This document shows positions 1 through 64,000 of a DNA stretch of 64,000 nt, one piece after another (position 1 is the first letter of the stretch; the number at the start of each line of letters is the position of its first letter). The notes under the pieces were generated by a model that made no database searches, was not told where the DNA came from, and was given only the letters and a program-made list of their open reading frames with translations. The DNA is from Darksidea phi (Eukaryota > Ascomycota > Dothideomycetes > Pleosporales > Lentitheciaceae): NCBI GenBank assembly GCA_030770425.1, contig JASJFT010000151.1:47349-111348 (forward strand), in the 5' to 3' direction. The translations under genes and the position numbers were made by a program.

Positions 1-216
1 GCCTACGGACGACGAGGCTATGTCCTCCAGACGGGATGTGGCAGCTTCGAGCCTGTAGATAACCGCTGTCAGCACGTTGCTCGTCGTTGCAATCGGACCC
101 CGACGGCCCAGGACCTGCGCTGGAGACCCGGCCATGGTAGGAAATCATGCTGCTTGGTGGGAGGATACACACCGCTTTATAAGAGTGGTCAAGTTGTTCA
201 TGTTGTTCTGAGCCAT
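1..216 (-). CDS. SRV2: Adenylyl cyclase-associated protein (CAP/Srv2), 5' end only
   Basis: Only the start of this gene lies in the window; it runs off the left edge on the minus strand. Exon 1 (216..173) encodes MAQNNMNNLTTLIKR split at the Arg codon. An intron (172..53, donor GTGTGT, acceptor CTACAG) follows, and the next exon continues LEAATSRLEDIASSS. NLTTLIKRLEAATSRLEDIA is the conserved N-terminal helix of CAP/Srv2, which in yeast binds adenylyl cyclase. The family also recycles ADF/cofilin-bound G-actin in the cytoplasm at cortical actin. The N-terminal match is strong and depends on the splice being right, since the peptide is continuous only across it. The rest of the protein cannot be judged. 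The next gene is divergent, so the two starts share a gap of about 300 bp. Confidence 0.85.
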
Positions 217-516
217 GCTGCCCGCAGAGCTCGGGGAAGGGGGCAGATGGGCGCTTGCCTTCTAGAAAGCTCCGGAGTTTTGGAAGTTCTGGGGTTAGGA
301 ATAGATGCGCTGCAGGGAGAACGGCGGCTCGATGGTAGGGCTCGAGGGCACAGAAGAAGCGTGGAAGCTATGCCGCGAGCGTGTCAGTTCACTTGTCACA
401 CTTTCTCCTGCATCCGTAGCCATACAGTGCACTAGCGCGCCAAGAAGACAGCTCCCAGCAACCGCCATTCAGTGTTCAATGTCACGCGTCAGCCCAACCA
501 CCACGACACACCCAAC
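217..516. promoter_or_regulatory. Shared divergent promoter region SRV2 / MAK32-like
   Basis: This 300-bp gap separates the start codons of two divergent genes, so it must hold both core promoters and both 5' leaders. I see no TATA box or repeat that stands out. Short open frames across it do not look coding. Confidence 0.5.
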
Positions 517-1676
517 ATGGCCGACGATGCAGCCAACATCGACTTCTGCACGCTGGGCATGTTCATAATCGGTAATCGACGACTTGCGCCATAACCGCTG
601 GCTGTCGCTCAGTATGTTTTAGATGAGATCGAATTCCCCCCGCCAACGCCGCCCGTCAAGGATATCCTCGGTGGTGCTGGCTCATACTCAGCCCTGGGGG
701 CGCGAATCTTCTCTCCGCCCCCTCGCTCGCGAGCTGTGGGATGGATCGTAGACTGTGGATCAGACTTTCCGCGTGAGCTTCGAGAAACCATCGCCAACTG
801 GAACACCGGGGTTTTGGTTCGCGAAACGCCGCAACGCCTGACCACTCGCGGTTGGAATGGCTACGGCGAAAACGAGCATAGAGGTGACCAAGGCCCGCAT
901 CAGTCGTTCGCGCGTACTGATGTGCTGCAGCCTTCTGCTACATGACCCCAAAGCTGCGTCTGGACCACCATGCTCTAACTGGCACACACCTGCTCTGGTC
1001 TAAGTCTTTCCACCTCATCTGCTCGCCGCTGCGGTGCATCGACTTGGTTGAAAACATTCTTGCATTGCGCGACCAATCCGCGAAGATGGCATCTGAGACG
1101 CGTCCTCTCTTCATATGGGAGCCAGTGCCTGATCTGTGCACGTCGGAAGAGCTTACGAATTGCTTCAAGGCACTGAAATACGTTGATGTGGTCAGTCCCA
1201 ATCACGCTGAGCTCGGCGGCTTTTTCGGCGTGAACACGCATAGCGAGGACCACGTCAACTATCGATTGGTTGAAGAGCTGTGTGATCAGTGGCTAGAGAG
1301 TGGTATCGGGCCAGAGGGACAAGGTGGCATTGTAGTTCGAGCTGGCAAAGACGGGTGCCTTGTCGCTCGCCCAGTTGTTCGTAAATGGCTGCCTGCGTAT
1401 CATCAGTCAGCCGACAAGGTCATTGACCCTACCGGCGGAGGCAACGGCTTCCTAGGCGGGCTAGCGATGGGCTTGGTGAGAGGTGACGCAACCCCAGGCG
1501 TAGACAATCTGGAGGAGGCCGCAGCGTGGGGTTCCATCTCAGCGAGTTTCGCCATTGAACAAATTGGGATGCCCGTCTTGTCACACACTGCACAGGGCGA
1601 GACGTGGAACGATGTTCGTGTCGAAGATAGACTGTTAGAATTCAAGGAAAGGCTGGGTAAATATGTACAGCCCTAG
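517..1676 (+). CDS. MAK32: MAK32-like PfkB-family sugar-kinase-like protein
   Basis: A three-exon gene (517..571, 623..883, 931..1676) encoding 353 aa. Its introns (51 and 47 bp) restore one frame: FIIDEIEFPPPTPP across the first and ENEHRAFCYMTPKLRLDHH across the second. The PfkB/ribokinase fold is shown by the early ILGGAGSYSALGAR segment and the late DPTGGGNGFLGG segment (about residue 271). Yeast MAK32 is the closest named family; its product is needed for stable maintenance of the L-A double-stranded RNA in killer strains, with no settled substrate. In ribokinases the late motif reads DTxGAGD, where the Asp is the catalytic base. Here that position is Asn, so sugar-kinase activity is doubtful. 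The start is the ATG that opens the conserved N-terminus. Confidence 0.85.
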
Positions 1677-1862
1677 TGCTCCAGCAAACACCAAGGTCCC
1701 TGAATCGATCCGTCTCGCCCCATGCCCGCCTACTTTTAAATTTCCTTCTGTGTTCGCTCTTGCTCCTTCATCTCCTTCTGTTTCCGCTCGTGCTCAATGA
1801 TCTGCTTGCTCCAACTGTGCCATTGTCAGCGCTTCTTTTGCAATTTCGACGCATGGCTCGTA

Positions 1863-2126
1863 CTATCGGCTCGGGGCGAACATGTGCGGCTCCGGCATCT
1901 TTTCGCGGTGCTCTAGTCTGGCGCTGACCATAAAGGCCATTCCGGCAATTGAGAACATGACGGCGGTTGCGATGGCCGTGTTGGCTTTCCAGTTCGCAGG
2001 TTGGGCGTACCAGCCACCGGCCGGCGACCAGACGTGCTTGGGGTATCTGGGCAGATTCGGGTCAGCAGCGCAACCCCATACGTCATTGAAGGGATCTTCT
2101 CACGGGATCTTTTTTCCGCCACCCAT
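1863..2126 (-). CDS. Small single-membrane-segment conserved protein (68 aa)
   Basis: Two exons (2126..2104 and 2046..1863) with a 57-bp intron (GTGAGA..CCCAG) give a 68-residue protein beginning MGGGKKIPYPKHVWSPAGGW. After that comes YAQPANWKANT, one hydrophobic segment (about residues 30-48) and a charged tail ending PEPHMFAPSR. The proline/tryptophan-rich WSPAGGWY stretch followed by a single helix looks like a small mitochondrial inner-membrane or complex-associated subunit. I cannot name the family, and that location is a guess. The start ATG is the only one that joins the open frame by normal splicing. The gene is convergent with the MAK32-like gene (186-bp gap) and divergent from MRPL3. 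Confidence 0.65.
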
Positions 2127-2350
2127 TGTGATTGCGTGGATTTGTGGTGTTGTAGAGTCGTGAAGAGTGAGGAGGTGAGCTCGAGGTTGCGAGAGCTAGC
2201 GGTGCTGACTAAGACGCCCTTCCCTCCCTGGCCAGAAATTTTGGAGTCGCGACCACCGGAGCGCCAGAAGACACACGACCAGCCCACTTGCATTCGAAGC
2301 CTTTTGACGCCCTTGCTTGATTCTTCCTTTTCTCTTCTGCCCTGTTGTTA

Positions 2351-3541
2351 ATGAAGCGAATACGCATATCGACATGCGCCACGCAATTGTTGGCAAAGAA
2401 GGCTCCACGCCGCCCGTCGTGTCCCGTACAAGCGCGTTTCCAGTCAACAGAGGTGATAGAGAACGCCAATGAATCGCGGTTTGAGATAAGAGAACCAACA
2501 TTTGCGCAGGTCATCCAGACTCCCCGACCACTAGCTCCGCACAGGAAACGAGTCCCTCTCGAGCGTCTCCCCTCACCACACCCCTATGCAGCATCACATT
2601 CGACAAAATTGTCCGCTCTGAGAGCTCGTCTCTCACTCCACCAACGATTTCCATTGCAAACGCTTGCTCGAACGCTAGTGCATCCCTCAGCCGACCCCGA
2701 CCCCGCCTTCAACAACGCCTCGTTATCCATCCTCGGAGCCAACCTCCTGGGCTACTATACGACTGAATATCTAATCTGTAATTACCCGCGTCTGCCTATG
2801 CCGGTCATCTTTGCAGCACAGCATGCATACACCGGTCCAAAGGCGTTGGCTACCATCGCCAGCGAGTGGGGCATTGAAGCCGCAGCGGAACCGGGCGGCG
2901 AGGTCGACTCAGGCTTGTTGCAGTTCAGGAGGATCAAAACTGGGGACAATGTGCCGGCAGCGCTGAGGCGACAAGCACCCTGGAAATGGAACGTTACCAC
3001 CACCCACAGGATCGTTGCGACCGATGAGTTCGGCTCCCAAAATGCGCCTCCAGACCCGCACTCTTTGAGCACCGTTCCGGTGCCCATGGAAGAAGCTGCG
3101 CAGTCGTTTGTGCGTGCTCTAATAGGAGCACTGCATCTCCATCTAGGGTCACCCCTTGTGAAGCGCTTTTACAGAGATCACTTCCTGAGCCGGCATCTCG
3201 ACCTAGCAACCCTCTTCGATTTCCGCACACCGACCCGCGATCTATCCAAGCTATGCGCAAGAGAAGGCTTTGAAGCCCCCGTTGCGCGCCTCATCTCGGA
3301 GACCGGCCGTGCGAGTAGACACCCCGTTTTTGTAGTTGGCGTGTACAGCGGCAAGGACAAACTTGGAGAAGGGGCAGGGGCGTCGCTAGACGAGGCAAGG
3401 TTTAGAGCCGCGGCAGCTGCATTGAAGGCGTGGTACCTGTACAGACCGGTTGAGGTTACACTACCAAGCAGCATGGAGGGAGAACTCGACACGAGCAAGT
3501 GGAGACCGAACATGGTGGATTGTGGCGAGGTCATTGTGTAA
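2351..3541 (+). CDS. MRPL3: Mitochondrial large-subunit ribosomal protein mL44 (MRPL3)
   Basis: An intronless gene of 396 aa. The open frame extends two codons upstream to a TTG, but the first ATG (MKRIRISTC) is the sensible start. It opens a basic, Ser/Thr-rich mitochondrial targeting sequence. The body has an RNase III-like fold without catalytic residues (around LSILGANLLGYYTTEYLICN, residues about 125-150). The C-terminal part (about 265-375) looks like a double-stranded RNA-binding domain. This architecture is that of mL44/Mrpl3, a structural protein of the mitochondrial large ribosomal subunit in the matrix. The gene is convergent with the ADP-ribosylglycohydrolase gene. Confidence 0.88.
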   Translation: MKRIRISTCATQLLAKKAPRRPSCPVQARFQSTEVIENANESRFEIREPTFAQVIQTPRPLAPHRKRVPLERLPSPHPYAASHSTKLSALRARLSLHQRFPLQTLARTLVHPSADPDPAFNNASLSILGANLLGYYTTEYLICNYPRLPMPVIFAAQHAYTGPKALATIASEWGIEAAAEPGGEVDSGLLQFRRIKTGDNVPAALRRQAPWKWNVTTTHRIVATDEFGSQNAPPDPHSLSTVPVPMEEAAQSFVRALIGALHLHLGSPLVKRFYRDHFLSRHLDLATLFDFRTPTRDLSKLCAREGFEAPVARLISETGRASRHPVFVVGVYSGKDKLGEGAGASLDEARFRAAAAALKAWYLYRPVEVTLPSSMEGELDTSKWRPNMVDCGEVIV

Positions 3542-3858
3542 AATAAGAGAGAACCACACTTTGGAGTTATCTTGGGTCTTGCTTTTGGAATGCATGCGTC
3601 GAGGGGGGCTATGTTCTCTTCGTCTGTGTACTCTTCGGACGGAGAGGTTAGAGACAAGTGATGGATGAGCTAGGGCAAGGAAGTGACGGTTTACAAACAG
3701 GCGCCAATCCGCGCCATGTACCATATGTCTGTCATATCGATAAGGATATCGCTGGGAAACCGCGTATACGCTATTAGAAGAGTTTACTCGATACTTTGTA
3801 GTACCTGATCATCTTCACAAATAATAATTCGCGCCCACCCCTCCAAGTAATTCGACAA
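3542..3858. other. Convergent 3' intergenic gap
   Basis: This 317-bp gap lies between two convergent genes and should hold both 3' untranslated regions. No coding signal or repeat was seen. Confidence 0.5.
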
Positions 3859-5440
3859 TCATTTCGCAAACCATCCCGCCAATCCCTTCCCCCTTTCTTT
3901 CACCTTACGTTCTTTCTCCTCTCTTTCCTTTTTCCTTGTCAAGATGAGCGTCAACATATCCCGATCTCTCCTCTCCAGCTCTTCTCTATTCATAAGCCCC
4001 TTGCCGCCATCGGGTTTCTCGTCCGCCTCCTCCCCCACTTTTCCCTCTACGATTCCCATCGCCTTCGTCAACCGCAGGATCTTGGAAGAAAGCCACTCCC
4101 TATGCGCGAGCCCAAGCGCCCAATGCGCAGGCAAATTAGCGTACCCAAGGTAAGCACCGATAAGTGCCCCGGCTGCGGCACCGTTGGTGTCTGAGTCGCC
4201 TCCTTCCATGATCAAATCGGTCATGAGATCCTCGAAGAGAGTTTTTGGGGGGAGCGTCGAGTTGCTGGCCTGTATACAAAACCGCAATGCCAGGATGGCG
4301 GAACCGAGACATTTGTAGACGTATCCCATCTCCTTGTGGTTATCTAGATGTAAATCGGCGTACGAGGTGACGTATACGTGGCGCTCAAATTCTCTGCGGT
4401 CAAGATGGCGTTTGATCTCCCATTCCGTGAGTTCAGTGGAGAGCCCGGGATTTGTGAGCTCGGGTCGAGAAAGAACCCAATCATACGCTTTTTCAATGGT
4501 CTCGTCCACCTCTACTTCACTGGATATCTCACCGCGAAGAATCCCTCGGATCAACCCAACAGAAATGCAACATGCAACCGTACACCTCGGATCCGCGTGC
4601 GTTGTCATCCCTACTCCAGCCGCCAACCTCCAACAGCCCTCTTCCTCCATTCCCACCCCCAAAACGCCAATAGGATGCGTTCGCATTAAACTTCCGTTGG
4701 GGGCAACGTGGCGGGCGGTCTTCACCCAGCGCTTGATGGCTGTTTCCTCTGGATTGGAAAGATAGCATGTGTCGGTTACGACACCACCGACGAGGGCGCC
4801 GATACCGCATGGGAATCTGTTTAGGGCGCGGAGACCTTGTTCAACCCAGATTCGAAGACGAATGGCGAAATCTTGGGGGAGTGTGGTTGCGAGGTTGGGA
4901 TTGGCAGTGGAAGAAGATGGGGAGAGAGAGGTGGAGCGGGCGTGGAGATACGAGAGGATGATCAGGAGGGCTTGGTCGGTGTCGTCAGTCCAAGCGCAAG
5001 GTTCAAAGCGAGCTATAAGCTGTCAGTCATCGTGCAGGAGCATTTCCTTTGTATCTAAAGAATCCCATGCGGGCGTTTGTTTTGGAAGTGTTTATTTGAC
5101 CGTGATGAGGTGAAAACTTACTCCTGTGGCTATCACCATACCACTCCGTAACTTTCCCTACCAAACTAAAATGCCTCTCTTTATACACCTCTGCACATGT
5201 CGCCTTTGGCAGAAACTCGGTGTATAAGCCAATCGTATCGCCCAGCGCTGACCCAATAATACACCCGTAGATCTTATCGACCAAAGTTAATCGGACGAAT
5301 GGGTGGGCATCCAGGAACTTCAATTCATGCTCTGGTGGTTCTGGCTTTTGTAAGTTCGGTGAAGGTTGCTGGTCGTCCTGGATCGATATCTGTTGGAGTA
5401 CTGTGGATGATGGTGATTCAACGTGTACGAAGTCTGCCAT
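3859..5440 (-). CDS. ADP-ribosylglycohydrolase family protein
   Basis: Two exons (5440..5122 and 5012..3859, intron 109 bp) encode 490 aa. The splice joins WYGDSHR to FEPCAWTDDTDQAL, the expected metal-binding context. The family's Mg-binding pairs are both visible: WTDDTD near residue 113 and GGDSDTNGAAAGALIGAYLG near residue 380. An N-terminal DKIYGCIIGSALGDTIG block is also typical. Enzymes of this family remove ADP-ribose from proteins or related adducts. The exact substrate of the fungal branch is unknown to me. The C-terminal tail is a lysine/glutamate-rich coiled-coil-like segment (ERRDRDMLTLILTRKKEREE). No signal peptide is seen, so it is probably cytosolic. The start is the only in-frame ATG before the conserved core. 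Confidence 0.85.
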
Positions 5441-6204
5441 AGTGCGAGAGCGACAGATTTAGGAATCGGATCTTCAGATGTGACTCTTAGAAGTGCCATC
5501 TTGACATATTTATAAAAAGTCGATGCCTGAAGGAGATGGCTGAAGCGAGGATACGAGCGCTTGCTGCCTTGGCAACTATTGAGGTGGCTGTGTATGTCGG
5601 CGTGAGGCGCTACGTTTGCTTTATGAAGGAACAAATGTACATGAGCAGGATTTTGTCGTGGGAATGACGAGGCGAGTAGGTGCTAGTGGAAGATTGTACT
5701 GCCCATAATTGTTGAGACGTGGTCTATAGGCCAGTGACCCCGCTAGTCGGCTTCTCTGAGACGTGCATATCATCGCTGTCATTATCACCAGCAACACAAA
5801 CTTAACATCGCATTTGCTTCCAACCAGCGCCTGTGCTACTATTACAATACGGGTAGACCTGTCTCTCATTTTAACAAAGTATATTCACATTGTTCTCGAG
5901 GAGTGCGCCCAACCGGTCGATGACGTGTCCTGAACGCTCAGTAGTTTACGCAGTCATGATTGATCAATGGTTTCGTGAACGTAAACTTTAATTGAGCTTA
6001 CAAGAGCGCCGATACGGAATATTTGAGATCTAGCCTACGCGCTCCGATCTGTACCTTGCTCGCAGCGATTAAATTTTGACCTTAGTGAGTGTGCTCCCAT
6101 ACGGCGACAGCAATATGTACAAGGAAAATAATGATAATAATAATAAAAATTGACTTGGAGAACGGCTACCCTCAGCCAAGTTCAACCATGTATTCATCCC
6201 GAGT
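5441..6204. other. Intergenic, no gene recognised
   Basis: About 760 bp upstream of the ADP-ribosylglycohydrolase gene and downstream of the small secreted protein gene. Short open frames on both strands lack coding character. It contains an A/T-rich stretch near 6125-6150 and nothing else I can name. Confidence 0.4.
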
Positions 6205-6678
6205 TCAGCACTGCAACCCATTAGCGATCACTCGTCCATTCATCCAAGGATTTTGTTCTATGATCGAGAACGACTGGGGAAAACTAACATTCAGCACCGG
6301 CGACGGACATCCACCTTGTGCTCTTTGGTAACAAGCCATTTCCACGTAGTGCTTGAATTGGCATAGCTGGTCCTTAAGTTAACCAACCGTTCCCTCATTC
6401 CTCGGGGCTTATGCCCATCCCCTATCTCCCACGGCGCTTACCTCTTTGTCCGAGAACACACCAACTGGAATGACCGGTCTATCGCAGACGCATCCGGTCT
6501 TGAACGTCGGCGTCGGTTCTTTGTGCGGGTTCCTATGGCCAGTCCCCGTCCTTGTCCGGTTTCTGCTCTTCGTGGGGAGGGGGACAGGGGCGGATGTGCT
6601 GAGAGCGTCGACTTCAGCGGGGTATGGGGAGGCAGTGACCATGGCCGCAAGAGCGAAGACGACGAGTGCGAGACGCAT
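6205..6678 (-). CDS. Small secreted six-cysteine protein (effector-like)
   Basis: Two exons (6678..6442 and 6366..6205) separated by a 75-bp intron (GTAAGC..ACCAG) encode 132 aa. Residues 1-17 (MRLALVVFALAAMVTAS) are a clear signal peptide. A Ser/Thr/Pro-rich basic segment follows, then a cysteine-bearing domain. It has six cysteines: two in TGCVCD, then LCQF, MACY, GGCPS and a C-terminal LQC. An even number in a short secreted protein suggests three disulfides. Reading exon 1 straight through stops soon after and loses four of the six cysteines, which supports the splice. Size, signal peptide and cysteines fit a candidate effector or antimicrobial protein. I recognise no family. It lies 1.2 kb from the UstYa-like gene, in the same orientation. 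Confidence 0.65.
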
Positions 6679-7917
6679 ATTGGGTATGATTTGGCTCGGG
6701 GTTGATTGAAGACTGGACGTATGCGTGGGAGCAATAGAAAATGGGACCTTGAAAAAGAAATGTCAAATATCAACAATCTCCTATCGACGGACGAGGATTC
6801 AAGAAACGTGAGTGAGAAACGCGGGCTCGAGATATTTGCGCCATACTGGGTATGTATATCCTAACCGATTTCCGCATTTAACCCCCCATTCTAAACACCA
6901 TATGTCTACCGACATCGATCCGGGCTTAAGGAAATCCAGGTGCGCGAAACCTAGAGAGCTTCTCGTAGTACAGCTGCGCGGCCTAATATCCATATACAAG
7001 TTCTCCATCTAAGATGCCGGTGTGCCGGGCTAGATGATATTGCCGGGTAAACAGCCTCCTGCCCCGCATACCACCTCAGACCCCAATAGCCATCGAAGGC
7101 CGCCACACTTGGAAATAGCCTAATCGCATGTCTACGTGAATTGGGTGATCTTCGACTCCACTGGTGAAAATGTATCCGGCGTTTTCAAACAGCAGTCATC
7201 ATACTGTCGCCCCAAACACATGTCACAGGACGACTAATGCTCTGGCTACTACCGTCCATTACCTATAATACCATGTCCAATCAAGTAGAAGCCGATAATG
7301 GAAAGAATTATGGACGCCGATCACTCCTCTCAACCCCAAAGTCCCCATCATTTCCTACCTCAGCAAACGCAGCGACAACACCCCTGGCCAGCTCCACAAC
7401 GCGTCATCGCGAACTCCCGGGACAGCCTCCCCAGAAACACACTGCAGCATGCCAAAAATAGCAGTGGTAATATCTGAGATGTCGGCACTAACCTGTTCTT
7501 CGGTTTCTATTCAATTTTTCGGAACCGATTCTCGGCAACAAGAAAACCCGAGTCGAAACAAGCAGATGTTTGCACGGATACCACGTGTATGGGTAGTGAG
7601 GCATATGAAACATCGGTGCAACCCCAAGAGCAAATGGTCAAACATGTGTGTGCACGCGATAGGAAAGAGAAGGCGGTTGCGAGAAGTGAGCAAGGATGCG
7701 ATTTTACAGCGCCTGGAAATGCTTGCGGAGGACCACTTGAAACCAAGACCTAATGGGCTTTGAACGTTGCAACCTAATGATTCAAAAATCAAAGAGTAGC
7801 CAAAGTGATAGATGAATACAACTTCGCTATCCGTTCGTCTCTCTGTCCTGTACAGAACTCGGCTTTCGTGTGATATGTTCAAACTATCAAGAGCCCGCTA
7901 TGACTAAGTATATAAAC
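6679..7917. other. Intergenic, only doubtful ORFs
   Basis: A 1.24-kb gap between two minus-strand genes. Two plus-strand open frames (7237..7461 and 7449..7763) have no recognisable domain and no convincing splice partners, so I do not call them. Confidence 0.35.
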
Positions 7918-8871
7918 TCACACATCCTCATAAGGCATCGCATTGTCATTAGCCCACTGCTTGATCTTGTCAAAGTTCCTACACACGTGATGGCTTTCAT
8001 AGTCCGGCCAGGGTCCATCCCTACCCTCGACATCGTGGAACGTGAACACATTCACGTCAGAAAGACACATTAGGTTCATTCGGAGGATTTCAATACAGTG
8101 GTCTAGAAAGCCATTAGCGTTGCACTCACGTGTGGAGGAGAGGATAGCGCGGGATGAACGTACCAAGATGTGCCCTCACTTTCTCCGGCTTGTCATTCGT
8201 ATCCGACCACCACAATTTGGTGTAGTACTCTGGGTATGTCGACATGCGCAACAGATTGAGGCAGTGTAGTTGATGGAACACTTCGAGACCAACACGATAT
8301 CCCGTTTCGCCAGTTTTGGGGTCGGTGACCATGAGGGAGTCGACAGGCTTTCGAAGTTTGGGAAACTCCTCCATGGAGACCATCTGATCGGGCACTGGTT
8401 GATCGTTAGCTTGGCGAGGCAAGAAATTTAGGGTAGAGGAGCGTACGATACGCAATGTCCATCCAAGCATTCTCCACTTCGTCTGTGATCCCAACGTATT
8501 TCGATTCGTTGAGCGGGTTTGGCAATTTGAATTGGACGTGCTCATATTCTACTACATGCATCGCAGGAGCTTCTCTTCGTCAGTAAAAAGCTCGTCGAGA
8601 CCGCATAAGGATGCCGCTTACAGAATATTCCAAACTCGTCCATTAATTTGGCAGCAGAATGCGTTGACTTCGTCCGTTGCGAATACACGGTACAAACAAG
8701 TGTGAGGGCAGACATAATGAATACGAACAGATTAGCTAATAGCAAGTACATCATTCCTTTCCTTTTCCTCGTCTCTGGGCTGCTATGTCCGTTGAGGAAA
8801 GACGTGTTCTCGTTGTCGCCCTGGAAATTTAAATCGTCATAGTCGACCTCGGATTGTAATCGTTTCTCCAT
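7918..8871 (-). CDS. UstYa-like (DUF3328) oxidase, candidate RiPP-modifying enzyme
   Basis: Four exons (8871..8622, 8569..8447, 8394..8164, 8102..7918; introns 52, 52 and 61 bp) encode 262 aa. The layout is that of the UstYa/DUF3328 family: short cytoplasmic N-terminus, one membrane helix (about residues 41-63, MYLLLANLFVFIMSALTLV) and a lumenal or extracellular domain. Both diagnostic HxxHC motifs are present: HQLHC (about 165) within exon 3, and HLDHC, completed only by the last splice. That completion strongly supports the model. Known members (UstYa/Yb in ustiloxin, AprY in asperipin) oxidise and cyclise core peptides released from a secreted repeat precursor. The neighbouring gene encodes just such a precursor and is divergent, with 1,094 bp between the starts. 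No second DUF3328 gene, peptidase, methyltransferase or tyrosinase is nearby. Confidence 0.88.
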
Positions 8872-9965
8872 TGTGATGAAGGGTGCTGCTAGATTTGCGA
8901 GAAAATGAAGTAAGAGGGAAAGAAGAATATAAAAGCCGACCTGTGATGTTAGGGAAGCGAAAAGAGGTGCGCTCAACGCTGGAGATCTGAAATCGAAGGA
9001 AACGATGTCGAAGCAGAAATGGTGCCTGGCGGGAAAGCCTAGTCTTTCATGATGCATGCCAGATTCGTTACCGCTCAAGTGGATGTCAACCTCCCGCATG
9101 CGTGTAACAAGGGTAAGAATGTTGGAGAATATCATCTGAGGCAAGAATACCCTAGTCAAGCATATTTGCGACAATATCCTTGTCGCGCATGACGCAGCTG
9201 GTTGGCTCGCGAACAGTTTTGGTTTCGCGATGTGCGCTAAGTGATGTCTTCCACTCACTACCGTTTCATCTTGGCGATCTGACAAAAGAGCCGGAACATG
9301 ACACTCTGGTGGCACGTTCTTTCCACGAAAAGCCCCAAAAGCTATCCGGGCCGGGTTTGAGTGTCCCGCTGTTTTAGTGCCGCAGCATCTTCGCTGCGCT
9401 GCTTAGACCCAATGAGCAGTGTCAATGACATATAAGCCTTGTTTCAGAACGGAGTATGATTTGAGGAACTCAGTCACGATGCTAGGTAGCCCAAATGACG
9501 AGATGGTGAGGCTAGACAGTAAACGGTTCTCTGGTGCGCAGCTCCGCTCACACTTGCTCGGCAAGGTGCCGCCTTACCCATACAGTTGCCGATCCATTCG
9601 CCAGTGCCTAAACAAAAGACTGCTCGAAGCATTGTATGTTTCCTGACCCAGATAAAACACCGTCGCTCTAGGCTGCCGAGAAACTGGACGTTTCTATATC
9701 CATTTCAGCGTTGGCATCAATGCCATGTCGTCTCAGGAGCCAAGGCGTCGCCTAATAGGGCAATCAGTATGGGGTTAGCTTCTCAATGAAAGCTCGAATA
9801 TAAGGTGAGTAAACGTCCGACCATGTTATTCAAAAGGCGACTTCAAAAGGCGACTATTGTTCTTATTCATTCACATACCAACTCCTTTTTCATACTGCCG
9901 GTCAGGTCCTTGCATTCAGTTTATCTCTATCATTTAATTATTCACTTAATACGCGTGCCTTCATT
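8872..9965. promoter_or_regulatory. Divergent promoter region of oxidase and precursor genes
   Basis: A 1.09-kb spacer between the two divergent starts. Near the precursor it carries an A/T-rich TATA-like stretch (ATATAAGG, about 9798-9805) and a perfect tandem 13-bp duplication at 9829-9854. Both lie 110-170 bp before the precursor ATG. Short open frames within the spacer do not look coding. Co-expression from a shared control region is inferred from layout only. Confidence 0.45.
9829..9854 (+). repeat. Perfect 13-bp tandem duplication upstream of precursor gene
   Basis: TTCAAAAGGCGAC occurs twice head to tail (9829-9841 and 9842-9854), 112 bp before the precursor start codon. Its position suggests a duplicated factor-binding site, but chance duplication is possible. 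Confidence 0.55.
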
Positions 9966-10701
9966 ATGAAGTTCGCAGGAGTTATCCTTCTAGCTCTTGG
10001 AGCGTCAGCATACGTGGTGAATTATCAGCCGAAGGGTGATGCAGTAGAAGCCCGTAATCCGGCAACGGTCAGTCCACTTCCAATTATCCCTCGAAGTAGC
10101 TAACGTCAACTAGGGAAGTGGTGCGGCCTTTGACAATCATGCCGTTAATATCGTAGCTAGGCACCGTGAGTTTTAGCCTTCTCACGAAGGAGTGAGACTT
10201 GCTAACACTCCAAAGACAAGGGCAAGGGCAAGGGCAAGGGCGGTGCTGGTGGTGCTGCCAAGGGCCTAGGAGCGTTGTTCGGAGCCAACAAGCGTGAGGC
10301 TCAGCTTGAGCCAGAAGCAGAGGTTGAGCAGATTGAGAGGCGTCATCGTAAGTTGACTGCGCCATCCACGACGGAAATAGTCTAACGACATACCAGATAA
10401 AGGAAAGGGCGGTGCTGGTAAAGGTCTCGGCGGCGCTGGTAAAGGTCTCGGTGCCTTATTCGGAAACAACAAGCGAGAAGTGGAGCCTGAGGTTGAGAAT
10501 ATTGAGCGCCGACATCATAAGGGTAAAGGTGGGGGTAAAGGTGGAAAAGGTCTTGGAGCTCTATTCGGAGCGAATAAGAGAGAAATTGAGCCCGAGTTTG
10601 AAGGCATTGAACGCCGTCACCACAAGGGCAAGGGCGGCAAGGGCAAGGGTGGTGGAGGCGGCGCGGGCAAGGGCCTTGCTGCCCTATTTGGTGCGAACTA
10701 G
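9966..10701 (+). CDS. Secreted Kex2-type repeat precursor (candidate RiPP/KEP precursor)
   Basis: Four exons (9966..10067, 10114..10165, 10216..10347, 10397..10701; introns 46, 50 and 49 bp) encode 196 aa. Residues 1-15 (MKFAGVILLALGASA) are a signal peptide and a short propeptide follows. Then come four imperfect repeats. Each opens HHKGKG, runs through a Gly/Lys-rich stretch to GLGALFGAN or a close variant, and (units 1-3) continues KR, an acidic spacer such as EIEPEFEGIE, and RR before the next HHKG. The KR and RR pairs are classic Kex2 sites, so processing would yield basic Gly/Lys peptides and acidic spacers. This is the layout of fungal dikaritin precursors and Kex2-processed repeat proteins. 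With the adjacent UstYa-like gene, a cyclised peptide product is likely. Unlike classic dikaritins the core has Phe/Leu but no Tyr. An antimicrobial role is an alternative. The frame ends at TAG, just where units 1-3 have their KR. Confidence 0.8.
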
Positions 10702-10827
10702 CCCGAGACTCAGATCGAAGCTTGTGCGGCTGAAGATCAACATGAAGAAATCCAGCGTCGTCATCACAAGGGCAAAGACGGAGCCAGTGGTGCGAGCAAG
10801 GACTTGGGGGCTTTTTTCGGGAACTGA
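10702..10827 (+). pseudogene. Fifth repeat unit stranded beyond the stop codon
   Basis: Directly after the precursor's TAG, the same frame stays open for 41 codons to a TGA (10825-10827). It still shows the repeat pattern: an acidic spacer, RRHHKGK, then a diverged Gly/Ser/Lys stretch ending LGAFFGN. The stop occupies the codon where units 1-3 carry the Lys of KR, and the next codon is Pro instead of Arg. This looks like the original gene end, cut off by a nonsense change and now drifting. Translation by stop read-through cannot be excluded but has no visible support. Confidence 0.65.
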
Positions 10828-11483
10828 GCCTTCGTGAGTGGTAATATTGAGCTCGTCCGTTTGGGGCTAGCATGAGAACCGAGCAGGATGTCCTCTCTAA
10901 GTCATAATTTTTCTATCCTCTCTCTATTTAAATTCAAGCGCAACTGTCTTTCAAGGAACATGAATGGGATCGAGTACGGCTTTTAGATCAAAATGCGTAT
11001 ACTTGCTTATCAGTGATTGACCTCCCTCCGAACATTACCAGCATATTGAGCTTGACTATCAGGTCCGTAAAATCTAAGCTGAAATTAGAGAGGATGAACA
11101 CTCGAAATTGCAAGTAGTAGCTTCCGGTGCTAGATCTATTGTTGAGTGGACACGGGTGCTGTTGGGGTTGGCTTGCAAAGTGTGGAAGGTTTCGAGATTA
11201 TGAGGGCTGGCATCACACGACAGGAGACTGGTCCTCTGGGCGAATGAGTTGGAATGAAAAGTGTAGCTAATTATAATAGGTTCAAAAGCTGCGTGCTATA
11301 CCAGTGTGGTTGATTGAAAATGGTCATCGATCCAGTCTAGAACAGAGCTATCAGACTCAACTATCAGAATCAGACTCCTATGTTGGCGAAGGTAACTCTC
11401 GGCCGTCGTTTATCGTCCGCCATTGCATCTTGCCGTCAACGAAGCGTCCACGCACAGACTCCGCTTTCCAGACAGGTTAGATA
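10828..11483. other. Intergenic, no gene recognised
   Basis: A 656-bp gap between the convergent precursor and DUF7730-like genes. I see no coding signal or repeats. Confidence 0.4.
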
Positions 11484-12908
11484 TTACCTCAGAGGATAGA
11501 ATAAGCTGGTTCTGGAGCGCTTACAGGGTATCGCAAGACTGAAGCCGAAGCCGATGGGTGGCGGCGGCGGAGGAGGAGGAAATGGAAGAGGAGGTGGAGG
11601 AGGAGGTGGAAGAGGAAATGGAAGAGGAAGTGGAAGCGGTGGAGGAGGTGGTGGGTTGGTCCGCCACTCAACCTCCACATCGCAAACTGCGACTCGACCC
11701 AATAAATCCTTCAACGGACCATATATTCCTTCCTCGATTGTCGAAGCTCCGAAGCTAAACCGCCACCAACTAAGCACCATTCTAATCGACTTTAACCCTC
11801 TCATGTCGTCTAATAGCCGACAAGCCACATCCCATGTCGTCGCTTTATCGTCTAATTCGTGCTTGGGGAGTTTTCTGTAGTATTTAATACTTGTACCATG
11901 GGCAAGAGGTGTGTAGTCCATTGGACAATTAATCGAATCAGCCCTTATATAACGGCATAGTGACTTCTTGTCATTGAAAAGACAATACTGGTTTACTTCG
12001 GAGAAGTGGATTATATCGACCGGTGATAAGTCCTGGAACCCAAAATAGACATGTTGGATGTTGTCGAACCGCTGTGGAAGTAGGGATGCTGAGAATGCAA
12101 TGAATGAGTATACGTCGCAGAAAGAGAACCGAAAGTTCCGATAGACCAGGCCAATGACTTCGGAGTATCTGGAGCATTCAGCATTGCGTTCGGAGAGTAC
12201 GGGCTTGGATCGTGGCAGTTGGTCGGCTTACATGACTCTGCAAGTTTGAAGCAAAGGGAGGATGTCAAGGCTACTTCTTCTTGGCCGCTGTATCATAGAC
12301 ATATCACTTACGTCTCCTGAACTGACTGTTGAGCCCCCATAAGCAACGGATTCCTTGTCTTCTTCATCCTTGACACGGAACGAAGTCAGCCTCCCTTTCT
12401 TCAATATCACATACGTATCCCCTCTTCCAAGATACTCTTCCCAGATCAAAAGTCTTAGTTCAGCCGGTAAGCTCATCAGTCGCGAAATGTCTTGCTGTGC
12501 CGTCTTCTTGCTCCTAGTCCCAAATCGTGGCTTCTCCAAAGGCAAACTCAGCGCTCTCTTGCGCTGCGTCACTCTAGGCGGCTTCATGCTTGCCTTGTCA
12601 AGTCTTCTTTGGTTCCATTCGCTCCGTCGATATGAGGCCCAATGATAAAGGCCCCACGGAAAGATCACCGCTAGCATATATCTCTTAATACTCCGACCTC
12701 GACGCCATCTGGGCATCGATGACTCGGTGTTATAACTGTACGAGGAAAAGGAATCGTTCTCGCTGTCGGAATTGTTCTCGCTGTCGGAATTGTTCTCGCT
12801 GTCGGAATTGTTCTCGCTGTCGGAATTGTTCTCGCTGTCGGAATTAGTCCTCCGAAAGAGGCCCAGCCGATGCAAGAGACGCAATCTGCGGGTGGGTAGG
12901 CGTGCCAT
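11484..12908 (-). CDS. DUF7730 / F-box-like domain protein with low-complexity ends
   Basis: Two exons (12908..12232 and 12168..11484; 63-bp intron) encode 453 aa. The core pattern is common in fungal DUF7730 or F-box-like proteins: LMSLPAELRLLIWEEYLG, then LDILPLLQTCRV-IYSEVIGLVYRN completed by the splice, then FRFSFCDVYSFIAFSASLLPQRFDNIQHV and a later WDVACRLLDDMRGLKSI. Function is unknown; such proteins may act as substrate adaptors. Odd features are five tandem copies of a six-residue acidic unit (NSDSEN) near residues 21-50 and a long proline-rich run near the C-terminus (coded at 11554-11655), both encoded by simple repeats. A large gene-poor, A/T-rich tract lies upstream of its start. 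Confidence 0.7.
12757..12846 (-). repeat. Five-copy 18-bp in-frame tandem repeat
   Basis: Five head-to-tail copies of an 18-bp unit (plus-strand TTCTCGCTGTCGGAATTG) lie inside the DUF7730-like gene and encode repeated NSDSEN. Copies are near identical; the last diverges at its end. Copy number is likely variable among strains. Confidence 0.85.
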
Positions 12909-13024
12909 TTAGGACAGTAAATAATTTGAACGGTCGTGGTAAAGACGCGATAAGGCCAAACGGTCGGAGATCATAGGGAAGAATAGTCTTGGCGGCTGCC
13001 TGGTGCTGTGGCACATAAACGAGG

Positions 13025-13615
13025 TAAGCTAGCGTATGGGGTTTCCGGCCAGCCCTAGTTTCCGGCCACCTTCCCTTATAAAATATGGCCTTGCATAAAC
13101 GTATACCTCTATAACTACTTAATACAATTTAGTAAATGTCTGAATTATAATACCTTATATAGTAATATCAATTTTAGAATAAATTTTAATTTGTTAAATA
13201 ATTACTTGGGTTGGATTTGCATAGTGGGAGTCTCTTGGTAAGGTCCGTACGAACACAGTAGGAGTTTGTACACAGTAGAGGTGCTATACCCACACCTTAT
13301 ACACGATAATAGAGCTGTAGAGCTGTACACAGTATAACGAGGTGATGTTTCGAACATTGAGGCGACGAGCAATGACATGTGCTGCCGAACCGCAGGAAGA
13401 CCAACAGCGGTAGCGATGAGTTAGTATACCTAATACTACCGTCTATAGTATAAAATTTACCTACGATAATATAACTAATATTATATTTTATATAAATCAT
13501 TATTATTTTAGAAACAATTAGATTTTATTCACTAATTATGGAGGTACATAGTCTAAATTTGTCAGTAAAAGTGACCGGAAACTACGGGTAGCTGAGAAAC
13601 CCATCACCTAGCTTA
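13025..13615. mobile_element. Degraded DNA transposon / MITE with terminal inverted repeats
   Basis: The ends are inverted copies of each other over about 45-50 bp. The left arm starts TAAGCTAG at 13025 and contains TAGTTTCCGGCCAC. The right arm (read on the minus strand from 13615) starts TAAGCTAG and contains TAGTTTCCGGTCAC. Most differences are C/T. The roughly 480-bp interior is strongly A/T-rich and has no open frame. TA at both borders would fit a Tc1/mariner-type target duplication. Excess C-to-T change and A/T interior fit repeat-induced point mutation. I call it a non-autonomous or dead element. Class is inferred from the ends only. Confidence 0.6.
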
Positions 13616-14169
13616 TCGGTTCAATCAGATGTTGTTTCCTTTGTGCAACCTTGCAGTAAACCTATCCCCTCACATGGTTCTTCCGTCCGGATGTCAAAGC
13701 TGCTCAGGCCTACCATAGCGCCCACGAGCAGACCTTTACTGCTTGTGGTAAAGGCAGCACAGGCGACGTAGAAATACCTCCCCCACGTGGACGACGACCA
13801 TTGAAACGGCCTGATTGCTCTTAGTATGAATCCAAACAGTCCGGCGCATTATGGGGTCCGGGCATGTGGCTTTGTTTTGCAGCAGGCCCGAGAAGGTCAT
13901 GAAGCAGTTGGCTTGCCAGCTCAAATCGCCAACGTAGCCTTCCAAGTAAATCTTGAACACTGTTGGCCACCGGCTCATAGCGTATAGGATTTGGAGGTGC
14001 AGTCGGGGTATTCATAAATTTTTTTGGGTGTAGGTGAGCTGGTAGATGGTATCGTAGGACGTGATTGAATGACAACATGAGACGATCCTCTAGTACTAAC
14101 GAGCATTTGAGAGCTTTTGATGGACTGGGATCTAGGACCGTACCTGAAGATAGGCTTCTTACCTTAACC
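13616..14169. other. Intergenic, no gene recognised
   Basis: A 554-bp gap between the transposon relic and the 3' end of the TPR gene. Minus-strand open frames at 13736..13978 and 13821..14177 lack any motif and are not called. Confidence 0.35.
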
Positions 14170-16962
14170 TCACCCACTCCCCTTCAGCTCCTCCAACCTC
14201 GCCTTCAGCCTATTCCACGCCTCACTATCCTCCCAACTATCTTTTCCCTTGCCCATAACACTACGAGCAGCACTCCTAGCCTTGAATTTCCAATCCTTTG
14301 CTACTAGTTCTCCACTTCCAGCTGCTAGTCCCTCAGTCCTCTCCCGCGGCCCCAGCGTCTCATAGGCATCCACAAGATCTACTGTCTGGGTTACTACTGC
14401 ATTCCACTCTCTCTCTCCCTTGCTCTCCCAATTAGGCTGACTTGTCACAGCGCGCCACGCCTTTTCATGGCATTCAAGCGCTGAGGCTGGGCGGTTTGTG
14501 TGGATGTAGAGTGTTGAGAGGATGGTCCATAGCTGAGGGGAGAAGGTAATAAGAGGCTTGACATGGTGTTCGATAAGCTCGTTCGTGAGGCGGGAGAGTC
14601 CGGGCTTAGTGATATCAAAGGATTCCGAGGATTGGATAATGTGGCGAACCAGGAGGTCTAGAATCTCGCCGTCGATACATTTCTCGCCGTCAGTGGAGCC
14701 GCGAAGATCGCAAATTCGACGTTGCGCGTTAATGATGTCGTTGTAGGACGGGGGCTCTGTGGATGCGGCGACGGCGAGCACATTGGACCAGATGCGGTAG
14801 CTGTCGTGCTTGAGGGCTGCAGCGCGTTTGAAGGCTTTCAGGGCGTCGCTACGGGGGTGAGAAGTCACTCGTGCATTGGGATGCTCAGCATCGGTGTTTG
14901 AGGTGGATTTGGGCCGAAGATGGAGGAGTGCGGCCGCGAGGTTACTCCACGCTTCTGCATCTTGGTCATCAAGTTGGACGCAGCGAGAGAAGGCTTCCGC
15001 GGCGTCTTTAAAGTGCTGGAGCTCAAGCCTTGCGCATCCCAAGGCGAACCACGCGGGATGGTTCAAGGCGTTAACCTTAAGGGAGAGAGCGTAGGCTTCT
15101 GCTGCCTTCTCGTAGTTCTTTTCGACAAAGTACCGTTGACCGAGAGATCGCTGAGCCCGAGTGTATCGCTTACCCGAAACCTCCCACGCTTTCTCGTACA
15201 TAGACAGGTCCTTGTCAATATCGCCCAAAATGCAGTAGAGTCGCGGTGCCTCTGCTGGCGGCGGGTTCCGTTCGGCGCCCTCCCACTTCTCCTCCTCAAG
15301 ATCTACGTTTGCATCGTTACCGCGGTTAGCATGAAAGAGCTGCCGGCGAACTATCTTTTTCGCTTTATCCTCCTTTTCGGTAGCTGCCCAACACAAGGCC
15401 GCTTCGGCCCACATTTCCAACCTCTCGTAGATCTCAAGCGCTGAGCGAAGACCGCCGACACTGACCCAGCGAGCTGCGAGTTCTGCCTCAAGTTCCCATC
15501 GAGAGGGAGAGCAGAGCGGGAACACGTAGCGAAGACGTTCATTTACCGGAGCCGACTCTCCATCTTTCACCTTTGGCAAGAACGATGTTGCTTGCTCATC
15601 GGCTTCTCCGCTCGTAATTGCATTAATATCGGATGTCTCTACAATGACTTGGTCGACTAGAGCCTGAAGCTGAAGAAGGCCACGTTCCATTGTTCGAGAG
15701 CGATAGCCTTCTATTCGACTTCGCACAAGCAGTGCCTGCGTGTAAACTTGCCAGTTCGAACTACCGCCATCCAAAACCCGAGTGGCATAAGGTAAAGTCT
15801 CTTCCCTCGTAAGTCCGTCGGCGGGGTTTGTGTTGGTGATGGAAGAAGCCAAAGAAAGCAGTATAACCGAGTCTAGTGGGTCTAGTAGAGGCTGGTTCTC
15901 CGGGTGTAGCGAGCCAAGGCCAGCTGGTAGCGAGGACTTGGATCTGACCTCTGTGCTAGCCGCTTCTGGAGTAAATGATATCGACTCGAGAAGTGTATCG
16001 TCGTTGAGATTCAAATTCTCCGGCCCCGACGCAGCAGTCGTTGATGTCCCATTCGGTTCCGTACCCGCGCTTCGGGCAAGAACTAACAACTGGCTAGTGT
16101 CTTTCTCTTGAAACTTTGTTCTCTTTCCCATCAACCCAGTCAACGCAAACTCAAACTTCCTCTCCGAAGCGGATTGATCAAGATCCGCTTTAGCCTTCTT
16201 TTCTAGCCCGTGATGCGTATGAATGGCCGCTCTTTCTAGCAGAAAGTGCACATGTAGATCCTTGATATCTTTCTCTTTACTCAATGAGACGACCTGACTC
16301 TCCAGAGTACCGAGATCTTCGTAAATAGCATCCTGCAACGATGGTGCAACCTCTGAGAGCAACCGCTGATGAACAAAGTTGACTCTCAGCTTGGCCCAAG
16401 TAGAGGCCTGAATATTTTTCTGCAGCGGCGGACTCATCAGGATTGCTTTGGCAAGACATAAAAGCTCGATATTCGGGGTGAGCTTGTACGCTGCAACACC
16501 ATCTGCGCTCAGCGAAGTGACAAGCTCTGCCCGCAGATTGCTTAGTGCGGGCCCGTCCAACGCTACTTCCTTGGGTAGCAGAGCATGTGCAGAATTGAAG
16601 GGAAGGGGTGGTCCCGTAACGTTTGACTGCATGAAAGCGTAGAGAGCAGCAATGGCCACAGTGAAGAACAGATGTTGACTGTAAGCCGCCGTTTCCCGTA
16701 CCGGAGCATCCGAACCCTTGCTTCTGTTCGACAATATGAGGCTTAGGCGATGAAAGACGTAGTCGGTCCACGTGGGGAAGTCTTCCTTCTGGACGTTTTT
16801 GGTAGCCTCATTGTTCTGGTGCCCAAGTACAAGCTGTACCTCCTCATACTGGAATACGGTGAAGAAGTCGCCTTTTTCGACAGCGCTAAGCGACTCTTCA
16901 ATGACAACGACAAGTTCTTCGGGGAGAGTGCTCCGGAAGTAGTTGATAAGGATATCACCCAT
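14170..16962 (-). CDS. EMW1: TTC27/EMW1-like tetratricopeptide repeat protein
   Basis: An intronless frame of 930 aa. The frame extends 42 codons further upstream, but only to a GTG. The first ATG (MGDILINYFRSTLPEEL, good context with A at -3 and G at +4) is the start. The C-terminal half has consecutive TPR helices, such as RSLGQRYFVEKNYEKAAEAY, NHPAWFALGCARLELQHFKD and DDQDAEAWSNLAAALLHLRP. The length and the long non-TPR N-terminal half match TTC27, whose yeast relative Emw1 is essential for cell-wall integrity. Family members are thought to act as cytoplasmic scaffolds or chaperone partners. The last 30 residues (WEDSEAWNRLKARLEELKG) form a conserved-looking tail. Confidence 0.8.
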   Translation of the reverse strand: MGDILINYFRSTLPEELVVVIEESLSAVEKGDFFTVFQYEEVQLVLGHQNNEATKNVQKEDFPTWTDYVFHRLSLILSNRSKGSDAPVRETAAYSQHLFFTVAIAALYAFMQSNVTGPPLPFNSAHALLPKEVALDGPALSNLRAELVTSLSADGVAAYKLTPNIELLCLAKAILMSPPLQKNIQASTWAKLRVNFVHQRLLSEVAPSLQDAIYEDLGTLESQVVSLSKEKDIKDLHVHFLLERAAIHTHHGLEKKAKADLDQSASERKFEFALTGLMGKRTKFQEKDTSQLLVLARSAGTEPNGTSTTAASGPENLNLNDDTLLESISFTPEAASTEVRSKSSLPAGLGSLHPENQPLLDPLDSVILLSLASSITNTNPADGLTREETLPYATRVLDGGSSNWQVYTQALLVRSRIEGYRSRTMERGLLQLQALVDQVIVETSDINAITSGEADEQATSFLPKVKDGESAPVNERLRYVFPLCSPSRWELEAELAARWVSVGGLRSALEIYERLEMWAEAALCWAATEKEDKAKKIVRRQLFHANRGNDANVDLEEEKWEGAERNPPPAEAPRLYCILGDIDKDLSMYEKAWEVSGKRYTRAQRSLGQRYFVEKNYEKAAEAYALSLKVNALNHPAWFALGCARLELQHFKDAAEAFSRCVQLDDQDAEAWSNLAAALLHLRPKSTSNTDAEHPNARVTSHPRSDALKAFKRAAALKHDSYRIWSNVLAVAASTEPPSYNDIINAQRRICDLRGSTDGEKCIDGEILDLLVRHIIQSSESFDITKPGLSRLTNELIEHHVKPLITFSPQLWTILSTLYIHTNRPASALECHEKAWRAVTSQPNWESKGEREWNAVVTQTVDLVDAYETLGPRERTEGLAAGSGELVAKDWKFKARSAARSVMGKGKDSWEDSEAWNRLKARLEELKGSG

Positions 16963-17334
16963 GATGAATCTTCGGAGGGGATCAGGGGAGTTTGCGAAAT
17001 TCTTGGTGGGCGATGATTCATATGTCGTGGAGAAAAATAGGCAGAGCGCTAAACCGTTTTGGAACGGCGGGCGACCACGCAGCCCCACTTTGGGTGTAGT
17101 GCCGCTGATAATCAGTGTATACGGAGTTTTTCAGGGTCTCCAGGACAAGGAAGTATAAAACATTCCATCAAGCTTTCATTACTCATTGGTGACCGGCGCT
17201 GAAGTACAGGCCTTGATGTTCCCGCTACGATCGACACCAAGAGCGCAGCTCCACAGACCATTCCAACATGGCAATACAAAGATAAAAGAAAAGTTCCTAA
17301 AGACTAAGGGTAGCTCTCGCGGCATAGGGGATGT
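16963..17334. promoter_or_regulatory. Upstream region of the TPR gene
   Basis: A 372-bp gap between two minus-strand genes. It should contain the TPR gene promoter and the 3' end of the glycine-zipper gene transcript. No distinct motif was identified. Confidence 0.4.
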
Positions 17335-18210
17335 CTAGTCCGAGTCACTGCTTGAAGAGGAACTTCCACCGCCCCGGCTCTTCGACCTGTGGTGCTTGTG
17401 CTTCTTGTGGCCACTGCTATGACTCCCAGCATACAGACCGCCTAGCCCAGCAGCAGAACCAGCGTACGAGGAGCCGTGGTGCGAGCCACTACCATGCTTG
17501 TGCTTCTTATGCTTCTTACCGTCCTTGTGCCTGGTAGAAGTCATCGGCATGCGCACCCCAAATGGTATCTCGAGTGGTAACTTACTTGTCATGCTTGTCT
17601 GACAACATGTTCGCGCCGACAGCGCCAGCTACAAGGCCGCCAATTGTGCCGAGTGGTCCTCCACCGAGCTTGTTGCCCACGAAAGCACCGCCCACGCCTC
17701 CAATAAGCGTTGATCCGAGACCGCGATCACCTTCAGCGGGACCTCCAGGGCCTCCCGGTGCGCCAGGCTGACCGTGTTGGCCTTGTTGGTGGCCCTGTTG
17801 CTGTCCGTAGCCGTGATCACCGTACCCTTGCTGGGGTGGGGCGCCATAGTGCTGTTGCTGCTGCGGCGGGTAGGGAGAATGGCTGCGATTTGGGTCGTAG
17901 CTTTGGTTGTAGTCACCGCTGTAGCCCTGCTGCTGTTGTGGGGGCTGATACGGCGCATTCGTTGGAGCGCCGTAGGGACTCTGTTGGCGCGTTAGTTAGT
18001 TGCGCCGCGTAGAGGAGACTCTTTTCGCCGGGCGATGGTGCTCACCTGTTGGTGGGGATAGGGACTGTGTCCTTGGCCGTACTGGTCGTGGGGCTGCTGC
18101 TGACCGTACTGCTGCTGACCATACTGCGGCTGCTGCGACGGATAGTTGTTGTTGTAGCCTTGCTGCTGGCCGTGGGCGCCGTCCCCACCATAATAATCGT
18201 GGCTACTCAT
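17335..18210 (-). CDS. Gln/Tyr-rich glycine-zipper protein with His/Lys/Ser-rich tail
   Basis: Three exons (18210..18046, 17980..17586, 17530..17335; introns 65 and 55 bp) encode 251 aa. Residues 1-120 are a Gln/Tyr/Gly/Pro low-complexity region (GQQQYGQQQP, PPQQQQGYSG), of the prion-like kind. A glycine-zipper membrane-associating segment follows (GLGSTLIGGVGGAFVGNKLG and GTIGGLVAGAVGANMLSD, about 148-187). The C-terminus is rich in Lys/His (KHKKHKHGSGSHHG) and ends in a Ser/Asp run. This arrangement recurs in fungal proteins of unknown function, sometimes annotated as glycine-zipper 2TM proteins. Stress-related membrane or condensate roles would be a guess. The splices keep one frame throughout. 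Confidence 0.75.
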
Positions 18211-19278
18211 AACCGTGGTCGCTAGGTGCTAGGGAAACTGAAGATAGATGTAGGGATGAGACGGGATCTGGTGAATTCGAAGAAGCAGTGAGGGATGGAT
18301 GGCGGGGGAGGGGTAATGGTTGGGCAAGGAACAGCGGGCTTTATAGTTGAGACATGCGACGGCGCAGTCAGCGAGGCGCCACATGGTCGGCAGGTGATTG
18401 CGCAGGTGGTCATGGACGGCGGCTGCGGCTGAGCTGTACTGTGAGTGTTGCTAAGGAACGTTGAAAAGACGGGGAGTGACTTGCCATCTCCTGCGCCACA
18501 CGGCTCGTCATGTCGACAAGTGGAGGGAGGCTGGAGGGGAGGCTTGTGGAGCCTGCAGGGATCCTACGAGTTGAAGCGACGGTGGTACTGCTACAGTAGC
18601 ATCACGTGACTTCCCACCGGCATGCTACACCGTCGCCAACCCAGAGGTATATGCTTGCACTGAGTAGTCGCCTGCAGTCATTTTCGAACCGAAAAGCCTG
18701 CCATGGGTTGGCCGCCTCCGTCAATGTCGGCCAGTGTCCGGCCCGCGACCTCTCCGACCGCCGTGCCGAGTCCTCTCGCACTTCATCGCCCCTTTGCTTG
18801 CCAGCCCGTTGCAGGGCCACTCATCGGTCATCTAACTCCAAGGTTTCGTAAGCATTCAACGTGCGCTCCGTGCCCATGTGTCCTTCTAAGCATGGTTTTG
18901 CGAGATTACCATATACGACGTTTTACGTCCGCATGCACCGCGCTTAACTTCGCAGTTTATCGCTTCTTTCGGGCTTAGCGCCTGCTGCAATACGGATTGC
19001 TTCACCGCAGGCAACCCCTAATGTAAACACATTATAAGGGCTACAGACTGTGCCAGCCGTATTGGCACAGGCAAGCCTTTAATGCACTCGTCCACTACCC
19101 ACTTTACCAACCCTACCACTGAACACACTGTAATTAGCGGTGGCGTATATCGTATACGATACGATATCGTGCACGCACTTCAGGCGGCAACTTTTTGTTT
19201 CAATGTCTTGCTGTTCATCTTGAATTTTCCGAAGCACCTTCGAGAATAGTTATTGAAGCGTAGAGCCGACGATCCGCT
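18211..19278. promoter_or_regulatory. Divergent promoter region, glycine-zipper gene / ABC transporter gene
   Basis: A 1.07-kb spacer between divergent starts, with no convincing ORF. It includes a perfect 14-bp palindrome at 19148-19161, about 118 bp before the transporter ATG (listed separately). Confidence 0.4.
19148..19161. promoter_or_regulatory. Perfect 14-bp palindrome before ABC transporter gene
   Basis: TATCGTATACGATA is fully self-complementary, and a second small palindrome (CGATATCG) follows at once. Such dyads can bind dimeric factors. The position suggests an operator-like site for the transporter, but this is unproven. Confidence 0.35.
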
Positions 19279-22200
19279 ATGAGCACGCCGGAAATCCATC
19301 CACTGCCGCCTTCGGCCAGTGTTGCGCCGACGCCAGCGGACCAGATCCAAATTGTCGAAGATGCAACTACGGAGAGGCATCTAGAGGTCGAAGCTACAGA
19401 TGACGGCAAAGGGGTTAGCATTGCGGAGAAGAAGAAGGGGAAGAAGGAGAAGGGGAAGAAGCAGAAGAAGAAACCAGAGCCTGGTCTCAAAAACTACATC
19501 GTAAACGCATCTGCACCGAACGTTATTTGCACGCCACTGACTTCGAGCTAGAGAGTATTTTCGTACGGTACGAAGCTTGATGCACTTTTAATGGGGCTGA
19601 GCTGCCTCACTTCGATTGGCGCTGGCATTGCAATGCCTCTGATGGTAACATGGCCTCGCGGATAACGGCTCAGTCTCTCGCTAACATACAAATAGATCGT
19701 GGTCTTCGGCCAGTTAATCAGCACCTTCCGCGACTACTTCACTCCCGGCACTACCGTAACCAAACAGGAGTTCCAGGCAGTAGTAAACAAACAGGCTCTC
19801 TACATTGTCTACCTCTTCATCGCCAAGTTCTGTTTGTCGTACGTTTCGATGCTCACTGTGCGAATCAGCGGACTACGAATGTCTGCTGCCCTCCGATTAG
19901 CCTACCTCCGCGCTACATTCGCCCAACCGGTAAGCGTCATCGACACCGTCTCCCCAGGCAAAGTCAGCACTAGAATCACAACCTCGGCGAACACTATACA
20001 GCTAGGCATCTCACAGCACTTTGCCATGTTGTTCCAGTCATTATCTTTCACTATCTGTCTCTATGTCGTCGCCTTCATCAAAAGCTGGCTCCTCACGCTC
20101 ATCGCCAGCACTTCGCTCCCGTTCATTATGATCGTCTACGGGGCTCTTGTTCCCCCATTCATGAAGATTCACAAAGTAACGGAAGAGTACCATGAAGAGG
20201 CTTCTGCTTTGGCTTTCGAGATGTTTTCCTCGATCCGCATCATCGTAGCGTTCGGCGCTGAAGCTAAGTTGGCTAGACAACACGAAAATCTTCTTGAGAA
20301 GGCGGCGAAGAACGAGAAGAAAGCAGCCCCCCTCATGGGACTAATGATGTCTCCGTCGATGATGGCCATGTATGCGACCTATGCTTTGACATTTTGGTTC
20401 GGCATTCGGCAGTACAGCCGTGGCAAAACGACGAACGTGGGCGACATCGTCGTGGTGCTTTTTTCGGTCATGATGGCAGTCATGAACATTGGTCGAGTCG
20501 CAGCTCCCATCATCGCTCTCGTCAAAGCAGCGACAGCTGCCACTGAGCTGTTCGCAACCATTGATGCCGAGGTGCCCGATACATCGGGTTACAGGGATCC
20601 AGACGTTTCTGCCGACCTCGATATCTCGTTCCACGACGTGGCGTTCTCATATCCGAGCAGACCCAATGTACAAATCCTGAGAGGGTTTTCTGCGCGGTTT
20701 GAAGCCGGGAAGGTCACTGCCATCGTTGGTCCCTCGGGTTCCGGGAAGTCGACGATTGTCTCCTTGATCCAACGATGGTACGACCTGCATGGCACTACAG
20801 CGGTGGAAACCACAACCGACAAGACGAAAGATACTGGGGAAGACACCGAGCAATCCACGAAGGGAAAGAATGACAAGGAGAGCAAGAAGGCCAAGAAGGC
20901 CAAACAGGACAAAAAGTCTATCAAGTCCGACGACGACAAGGAAGAGGTCGACCTCGGTCCGAACACGTGCACCGGAAGCGTAAAAATTGGTGACGTTGAT
21001 CTCCGCAATGTCGACCTCAAGTGGTTTCGATCACAGATCGGGCTAGTCCAACAAGAGCCTTTCCTATTCAACGATACACTCTTCAACAATGTGGCGTTTG
21101 GCCTCTGCGGTACAAATTACCAGGAGGCATCGAAGGACGAGAGAATGGCTATGGTCAAGGAAGCCTGCAAAGAGGCGCACGCCGACGAGTTCATTGACAG
21201 ACTACCCGAGGGCTACGATACATTGGTGGGAGAGAGCGGCACTAAGCTTTCCGGCGGCCAACGCCAGCGCATCGCTATTGCGCGTTCTATCGTTAAGAAG
21301 CCACCGATCCTCATCCTCGACGAGGCCACCAGCGCCATCGACGTCAGAACCGAGCGCATCGTCCAGGAAGCTCTTGACCGCGTCTCGCAAAACAGAACGA
21401 CTATCGTTATTGCACATCGGTTGAGTACGATCAAAGCGGCGGACAAGATCATGGTAATGCGCAAAGGAAAGCTTGTTGAAGAGGGCAGTCACGAGGAGTT
21501 GCTCAAGGATGAGGAGAGCATCTATTATGGCCTCGTTCACGCGCAAGAGCTCGCCATGGAGGCCGAAGAGGAGACTGATCTTGAAGACACCGCCTTCCAA
21601 AAAGTCAAAACCGCTGATACGGAGAAGTCAGAGGCCGCACACACGCGTTACGAACATTCTTCTACCGAGGAGAAGGAGCTCAAGAACAAAAGCTTTTTCG
21701 CAAGTGGTGGTCGGCTAATCGCGGAACAGCGCCACCATTGGGTTTTATACTCCACCGCCTTTCTAGGGATACTTGTAGCTGGAGCGGTGTATCCCCTCCA
21801 AGCATGGATCTTCGCCACCGTTTTGGATGTCTTCACGTTGACAGGACAGGATTTTGTAAGGGAAGGTTACTTCTGGTCGGGAATGTTTGCGGTTGAAGCT
21901 GCTGGTGTATTGTTTGCATACACTGCCATTGGTTTCTGTACTCACTTGGTCGGCGTCTCTATCACTCGCCGCTATCGACAGGAGTATCTCAACAACATGA
22001 TCAGGAAACGGATCCCTTTCTTTGACGCCGAGGGGCATTCCGCTGGTTCTCTCACGTCAAGCGTGAGTTCTGACGCCCAGAACTTACAACAACTCATGGG
22101 TACGGAGATGTCGTTAGCAGCGATCGCTTGTGTCAACCTCGTGGGCTCTACGATCATTGCATTCGTCTACGGATGGAAGCTCTCACTGGTCGCCCTTTTC

Positions 22201-23460
22201 TGTGCTCTCCCACCCATCCTCGCTGCCGGCTATCTACGTCTCAGTCTTGAGATGAAATTTGAGGAAATGAACTCTGCCGTCTTCGCGGAGAGCTCCCAGT
22301 TTGCCACTGAGGCCGTCGGTGCGTTTCGAACTGTGCTATCGCTTATCATGGAGGACATGATTGGTAATCGCTATCAATCGCTGCTGAAGCAGCATGTTAG
22401 CAAGGCTTTTGGCAGTGCAAAGTTCGGCACGATTGTCTTTGCTGCTTCGGACAGTGTTGACCTGGCTTGCGTGGCACTGACCTTCTGGTATGGTGGTACG
22501 CTCCTCGCCTCCCGCGAATATGGAATGAAGGACTTCTTCGTCATTTATACTGCTATCATACAAGGCGCCCTTGCCGCAGGCCAGTGGTTCAGTTTCGCGC
22601 CCAATATCGCGGCGGCTACCGGTGCCGCAAACCGTATTCTAGACATGCGTCCCTCGCAGAAGGTACCCCCACCTACCTACGACGCCATCAAGAACACCGC
22701 CGGTGGTGTTGGCATCGAGTTCAGAAATGTCTACTTCACATATAAGTCACGGGACACGCCGGTGCTGTCGAACCTCAACATCAAAGTGGCGCCTGGTCAG
22801 TTTGTAGCCTTGGTTGGCGCTTCAGGATGCGGGAAAAGTACGTCTATTTCACTGCTTGAGCGCTTCTACGACGCAACTTCAGGAGCGATCCTCTACAACG
22901 ACCAAGTCATCACTTCTCTCGATGCAGCTGAATACCGCAAGAACGTGAGCCTCGTGGCGCAAGAGCCAACGCTGTTCGAAGGCACCATCCGCGAAAACGT
23001 CGCCCTCTCGGTAGACTCAGCTACAGACATCGAAATCGAGCAGGCCTGCACCGACGCCCAGATCCACGAGTTCATCACCTCCCTCCCTGATGGGTACAAC
23101 ACGCGTCTCGGTCCGAAGGGATTATCGCTTTCCGGCGGCCAGAAGCAAAGGTTGTCCCTCGCCCGTGCCCTTCTTCGCCAACCGAAGTTGCTGCTGTTGG
23201 ATGAGGCGACGAGTAGTCTTGACTCCGAGTCTGAGAAGCTGGTTCAAGCGGCTATTGAGCGTGCCGCGGGTGAAGGTGGTCGCACAGTCATCGCTGTGGC
23301 GCATCGACTAGCTACTGTCCAGAAAGCCGACGTCATCTTCGTGCTCGGGAGTGGGAAGGTGCTGGAGAAGGGTGATCATCAGACACTTCTAAAAAAGAAG
23401 GGCGTGTATTATCAAATGGTAGGTTTGAATAACCGTAACATGATTGTGCATGAAAGCTAA
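19279..23460 (+). CDS. Full-length ABCB (P-glycoprotein/MDR-type) transporter
   Basis: Three exons (19279..19500, 19552..19644, 19696..23460; two 51-bp introns) encode 1,359 aa in the order TMD1-NBD1-TMD2-NBD2. A Lys-rich cytoplasmic N-terminus precedes TMD1. NBD1 has Walker A GPSGSGKST (about 450), signature LSGGQRQR (about 622) and Walker B ILILDEATS. NBD2 has GASGCGKST (about 1145), LSGGQKQR (about 1249) and LLLLDEATSSLD. Both sites look catalytically complete. NBD1 carries a charged insertion of about 45 residues, rich in Lys/Asp/Thr, between Walker A and the Q-loop. Transporters of this class export hydrophobic drugs, toxins or peptides at the plasma membrane. The gene is about 9 kb from the candidate peptide system, too far to link them by position. 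Confidence 0.92.
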
Positions 23461-24135
23461 CGGTGCATTTAGTGTCAAGCACAGGCTCTTGATCGGTGAG
23501 AACCTCGTCAGCTTCTGTGTTGATTGCATCATATTTCTTTTTTCAATATAATATGTGTTCTACTTAAGCTAGACTTTTCTCATGAGCGCGCAAATCGCAT
23601 CATTCGCCTAGGACGCTCTTTCCTCGTCATTCGCTTCGCTTCTCATTACATGTTTGAGGCATAGTACTCTCCCCACTTCGAGCGCGGAATATAGGCATTA
23701 TAATTGAAGATTTTTAGCTTTTGATTTTAATATATTAGCTAAAGTCCATATAGCTCCGTTTCTCGACAGGAAGCTTCATGTAATTCCAGCTCTTATCAGT
23801 GACGTTTTTGTTCATGTGTCGGGAGGTTGGTCAGTAACAAGAGGAGACCCATGTAGAGGTAATTCTAGCTCGTAGGTCCATGGTTAGATTACGAGATCGG
23901 GTTGCGGACACGCGAAGGGCAACCGGCGCCATTGTGGTGATGCTATTCTTCATTGCAATATATACAGCAGAAGTCAACTCCATTGCTACACTTTTCCCAT
24001 CAAGACGTAGTCCTATTCGCATGCCACCATGGCCTACGTATTGCTCGTCTATCACTCTCTATAACATATGCCACTTTTCAGTCTAGAGTCCTAACATATA
24101 TATTAGACACATAGCCACCATGTTCCGGTTGGTGC
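23461..24135. other. Convergent 3' intergenic gap
   Basis: A 675-bp gap between the convergent transporter and rhodanese genes. An A/T-rich tract lies near 23700-23750. No gene was recognised. Confidence 0.4.
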
Positions 24136-24964
24136 CTACTCCTTGATATCCGCACTCGTAGGCTCGCCCTGCCCGCCAGGCGGTGGCGGAGATTTTGTCC
24201 CAGGTCCTCCTCTTCTCTCCCAGTCAAGCCATGAGCCTCGGTATTCGCCTACATTTTCGTATCTGCATCCTTGTTAGCCTTATCTTCTAAAACCATCCCC
24301 CTCTCCCAAAACCGTTTTCCCTTTCCACGAATGTTCCTCACGCTAGTTTGCTATAACCTTTCGATACCTCCATTTCTCAACCCTCGAGAGTAGTGCGTAC
24401 GTACCCAACCTGCTTAGCCAACTGCGCCGCCGCACTACTCCTCACTCCCGCCTTACAGAAAAATACAATCTCCTTATCCAAGCCAGGCTTCTTCCAGCCA
24501 AAGCGATCCTCAAAGTCCTCTTCGCTCAGCATCAGCGCGTCCGGTTGCGAAGTTATGGGGATATTGAGGGATGTAGGGATGCTGTTGGTGTCGAATTCGG
24601 AGGGCTCGCGAACGTCGATGAGGAGCGTGGTTGAGGACGGGTTTTCAAGGATGGATAAGACCTGTTGCGCGATTACGGATAAGCAAAATGAAGGCGGTAT
24701 AGACGAGAGAGAGGATAGGAGGGGAGCACATACATCCTCAAACTTATATACTTTGCTCTTTTTATCCGACGGAAATGCAGAATGCCACCTCTGCTGTACG
24801 GTACCAGCCTGCATTCTTCTATACCTTACCCTAAAACCTTCTGCCTGCGCTATTACTCGCGCGCGCGCGCATGGTGAGATAAATCGGGAGGATGCGGGAG
24901 CTCGAATCAACACCGCTTGCGGGGTTCGCCGCGCGAGAAACTGGAGCATTCGTTTCGATGCCAT
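24136..24964 (-). CDS. RDL2: Mitochondrial rhodanese-domain sulfurtransferase
   Basis: Three exons (24964..24734, 24661..24405, 24262..24136; introns 72 and 142 bp) encode 204 aa. The start is the ATG of MASKRMLQF; the open frame reaches a few codons higher only from a TTG. An Arg/Ala/Ser-rich N-terminus looks like a mitochondrial presequence. One rhodanese domain follows: VYKFEDVLSIL across the first splice, LLIDVREPSEFDTNSIPTSLNIP, and the active-site loop FFCKAGVRS with catalytic Cys and Arg. The second splice gives KQVGYENVGEYRGSWLDWE, the usual domain end. It resembles yeast Rdl2, a mitochondrial thiosulfate sulfurtransferase. A run of alternating C and G (24858-24871) lies in exon 1. 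Confidence 0.85.
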
Positions 24965-25766
24965 TGTTGACAATACCAGTTCCGATTTCAGTCTCTATGT
25001 GACGAGAGGATTTGATAAAGCGTTGGAGTGGTGGAAAAGGAAACATTTTTGGTCTCTCGACGTCACTATTGGTAAAACGCACGGGCGCTGACATCACCTC
25101 GGCTTATGGCTTCTAGACCGAGCACCGCCACACGTGGAACAGTACAGTGGGTATAACATGTCTATTGTGTATTTCCAGCCATATAATTCCAAACAAAAAC
25201 TTGTCGAGACATCTTCTTCCTTTCCTTCGCGGCTTAAGTACATCATCTTGTGGTGGTGACAATCACCACAATCGAGACATCCAACCAGGTTTTGTCATGC
25301 CTTGCCCAACAGTGCAGTTCCACATACCATTCTTACCCAGTCTTCCTTCGATCCATCCAGAGCCCAACCAAATCCGTCTCACCACGGTTCTCTGGGGTAT
25401 CAATTCCACCATCCGCGACATCCGTCCGCCCAAACCAAAGCGAAACGCAAGCAAGGGAAAGGTGCAGTTCAATAGATAGCAGCAAATCGGTATATTTGTT
25501 TTTGCGCCACGCCCCAGGGGGAATCATCTCACATTGCAAACGCCCTCAGAAACACAGAACGAGCCCAAGAACACACAAAACCTATGACAAGAAACCAGTA
25601 ACAAGAAACACAGAGATAGATTGAAAAGGCAAAGCAACCAGCCGAAGCTTTTGTAATTCGCCACATGGGTATAATTCTTTTGGTTGGTATCATCGCATAG
25701 CAAAACCGGCGCTGGGGTATTTGTTCGTCATAAAGCCGGGTTACAAGTTGGAAATAGTGTATCGTT
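24965..25766. other. Intergenic, no gene recognised
   Basis: An 802-bp gap upstream of the rhodanese gene and downstream of the KH-protein gene. It probably holds the 3' untranslated region of the latter. No coding signal was seen. Confidence 0.4.
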
Positions 25767-28700
25767 TTAACGAGGAGGGCCAATAGGGCCGGGGTATCCA
25801 GATGCAGAATGGGAAGTAGAGGGACGCCCGCTGTCCACGGACGCCCGCGGGTCGTACCTGGGAGTTACATCTCCGGACGCCGTTGTTGAAGAACCGAAGG
25901 GAAACTTGTTTTCAAATCGTGGGGTCGGCATGGGCCAACCGTTGTTGTGGTGTTCGTCATCCGCAAGATTAATGCCGCTGTCATTCCAAGGATTGCGGTA
26001 GCCACTGCCCTGAGACTCCAAGCTGGCGAGAGAAGCCTTTGATGCATTGCTGGAGGCATGCTTGAAAAGCGATCCGGGTGAGTTAGTGCCGTTCCTGCGT
26101 GGGTTGAAGAGAGAGGTGAAGGAGGACATGCTGCCGGGTTTGCGGAGACGATCCAACATGCCCGGACGTTCATCGTCACCAAAATGCGAGCGGGTTGGCG
26201 AGTCGGTGCTGTCCACTGGAGGCTCCGCGCGCTGGAGCAGCTTGGACTCAAAGAAGGGTAGGGAGTCCTCGAAGGAATCTGACTTGGGCCGGGGAAGGGC
26301 GCCGCGAATGGTACTGGTGTCCAAACCATGCATAACCAAGTGATTGATCAAGAAGTCTGAGGCGTCTTTGAGACCGCCAGCATTGTTTCTGGTGAAGCTA
26401 AGATGGATGGTCTCAATTTGCTGCTCTTTGCCGTCAATCATCTCCGTTTGGGTTTCCTTGAGATGAGCGTCGACCACGTGTTGGTCCCTCAACTTGTCAA
26501 GAATGTCGGCTTTGAATTCAGGAGAGCGTATGTGTTCGCCAAGCTCCTTGGACACAGGGAAAGCCAAGTCGTGAGCCTCTGGGACCATACCCTAGTAACA
26601 GTTAGTTTACGTTTGCCGATTTGAGCTCGGCAGACCTACCAAGAACTCATCGACTGCCAAAGGCACCTGATACTCAGGGCCGGAGACAGTGACAGTATCG
26701 CTTGCCTCCTCGGTGCTTGGAAAGGTGATCTTGCAATTGAACTTTTTCTCGAGCTCGTCAATCCTGTCCAAGCGAGCAATGAGCTCACGGTGGTACAGAC
26801 GGTTGATTTGGATCGTCTCGGAGACAAATTCCGCGTCCGCTTTTTCAACCATATCCATAATCTCTTGCTTGACAAGGTCCAGGTTTTGGGCGTTGCGAGC
26901 AGGCGTACGGCAGATGACATTGTCAACCTTGATGTCATCCTCTTCTTTACCGAAACCGCCACGGTCCATTGCATTAGAGAACTTGACAAAGACGGAGTAC
27001 TTCTTCATGATGCGTTGGATATGCTGACCACCGATGCCGATAATGCGTTTGTGGTACTGATCAGGGACATGAAACGAGATGGCAGCAGGCATCTCCTGCT
27101 CGACAAGGTCAAGTCCGTTCTTAGTAGCTTCATACTGCGCACCGCGGACGACGATATAGAAGTTGTACTCGTTAAAGCCATCAAAGACGATCTGCACACT
27201 GCTGTGGCTCATGATCTTGTTTATCTTGCCGTTCTTCTTACCGCTGACGAACTCTTTGTGCTCGTTGGCAAGCTCGATCTTGACGCTCATATTGTACTGG
27301 GACTTCTTGACGAAGGGAATGTTGTTGATCACCATCATGGCGGCTTTGACAGCATCATCGGAGCCGTAGATGTGGAAGTTGAGCTTCTCAAAGCTAATCT
27401 CTGCGCCGGAGTTGATGCAAATATCTGAAAGCATGGCACGGACGTCAGCGGGGGTGGGTGGGCGCTGGGTAGGATCAGGATGGGTGATGAACCACGAGGC
27501 ACTGTAGAATTGACCAGCCTGCAATTTATTAAGCACGGTTCTAACTGGGCTTTGATGGCCTGAACAACTTACGAGAGCCATTAGTTCGCGCACGGTCCGC
27601 TCGACGTGCAGGACATCCGTACCCTGGACGCGGACAACGCCGCGTTGCATTCCCAGTGGAGGCAGCAGAATGTAAGAGCCGTTGTTCTCAATGATCTTGC
27701 GCACTTTGTCAAGCCGCTCGAGCAGAATGGCATCTAGTTTGGTGTCCGTCACCATGACGGGCTTGACAAAGACTTTGGTGGACATGACCAAATCGTGCAG
27801 ACGTTGCTTCGCAAGCAGAATGCGCTCCGAGGACTCTCCCGTAATGTAGACCAGGTCATCGGGCCTTCGCTGGGCGCCCGGTGGGGTGTAGCCAAAAAGA
27901 CGAGGGAATGGTGGTGGGAAATAGATGGCGGTATCAGTGGCGGACTCAATCACCTTGATGTTCTTGCGGCCTCGGCCACAGATCAGCGTATGCATGGTCA
28001 GCTCGAGCTTCATAGTATCCACGTATCGTTTGAGCTGGGATGGGGACGCATTAGCTGTGTGTCGCCGGTGCGGGGCGGGAAACTCACGATCTGGTCAATC
28101 ATGATCAACACGCGCGTCTTTGCGTGCTCCATAGTCTCCATGTCGGCATAGATGGCGCAGCGTAGCCGCTGGTCCATGCTCTCCAGGTTGCCGTTGAAGC
28201 TAGCAGACTCGATGTCGGCTGGCTTCGGATAGAGCATGAAAATGTCAGCCTTTGTGGTTTTGGCGATGAGGTCGAGCTGATTGAGGATTGGGGCCTTGAT
28301 GTGCAGCCTGTCGGCGTCCATGATGAGGCTGGTGTCGATGTCCACAAAGGAGGACCGCTGTTCACCGTTAGCTGGCTCACGACAAGAAGCGGCAACCAAT
28401 GCCTACCAGAGAGATGGGCGTCGAGTTGAGGATCTTGCAACGCATCTGGTTCACCAGCTCCAGCTCGCCCGACAGGCACACGTTGGTAACGAGGGCCCGC
28501 AGAGGCCCTCGCTGCAGGCCTGGTAGCGGTTTGGACTCGGCCGACACGACCGTCGCGGCGACGCGTCCCTCGGTCTGCTCGCTGATGTCCCGGCACAGGG
28601 CCCGCAGATTGTCTACATTCTCTGTGTGCACCGGCAGCTTGTGCACAGGAGTGTCCACCGCCGCGCCTTCCGGGTGGGACCATCTCGCCTTCGCTCCCGG

Positions 28701-28943
28701 GCTGGCGTAGATGATGTCGTCGACCTCGGGGCCCGCCAGGTTCGAGGCAAAGGGGATGTTGAAGGACAGGTTGACCTGGGAGCCGGGCTGGATCACGGGC
28801 GGCGGCGCGTTGGCTGTCGACGGCCGCTTGATGGGAGCTTGCACGGGCATTTCGTGGTTCCTCGAGAATCCGAAGCCGGCCGAGGGGGCCATCTTCTCCC
28901 ATCCGTGACGGGCCGAGCCGGTGAAGTTTGATATCTTGTGCAT
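25767..28943 (-). CDS. Multi-KH-domain RNA-binding protein
   Basis: Five exons (28943..28407, 28357..28088, 28034..27573, 27518..26640, 26591..25767; introns 48-54 bp, all phase-consistent) encode 990 aa. Several KH-type segments are visible, with GxxG loops in LICGRGRKNIKVIE (about residue 290) and RIIGIGGQHIQRIMKK (about 590), plus further KH-like blocks around both. Such domains bind single-stranded RNA; the Bicaudal-C/vigilin class regulates mRNA location and translation. The C-terminal 150 residues are Ser/Pro/Asn-rich and probably disordered. This is a single conserved filamentous-fungal protein whose exact orthology I cannot fix. The start is the ATG of MHKISNFTGSARHGWEKM, preceded by a long CT-rich tract on the coding strand, as is common in fungal promoters. 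Confidence 0.85.
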
Positions 28944-30483
28944 GGTGGAGAGGAGGGCGCCCTGGGGATTGCGGGCGGGAGTGGTGATGGGGGGAGGGAG
29001 AGGGAGGGGGGGAAGAGCGAGGACGACGAGGGAAGTCGAAGTGTGCTGCGTCGATCCCAGCGGCGGCTGAGTGAGCGCCAGGGCCACATGGTCCAGTGCG
29101 CACGGGCGTACCCGATAAGTCAAAAAGCAGGCTGGCCCAGTATCGCCGACGCGGCCGTCTGCAGCTGTCTCGGTGCAGGCCGGCGGTCGCTGTGTCGCAG
29201 CCAGACGCCTCGCCGCGAGCTCTGCAGCTGTCGTTGTCCTCGCAGGCTCTTTCACGGTCCACAGGTTGTCTCAAGTTCTCAGTCGCCGCCGTGCCTGCCT
29301 GCTGCGTGCGCTGTGCTCGGCCGTCCCAAAGCGGACTAGGCCCGTCTTATGCCTTGCAATCAACCACGGATCTGCCCACCCTCATGCTCACACACCACCC
29401 AGTCCATCGCTCTAGATGCCGTTTCGCAGCTTCGTTTCACCTCTTGCGCCCGCAAACGTTTCTGCAACACGGCCCACTACGCCTCGGCAGCCCTCCGCCT
29501 GTGCATGCCAGCAGCAAGCTGCCAGTTTCCTACTGCTTTCACTGCACCGCCATTGGACGCTGACGTCTGCGTTCTGCAGCCCCGACGGTGCCGCAAAGCT
29601 TGAGCCAGGGACAGGGAGGCTGTGCTGCAAGCGAAGCAGGAACCACGCTGTTCGTCTCAAGTTGTTCAATTCGCTTTTAGAGACACGACCTTGGGCACAC
29701 GACAAGCCGCCGTTCTGAATCTCATACAAAGCCGCGCCTCGTCATCGTTACCGACACACCCAAGCCTTGCTCTGGCCAAGCAGCAGATCTCCCGGGTCCA
29801 GACGACTGGACGCTACGTAAAATCCCCAAGCCAACATTGGAAGGCTCGTCAACTTGGTCGGCCGGAACGGCCGGAGAGTCTAACTCTGCCCTGTAGGCAT
29901 ATAATATCAACTATACACTTGGTCGGCATTTGCTCCATATCGTCCAGTTATCGATACCCTCCACACAATCTCAATAAACTCGCTATCGCAGCCTAGTTCC
30001 AGCCAAAAGGGACACTGCACCTTCTCTCTCCCAAGCGTTGAGCTACTCTCTAGCTGCATACCCACAATAATCACAGCTCGCACCTCGTCATCGACGCACC
30101 CCATTCGCCGATCCCTTGCCTAGCGAGAACTTGGTGAACCGCTAGTCCAGCGCCATTAGCAAATACCCTTAGGAGAATCTATGATTGTTAAGAGGTTCCA
30201 AGTAAACGCCGTGGAGATGAAGCTCGGATTCCATATGCATGGCGCCGAGCGCACACAATGTTTCCATCTTGACTTTATTCAATTACGGGGCTATAGAAAC
30301 TTCAATATCTTTATACAATGTTGGTCAATATTTAGCCAAGGAGATGCTGAACCTCCAAATCTTCGTTTGGGCATTATCTCTCCATTACAATAACAACCAG
30401 ACTAGCCCTCTGGTAGCAATGGTCCATCCTTCATACTAATGGCACCGTAGGATTATCCAATCTCTTTTCAAACTACGTGATGC
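28944..30483. other. Upstream region of KH gene and downstream of next gene
   Basis: A 1.54-kb gap between two minus-strand genes. The part nearest the KH start (28975-29040) is a strong purine run on the plus strand (CT-rich on the coding strand), typical of a highly expressed fungal promoter or leader. Open frames across the gap are shadows without motifs. Confidence 0.4.
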
Positions 30484-32922
30484 TCAGTAACGATAGCTTA
30501 CTCGTCGTGCCTCTGCTACGCTGTAAGGATCCTGTGTAGCCTCAACAGGCCGCTCCGCCGCATCTTCTTCGACATAACGTCGGCTCTGCGGTGTAGTGAA
30601 AGCGTAACGATGGTCGTCGTACGGCTCCTGATGAAGTACACTCACTTCGCGATACCGAGGTGCTGATACGCGTGTATGGCCAGGCTGCACGCTTTCATGG
30701 CGGACATAGCCTTCCGGGACCTCGCGACGCAGCACCTCGGGGCGGACACTATAGGCCCGAGCGGGCATATACTCGCGCGGTGGACCGATATCCTCGTACT
30801 GCGGGACTAGCCGTCGCTCCAGCACCTCCTGTGGCCGGTACTCCACCTCGACTGGACGATGTGAGGCCTCCCGCCTATAAGGTCGTGCCTCAACCATATC
30901 AACATCCGACGCTTCAACATAACGGCGAGGCGGCGGTGGAGGCATTCTCCGAATACCGTCATCCTCATACAACTCCGCGCGAGCGGGTGCGCGTAGTGTT
31001 GGCTCTCTGGTCATGGCACGCTCGTAGTAAGGGTCAACTTCCATCCGCCTACTGGGTGGAGCAACAGACTCCCTAGCCTCCACCGGGGCGGCATAGTATT
31101 TGTTACCATACTGATCCACCACGATGCGCCGAGGAGGTGGTGCCATGGCCATCGGTGGCTGGGCTTGTGGCAGAAACTCGTGTATCGGGGATCGCGAGCG
31201 CTCCCGCACGTACCTCGGTGCACCTGAGGGACGAGCCGATGCCTCTCGGTAGATGGGCTGCTCTAATGGACGCTCGGCAAATGCGTGGGAAGCTGCACGA
31301 ATGTGGCGCGGTTCAGGTGCGGCGTAAAGGTCCCCACCAAGGGGCGAATAGGGTCGTCGGGCATGCTGGAGACTTGCAATCCGTCGCAGATCTTGGTTAT
31401 CGGGATCCAGTCTTCTCTGCGGGATACGGCCAACACTCGGCGACAGCGGCTCATGGTATTGTCGAGGCGATTGTGCGGAGGGCTCTTGTTCTCTGTAGTA
31501 AACAGGCTGCATCCTGCTACCTTCTCGAGTTGAAAGGATCTCCACCTCGTTGGAAGGGGGTTGTAAAGCGCGCCGCTTACTAGTCTGCGGATCCGGAAGG
31601 GAAGCAAAGGGAGGCGGCGATTGCGGTTCCTCCTTAATGTAAGGCTCAGGTGAACGAACAACACGTTTGTTTGCCTGTTGGCGTCGCTTCTCATCGCGTT
31701 TATCCTCTCGTTTACGTTTTCGGTTGTTCTGAATCGGTGGGGGGGGACCAGTGGGGCTTTGGCGCCTGGATGACCTGTGTATGAAATCAGTATCTCGGAT
31801 GTCTTCGTACTATACTGGCTGGGAAGATGGAGAACTGTGCTAGCGGTAAACGCAACTTGAATCTTGTCGTTGGAGTACGATTAGATTATGGTGACGAGGT
31901 GCGCTCTGAGCAACACAGCGAAGGACTAGGGCATAGAGAGGGGCAATCAGATAAGAAAATATATCAACACCGTACCCGTTCACAACACTATAGTTCTCTC
32001 GTTCATGGCCCCTCCTGGGCTCACTCGGGCCTGACTCGGCTGGGGGTGGTGAGTAATCAGACTCCTCCGCCTCGTCGTGCACCCTTGCAGGCTCAGGCTC
32101 ATAGATTTCAATGTCATCGGCAGGCTCGTAGGGCTCCTCATCTAGGTCGATCACTGTGGGCTCGACGTGCTTGGCCTGGTTAGGCTTGGGTGCTGTCAGT
32201 TGCGCTTCAATGGTGGAGCGTTTGCCCTGTAGAGTGAGTGGCTCTGCTGCATCAGCATTGTTGTTCTGGTTGCGATCAACCTCTTCAGAGGACCAGCTGT
32301 CGGCTTTGCTTGAATAGTACGAGTTTTCATCGAACGACTCAGCAGCGTCGCTATTAGTAGCGGATACGCGCAGGCCCGATACAGGCTTGACCAGTCTCTG
32401 AGCCTCAGCAAGCAGGCTTTCCACGTCAAGAATCTCGCGTTCCTCGTCATTAGCGCGAACCCTTTTGTCCAGCTGATCCTTCAGCGCCCGTTCTAGCTGC
32501 TGTCGCTTGAGCTGGAGTTCAGCCCTGATGAGATTGTCAGACTTGGTGAGCAAGACAGGGTCGATGCCCGACGACGCCGACTTGGCCGAAAAAGGTCGCG
32601 AGCCATGTACAACAGGGGACGCAAACTCGTTTGGCGAAGGGAATCGCTGCAGTGAGCTTTCCGGGCGTGGTGGAAAGAGCTGCGAGGAAGAGGCGCCATT
32701 TGGCGTGCCGTTGGGCGTGGGTCTGGCGGGCGGTGCGGTTTGCGGAGGACGCGGTGCAACCTGTTCTAGAACTTTCGCTGGGAGTCGAATGCGTGGATGT
32801 TTGCCAGCAAATACTTCATCTCGGATCTGCAAGAGGCTCCTAAGGAAGTTGGCTTCGCGTTGGACTTCTGCGGGTGCTACGCTGTTGCCGTTGAAATGCG
32901 GAAGCGCTGCGCTTGTCGACAT
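30484..32922 (-). CDS. Arg/Pro/Tyr-rich nuclear-type protein of unknown function
   Basis: Two exons (32922..31976 and 31774..30484; 201-bp intron, donor GTACGG) encode 745 aa. The start is the ATG of MSTSAALPHFNG; the frame upstream begins only at a TTG. The N-terminus has a conserved-looking block (NFLRSLLQIRDEVFAGKHPR), followed by a coiled-coil-like segment (LIRAELQLKRQQLERALKDQ, about 145-180). An acidic stretch comes next, then just after the splice a basic cluster (NRKRKREDKRDEKRRQQ) that reads as a nuclear localisation signal. The C-terminal 350 residues are a disordered Arg/Pro/Tyr/Glu-rich tract. A role in transcription or RNA processing is possible but not shown. I do not recognise the family. 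Confidence 0.7.
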
Positions 32923-33437
32923 AGCAGCCGATCGATGGTTCAACTCACTCAACGCTCAAGGCTAGCTCTAGAGAGATCAGTTGAGCGACTTAGTTGAAAA
33001 CGTGATGAACACATATACAGTGTGAGTGCATCGTGTTGCAGCGTGACTGGAAGAGAGGGTTGAGTAGAAGCATCGACTGTGCGAACGATGTTTAGCTAGG
33101 GAAAAAGCATGTGCCAAGTCCACTAGGCCTAAAGGGGGAAGGTATCTCCACGTGCCCACCAATGCTGTTAGATTTGTTCACTTTAAATCCTCCAATCGAA
33201 TTCTTACCGTTTGTGTTTTCCAAACAGAGACATACTTTCAAATGTTCACTTGATCCAATATCGTGACGTCCTACCTACGAGACACTACATTATATTCGGG
33301 GCATAGCAAGCCTCTAGCAGTTGAAGAAGAACATTCGGTCTCGGCTAAGCTTTGATCGGGCAAACGAAAACAATTTCTACCGTATAAACCCATCCTTGTA
33401 TTCCTACCTTTGAGCGTTGTAGAACGTCTCAGCAGTC
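32923..33437. promoter_or_regulatory. Divergent promoter region
   Basis: 515 bp between the start codons of the Arg/Pro/Tyr-rich protein and the HAD-family gene. No repeat or clear box was seen. Confidence 0.4.
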
Positions 33438-34486
33438 ATGGCGAAAGATGAGAAGCCTGTTTTCTTCTTTGATATAGACAACTGTGTACGTTTTAATAGC
33501 CACCAGGAGGTATTTGTACTAACTAAACTGTCAGCTCTACCCGAAAAGTGAGCTCTCGAGAGACCTACTGGTTCGCATCTCACTGACTCATCCATCACTT
33601 AGGCTACAAGGTGGCGCATATGGTAAGTCTAAACGACATTCAAATGCGACTCATACTAACTCTACTACTACCCCCAGATGTCTGATCTGATAGGTAAGAC
33701 TTAGCTCCCTTTATCTTTACTCTACCCATCATTCTTAGTCTATCCCAATTTGCATGCCTTACATTGAGCAAACTTCTCGCTTCTCGACGACCAACATCTC
33801 ACGCACTCTAGACAAATACTTCGAGACCCATTTGTCTCTCTCAACTACCGACGCCAATACCCTCCACCTCAAGTATTATCGCGAATATGGCCTCGCCATT
33901 GAAGGCTTAGTCCGCCACCACAAAGTGGACGCTCTAGACTACAACCGCAAAGTAGACGATGCACTCCCCTTGGAAGACGTCATCAAGCCCAACCCGGAAC
34001 TCCGAAGACTACTTGAAGATATTGACCGGGACAAGGTCAGGTTGTGGCTGTTCACCAATGCGTATGTGACGCATGGGAAGAGGGTGGTAAAGCTGTTGCA
34101 GATTGAGGATTTATTTGAGGGAATGACCTATTGTGATTATGGGGCGGCACCGATTGCCTGTAAGCCGCACGCCGAGATGTTCGATAAAGCCATGCGGGAA
34201 GCGGGCATAAAAGGGAACCAAAACTGCTATTTTGTCGGTAAGATGCTTGTTAGAGTCGATTGAATCGACATGTGAACAGGAAAACGGACACTGAATTCTA
34301 GCAGATGATTCATACATCAACGCCAAAGCAGCACACGCCCGCGGCTGGCATACAGTACACCTCCTCGATGAAACAGACCCGGAACCACCCCACCCCGCTG
34401 CCGAGCACCAGATCAGAAGCCTGCAGGAGCTCCGCAACATCTTCCCACAATTCTTCAAAAGCGCAGCCTCAGCAACATCAAAGTAG
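33438..34486 (+). CDS. HAD-family pyrimidine 5'-nucleotidase (SDT1/PHM8-like)
   Basis: Six exons (33438..33485, 33535..33547, 33603..33622, 33678..33693, 33812..34237, 34305..34486) encode 234 aa. Three of them are very short (13, 20 and 16 nt), yet each junction keeps the conserved reading FFFDIDNCLYPKSYKVAHM then MSDLIDKYFETHLSLS. DIDN is the HAD motif I with the nucleophile Asp. LWLFTNAYVTH is motif II, KPHAEMFDKAM gives the motif III Lys, and FVDDSYIN, formed by the last splice, is motif IV. The family dephosphorylates UMP/CMP or lysophosphatidic acid in the cytosol (yeast Sdt1 and Phm8). The cluster of tiny exons at the 5' end is notable. The following gene on the right is a pseudogene on the other strand. 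Confidence 0.88.
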
Positions 34487-34711
34487 TCGAGGACACCCAG
34501 GCTTTAGTAATGTAGTGCACTGGCGCTGTGGATGAGCGTTTGGCGCCCAAGACATTGATGGCTCTGGGATCTGGCATAGAAATATGGTGCCGATAGAGTA
34601 ACATAGATAAATAAACCACGGATCCTGGTTATATGCTAGACTCATGTTGCGGGTGGGCAACTTATGGCTAGAGTATAGGCATGAAGTGCCTGTGTTCGCC
34701 TGATTATCCTT

Positions 34712-36264
34712 CTACTGCAAGACCATCTTGTTGTTCTTATTATGATCCCCCTCATAATCATCCTCAGAGTCCTCTTCGTAATCCTCTTCGTAATCCCCCC
34801 CATTGTTCCCACCCAAAGATCTCCGCATCGATGATCTCGGACCTATAGAGGGTCTCCATGCTGGTGATGTCGGGTCCAACACCCCTTGCTCTCCACCAAC
34901 GCCTGGAGGCTCCAAGATCCCTTGCGACCCTTTAGCCTTGCCATTGCCGGCTGAAGCATCAACGCTGCCGTATCGCGAAAGTTGGTCCGCAGGATCAAAG
35001 GTGCAGCCACTAACTTGCGCTCTCTTCTCTTTGCTATGGCTTGTATATGTTTCGCTTTCCTAAGCTACCACGGTCTGTTTGTAAGAAAATGGTTGCCGGG
35101 AGTTTAAGCCGTATATTTGAGAGTCACTAGGAGACCCAGGAGCAATTAATACTCGTCCACCAGGTAGCGGCTTCCATTCATCTTGCGGGTCGACAGGACC
35201 GAAATTGTTAACTTTAATGTTGTGTTCAAACGCGTAGAATTTTGCAAAATTGATTCGAAATGGAGGGTCCAATTCCTCCCATGGCTTCGTTGTTATGACC
35301 CGCAGGGGATTGCCCATAGGGAGCTCCTAGGGATTGCGAGGGCACTCACTAGGGTACAGTTGTGGGGCATGGTCGCCCGTATATAGGCTGGCGTGCTCGC
35401 TCTTGATTTTGCTTGCGAGTACAACCCTCCATTCGTAGATTTGGATAGATCCATTTATATATCAGTGCCACGCAGAGAACATGTGAAATTAAACAACATG
35501 CACACAGCTGCAGCAACCGTGGCCTTCGCGCGAATAACCACAAACCATCTGATCTTCATTGGGACCTTTTCTGAAGCGTTATGTGTCGATGTGGTGATGG
35601 AAATGGTGTCATTTATGTCGCCCGCAAGCTCTGGCAAAAGTACTCGAAAGACCCGTCCTCGTTTGAAGAACTCGTACCCTGGGGTTTGAACACGTAAGTC
35701 TATCCACGGTCAATTCCACGCAAGGACGATTGTGACCCGTCACTTACTTGCGTCTAATGCTCCACATAGACCTGAGATTCCTTAGATTGCGTAACATCTG
35801 TAAGTCTCTTGTACCGTTGTCCATATTAGGTTAGTACCTGTGGGTTATAATGAATGGCGCTTACGTCCGGCGAGTGACAATGAGCATCATACTCTCTTGG
35901 CTCTAAGAGATCGGGATACTGTTTCGACACAGCTGATGTTGGCTGCTCGTACAAATGAACCGTAGGGACTGTGTACAAGCTGCTATTGTCGATATTGAGG
36001 CTACTGAGGCTACGTATGACACTGTAGTCGCTAGCGCTGGCTGCCGGTCGTCTGCTAACTTCATGTTGTTGCGCTTGCGATCTACGAATGCATAGTTAGA
36101 TTGATGGGGTTCTTGCAGTGCTCTATCTTCAGGTACCGAGAACCTTCATTGGCATGCGGGACTGAAATCCCGTGGCCATCCCCGTATACGTAAGATTGGT
36201 CGTCATGGTCGAAATAGTAATGTTTATTTCGCGCAACATCCCACTCCCATTTCGTGAACACCAT
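34712..36264 (-). pseudogene. DUF6590-like gene, disrupted
   Basis: Exons 36264..36137, 36081..35865 and 35797..35752 read as one protein (MVFTKWEWDVARNKHYYF, then EVSRRPAASASDYSVIRS). A fourth segment from 35699 then gives RVQTPGYEFFKRGRVFRVLL, the usual start of a DUF6590 domain. The join to it needs a GC-AG intron (35700..35751). In the domain the frame breaks near 35526-35532, at an extra-CG-like slip after FVVIR. It resumes as SEHASLYTGDHAPQL, then meets TAG at 35327-35329. It continues as EELDPPFRINFAKFYAFEHN (the domain's conserved end), meets a second TAG at 35060-35062, and runs on as an acidic tail to 34712. Both stops could be CAG-to-TAG changes. I read it as a dead gene of unknown function. 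Confidence 0.6.
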
Positions 36265-36883
36265 ATTTGAATGTAACGATCGTGATCACAGCTGCGAGAA
36301 TTGCAAGCACAAGCAAGGCTAATACATATATTAAGGCAATCTCGCACGTGATGCAGCTATGTCGCATGCATATACACGTCGCCTTTCATAGCCCGAGCTG
36401 GCCTCGACTGCGTTCGTAAGGCATTAATTGGCGCACAAGTGCAAGGCGCAGAGCTGAAGGGAGGCAAAACCCTGTCAAATTGGATCAGGTCTCGTTATCG
36501 TCGGGATTTAGCCTGACTGTAAACCGCAGCCTGGCCCCTCGTGGTATCGAGGAAGGCTGAAAGACACAACAATGCGGAAGGCGTAATTGTCCCGCGCTCG
36601 ATATATCAGCGGGCGGATGGACTCAAGTTAGCCCAGTGCGGCCGTGTTGTAGTAAAGTGGTCGTACCGGATAAGTTCTGATGCTGCAAACTATGCGGAAC
36701 TATCCGTGTGCCTGTCTCTTGAGGCGCGAAACAGGCACAAGATGAAAGCAAAGAATGGTGGATATGTAGGCAAGCTCGGCCACGATTCTCCACGCTAGTA
36801 GATAGTGTAATAGTTGCCTGCTGTCGTATTGTATAGCATGACCTGAATTGCATACGGACTTGGTTCAACTAAAATTCCTAAGA
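36265..36883. other. Intergenic between two pseudogenes
   Basis: 619 bp upstream of the DUF6590-like pseudogene and downstream of the ankyrin pseudogene. No gene was recognised. Confidence 0.4.
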
Positions 36884-39234
36884 TCAGTGTAGGAGGATGG
36901 CTTGCAGCTCCTCAACGAAGTCGAGAAACGTGACGTATTTCCTCTCTATTGCTTCTCTCTTCCCGTCAAACCACAGATCTCTACAGGTGCGATAGCACTG
37001 GTGCAGATCGTGGTCATTGTGCTTTGCACTCAAATCGATGCCATCCAGTCGATGTTGACGAGCATAGTGGACCACGCTAACCCAAACATTAGTAGACCCA
37101 TGCAATATAACTAGGTGAACAATGCTCTCCCCGGTTTTTCTAGTACAATTCAGCCTTGTACCAGCTTCTGCGAGGTAACAAAACGTTGGTATATCCAACA
37201 CATCAGCGCGACCATGGCCGCGGTATCGCCGTCCGAATCAAGCGTATCAATATGTGCCCCTCTTGCAAGAAGACATCGTACAGTGTCAAGCTATCCGCGA
37301 TTAGCCACTTTATGAAGAGGGGTGCCGGTATTGCTAGGTGCATTCACGACCGCTAGACCATTGTGCTTGTTCCCGCTCGCTTGATGAATGGGTTGTAAAC
37401 TCCATGCATTAGTAGCTGTGAGGAAAGCACTAGCTTGAAGAAGCTCATGGACACAGTCAAGATGACCAGCTTCTGCTGCTCGAGACCAGGCGCTGTAGCG
37501 TTCGTGATCCTGTAGGTCAATAGTGGCGGGCTTGGCTATGCCGTTCGCATGTAGAATCAACTGAATGCTCTGTATATCGCCTCTCCAGGCGGCCCATATA
37601 AGTGGCATTCGCCCGTTGATGTCTGATACGTCGATATCGGCGGGGTATTGCTTGAGTACCAATTCAAGGTCTACTGGGTATAAGCCGAGCACAATGAGAT
37701 GAAGCATGGTGAAGCCCTGCTGTTCTAGGGTCGTCGTGGCAAGAAACAGATCATTCGATGCGTGCGAAACTTTTTGACCAACGCTTGTGTCCAAAGGCGT
37801 ACCGCTAAGTGCTCGGTCCACGCCAGGCTGATTCGCTGGGCTGCAGTGCTTCATGTTAGCTCATGGTGCCGGGTCCGCACAATGAGTGTACTTACCTACC
37901 CTTCCCATCAGGCAGGTATGGATCAGCTCCCACCGAGAGTAGGTACGAGTAGATGACATCCTGTCCCTTGAATGCGGCGTACTACAAGATACGTCAGATT
38001 CATGATAAAGGTTTGTATCGAGAGTGAATCCTACATTCAATAGCGACTTCCCCGACGAATTGACGTCAAACGGGGAAGTAGCACCACGTCCGACCATCTC
38101 TTTCAATATTGCAAGCCTTCCCAACTCGATCATACTCTAAACCATAGCATTGTAGGGGATGACTCGAGGGAGGGGAATATTGAAATCTAGTCCTCGTAGG
38201 CATTGGAACTTCACGCAAATATTGAAAGTTCTGAGCAGCGTCCATGATGGTGCAAAGTATGTGAACTTCACTGACGACGGTCCGCTCCGACGACAGCTTT
38301 TGTTGCAGGGCCGCCGTGAAAGCAAGACCGAAGCATTGCCATGGAATGTCATACTACCCAGTATTTGCCTGATCCATTGCGGTGTCCTGATCCAGCTGGT
38401 AACATGACACTGGCATGAACAGAAGGCTTCGCACGTGTTATTGACCAATGTACCACTGAGAGATATTATGAGCATGCAGAATCTGAGATGCTTGAAATAG
38501 CAGAGTGGAAGGAGTCCAAACAAGATCTTCGTGAATCTTGCCCGGGCAGTGGCAACGATGGCCCACCCTCCGTTTGCGCAGATTGTTGGATCACCGAGTC
38601 CAACTTCGTTTCGCATGAAGTACTATCGTCTTTGGCGTCTGGCTTGGTATATGACGGTGTGAGCAATTCGATATTTCAAACGGTCAAGCTGGTCAGCATT
38701 GAGTTCAGCTTTTTCAAAGTTTGCTCAGATGTGATAGCTCGGAGTTCGCTAGCAGCTGCTGTGAGTGAGTGCACAATGGGCGTCACCGTCGCTGTCAAGC
38801 GGTACAGGGTATGCTTTCGGCGCATCCACTTTCGCTTTGAGAGTTTCGGAGTGGTCCCAATGTACTGACCGTTCTCCCAACTTGTATCTTTTGGACAAAC
38901 CCATCAATTTCAAGAAGAACCTGGTTTGCTTCGTTCCGTAATTGCACTGTATCTCTAAGACATTCCTTGAGCGGTTCCTCGCCAATGTCTCTCGTTCCAA
39001 CCACATTTCAGCGAGGATTTGACGATTTGAAGTTGGGTCTTCAACCCAGTCACCTAGGCATGATTTAGGAAATAGACATCTCATATGAGTGCTTGAATAT
39101 ACCTCGTTAAGTAGGCCCATAAAGTCCTGATTCATATGCCGTAGTTCCCAGGCATTCTGGAGGGCTTGGAACGTCTTCGCAGAAGCTCCGAGCACGGCAA
39201 TGACACCAGCGGCGATGGATAACGGATCCGCCAT
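36884..39234 (-). pseudogene. NACHT-type N-terminal / ankyrin-repeat protein gene, multiply broken
   Basis: The start (MADPLSIAAGVIAVLGASAK) is the typical fungal N-terminal domain of ankyrin or NLR-like proteins. Downstream pieces are clear but lie in different frames: DTVQLRNEANQVLLEIDGFV, WMRRKHTLYRL, then CEAFCSCQCHVTSWIRTPQW, IELGRLAILKEMVGRGATSP and several ankyrin repeats (DVSDINGRMPLIWAAWRGDI). At least two introns still look intact (39054..39102, and one after GKSLLN). Lesions seen are a frameshift near 39005, another near 38830, one near 38466, TAG at 38137-38139 where Trp is expected, TAG at 37291-37293 between ankyrin segments, and a frameshift near 37210. No single splice scheme rescues these. 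Live relatives are thought to act in non-self recognition or signalling. Confidence 0.72.
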
Positions 39235-39603
39235 AGGGTATCGTGATTAAATGGCGATGAAGTCCAGATATTCGAAGCCGAAAGGCTGGACGGGAGAGCA
39301 AAGTGGCAGGCAAGGCGCCTTTAGGGTTCGACGCCCAGCCTGCCGCCATGGGTCAACGACTCAGCCTTGCATCTTGTTCTGCACCATCTAGGCGCACCTG
39401 ACAGAGTAGCTAAATTCATAATTCGTTCTACGGACTGTGTATTTTCACAGTCGATCGTGACTGTGATCTGTTGTTGTTGTTGTTGTTGTTGAGTAGTACA
39501 TCTTCCCAGCCTTGGCGAGGCAAGCGAAGTCAGCTTCCATGTAAACATTCAACGCATCTCTGATTTCATCTTTACCTAAATATCCTTCGCTACCTGCACA
39601 ACA
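39235..39603. promoter_or_regulatory. Divergent upstream region with TTG microsatellite and inverted repeat
   Basis: 369 bp upstream of the BSP-type peptidase gene. It holds a perfect 7-bp-arm inverted repeat (39446-39465, CACAGTC-GATCGT-GACTGTG) and, right after it, seven TTG units (39471-39491). Confidence 0.5.
39471..39491 (+). repeat. (TTG)7 microsatellite
   Basis: Seven perfect TTG units, 113 bp before the peptidase start codon. Length variation among strains is likely. Confidence 0.9.
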
Positions 39604-40629
39604 ATGACGTCTTCCGCAACGCCTACCTACTTTCAAACCATTTCGGCCGCTCCATCCTCAACCCCGCCTGGCCCGCAGTCGTCCGCGCTGCCACCTTCAG
39701 CTGAGGCCTCTAACGCCAACATCTCTCGTGTGGAGGCTTCATCTACAGATGCTGTTAGGCCAGTCAACCCGCCGAGAAAGCCGACCCTGCGCCTTGAGCT
39801 ACGCGACCTCTCTTCCGAAGGCTCGCGCGCTTTCCTACGCCTCCTCCATGCTTCCTACACGCTCGAACATGCTGTCGACACGGTCCTCGGCCAGCTGTAC
39901 TCGGGTCTGGGGAAACACTGTATACCGCCGACACGGTCAGTCACGCTAGTGCTACGCTCGATGGCCGGTGTCGCGTATACCACCGGTCTTGACATCGATA
40001 GCGACCACAAGGAGATCCACTTCAGCACAGACTACATCAACAGCGTGCCCGATGGGCGGAAGAAGGAGGAAATGCAAGGCGTGATTGTGCATGAGATGGT
40101 GCATTGCTGGCAGCACAACGCGTTGGGCACGGCGCCGGGTGGATTGATAGAAGGCATTGCAGATTGGGTTCGGCTGAAGGCAGGTTTTGCGCCGCCCCAC
40201 TGGAAGAGGAGGGGTGATGGCGATTGGGATGCTGGTTATGAGCGGACCGGCTACTTCCTGGAGTGGCTCGAAGAAGCGCATGGCACGGATGTTGTGCGCA
40301 AAATCAACGATGGCTTGAGAGGGTGCAAATACGAATCCAAGGCTTTCTGGCATGACTGCTGCGGGAAGACGGTCGAGAAGTTATGGAAGGAATACAGATC
40401 GAGCTTGGGTGAGGAAGATGAGGGTGAAGCGAGGGCAGACGCGATCGCGCAGGATGTGGACAAGTCCGAGTCCACAGACAACGCCCACGGACCATCTGCA
40501 CCAAACCACAATCCCGGACCCCAACGATCCTCGCAAAACACGGCCTCGGACGATGATAAGAGTCTACGTCAAAAGGCACGAAGGGGGGGCAATATGCATG
40601 TTCCCATCCGTCCAGGTACGGGATCTTGA
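39604..40629 (+). CDS. BSP-family (plant/bacterial basic secretory) metallopeptidase-like protein
   Basis: An intronless gene of 341 aa. The zinc-metallopeptidase core is plain: VIVHEMVHCWQHNALG (HExxH near residue 162) followed by PGGLIEGIADWVRLKAG, the signature of the basic secretory protein peptidase family (PF04450-type). The preceding strand TTGLDIDSDHKEIHFSTDYI and the later GYFLEWLEEAHGTDVVRKIN also fit. Family members are often secreted, but this N-terminus is Ser/Pro/Ala-rich with no hydrophobic signal peptide. The product may be intracellular or leave by an unconventional route. The C-terminal 80 residues are acidic then basic low-complexity sequence. The first ATG is used; no upstream alternative exists. 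Confidence 0.82.
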   Translation: MTSSATPTYFQTISAAPSSTPPGPQSSALPPSAEASNANISRVEASSTDAVRPVNPPRKPTLRLELRDLSSEGSRAFLRLLHASYTLEHAVDTVLGQLYSGLGKHCIPPTRSVTLVLRSMAGVAYTTGLDIDSDHKEIHFSTDYINSVPDGRKKEEMQGVIVHEMVHCWQHNALGTAPGGLIEGIADWVRLKAGFAPPHWKRRGDGDWDAGYERTGYFLEWLEEAHGTDVVRKINDGLRGCKYESKAFWHDCCGKTVEKLWKEYRSSLGEEDEGEARADAIAQDVDKSESTDNAHGPSAPNHNPGPQRSSQNTASDDDKSLRQKARRGGNMHVPIRPGTGS

Positions 40630-43484
40630 ACATCCAACAACGCCACGCAATGGAAGCTTGTCTGTGTATTGGATCTCATACTGCGGGTAGTGTCCCGAAG
40701 CTTCCCATTCTACACTCATTGGTGACTTTTATCGGTCTTGGCGGCATCCTCCGTCCCAGTAGTGTCCAGCTCTGTGCAGCAATGGAAAGCGCCACCAGGA
40801 CGTAAAGTATCAGATCCAGCCCTGTACATCCAAGAGGAACAGAGATGCTGCCATCGATCCCACGAACCTGTAGGGGTCGCCAACAATTGGCCCGGATATA
40901 TCGTAATTCGAACAAAATGCAACGGCATGCCGCTTCATCAAATGAATGTCTCACATGGTGGCGTACACTATTCCTGTTCCTCTGCATCCACAACCCCATG
41001 TCGTTTCGCCCATCCCTGTCCATGACTCCCGACCAAGAGGACGCCTCTTAACCGCCCCCTTAGCCTCGGTATCGCCGACAGAACCCACGCATACACGAGG
41101 TATAGCACTATCTACCAGTCAAGATATATACAGTACGTATACGGAACTGGAAACTCCAGCTGTGCAGGCGCCGCTCGCTACAAAGGCTCCCTGTCGATGT
41201 TTCTCACGCTGTGTAACGCATAGATTCGTCTTTCGGCATACAGCTCGTGAGATGCTACTCTTTGTACTGCTCTCCACCATCTACGCATTGCATGGCTTCC
41301 TTAGTTATTGCGCTTGCATATATGTGCTTTACTATAGTATCTCCCCCCGCACTACCAACCACGGCCACAGCCGTGGCCCGCGTCCAATCCGGATATGCAT
41401 CCCATACAGTCACACTCTGCAGGAAGGAAGCACAACTCTGTCTGGTAATTATCCCACCGTTGATATTCGGCATCGCCCCAAGAAACGCGCCTTACCGGTC
41501 CGATAAGATGTGCCCAAGATTCAGCCTTGCCTCGGTCTAATTTCCTCCAATAGGAAGGTTTGCAGCCTGCAAGGGACCACTGCTGTCCCCGTGGAAGTAC
41601 GGTAGTCTATTTACTAGTCTTCATTGCTGCAATGGGCAATGCATAGTTCCGGTGGGCTTCTATGCTGTTCGCCGACGGTTGGGGGCTGTGCATACACGCG
41701 TCGTGTTGTGTTGTGCCCCGCCTGCATGGTTCAGGTACTCTGCGGAAAAATTGCATGTACCATGGTAGGAATCACGGTATGTCCCAAATAGAACGCACTA
41801 GAGATCCGCCTGGAAGGGACATGGATGTGCTATCTCCATGGGTTTCTCCGAGCCGCGCTACGCGCTTTGTCCTCAGGGTTCTAGTCCTTGTAGAATGGGC
41901 CACAGCAGACTTGCGATCCTACAACGAACGATGACGTTTATTTTGAGTAGGATGCGTTAGAGCCGGCATTATCGGGGCGTTACCCATTGGCCCGTTCCAC
42001 GCATGTTCGCAACTTCAATCGAGCAGGCTACTTTTAGTAGATTCCAGGCTGAAGGTCATATTCTTAGGTCGGATATGCTTCGTGTGGGGGAGAGTAACAC
42101 AGCATCCGATGATAATACGGATGAGGGATGATATAATAGTAGCGAACGATATTGCAGGATGGGAACCACGATGAAGAACTAAGCCCATCAAATCTATACC
42201 TTGAATAATGTTTCCTGTTTTGGATTCCAAACCCACCATCACACCATTTGGAAGCCTGGTTTGACACTCACCTATCCGCATTACGACTCATGTGACATGA
42301 CTACAGCCTTCGCGTTCATGTCCTAAAATGATTTTGCACACCCGCCGAATCGTTCCCGTTCCCGCGTTTCGCTCGCTTCCCCCAGCAGAACTACACCTCT
42401 TTCAGGAAACACGCGAGCCTAATCCCTGGCGCTGCCCCTAGGTCCGGAAAAAGCGGCCCCATGTAAGCTGGCACGGTAAAATCCTTCTGCGAGCTTTACT
42501 GGGACGTCTGGTCACCGCTGCGTTGGCCTTGCTTGACTTTGGCCCTCTCTTTATTTGGTAGTTCTTGTCGCTATTCTTGGTGAGATATTGAAATGTGGGA
42601 GGTGAGCTGGCCAGGCAGAAGTTCAATGTGTCCCTCCAGATCCTAATGCCCGCTGGTGTTGTTTCACCGCGTGACTTCATGGCTAAGTATTGATTTGTTG
42701 CTTAGTAGAACTGTCCGTATCCACCTCGTAGGGGGGCATCACTGCAGCAGTTTTATTTTGTGGTGGAAGAAGCGGCGAACTGCGGCGAGTTGAGGTGAAT
42801 CGGCTATACGAGGCAGATTAGCTGCTTGTACAATAAAGTGGGAGTGCAGGTGTAAGGACGCCTGGCATGCATGTGATGGAAGGAGGAAGGGTGTGTCAGC
42901 TTGTTTTGAATGAGTGCAGTAGCACCCACCATTTGTTCTTCCCACGCATATCAAGATACCCGGATGAAAGCACCGGCATCAAAAGCACCAAACTTTCAAG
43001 GTGTTCGTCAACCAGATCCTTCGGGAGATAAGGTACCCGAACAGCCAGTGAATGGACCAGTCTTGTCGCAAGCAGACGTGCATCTTTCGGATGTGAAACT
43101 GCCGAAAGGATGAGAAGGGGGCTACGTTACATGGTCGAGATGCCATGCAACGAACAATAGCAACGTACACTATGATGAGGATAGCGAAGCCGTGTCTTGG
43201 TTGGCACCCGCGAGAGACGCGGATAGGCTGAGTAGTCTCGCGTACCTGATTCTTACGAATAAGAAAGGGGAACAAGCTAGGCTGTGGGGTTTCAAGAGTA
43301 TACCAGGCCGCAGGACATGGAACGGTAATGATACGAGGTGGATACTTCGTGCAGAAAACATGTGATTGTAACCACGGAATGACAATCATACATCCCACTC
43401 ATTGTGGGCTTCGTAGATCACACGCCCAACGCCCCGTGTATGCAGCTTCGCCCTAGCGCTACCCAATACATCTGCATATTCAAA
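40630..43484. other. Long intergenic region, no supported gene
   Basis: 2.85 kb between the peptidase gene and the convergent MYB-like gene. The longest open frame (40946..41506, + strand, 186 aa) has one hydrophobic stretch but no motif and overlaps another frame of similar quality; I treat it as chance. No inverted repeats or A/T-rich relic were evident by eye. Confidence 0.35.
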
Positions 43485-45020
43485 TCAATACGAAAAAGGA
43501 GGATCGCGTTGTGTGCCGTATCTCATGAAGTGAGTCAGAGTCTGTGAATCTTGATATGGCAAGGTCGTTGTAGCCCTTGGGATAGGGGAACTGGTAGGCC
43601 CCCGGATATGATTCCCGGTTATACGGGTTGGGTTCGGGCTAAGCATTGTCGGTACTCCACCATAAGCGTCGTAGGCGGTGAGAGCGGCGGGGTCTGGAAC
43701 ACTAAGGTAGCCGTTGTGTGGCGGGATGTGCATGATTGTAGGTTGGCTCATCGATGTCGTAGTCCAGTTCCATTGCGGACTGTGAGTGACGTGCGTAATT
43801 TGCGGTTGCTGAACGTGTGTGAAACTCGACGAGGCGCCAATAGGATTGAATGAGTTCTGCGATGTCCAGTTGGAGTAACGCTCGCTTTCGGGTGGCCACG
43901 AGTAATTTGTCTCGGGCGTAGACACCTGGGTATGGGTGTGTTGAAAGTCATCATGGACACTAGAGGTATAGGAAATATCATCATCGTCCGTAGTAGAGTG
44001 AGACGCGCTGGGTTCCGGGCTAGCTGCGGGTGGCGGCAACGTGATGCCTTGATTTTGGTAGCGTCGGACAAGGACCGTGTAGCTTTGATGGTCAACTTGG
44101 TGCTACTGAGCGCCAGAACAGAAACGTACCGGTTCTTGATACAATTCTTAGACCGCCCTGCAAAGTGATGTCGTTGGATGTCTTTCCAATGCCGACCTAG
44201 CTTCTGTACCGCCTCAATAAGCACCTTGTCCTGCATCGTGTAAGTTGGTTGTTGAGCTGAATGCAGAGACTGAGAACTCACCTCTCCATCGCACCATTCG
44301 CTACGATCTAGGTCGGGATCCAGTGACTGTTGCCACCGTTTTGCACACTCTGGGCCCGCGTCAGCGCCTGATATCGCCCGGCCGCAGGACAGACGGTGTT
44401 AACTTACGGTCTGCACTTCGCGATCCTACGGTATTCGCCACCAGGGTCCATCTAGAGAGTCAAATGAGCAACCGAGCATGCGGATAAATAACCGGAGAGC
44501 ATACCTTTGACCATACTGCTGGACACCTCTTGCAAGCTGGACATCTTCACTCTTCGACCACTGCCCTTTCTTCAATCCTCCGGCCACCGAGTTATGCCAT
44601 CTTTTACGGCAGTCCTTGTTCGTTCTCCCGGGGAGCTTTGCTGCAATTCTACACCTGCGAAAGTCTTAGTTGGCTGCACGAGGTGGGGAGAGCAAAATGG
44701 CGACATACCAGTCTTTTACTTCGCCTTCGGACACTATGGTCTTTGGTTAGTAGACAGTTTCTGAAGCTAAGATTACGGGATTATGACCAAGCAAGATAAA
44801 CGGACACACGCAAGTAGATGCGGCGGCGGACTCATGTGCCAACTGTAGCATTCTCTTCCCGTTGCTGGCCGCGGAGATTCGCAATGCATTACCGTTGGCA
44901 AGGGTGTATCAGAACTATGTACGTACATTGGGCTTCCACTTGTTCACGAAGTTTCTGATCTTCTGAAACGGTCCATTTTCTCGGCTGACGCCCCACGGGC
45001 TTTGTGGTGGATAGCAACAT
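43485..45020 (-). CDS. Multi-repeat MYB/SANT transcription factor
   Basis: Seven exons (45020..44927, 44733..44709, 44654..44505, 44451..44408, 44349..44282, 44230..44130, 44082..43485; one 193-bp and five 47-58-bp introns) encode 359 aa. The N-terminal third holds three consecutive MYB repeats whose Trp spacing is restored only by the splices: KWTVSEDQKLREQVEAQ..WCRIAAKLPGRTNKDCRKRWHN, QWSKSEDVQLARGVQQYGQRWTLVANTVGSRSADQCAKRW, and GEDKVLIEAVQKLGRHWKDIQRHHFAGRSKNCIKNRY. The rest is Ser/Thr/Pro-rich and probably an activation region (SYTSSVHDDFQHTHTQVSTP). Such factors bind DNA in the nucleus; targets are unknown. The seven-exon model is internally consistent but untested, and the first intron is the least certain part. 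Confidence 0.72.
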
Positions 45021-46737
45021 GATGGTAACCCAGATCAACCCGCGCTAGCGAACCTAAACCCGATGGTTGTCTGAACGAAGAGTTCGGCGGAGGAGATGGT
45101 CGTGGTGGTACTTGAGGAGAACGAGCGATTGAGAGCCGAACAGCGCTGCCAGGCTTTGCAAGACTTGAGCATTTATGTGCAATGAGTGACGATGATAGAG
45201 GATGAGAAAATAGACCGGAGGCCTGACCGTGCTTTAAAGGCTAAACCAAATGCAACGAGGGATCACTGAACGCAAGCCTGCAAAAAGGGTCTGTTCGGCG
45301 TGGGTAACGAGACTGCCTTGGCAAAACAGGATATTTCGGCGACTCTCCATGATTGGGCTCATATTGTTAGTCGACAAGAGCGCTCGTCTGCAGGCTCCTC
45401 TAATAGCCCAAGGCGGGACAGTGCGCTGCATTGAGGCTTCGCACTGTGCGGCAATAGCGCTGGGTAGGGCTTTTTGTCCAACGGCAGCTACGGTAATGTT
45501 GGCCAACGGCTAGATCCCCAAGTGGAAAGTCGCTGCGAATCCCCGGTAGGCCTAGAGTAGCATACACCGCTGAGCTTACAGTAGGGTTGTCTCATACAGA
45601 TCGTAATAAGCTTATTGCTCCACACGACCCAGCTTACGTTTGGAACAGGGATAGACGAATCGCCGAACCGGGGGGAGTGTGCTTGCATGATGGTGGCCCC
45701 AGAGGGCGGAGAAGAAGCACGCCGTCTCGGTGCAGTAATCAGACAGGAGTGAGTGGTGGTCGACTGGTGGTAGGATTGATGCGTTGATCCATCTCAGCAG
45801 CAGACGTATGTTGTGGCTCGGCTGGGACTTCTTGGCTCGTGGAGTCGAGCGGGCACCGGCCAGCACAATGCAACGTGACGGTAGTTGTCCGATAAAAGGA
45901 CGGTGCGTTCAGCTTGAAGACAGAAACACAGTGGCTCCATGATGAACCAGCTCGTTGTAACCCCACGGTTGCTGACTGATTAGGGTGAAACTCAACTCAG
46001 CCAGCCGGGGTGCCTGCCAAGGGCATCACGCCTATGACACAAGATGCCGAGCTGAGACGAAGAGGCAGTATAATGACGCGCAGAGGCGTCGGAGGTGGAG
46101 CGTGAGCGCAGAGAAGAGGTGGGGGGTGTGGACTGTGGTGTTGTAACGCATCGGCACGAACTGGCCAATGGTTTGTACAGTCGGCAAGCATCGAGACTGT
46201 CGTCTAGGACAGATGTCTTGGATTCAGTGTTATCACGGACCTACATCTTCACGAAATCTCGGATCCCGATTGTATTGAGATCAACCGCTACGTCTGCTTG
46301 TGTCTGATCTATGTCTTTAGCACATGTACGCCTCTGCTATTCGCAGAGAGCATTGTCCTGAGCCTCTCCCACCGCCATTTTACTCTAGCGCTAGGTTGAA
46401 CCGTGCAATGCTACTAGCCATCAGCTGCAGACCGCCTACAGCACCTGAAACCTTCCACTTCATGGGCAACGGCACGCATGAGGAAGGCTTCGAAAAAGAT
46501 GACTGTTCGCTTCTTGCAGAGCGGTTCAAGCCCCGTTCGGGGCGCGGAGTTGTTAAGAGCCCGTTCGGTGCGCGGCGAGGCTAAGGGCCCGTTCAGCAAC
46601 CATGCCGGCTGAGTAATTCCTCCGATGGCCTTCTGCAAACGGTAAATCCTAGTTGGTTGCACTCATGGAGTCAAAGAGTTTGCTTGGAGGTGTCGGCGTC
46701 TGTCATCTCATGCTAGACGCACCCTGTAGCCCCCGAG
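45021..46737. other. Intergenic, no gene recognised; short GC-rich repeat near right end
   Basis: 1.72 kb upstream of the MYB gene and downstream of FYV7. Open frames are short and featureless. A GC-rich triple repeat with hairpin potential lies at 46529-46600 (listed separately). Confidence 0.4.
46529..46600. repeat. Imperfect 28-bp tandem repeat with hairpin potential
   Basis: Two near-identical 28-29-bp units (46529-46557, 46558-46585) and a partial third share AGCCC(C)GTTCGG and end GGCTAAG or GTTAAG. The first unit contains GCCCCGTTCGGGGC, which can fold into a 5-bp GC stem with a four-base loop. It lies 140-210 bp beyond the FYV7 stop codon. Confidence 0.5.
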
Positions 46738-47401
46738 TCATGCCGTCTTGCCCATGATCCGCTTCGCCTTCTCTAGCAGCACTGTACTCTCCCGACCAAG
46801 CTTCCTCTGGCCATTGGGTCCTCCGCTTCTCGCCTTGGCCATGACCTTTCGAAACCGTTCCCTCTCCGCAAGCCGGCCTGCTCGTTCTCTCTCGGCCTCA
46901 TCGCGTGCCTTTCTGCGTGCCGCTGCTTCCTCCTCATTCTTGCGCGCAAGCTCTGCCTCCTTCTTGAAGGGCTGTGGGCGCGGCCGTTTCCTCCTCCGGT
47001 CGGGGTGCTGCGTGTGTTCGGGTGCGGGCTCGGGCGAGCGCTCCGCCAGCATCTTCACACGGTCTGGATGTGGGTCGAGCGTGGGTTCGGGCACAGGCTC
47101 GGGGGGTGCATCTGTGCTGGCATCGTCGTCGTCACGGCTGTAAACTGATTTCTGTGTCGTTCCATCCTCACGTGCTTTTAGCTTGGCGTACTGCTTCTTC
47201 AGCTTCGCTTTATGGATGAGGTCCTTTTTGATTTTCTGTACTGCGCTCGAGTTAGTGGATGTCGCGGATGCGGTGCACGAAATGCTCACCTTTGCGCTTG
47301 TATGTGCCGTCGGGCAGATTCGCCGGGCCCACAGAAAAGCCCTTCTTGTGCCTCTTTACCGGCCTGGCTACCTCGTCGGCACCCCGTCGTTTTGAGGCCA
47401 T
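46738..47401 (-). CDS. FYV7: rRNA-processing protein FYV7
   Basis: Two exons (47401..47290 and 47240..46738; 49-bp intron) encode 204 aa. The N-terminus [22 protein letters not shown] continues across the splice into [20 protein letters not shown], the conserved Fyv7 block. The acceptor used (GCGCAG) is the one that keeps frame; a nearby second AG would break it. The remainder is a highly charged helix ([20 protein letters not shown]) ending in [19 protein letters not shown], as expected. Fyv7 is a small nucleolar protein of the small-subunit processome, needed for 18S rRNA maturation. The gene is divergent from the Atos-like gene across 373 bp. Confidence 0.82.
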
Positions 47402-47774
47402 GGTGCGAGAGATGGTTGTCGTGCGGCGAGGAGGGCACCGAGGGAAAGTTGGGAAAGCTTCGCAGCTTGGCAAAAAAGCGGGACCTCTATCAGCGAGCGA
47501 TTGCACATTAGAGAGCTCCGCCGCTCCGCGCTCCGTCTTTGTCAATGCGTCATCGTCCACGCAATCGGGCAGAGAGCTCGTCAGTTACCTAACCATGCAA
47601 AGCTGGCAGTGGCGCCAGCGCACTACTTCTTCCAAGCTTGTCGCAGAGTCTGCTGCTCCCGCCAGCACCTGATCCAAGTGTCGCCCCGCCATCGTAACGG
47701 CCAACCCTCGACGTCCTCGACGCCCTTGACAACCTCCCTATCTATGCTCCTCTTTACAACAAACCGCCGTCGTC
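47402..47774. promoter_or_regulatory. Diverg­ent promoter region FYV7 / Atos-like gene
   Basis: 373 bp between divergent start codons. No distinct box was identified. Confidence 0.4.
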
Positions 47775-50152
47775 ATGCCCATTTTTCATGATCCCCACGA
47801 AAGCCCGCCGCAGCGGCCGGCTTCTCGCCATTCGTCATCTACCGTAGACTCGAATCCCGGCTTGGAAGTGAGCGCTGCTGCTCTTGGCCACAGTCGCAAA
47901 CCTACCGTGCTCGACCGTGTGGAACTCATCGGGCTGATAAAGAGAGCGAACAGTCCGTCATGGCAGCAGCAGTATATAGGTGTACGTTGATGCGGCGCAC
48001 GGTTTCATCTTTGGGCTATAGTAACTGAACTCCCCAGCATGGCCGTCCTCACACCGCCAGCCCCGAGCCCCGACCCACCTCTCGAGACAGACCGAAGACT
48101 CCTCGCCTTGCCTCCGCGCACAATAAACATTCACAACCTTCCACGCCCGACCTACTCCGAGATCATGCCTCGGCAGGCTTGGAGATAGAGCGTCCGCGGT
48201 CCGCTCTGCATGCAGGAGACTTCAGAGGAAAGGAAGCGGAGGCACAGTATGCCACTCCGTCTTCGTCCGGTCTATCTCTTGCGACCTCACCAGTGGTCCC
48301 ATGGAACCAGTCGTTTCCAGCCGCTGCACATCCTTCAAGCCAGGCTGAATCACCCTACGTCTTCCAGGAAGCTCTGAACTACGAACCGCGGCCCACAGTG
48401 CGGACAAGGGCGGTATCACAATCGCCATTTACATCATTTGCCTTTCTGCCTCCGACGAGTCCGCTTGTGCAGCAGTCAAACAATACCGATCTTGACTTTT
48501 CCTCCCGGCCTAGCTCTAGACAACCGTCCAAGAGTCCGGAAAGGAGCAATCGACGCCACACCTTCTCACCACAATCCTTTCAAACCTTTCAGTCAACCCA
48601 GATGGCACGGTCCGCTTCCGGAACCCCAGCGGCCCGTCATTTGAGAAAGGGAACGACCATACCTTATCAGGCACATCAGCCAAGGCGGTCACTCACTTCT
48701 TTCAACCAGCCCCAGTCACGTTCCAGCCCACAAACGCCGTTCCTTGGTTCTCGAAGACCATCCTTCTCTTCCGATGTCTCACCTTTGCACCATGCACCCA
48801 TGGTGGGATCCTACGAGGAGTCCATCTTACGGGGAAGAATGTCTACGACACCCTCGCGGCCCCTAGATTTCATTGCTAAGATTGGGGTTCTGGGAAGGGG
48901 TCAGTGCAAGTCCAATTTAAGATGCCCTCCCCATGTAACGGTCCCGTTCCCAGCTGTGTTCTACAGCTATTCCTCGGGAAATGGCCGCATATCAGATGAT
49001 TCGCCAAGTCCCTATGTAGGACTCATAGATCTCGAGAACTCACTGTCCCCACCTGAGGAGAGTAGTGAAGCAAGCAAGCGGAAGCGTCGACAAGCAGTGC
49101 CCAACCCAGACCAGGACGAGTTCGGGTTCAAGCACGAGGTCGAAGAACAAGATCCTACGTACAGATCTAAAGAGGACATCCGACGGAGAGAGAAGAAGAG
49201 GAGGAGATCGGCATCGCCAAAAGCCCCCCCCGGTGGGAGCTACCGCATCCCTCAGCAAGGCCAGCTACAGATTGTACTCAAAAATCCGAACAAGACCGCC
49301 GTAAAACTCTTTCTAGTCCCCTATGATCTCTCCGACATGGAACCCGGTCAGAAAACTTTCATCCGCCAGCGCAGCTATTCTGCAGGCCCCATTATCGACA
49401 TGCCCCTCTCATCGCGAAAGAACCTAGGCACGGATCGCCCCGAAGCCGCGCTTAGTCATTCTGATGATCCAAACGACCGACCTACCCTACGGTATCTGGT
49501 CCACCTACACTTGTGCTGTCCATCAAAAGGTAGGTACTATCTATACAAGAGCATCCGCGTAGTATTCGCGAATCGCGTCCCAGACGGCAAGGAGAAACTA
49601 CGTAACGAGATCCAACTTCCAGAGCCCCGGTACAGCACGTACAGGCCAACGCGGGACTCGCTTACTGCACCATCGTCAGCAGCAGTGCAGCTCATAGCGG
49701 AAAAGGCGCACCGCCGTCGCAGCGCAGGAATCTCACTTTCGCAACAAGCATACAGCTCCAGCTCGAAACCACACCCACCGCTCCCACCACCAGCTGTCGA
49801 GTTTACCGGCGGGCCCGCGCATTGTAACGACTTCAGCTCGCCCATGTCCACACTCGAGCCAATTCCTTTCAGCTTGTCTCACGTCCCTCTGATACCCTCC
49901 CGACCTTTGTCTCGCGACACCATGGACGTCGGCGAAGGTGGTCCGTTCACGTCACATGCGGCGTCTGAGTCATCCACGATCAGTCCTGGTAGCGGAGTTT
50001 CAGCTTTTGGGAAGCTAAGCAAAGGTGATGTCGGATATGGCGGTAACGCATTCAGCCCGCCCACATCTCCCGGAGCTGGGCTGCTAGCCAGACGGCTGCG
50101 TGGACTCGATGTTCAGCTTGAAGACGATGTGGCATCTGAATCTATGTTCTAA
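47775..50152 (+). CDS. Atos-like (FAM214/DUF4210) nuclear protein
   Basis: Two exons (47775..47981 and 48038..50152; 56-bp intron, donor GTACGT) encode 773 aa. The first 320 residues are disordered and Ser/Pro-rich. The conserved core starts near residue 325 with GSYEESILRGRMSTTPSRP. It runs through LDFIAKIGVLGRGQCKSNLR and RCPPHVTVPFPAVFYSY to SPYVGLIDLEN, the DUF4210/Atos N-domain. A second conserved block (about 469-595) includes GQLQIVLKNPNKTAVKLFLV and LRYLVHLHLCCPSKGRYYLY, the associated C-terminal domain first linked to meiotic chromosome segregation. A basic run (RRREKKRRRSASPK, about 455) may be a nuclear signal. Animal Atos proteins are nuclear transcription regulators; the fungal role is not established to my knowledge. 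Confidence 0.85.
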
Positions 50153-51121
50153 ATCATCACATTTCTTATGTAAATATCTTTCGGCTTGCATGTATATTTG
50201 TTGACAGATGTGGATGGAATACCCCCCGGCGTTTAGTACAGGCATGCAGGAAATCATCCCTCGCAAAGGGAGTGTATTTTGATTAGAGGGTTGGATAGAA
50301 TTCATTCTCCTATTGCCGATGTCAGATCAGTATTCCTTGCTACCGATCACCGGCAAGCACGTGCCATTCGTGCCTACCTTGTGAGCCTATACGGCTCGTA
50401 CTTGATTCGGATGAAATCCCTAACGCATGTCCATCCCCAGCGGATTCTGCGGTGCTGATTTGTAACGCTTCATTACGCCTGCTTCCACCTAGGTCGTAGA
50501 ACCTGAAGCTCCTAGGGTAGATGCAATTGCAACTACCGGTAAACAGAGCTCCTGTCGGTTCCTTGAGTGTTCTCACCTTGATGGCCACATGAATGTACTC
50601 ACGGTTCGACGACGACATCTCAAACGGCGGTTCACTCCCATGATAGCTACGTGTACCCTTATGATCAAATAACAATTCACAAGCAAGAATCTTTCAGCAA
50701 GACCACTAGTAATACCGAAGCTGAGCAGTTCACACATATGTACAAGCAAGCATGCTTGCTGGAGGTCGCGGGAAAGAGGGATAGAATGAGCATCTAGCAA
50801 CGGTGCTTGCTAGCCCCTGCAAGTTCTATGTTGTCTTGTCGAAAGGGTGAGTAGATGATTTATCGAAATCTTTCAAGGAGGGCAATATTCAAGTGATGTT
50901 CGTTCGTTGTCCGCACTACTCCGAATGAAGTTCAAACACTCGAAGCTAAAACATTCTTAAAAACCTTCTAAGGCATGGCCACTGTCGTGTGACGACTTGG
51001 GCAATAGGTATTATGCATCGAGCAGGCTAGGCTTAGTACCATCAAGGTTTGTCATGTCGCGTTCTCCCTTACTGATAGTAGATGCTTGTCTTCAAAATTC
51101 GTATGCGAGGAAAGATTCTTT
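50153..51121. other. Intergenic, no supported gene
   Basis: About 970 bp. A minus-strand open frame (50340..50675) can be read from an internal ATG, but it has no motif and no promoter cue. Confidence 0.35.
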
Positions 51122-51738
51122 CTATTCGCTCATTCGCGGGAGTGTTTGCGTCAATCTGATTAGTGAACTGCCCCGAGACCTCTCAGTGAAGGGGGATTCG
51201 ACAAGAAGTACAAGGAGGCGCGCGTTTCTTGGTTCGCTACCACTAATACCTAGGATCTTCTCATCGACCTTAGGAAAGAATATAACATCACAATACCATC
51301 AAGTATGAGTTGGCCGAACCCTTCCGGAAATGAAAGCCGGTCATGGACCTGACTAAAGGACGGAGCGATTCTAGACACTATGAAGTAGTACTGGGACAGT
51401 GCTCTCGAGCTTAGCTTGGTTTTCGTGAAGGCGTATACGAATATACTTTCGAGTTGGCATTGCTGGTCTTGTGGCTGTAAAGATGATATCAATTTATGTC
51501 GGATCTCTTTTCCATTGGCTTCGATGCTCACCTCTTACCGTCTTCGATGCCTTCCACTACCTTTCGAAGCACGTTTGGCGTTTCTAGCGGCTTAAACTGT
51601 ACATGGACTGGGATCGCCAATTCGTTCGCTTGTGCGGATATTAGCATATGGAGGCAACTAGGAATCCAAGTCTAGGTATCGCATGATTGAGTTGCGGGCA
51701 CCTGCTTTGTCGAACTGTTCCTGGATTCGTTTGTTCAT
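51122..51738 (-). CDS. Possible five-exon hypothetical protein (129 aa)
   Basis: A chain of five exons (51738..51702, 51628..51539, 51474..51392, 51348..51297, 51249..51122) joins in phase through introns of 73, 64, 43, 47 and 47 bp, all GT..AG. It gives 129 residues starting MNKRIQEQFDKAANELAIPV, with KPLETPNVLRKVVEGIED next and a basic middle. A TATA-like TATTATAAATA lies about 75-90 bp before the ATG on this strand. I recognise no domain. Several splice choices were available, so the model could be over-fitted. Part of it overlaps a longer uninterrupted frame (51250..51531) that begins with GTG. It is offered as a candidate only. Confidence 0.35.
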
Positions 51739-52135
51739 GTGCTGATTTGTGCTTGATTTTCTAGTAGTGAGTATATCACTCATCATTGGTCATATAGCTT
51801 GCTAACGCCGCCGCCCGTATTTATAATACACGTGCACTAATACCCCGCTCTGAGGTGTCACGGCTACGTGACAATTGTCCAATAAGAGACTAGCGTAGAA
51901 CGTTATAGTCCCGTTCTGGGTCAAGTGTACGCGGCAATTCTCGTGCGCTGCGACCCATTCACCTCACACCCACCTAAACTTCATTGCCCATCCCGCGAGC
52001 CCCGATAGCAATAGAGCTCATACTAAGCGGGCAAGTGTGATAGCGTACAGCAACACACGCCTTGTGCAGCAGCAACGCCACTTCTACTCGGGTAGTGTGA
52101 TAGTGCACCTCGCGCAGGACACCTTTGCAGTCGAC
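51739..52135. promoter_or_regulatory. Upstream region of two divergent genes
   Basis: About 400 bp between the possible five-exon gene and the zinc-cluster factor. It contains TATTATAAATA near 51815-51830 on the minus strand. Confidence 0.35.
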
Positions 52136-53691
52136 ATGTCTGGTGGCCTTCGCAAGTACCATACGAAGACGAGGAACGGTTGCTCGCAGTGCAAAAAGCG
52201 CCGGTATATAACCGTCCTTTATTGTCTCTCGTCATCATGTTTTGGCAAAAGCGCCTGCTAATCATACCACGTATTTAGGAAGAAGGTATGAGACATGTCA
52301 CATCATCAGGGAAAAGAAGCATCAAGAAGGCTGAACGTAGCGCGGGAGCTAGCGAGCCACGCCAATCCGCGTAGACTTGACGAGACGATCTCCGCCGATG
52401 AACGGCTAGCTAACTCAGTATAGTGTGATATGCAAATGCCACGTTGTGGGAAGTGTTTGAAAAGAGGCACAATGTGCGATTTTACCGCTTGGTGCGCCTC
52501 TGTCATCCCGGTATATGAAAAGGCGTTTGCACAGTGTGTCCCCACGGCTCCCTACTGTGCATATGGGACACTGATTGGTGAGATAGGGTCGTATCTACCG
52601 ACGGGCTGCTTGCATCCCCAACACCCTTGCCGACACTCGAAGCACAGGATGTGGAGCTCCTGCGGCACTATGCAACGCAATCTTCTCTGACGCTGGCTCC
52701 TAGAGACACCGTGTTCGTTTTCCAGGTGAACGTGCCGGGCGAGGCAAAGTCCCATCTCTATTTGATGCATAGCGTACTGGCTTTTTCTGCACTGCATCTT
52801 TCGTCCGTCGATATCCGAAATCGTGGTCGGCTGAGCCAACTTGCCAGCAAACATCATGAACAAGCTTTGGCCGCCTTTCGCGAGTCTGTGCAAGAAGTCA
52901 ACGAGGACAATGGCAGTGCTATCACTGCATTCTCCTTCTTGATTGTCGTTTACACCCTCGGCCTCCCAATTGTCTACGGCTTTGCCAGCGTACCAAGCCC
53001 GCTATCTAGCTTTATCGAGGTCCTCCAGGTGTTAAGAAGGGCATGGTCTGCTATCAACCCCGCTCACACGGGCGTAGAGAGTGGCAAACTCCGGGAGTTG
53101 ATTAGACCATTGCCGAGTCGACGCAAGGAATGCGTGATGCATGCCAAGGCAAAAAGAGTCGTGCGCTTCCTTGACTACTTCCTGGATAGCTCGCCCATGT
53201 GCGAGAAAGAAAACGAGAATGTATACCGAGAGGCACTGAGCCACTGGGAATATTTCGTTATGAACTCTCCATGCAAACCACCGCTTTGGGCACACGCACT
53301 AGTATGGCCGATGACGGTTCCCTATCCCTTTTTCCAGCTCATGCTAGAAAAAAAGCCTTACGCGATGGTTCTCCTGGCGACTTGGATGATAGCTCTTTAT
53401 CGGGCGCCGAATATGTGGTTTAATGCGTGGGCGAAGGAAGTCGTTACCGATATCTGGAACTCCGCGGACGAGGAGACAAGGAAGGCGTTGATGTGGCCGG
53501 CGGAAGTGATTGGCATCATCCCAAAGAAGGATCATCCCAGTGACTGTGTATGCTGGGACTGCAGTGAGGGAACGCAGTATGTGAAGGTGCGGGATGCAGC
53601 AGCCGCGGTTTTGGTGGACAGGACGAAGAAAGCAGAAGATGGAGTTTCTAACCTTCCTTCGCCTGTATGGTCTACTTCTACTTGGTTGTGA
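52136..53691 (+). CDS. Zn2Cys6 fungal transcription factor (with apparent 7-nt exon)
   Basis: Four exons (52136..52203, 52279..52285, 52424..52491, 52587..53691) encode 415 aa. The zinc cluster forms only if a 7-nt exon (GAAGAAG) is included. It then reads GCSQCKKRRKKCDMQMPRCG and CLKRGTMCDF, giving exact C-x2-C-x6-C-x6-C-x2-C-x6-C spacing. The third intron joins FTAW to a long regulatory region. This has LLRHYATQSSLTLAPRDTVF, HLYLMHSVLAFSALHLSS and a C-terminal PYPFFQLMLEKKPYAMVLLA with WFNAWAKEVVTDIW, as in UPC2/ECM22-like sterol-type regulators. It probably acts in the nucleus as a dimer on CGG-type half-sites. Targets are unknown. If the microexon were skipped, the cluster would be destroyed. 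Confidence 0.75.
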
Positions 53692-54992
53692 ACAAGCGGT
53701 CTTGGCGAGGAGTTAGGGTGAGGACTAGGAGTAGGAGAGTAGGAGAGTGGGAGCACAGCCGGCACAGCCCAACGCGTGCCTCAGCGCCCGCTCTGTTGGA
53801 CCTCCTCTCGCATGAGATGCCCGTGTAGAAACCATTCGGCAATCCAAAGCACACTCGCTTCTTCGGATGGGGAGTCGAAGTCTCTCCATCGAAATACCCC
53901 GAGTATTCGTTAAGGGTATCAACAACAACTCCCACCACTACCGACGCCAAGATAACATCAAGGCGAGACCAAGCCGGCACAGGAAACCTCAAACGACCAT
54001 GATCTCCCCAAGCAGACGGCCCCATTCCGCTGTCATCACAATCACATGCCTCATTTCCAGACCTTCGCTGGCCTCGCACGGACGCTTCGGACTACCCTTG
54101 CTTGCACAAGCACTACGTAGCTACCGCCATCGCCCTTCACAGCCTTCTTTCCCAGGGACTCAGTTCTCTGTATTACCCGACGATCGTAGTCTTGACCAAA
54201 AGGAAAGTCAGCGTGCCTGAAGAAACGAGGCGTTTCGAAACGCGCCTGTCTCGCACGGCCTAAGGTCCGATCACGGCTCGGATGGCATCTCTGGCTCGGG
54301 CTTTCCCGCCCCGGCCCCTTTCCTATTCAGGCTCTGCGGGTGTCTGAGTTCGCGCGCGCCTAGCCAATCAGATCGCTGCTCGGGCCTGTAACATCATCAA
54401 GGAGGACCGCTTGGGAAGTTGGAGACTCACGCCCCACGCACAGGACCTCTGCTTCGGGGCATCCCCTAGCACAACTAGGCCAGCCATTACTCAACAATCG
54501 CCTTGGCCCTTCGCACCCGGCATGGGTGGGATCGTCTTTTGCCAATCACTGCCAAGGCACAGGCAAACCTTACGGTCCCCCTTCCTCAGGTCCAATCTGC
54601 GCGGGTAATCTCATGGTCGGTGCGCCTCGTGTGGTTCATCTTAAATGCAAGGGCGAGCCGGAACATAAACTGTTCCGTGGGTGTTGTGCTTTTCTTTCCT
54701 TCAAAGTGATACGCTGCCGTTGAGCCTGTTGCTCCTTCAAGCCACCAACCAATCGCTGACTGGTGCTGCGCCGTTAATCGTCCTTCACTTCCTTCTATAT
54801 ATCGCCGAGGGGTCCCTCTGTTTCGGACTGATTGACGCTTTCATTCATTTTTAGACCGCGTACCTTTCAAAGCAAACAAGGATTTTTGGAACCACGATCG
54901 TCACACATCCACATCAGCTAATCAAGTTCAACAAAGACTATTAACCAAAACGATCATAACGCTTCACGTCCTTCCAATAAACAAGCATTAAA
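53692..54992. promoter_or_regulatory. Intergenic and promoter of secreted-protein gene
   Basis: 1.3 kb with no supported gene. Near the right end a TATATAT box (54796-54802) lies about 190 bp before the secreted-protein start, followed by a CA-rich leader typical of well-expressed fungal genes. Confidence 0.45.
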
Positions 54993-55563
54993 ATGCGCAC
55001 CTCTATCCTCTTCACCGCTCTCGTGAGCACCATTGCCGTCTCCGCTCTGCCCACAACTAGCTCCAGCCAACCTTCAATCGTACGTCTAGCAAGCCTCCAC
55101 CCCGTTACTCTTCCTACCCACTGCCTCAACGAATCCCACTCATACCACCTTCACTTCCGAGCTAACAGTCCTCAGTGCTCATGCGACACATCCACCGGTG
55201 TCGGCGCTACTCTCTTCAAGCAGAACAACCCCACGACATGTGGCAACGTCGCATCCGACTACACGACCATCCCTGAAGGACAAGGTTGCATCGACCTGAG
55301 CAGTTTCTTCGGCAGCTGGGAAAACAACGTGGGCGCTTTGGTTGTGGCGAAAGGGCAGAAGTGCGAATTCTATACGTAAGTGATAACTATCATGTATGAA
55401 AGCATACATTGAACGCATCGCTAAAAATCACTCTAGCGAATTCAGCTGCCCCCCAGCAAACGCCCCGCTCTGCCTCGGCAGCGAGACCGAACCCATTATC
55501 AAGAAGACTATTCCAAAGGCATACCAGGGCACGATCAAGAGCGCCAAGTGCCACAAGCTCTGA
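54993..55563 (+). CDS. Small secreted eight-cysteine protein (effector-like)
   Basis: Three exons (54993..55079, 55176..55375, 55437..55563; introns 96 and 61 bp) encode 137 aa. Residues 1-19 (MRTSILFTALVSTIAVSAL) are a signal peptide. The mature part carries eight cysteines (CSC, TTCG, QGC, QKC, FSC, PLC, AKC), an even number fitting four disulfides, and contains SWENNVGALVVAKGQKCEFY. The first intron could be read through, since the frame stays open. The spliced form removes 32 residues including one extra cysteine and has good donor and acceptor sites, so I prefer it. A TATA box and long leader precede it. The pattern fits candidate effectors or cell-wall-associated proteins; no family is recognised. 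Confidence 0.7.
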
Positions 55564-56583
55564 GCACTCCTTACCTTTTATCTCCTTCTCGGCTACCTAT
55601 TACATTCTCATGGCCAAGTCGTCTCCACAACCCTTTTCGATACCCTTCACTTCTAAGCCCTCCGCCGTAGATTCGACGTGTGTACCCCCTTTGGTTTGCG
55701 TTTAGCGCAACGGCATGATGGATTTAGTGGCATTAATGCACCCCTCTTCAAACTTACCTTTCGTAGTATATAGTATGGTAATGGAACCCAAGGCACTGCC
55801 TCCAGCTCCTAGACCTCGTTTTCCTTCCAAATACGCGTCCTCGATGCATTTCCTGTCTAGCGCTTAGCTGATATCAACGCCTAGCTCGGCATACTAATCC
55901 CATATCCCGGACGCTCTTGCTCAAGCATTCGCAGTACAGGCCACACTCGTTCACTCACTTCCCTTCTCTTCTCTCCTCTATTCTCGATTCATTCAATTAC
56001 GCGCTAATCCTTAGACTCGCGCTGCGCACACGAGCCAGAAGCCAATGGCAATGGCCTGCTGGGCGAAAGAAAGATGGTGGGAAGACAGATTGGGCGTGTA
56101 CCATGCTATTTTAGTCGGACACGCGTGCAGAGTCACCAAGCTCAACACTACACCTTCAGACTACAACCGTTCTCCATCAAGTTAGCTAGCCTCATTCCGA
56201 AACCAGGAGGTACACCTACCTAGGCCAATTCACAAATTGCACATTCTCCAAGTCGGTAAATAGCAGCATGAAAGTAAATGACGATCGGTATATTTCATTT
56301 AATTCAAAAGTAAAAGTCTTCATATTACGTATACATAAGTGAACCAGACCTCGCAAGCGCCAAGCGGATGCCAACAAAGCCTAACCCATTCGTAACAAGA
56401 GCTGAGAGACAGGTACGTGCCATACTACTACCGAAGGGAAGAGAAATACCAAGGAAATGGCATCGGACCCAGTTATCGCAGCGAGAAATGAGACTGAGCC
56501 AAACCGGAATCTATCGTGGTTTCGAGAGGGTATTGGTCGTTTGCCGATGCTCGAGGGAGAAGTGGAAATGATGGACGGGCCAT
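55564..56583. other. Convergent 3' intergenic gap
   Basis: 1.02 kb between convergent genes. A/T-rich tracts near 56270-56340 suggest 3' ends. No gene was recognised. Confidence 0.4.
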
Positions 56584-57336
56584 CTATTTCTTCGGGGGAT
56601 ACCTCTTGAAGAAGTATCTAGATAACATGTCAGCGCATCTGAGAATGGAAAGGAAGATGGAGAAACATACTGGCTGACATAATAATCGCCCACAGCAAAC
56701 AAGCCCACAACACCTGCCCAAGCCCCCACAACCTTCCATGTCAACTCATCCCTCACATACTTCCGGTACGCGCCTACGCCCAAAATGGTGCCCAGAATGC
56801 CCACCGTCAGCGCATTGCCCAACACGACCGGGTTGTCCGAGTTCTCCTTCGCGAGGTGACCACCGCGCTTCGCCTTAGCAGTGGCCTTCTCCTTGGCGGC
56901 TTTGGCGTTGGCTTCAGCGTGCGCAGCTGCCTCTTTGGCCTGCGACTCGAGCTCGATGCGCTCGGCTTGCGTGTCAGTCTTTACGGATTGCGATTCGAAG
57001 TCAGAGGGCACGGACGAGATGTGCGGGGAGTCGACGTCGATAAGGGAGTGTACGCTGTCGTCGGTGTTCTCGACTTGGGGCATGGCCGGGGCGCGACTAG
57101 GAATGTATAGTTAGTATGGGGCGGAACAGAAGGCGTGTAAATAGTGTTGTTTTGATGCGCAGAGCGCTTCTGTTCGTGCGACAGATAAAGCGTTACCGCA
57201 GAAGACGTCGGCGATGGTGGAGAGTACTTACGCCTACAATACTGTTAGTCCCATCTCGCTCGCAAATCCATACATCAACAAATACCTCTTCAGGGCTCTG
57301 CTTCGGGCCTTTGGCAGCAACATCCGCGTAGGACAT
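56584..57336 (-). CDS. OM14: OM14-like mitochondrial outer-membrane protein (apparent 2-nt exon)
   Basis: Exons 57336..57286, 57233..57232, 57096..56671 and 56617..56584 encode 170 aa. Exon 1 reads MSYADVAAKGPKQSPEE, a start typical of fungal Om14-like proteins. It joins the body (RAPAMPQVENTDDSVHSLID) in frame only if the two bases GC between a TAG acceptor and a GTAAGT donor are kept as an exon. The body has an acidic region, a Lys/Ala helix (EAAAHAEANAKAAKEKATAK) and two membrane segments (VVLGNALTVGILGTILGVGA and KVVGAWAGVVGLFAVG). It ends YFFKRYPPKK after the last splice. Yeast Om14 binds ribosomes at the outer membrane to aid co-translational import. If the microexon is wrong, translation could start at the Met of MPQVENTDD. 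Confidence 0.75.
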
Positions 57337-57839
57337 GGTGATGGCTTGAGTTGGTGTAGCTAAGCTTGGTCGCTGTAACTTTCTGAGGCGAAGCCGAAGG
57401 TGGACAGAGATGGTTCTATCAAAGGTGGAAGTCAGGCACAGGCGCAGATCGTTGCACGCTCGATGTCAGGCGCGGGTGAGAAAGGAGTGACGGCAAAGGT
57501 CTGCAGACTTGGACCGGGAAAAGCATGGCACACATGTGAGGACAGCTTTGGCGCTCTACGTCATTCAAGTGGCTGGTGCGTTGTGCCAAGGTGTCGCACG
57601 AAGCCAACACCAACAATGGAGATGCGATTGGACTTTGAAGATCTTGAATTTGAACATTATGGTTGATTTGTAACCCACCCGTGCACAAGTCTACGTGTTA
57701 GTACTTCGAACTTACATGTACTGTACATTTTTCGCCAGAGCGAAGACTCGCCTGCCCAGTCCCACAACGCCCCCGAAATGGATCAAGGTCTAATGATACT
57801 ACACGACAATATATACTACACGTGCCATCCTCATACCGC
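57337..57839. other. Intergenic between OM14-like and MIA40
   Basis: 503 bp: promoter of the OM14-like gene and 3' region of MIA40. No other feature was seen. Confidence 0.4.
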
Positions 57840-58873
57840 TTATTTCTTCTCCTCGTTAGCCTGCGCCGCATCAACCGCCGCCTTGGGAACAATGCCCTCG
57901 CTCTCACTCGCAGGCTCGTGCTCTCGCCTGATTTGTTGAATTTCCGTCTTCGAGTCGATGGCATCGCCGCTTGGTCGGTATGATTCGGGCACCAAGCTGT
58001 AATCCTTTTTCTGAGAAGCGCCTTCCCTCGAGGCGGAATCGGATGATGCTTGAGGAGCAAGCTTCGCTTGCTCGCTGGGTGCAGCCTCGGCGCGGTTTCC
58101 GGTTTCCGGTTGAGCAAGGTCTACTGCACCATCGTCTTCCTCCTCTTCAGACTCGAGCTCAGCGCCATAGATTTCGGGGTACTCGCGGAAGCAATTCTGC
58201 ATGCCCCTGTCCTCATTGTTAGCACTTCATATTCTCCCCCTCATCCTGTGTATAACACATACTTGAACTTCTCAATGCAGTCCATGCCCTTCGGCTCCTC
58301 AGTCGAGAACACAAAGCAGCTAAATGCCGCCTTGAACTCCTCGCCGCAGGGTCCATCTGCCATGCCCCCCAGACACGGGCAATCCCAATTGATCTCCCCA
58401 GTCTCCGGATTGAACGCGCCTTGCTGGCCCGCCTCCTCCTCTAGCTGTTCTACGCTACCTGCTGGGGCAGCGTCTCCATCCTGTGCGCTGACCTCTTCCT
58501 TCTGTTGAGCTGCGGTCATCTCCGCCTTCCGCCGTTGCCGTTCTTTCGCCACATCCTCGATAGTGGGCAATGTCGCGGCCTCTACATCTGTCTCGGGAAG
58601 CGATTGTACAGTGTCTGGAGCTCCTGTCAGCTACCCTTGCCACTGCCATTAAGTTCCCTACTCACGTCTCGGCTCTTCTGCAAAGACCTCAGTTGTATTG
58701 TAATAGTATATTATGGTCCCCACAATGCCTATCCGCGCCGCTAAGCTCTTCCAACTTCTTGACTTCTGTGTAGGGGGGATTGTGTTGAGGAACCGGCGGG
58801 TCGGCGCGGCGGCTCGTGAGACGGCGCGCAATGCAACCGGACGCGTGATCAATCGTGTTGCGGGCCGAAACAT
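57840..58873 (-). CDS. MIA40: Mitochondrial intermembrane-space oxidoreductase Mia40
   Basis: Three exons (58873..58666, 58623..58263, 58206..57840; introns 42 and 56 bp) encode 311 aa. A basic presequence ([20 protein letters not shown]) and a membrane anchor ([14 protein letters not shown], about 46-60) match the tethered fungal form. The redox-active CPC is in NWDCPCLGG. The twin CX9C pairs are [11 protein letters not shown] and CIEKFKGMQNC; the second is completed exactly by the last splice, which validates it. Mia40 oxidises incoming small proteins in the intermembrane space with Erv1. The C-terminal 110 residues are acidic and disordered, as in other filamentous fungi. Confidence 0.93.
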
Positions 58874-59402
58874 GATGTAAAAAGATGAAAGAAAAGATTT
58901 CGTGTTGAAAAGAATGTCGTGACTACAGGTGGAGAGCTGTTGTCAAGACGTTATCGGTCCTGCATTAAATTTCTAAGCGGAAGGCTCAGCCGAGCCGAAC
59001 AGGGATCTCGCGCCTAATCACGTGTAGATCTTTCACCCCCAGCGCTTGAGGTGTCGTGCTCATTCACCACCAACGCTCCAAGCGATCTGTTTGATTTTCC
59101 AACGACGCATCGCACACCGGTAGATAGGCAGCCTTGTGCGAAATGTATGCATTAAACAAAAACTATATCTCCATCCCTAGAAAAACGGTGCTCTCGGAAA
59201 GACTATCCGGTACAGTATACAAGTCGACGTAAGAAAAAAGAAAAAGGGACTGGTGTGAACCGATACCGCCTACTTTTATGTCAACGCCTCTGACCAGGCG
59301 CAGCCCAACATACCGAAAACTGGTTAAAAAGATCTCCCGGACGCCGGGCGGTGCTCTCAGGAGATATAGCACAGTGTCACGAAAAACGAGATGACGAGCT
59401 AC
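58874..59402. other. Intergenic between MIA40 and STU1
   Basis: 529 bp containing the MIA40 promoter and STU1 3' end. No other feature was seen. Confidence 0.4.
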
Positions 59403-62400
59403 TCACGTCTTCGCTCGCTTCGCAAGGTAATACGTCAACAGATTTAAATGTTGCTCTCTCGCGCCGGCAACTGCTTTCCAGAATGACTCCTTCTCTCCCC
59501 CAATGCGCTCGTGTAGAGATATGCAGACGTCAATATCCGCCTTGCGCACGTCTGCATCTGTATCGTCTAGGCATCGCACGGCCAGTTTGCCTAAACGAGC
59601 AGTTTGTTCGTTCGTGAGTGTGACGTTCTTAGCACCTGAGATTTGGATGAGCGAGGATAGTGTGCTAAGAGCCATAGTAGTCGTGCGGTTCGAAGTAGGC
59701 GAGACAGATTCTAGGGAGGATTTCGAATTAGGGGAGGAGGCTGGTGTGGAGGTAGGAGTATCTTCGATAAGGGAAAGCACGGCGTTAAGGCAGTCGGAAG
59801 TTTGACCGTATCTCACGACCTCGTCTGCTGTAGCTTCTAGATCCATCGCAATGTGTGACGTGTTGTCATATTGGGCCTTGGTCGTCAGAAGCGTGCAGAG
59901 AACACGGGAGAAGTACTTCGCAGTCTCCTTGCGGTAAAGAGACAACATAGCGCGAATGGTCGCCAAAGCTTGAACCTTGAGGTTCGCTGCTTTCATAGGT
60001 GGTGTTTTGAGGGACTCGGTAGGCGTCTCAAGGTAGTCCAAACAGACAAGAAGCAGCTCCGCGAACTTTTCATCGTTGGAACCCCAGATGTCCTGATTGG
60101 ATTTGACCATGTCTTGGAGACGTCGGAACATGTGCGCTTCTACGGTTCGGCTCTGAATCTTCTTGATGCCGCTCGTGAGCAACTGCCTGTTCTTCAGCAC
60201 CTCGGGTCCAACCTCATTCGTTTCCGTATGCATTACGCTTCCTGTGCTTGTAGTTTTGTAGTGGCCTCGGACTGGCTCTTCGGATGCTTCACCCATCATG
60301 GTATTGCTGCTTGAGCTCTCAGTGCTTTGCCTGCGCTCGGTGTTCTTCTCGTTCAGAGGTAGTTCCTCGAGTACTGGCTTATCATCTTCCTGTGGCACGG
60401 CAGGTTCATCGCCCATGAAAGGATCTTCGTAAACCTGCACCTCCTCTTGGGTATCCGTACCACGCGTGCTTGGACGGTCGGGAGATCGCACCCGGGGACT
60501 TCGTGCGAGCCCGATATCACCCATAGACTTGGGGCTCTTGAGGGGTGAAGCACGAGGGGTCGCAACTGCCAAACGCCCCGGGGACGGTGCTGGCTTAGGA
60601 GGGCTGCGTTGTGTGGGCTGAGCTGGTGGCCGCCCCAGATTCGGAATAACCATCGTGAAGTTATCTTCATCTACGTCAATGGCATCGTTGTCAGCAAGAG
60701 CTTTCCTCTCCATTCCGTGTCTCTGGCGGAACGGAATAATGCCACCTGGCTCATGATGGCTTTGCGACCGAATAAAGGGCTTGACCATCGTTAGGTCCTC
60801 ATCTTTCGAAGGGCTCATTGCCGGGCTTCCTTGTCGCGAGCTGATGCTTGGAGTCGTGCGATGCATCGCAGTCTCACCTAATCTAGATTTGCTTCGGATT
60901 GGGCTGACATTGGGGCTGTTCTGAGTATGTGCGCGTGCGCGAACAGTGCTCTTGGGTGCGACGGATTTCTTGGCCGTAGTAGCAACCGGTGTCTTTTCCG
61001 GGGTCATGGAGGGAGTGACCTTGCCCGTTCGTCGAACCGCGTAGGGATCTGCCGTCGCAGGCCTGTGGAGTTCTGGCCGAGGGCGCATTGGACGACGAGC
61101 TGTGCCGCCCATTAAGGAGCCTGTCCCATTCGTTGCTAAAGCAGACTTGGTTGAGCTTCCTAGCGCAGAGGGTGGTCTAGCAATACCGGACGATGCAGTA
61201 GACGCGTTTGACGCAGTCCTGGAGCCTAGAGACTTCGCTGATTGCGATTTCACGGGTGAGTAACTTGCTTGAGCAGAATTGGGGCGCTCAGGGACACCTT
61301 TAGCAGCGGCCAATTTTGCCCTCCGTTGTTCAGCGATCTTTGCCTTCAATGCATCTCGCGCAGCTCCACCGCCTGCGCCAACAGACTTAGAGAAGGACGG
61401 TAGGCTGTTCTGCGACGATGCAAGCGACGCGTTCGGGTTGTTGGGATCCTTTTCCAGCCCTGTTTTCTCCCTTTTGTCGAGTGTGTCGAAAATCCTAGCA
61501 GCGTTAGAAGTAAGTTTCAAAGGGAAGAGTGGGAGCTTACAGTTCAGCTCTTTGCGGCCAAACCAGGGCGAATGTCCAGTAGGTGCTTCGATAGGCTTCG
61601 CGCACTTTAGGGTTAGCATCGGTAACACCCTTCTTAAGGATTTTTTCAAGTAGGTCCAGACCCCCGGAGTGCTCGATGGACGACTTGTGCTTGCGAATCA
61701 TAGTCTTGACCCAGGATGCAGAAAATGTGCGAGGTTGCACGTTCTTATCTTGCGAGGCGAACGACACGTGCTGTAACAAGCGGCCTGTGTAGGAAGCATT
61801 CTGGAAAATGGCGTCCACAGTCGAATTACCATTCTGCGCGGCAATGTTTTTCGTTGCCGCACACATCTTGATGAAGCTCTGCAGCAAGATCTCCACCCAG
61901 GGATCTATGGAGGACCCGAGGGTTTTCGCCAGTTCTTGGATCAGCTGGCATCCGTTGGTTGACATGGTGGTGCGCAATGAGTTGGCTACTTTGAGAATAC
62001 CGTCCAAGATGGACTTGATGCCGGCGACAAAGGCGCCGTGGAACTCAGTGGGCGCGTTTCCCCTCGTAATCCGTCGAAGTTTAGTTGTGTTCTTGTCCCG
62101 CGGCATCCAATTCGCTTCTGACTCTCTTCCTTCGAAATGAGGCGCCATATCGCGGAATATATCGTCCAACTCGCGCTGCGTGTAAATATGCAGTGGATCC
62201 ATGGAAACCGGCTCGGTGGGCGGAGGCTGCTCAGGTGCAAGGCTGTCCGCAAATCCAGTGTCGGGCTGCAGTGACTCCGCCCTAGGTGCTACAATGGGTC
62301 GTACAGCTGGGGCAGGTGGTGGCATTTCGGCTTCAGCAGGCGCCGCGTCGCCGAGATGGGTGGTGATGTATGTCGCGATGGTTTTCCGCACGTTGAGATT

Positions 62401-63126
62401 GACGAGCTGCTTCTTCAAGTTTGCTTTCGCGTGCTCTGGGGCATTCCTGCCACTCGATTAGCTTCCCGGAGGATCTGCAAAGATAGCAAGAGGCGCACCG
62501 GAAGAGCTCCACGACAGCGGTTTTGGCAGTCTCGCGCACGCCGGCGTCTGCGTCTTCGAGGTTGGCAACAAGCTGCGGCACGTAGCTGCGGAAGGGGAGG
62601 CTTTCAGTCTTGTTCATCTGTAGGCGCATTAGACACCGTTCCCGGTCTGAGAGAGCACCATGCGACGGACCTTGACCAGCCACTGCATCGACACCTCCTT
62701 GGCGCGGGCATTCGGACCCTTCATGGCATTGTGGATCACCGTCTCGACATCTGCATGGCACAACTGGAGGAGGTCGGCGAGGATCTGCGACGCGGCATTG
62801 CGGTGGCTCTCGCGCGCATCGCCCAATCGGTCAGCGAGGATGGAGAGGAGCGCATGGGACTGCGACGTCACGACGGTCGTCTCTTTCTGCAGCTGCAGTC
62901 GCTTGAGGAAGTGGCTCAATGTGGAGAAACCCGTGGTGACCAAGGCCGCAGAGGTGGCGGCGGTTATGGCAAGACGGATGCATTCAAAGATGGGAGCCTG
63001 GCAGCTCTCGGGCACGCGATTGTGCTTGATGCCGGACTTGAGGTTGTTGAACAGCTGCAGCCGCGTGTCAACATTAGTGGACGGCTTCTTCAGCGCTGCG
63101 AGGAGGGTGTTGGCCTGCTCCTCCAT
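59403..63126 (-). CDS. STU1: Microtubule plus-end protein Stu1/CLASP
   Basis: Four exons (63126..62671, 62617..62499, 62446..61541, 61494..59403; introns 53, 52 and 46 bp) encode 1,190 aa. TOG/HEAT-type repeats occupy the N-terminus (MEEQANTLLAALKKPSTNVD, FRSYVPQLVANLEDADAGVR). The CLASP-N block includes WVEILLQSFIKMCAATKNIA and MIRKHKSSIEHSGGLDLLEK, and ends near KVREAYRSTYWTFALVWPQR. A long basic Ser/Pro-rich central region (about 500-900), with motifs such as SKSRLGET, would bind microtubules. The C-terminus returns to HEAT-like helices (QTARLGKLAVRCLDDTDADV). Stu1/CLASP stabilises spindle and kinetochore microtubules. Exon phases agree throughout. The stop lies just upstream of a possible donor, so a short extra 3' exon cannot be excluded. 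Confidence 0.9.
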
Positions 63127-64000
63127 GGCGGAAAGGGTGTTATTGCGCGGAAGTGGTGGGCGCGGGGCACATGAGGACGTGTGTATCTGTTGTTGTGTTT
63201 GAGCCCAGCTCTCGTAGGGGTTGGCCTGTATCGCGCCGCCGCCGGTCTTGGCGCCGCCGTTGCCATGAGACGGAGCGCCGCCGTTGAAACGTTTCCATCA
63301 CGCTCGATCGCCAGCGTCGACGCGTGCACACAAGGCCAATGGGCCTATCGACCCTATCATCAGTCCCAGGGGACGAGTGACTCCCGCCAGCGTCGATGGG
63401 AGCATACAAGGCCAATGGGGATGCCATCATGTGTAACGCCCTCCGGACTGTTTCTGATCCTTCTGACTTCATTGTCTGCATCACACCATCAGACTCACCG
63501 CGTACAGCAGCTATCATGCTCAGTACACGCAGCATTACCAAGCCAACGTGTCCTCCTGCCGTCGAATGGAGACGTCGATTGCAGAAGAGCTAGTAACGGT
63601 GCCCCACCTTGCCTATCGAACATGTGGGGTGCGTCAGCGACATAAAAGCCGCTGCCCCTCCCGATCCTCACATGTCTGCAACCTAAACTCCATTCCCACT
63701 ACTGCTACCCGCCCCCTCGTACTCTCGCCCTTCCCCTTTCGTTCAGGAAGCCTGCTGACCAGCGTGTAGACAATCGAGCCATCGACCGTCATCAGAAGTA
63801 TGGAGTTCGCCACGCACCAAGACATGTTCTGCACGCGGGCATTATCCATCAAACATCAAGGTATACCAGTGCTAAGTATACTAAGCATGAACCGGTGTCC
63901 GTTTCCAGTGTCCCCTCTATTGCCTACTACTCAATGGCCTTCGCCGCGAGCAGTAGGTGAGAAAGGATGCCTGGATTCGGTCTGAGATTATACGGTTTTA
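63127..64000. promoter_or_regulatory. STU1 upstream region to window edge
   Basis: 874 bp. It holds a 33-bp direct repeat with CCAAT boxes (listed separately). Open frames to the right edge have no motif. A neighbouring gene may begin beyond the window. Confidence 0.4.
63311..63419. repeat. Pair of 33-bp direct repeats carrying CCAAT
   Basis: 63311-63343 and 63387-63419 match at 29 of 33 positions (CCAGCGTCGA at one end, ACAAGGCCAATGGG at the other), 76 bp apart and 185-293 bp before the STU1 start. Each holds a CCAAT core, so they may be paired CCAAT-factor sites. Confidence 0.6.

Follow-up and report, generated by a model that had tools for sequence, protein, structure and literature searches.

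The window analysed here is a 64,000-nucleotide stretch of the Darksidea phi genome (C59:47349-111348 of the 51.35-Mb assembly), in which a UstYa/DUF3328 gene and a gene for a secreted-type repeat precursor face away from each other across a common intergenic region. A sequence-only reading had described this arrangement as an uncharacterised locus with the logic of the dikaritins, and the presence of a gene for a KEP (Kex2-processed repeat protein) next to one for UstYa was upheld by the gene models and searches given below. The features of the locus are:

7918..8871, minus strand: UstYa/DUF3328 oxidase gene, four exons, 262 aa (refined model, PF11807 match, homologues)
8261..8275, minus strand: first HxxHC motif, HQLHC (sequence, aligned with homologues)
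8095..8170, minus strand: second HxxHC motif, HLDHC, interrupted by an intron between 8164-8170 and 8095-8102 (sequence, alignment)
8872..9965, no strand: intergenic region common to both divergent genes, 1,094 bp
9966-10701, plus strand: predicted Kex2-processed repeat precursor gene, four exons, 196 aa (spliced gene model, repeats, colinear homologue)
10162..10289, plus strand: unit 1 (26 aa, HHKGKG...GLGALFGAN), AR before and KR after, intron 2 within its second codon
10344..10470, plus strand: unit 2 (26 aa, HHKGKG...GLGALFGNN), RR before and KR after, intron 3 within its second codon
10513..10575, plus strand: unit 3 (21 aa, HHKGKG...GLGALFGAN), RR before and KR after
10618..10698, plus strand: unit 4 (27 aa, HHKGKG...GLAALFGAN), RR before, followed by the stop codon at 10699-10701
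10702..10827, plus strand: vestigial fifth unit, degraded, past the in-frame stop and outside the modelled protein

The UstYa gene model was revised after aligning orthologues, and consists of exons at 8871-8622, 8569-8447, 8394-8164 and 8102-7918 of the minus strand. Its product matches profile positions 2-220 of 220 of PF11807 (E 1.1e-55, 189.4 bits vs a cut-off of 25, obtained with a slightly approximate query sequence) and has both HxxHC motifs, as the earlier reading had claimed; two such motifs have been suggested as a marker of RiPP-related DUF3328 proteins (PMC12048977). The first exon encodes a single hydrophobic segment, and in an AlphaFold model of P0003, the Alternaria orthologue (mean pLDDT 80.2, pTM 0.65), the corresponding stretch forms a long helix spanning residues 24-61. 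Comparison of this model with the PDB gave 127 matches at E ≤ 10 and 0 at E ≤ 0.001, and therefore no fold-based clue to the chemistry, and a search of solved structures with the slightly approximate UstYa sequence gave none at E ≤ 1. Homologues of UstYa numbered 475 at E ≤ 0.001, and among the best 120 of these 475 the closest is from Lentithecium fluviatile (89%), with 73-74% identity in Alternaria. When aligned using the slightly approximate query, identity was 57-91% to 16 rows from genera which we take to be Pleosporales, and 37-40% to three rows from outside. A UstYa profile was also run against viral and genome contig collections in search of fungal synteny, where the 66 and 10 pattern-matching stretches, respectively, included no relatives.

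The precursor gene has exons at 9966-10067, 10114-10165, 10216-10347 and 10397-10701, separated by three introns (46, 50 and 49 nt) that begin with GT and end with AG, with introns 2 and 3 placed alike in the second codon of their respective units. The four units are as originally described, but the gene has three introns, and the stretch up to 10827, included in the range first given, lies past the stop codon and outside the protein. The N terminus (MKFAGVILLALGASA) is signal-peptide-like by a simple hydropathy rule and inspection (peak 2.9 over nine residues from residue 3), and the four basic units of the form HHKGKG..GLxALFGxN (26, 26, 21 and 27 aa) are separated by three acidic spacers of 14, 10 and 10 aa. 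KR is found at residues 77, 121 and 156 and RR at 93, 133 and 168; the proposed KR and RR pairs at the unit borders thus exist at six sites for four units, but in front of unit 1 there is just one Arg, in AR. The signal-peptide-like N terminus and the repeats flanked by KR or RR are features of KEPs. Each unit contains one Phe, Tyr is absent from unit 1 onward, and the whole protein is free of Cys.

A signal peptide and Kex2 repeats would also be expected of an alpha-type mating pheromone precursor, and one EA dipeptide following KR resembles the STE13 signature (XA or XP; PMC6339444). However, the alpha-pheromones of Dothideomycetes are described in that source with either two cysteines or PYGXPXG, whereas the 196 aa contain neither Cys nor PYG, and the text of the published KEP survey gives only three cases of DUF3328 near putative pheromone KEPs (PMC7329392). 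The pheromone explanation was therefore rejected on motif, and we regard it as scarcely credible.

The arrangement of the dibasic sites exceeds that of shuffled sequences: the precursor has six pairs of dibasic sites with alike flanks, vs none in the shuffles (0/5000 residue shuffles), and six or more dibasic sites were present in 22/5000 shuffles. Were the product an intact, secreted glycine/histidine-rich surface or wall protein with its dibasic sites left uncut, its low-complexity Gly/Lys linkers of variable length would fit, as would the single Arg at the unit borders of the paralogue described below, but the occurrence of KR and RR at matching positions in every unit, with alike flanks, and the alternation of acidic and basic segments, make this very unlikely. 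Between the four copies of each block, pN/pS was 0.106 for the core GLxALFGxN (pS 0.81, pN 0.086) and 0 for the head HHKGKG (pS 1.1 uncorrected, pN 0); these blocks were picked for matching residues, which lowers pN, and the informative part is the abundant synonymous change. As synonymous differences among the units are near saturation and pN is low, the units are old, and selection at the peptide level maintains both the head and the tail.

The sequence-only reading had put forward homology searches of both proteins, and both have homologues: next to those of UstYa, a single precursor homologue (P0001) was obtained at E ≤ 0.001 among 7988 candidates scored. P0001, a raw open frame of different origin, is colinear with the genomic translation of the window through exon 2, intron 2, the off-frame unit 1, intron 3 and unit 2, with a score of 246. 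Ahead of unit 2 the alignment scores 120, while the highest of 2000 shuffles reaches 71. Another sample therefore contains a homologous gene whose introns lie at the same places and, together with the low pN/pS, this makes the precursor a real conserved gene. A focused search with 41 residues of the precursor gave four candidates, none at E ≤ 10, and the strings HHKGKG, RRHHKG and ARHHKGK were not found in the main texts of the literature to which that search was confined. Within the genome, a protein search with 75 residues of the precursor identified one place besides the locus:

C1:131821-132576: precursor paralogue, a repeat protein with six HHKGKG heads and a hydrophobic N terminus

While this paralogue resembles the precursor in its heads, its repeats and its N terminus, it differs in having single Arg unit borders, one uninterrupted open frame and no GLxALFGxN tail, and there is no UstYa on its contig among the PF11807 matches listed. 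The HHKGKG head therefore does not require a UstYa neighbour, and it is the GLxALF tail, not the head, that goes with the UstYa locus.

PF11807 has at least 31 matches in the genome, which were grouped into 22 neighbourhoods, and 20/22 of these were examined (that of the window and 19 others, with the stretch on C95 comprising only 5,364 bases at a contig end). A KEP-like gene is present in 3/20 UstYa neighbourhoods including the window locus, and is divergent from UstYa in all three. The other two are:

C452:153935-154207, plus strand: KEP, three units with LNSRFAKYxAE, Tyr-containing
C17:8557-8865, plus strand: KEP, three units with (V/M)VGNLWHxKDD, Tyr-free

They are located about 0.9 and 1.8 kb from their respective UstYa matches (counted as matches, gene intactness aside), and the signal peptide of the C17 KEP, scored by hydropathy, precedes an intron placed by eye. 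The scan used for counting KEPs required an open frame to contain two dibasic sites that match each other, and is blind to single-Arg borders such as those of the C1 paralogue. It returned 12 frames over 297,364 bases, of which six represent one minisatellite in L019, two are at the C452 locus (the KEP and an antisense frame), one is the C17 KEP, one is in L037 and two are in the window, the first of these being the precursor itself. The L037 frame (1548-2036, on C7) and the window frame at 11505-11702, the latter basic and of low complexity, have no signal peptide, are not precursor-like and were dropped as KEPs. As control away from UstYa we used the rest of the window and L017-L020 (40 kb, half of it around the C1 paralogue), which is too small for a rate.

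These observations bear on the main rival to a dikaritin-type pair, for which the sequence-only reading had already allowed in naming a linear basic peptide, namely that the units are released as linear, unmodified cationic glycine-rich peptides with an antimicrobial or signalling role, and that UstYa acts on something else. Units 2-4 have a net charge of +4 to +5 once the terminal KR is removed and end in a short hydrophobic tail, and the C1 paralogue shares their head with no UstYa among the matches listed on its contig. In the survey of Umemura 2020, 22% of 7878 KEPs have DUF3328 within 15 genes and 6120/7878 do not, and the rates of di-histidine with and without DUF3328 nearby are reported as similar (5.7% vs 3.9%; PMC7329392), so that a UstYa pathway cannot be recognised by the HH head. 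KEPs are also set apart from RiPPs as unmodified in the wording of one paper (PMC7099791). Against this stand the position of UstYa, immediately divergent as at the two other KEPs of the genome, and the constrained GLxALF tail, which is missing from the C1 paralogue without a listed UstYa. On balance we consider linear peptides unlikely, and favour a dikaritin-type pair. According to the same survey, the number of DUF3328 genes peaks at the position adjacent to the KEP gene (PMC7329392).

With regard to known systems, the dikaritins ustiloxin, phomopsin and asperipin-2a share with the locus a signal peptide, a Kex2 repeat precursor and a nearby DUF3328 gene. The units at the locus differ from theirs in being Tyr-free, longer, basic and rich in Gly, Lys and His, and no tyrosinase or methyltransferase was found among 20 window open frames scanned (18/28 listed open frames plus two shorter ones), a scan which small multi-exon genes may escape. 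The surroundings of the pair include:

Frames in 3862-5440: ADP-ribosylglycohydrolase (open-frame domain scan)
11487-12908: DUF7730 protein (open-frame domain scan)
14173-17130: TPR protein (open-frame domain scan)
19696-23457: ABC transporter, about 9 kb from the pair, with no clear link to it

The two PF11807 matches listed in the window are both exons of the one UstYa gene, and a scan of 10 open frames from the first 27 kb found neither a tyrosinase nor a peptidase; the claim that a second UstY, a peptidase and a tyrosinase are missing nearby holds to that extent, but a BSP-family peptidase is encoded about 29 kb from the pair, its link to the pair not being clear. There was no Rfam match within the window, and the intergenic region contains two two-copy short direct repeats and no inverted repeats. 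The presentation of a 'minimal' system as something new does not stand, as asperipin-2a, like the locus, has a single DUF3328 (PMC7329392). The first definition of dikaritins listed a tyrosinase, a methyltransferase, several DUF3328 proteins and a peptidase or transporter, with DUF3328 later becoming class-defining (PMC12048977), and the locus falls within dikaritin clusters as delimited in a Venturia study (PMC9632046). For RiPPs, a Pleosporaceae survey names no more than three families, which occur in Alternaria, Curvularia and Bipolaris (PMC12278603).

The absence of Tyr had been read as unusual and as implying a different oxidation chemistry, and neither claim is supported on comparison. 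Tyr is reported in 65.6% of the repeats of DUF3328-accompanied KEPs, and is therefore absent from about a third, and Tyr-free types that go with DUF3328 are abundant in that survey (PMC7329392); the C17 KEP next to UstYa is likewise Tyr-free. Of the DUF3328-associated types in that survey, G-3 and G-8 are characterised by di-histidine and P-3 by Trp, set against Tyr for the other four, and DUF3328 is found near 45/49 members of type G-8 (PMC7329392). The locus resembles type G-8 in its di-histidine repeat and nearby DUF3328, a likeness by description and genera only. Seven of the ten type G-8 genera that we take to belong to the Pleosporales occur among the best 120 of the 475 UstYa matches. 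The distributions differ with respect to Alternaria, which has UstYa, yet is missing from the genera given for type G-8 (PMC7329392).

A second comparison is with victorin of Cochliobolus victoriae, which also derives from a multi-core precursor. The victorin core is a Gly/Leu/Lys/Ala/Phe hexapeptide and resembles GLGALF. Ring closure in victorin links the Phe side chain to Leu instead of involving Tyr, but victorin differs from the locus in being chlorinated and in having peptidases encoded in its cluster, as described in PMC9233826. Among the five dikaritins covered in one 2022 review, victorin is the only one for which the relevant text describes closure without Tyr (PMC10512285), and roles in desaturation, hydroxylation, chlorination and transacylation have been ascribed to members of the UstYa family (PMC10880069, PMC10512285).

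Taken together, the locus probably encodes a working KEP-UstYa pair of the dikaritin type, based on the dibasic sites at the unit borders, the selection on the units, the homologue P0001, the UstYa motifs, the two other divergent KEP-UstYa pairs and the published adjacency of KEP and DUF3328 genes. The precursor would enter the secretory pathway via its signal peptide, and Kex2, judging from the sites, would cleave behind KR and RR, so that basic peptides of the form HHKGKG..GLxALFGxN (21-27 aa) would be set free in alternation with acidic spacers (10-14 aa). The divergently encoded UstYa, which has both HxxHC motifs and a single hydrophobic helix at its N terminus, may then oxidise the basic peptide in the lumen, most likely in the conserved GLxALF segment, which could be hydroxylated, desaturated or closed by a link between Phe and Leu side chains. 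The weak point of this scheme is the assignment of the substrate to the enzyme, and we count against such a pair the C1 paralogue with heads but no listed UstYa, the similar published di-histidine rates, the presence of UstYa in Alternaria despite the absence of that genus from the G-8 list, and the finding of just one precursor homologue among the candidates scored. A more specific version, which we put forward tentatively and think doubtful as a whole, is a Tyr-free dikaritin spread across the Pleosporales, in which HHKGKG would be a conserved head for recognition or metal binding, with His-His at its N terminus once Kex2 has cut, and UstYa would join Phe to Leu within GLxALF as in victorin, so that the product would have a cyclic tail attached to a linear basic arm.

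The locus appears to add a further example to a type of fungal peptide locus that is widespread and, for the most part, uncharacterised. With one enzyme and one precursor, it offers a simple place to ask how UstYa acts on a Tyr-free peptide, and should nothing be modified, adjacency alone would be a poor guide to dikaritins.

Two further pairs of a Kex2-processed repeat protein (KEP) and a UstYa (DUF3328, PF11807) match, each in divergent orientation, were found on other contigs of the same genome:
C452:153935-154207 (L023 6336-6608), KEP of the second pair
C452:152257-152994, its UstYa match
C17:8557-8865 (L035 7058-7366), KEP of the third pair
C17:6297-6774, its UstYa match

The C452 KEP carries LNSRFAKYxAE in three units, with KRD(A/T)EAEP at two borders, while the C17 KEP consists of three Tyr-free (V/M)VGNLWHxKDD units, with HKR following units 1 and 2. 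With regard to the UstYa fold, the predicted structure of P0003, the Alternaria orthologue of the window's UstYa, had no significant match among solved structures, so that the library searched seems to lack a structural basis for the chemistry of UstYa.

Four other features lie in or upstream of the window:
window 6409-6678, minus strand, small open reading frame that appears to encode a signal peptide
window 11557-11654, low-complexity GGA/GGT-rich 12-bp array
window 12750-12845, low-complexity 18-bp array (5.3 copies, 98% matching)
L019 4354-4551, GC-rich minisatellite upstream of the window on the same contig

The small frame, located about 1.2 kb downstream of the window's UstYa gene, had no match in a Pfam scan. 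The 18-bp array falls within a DUF7730 open frame, where it encodes SENNSD repeats. Several frames of the minisatellite are open, giving spurious RR repeats in the KEP scans, and it is probably non-coding.

Finally, two features relate to the window's HHKGKG precursor itself:
C1:131821-132576 (L017/L018), secreted-type HHKGKG protein
window 10702-10827, degraded fifth repeat unit beyond the precursor's stop codon

The C1 protein has six HHKGKG heads, with QRSVE at the borders; it is a precursor paralogue that lacks the GLxALF tail, and none of the PF11807 matches listed for the genome (at least 31) is on its contig. Survival of the degraded unit past the stop codon suggests that the precursor's repeat array was formerly longer.
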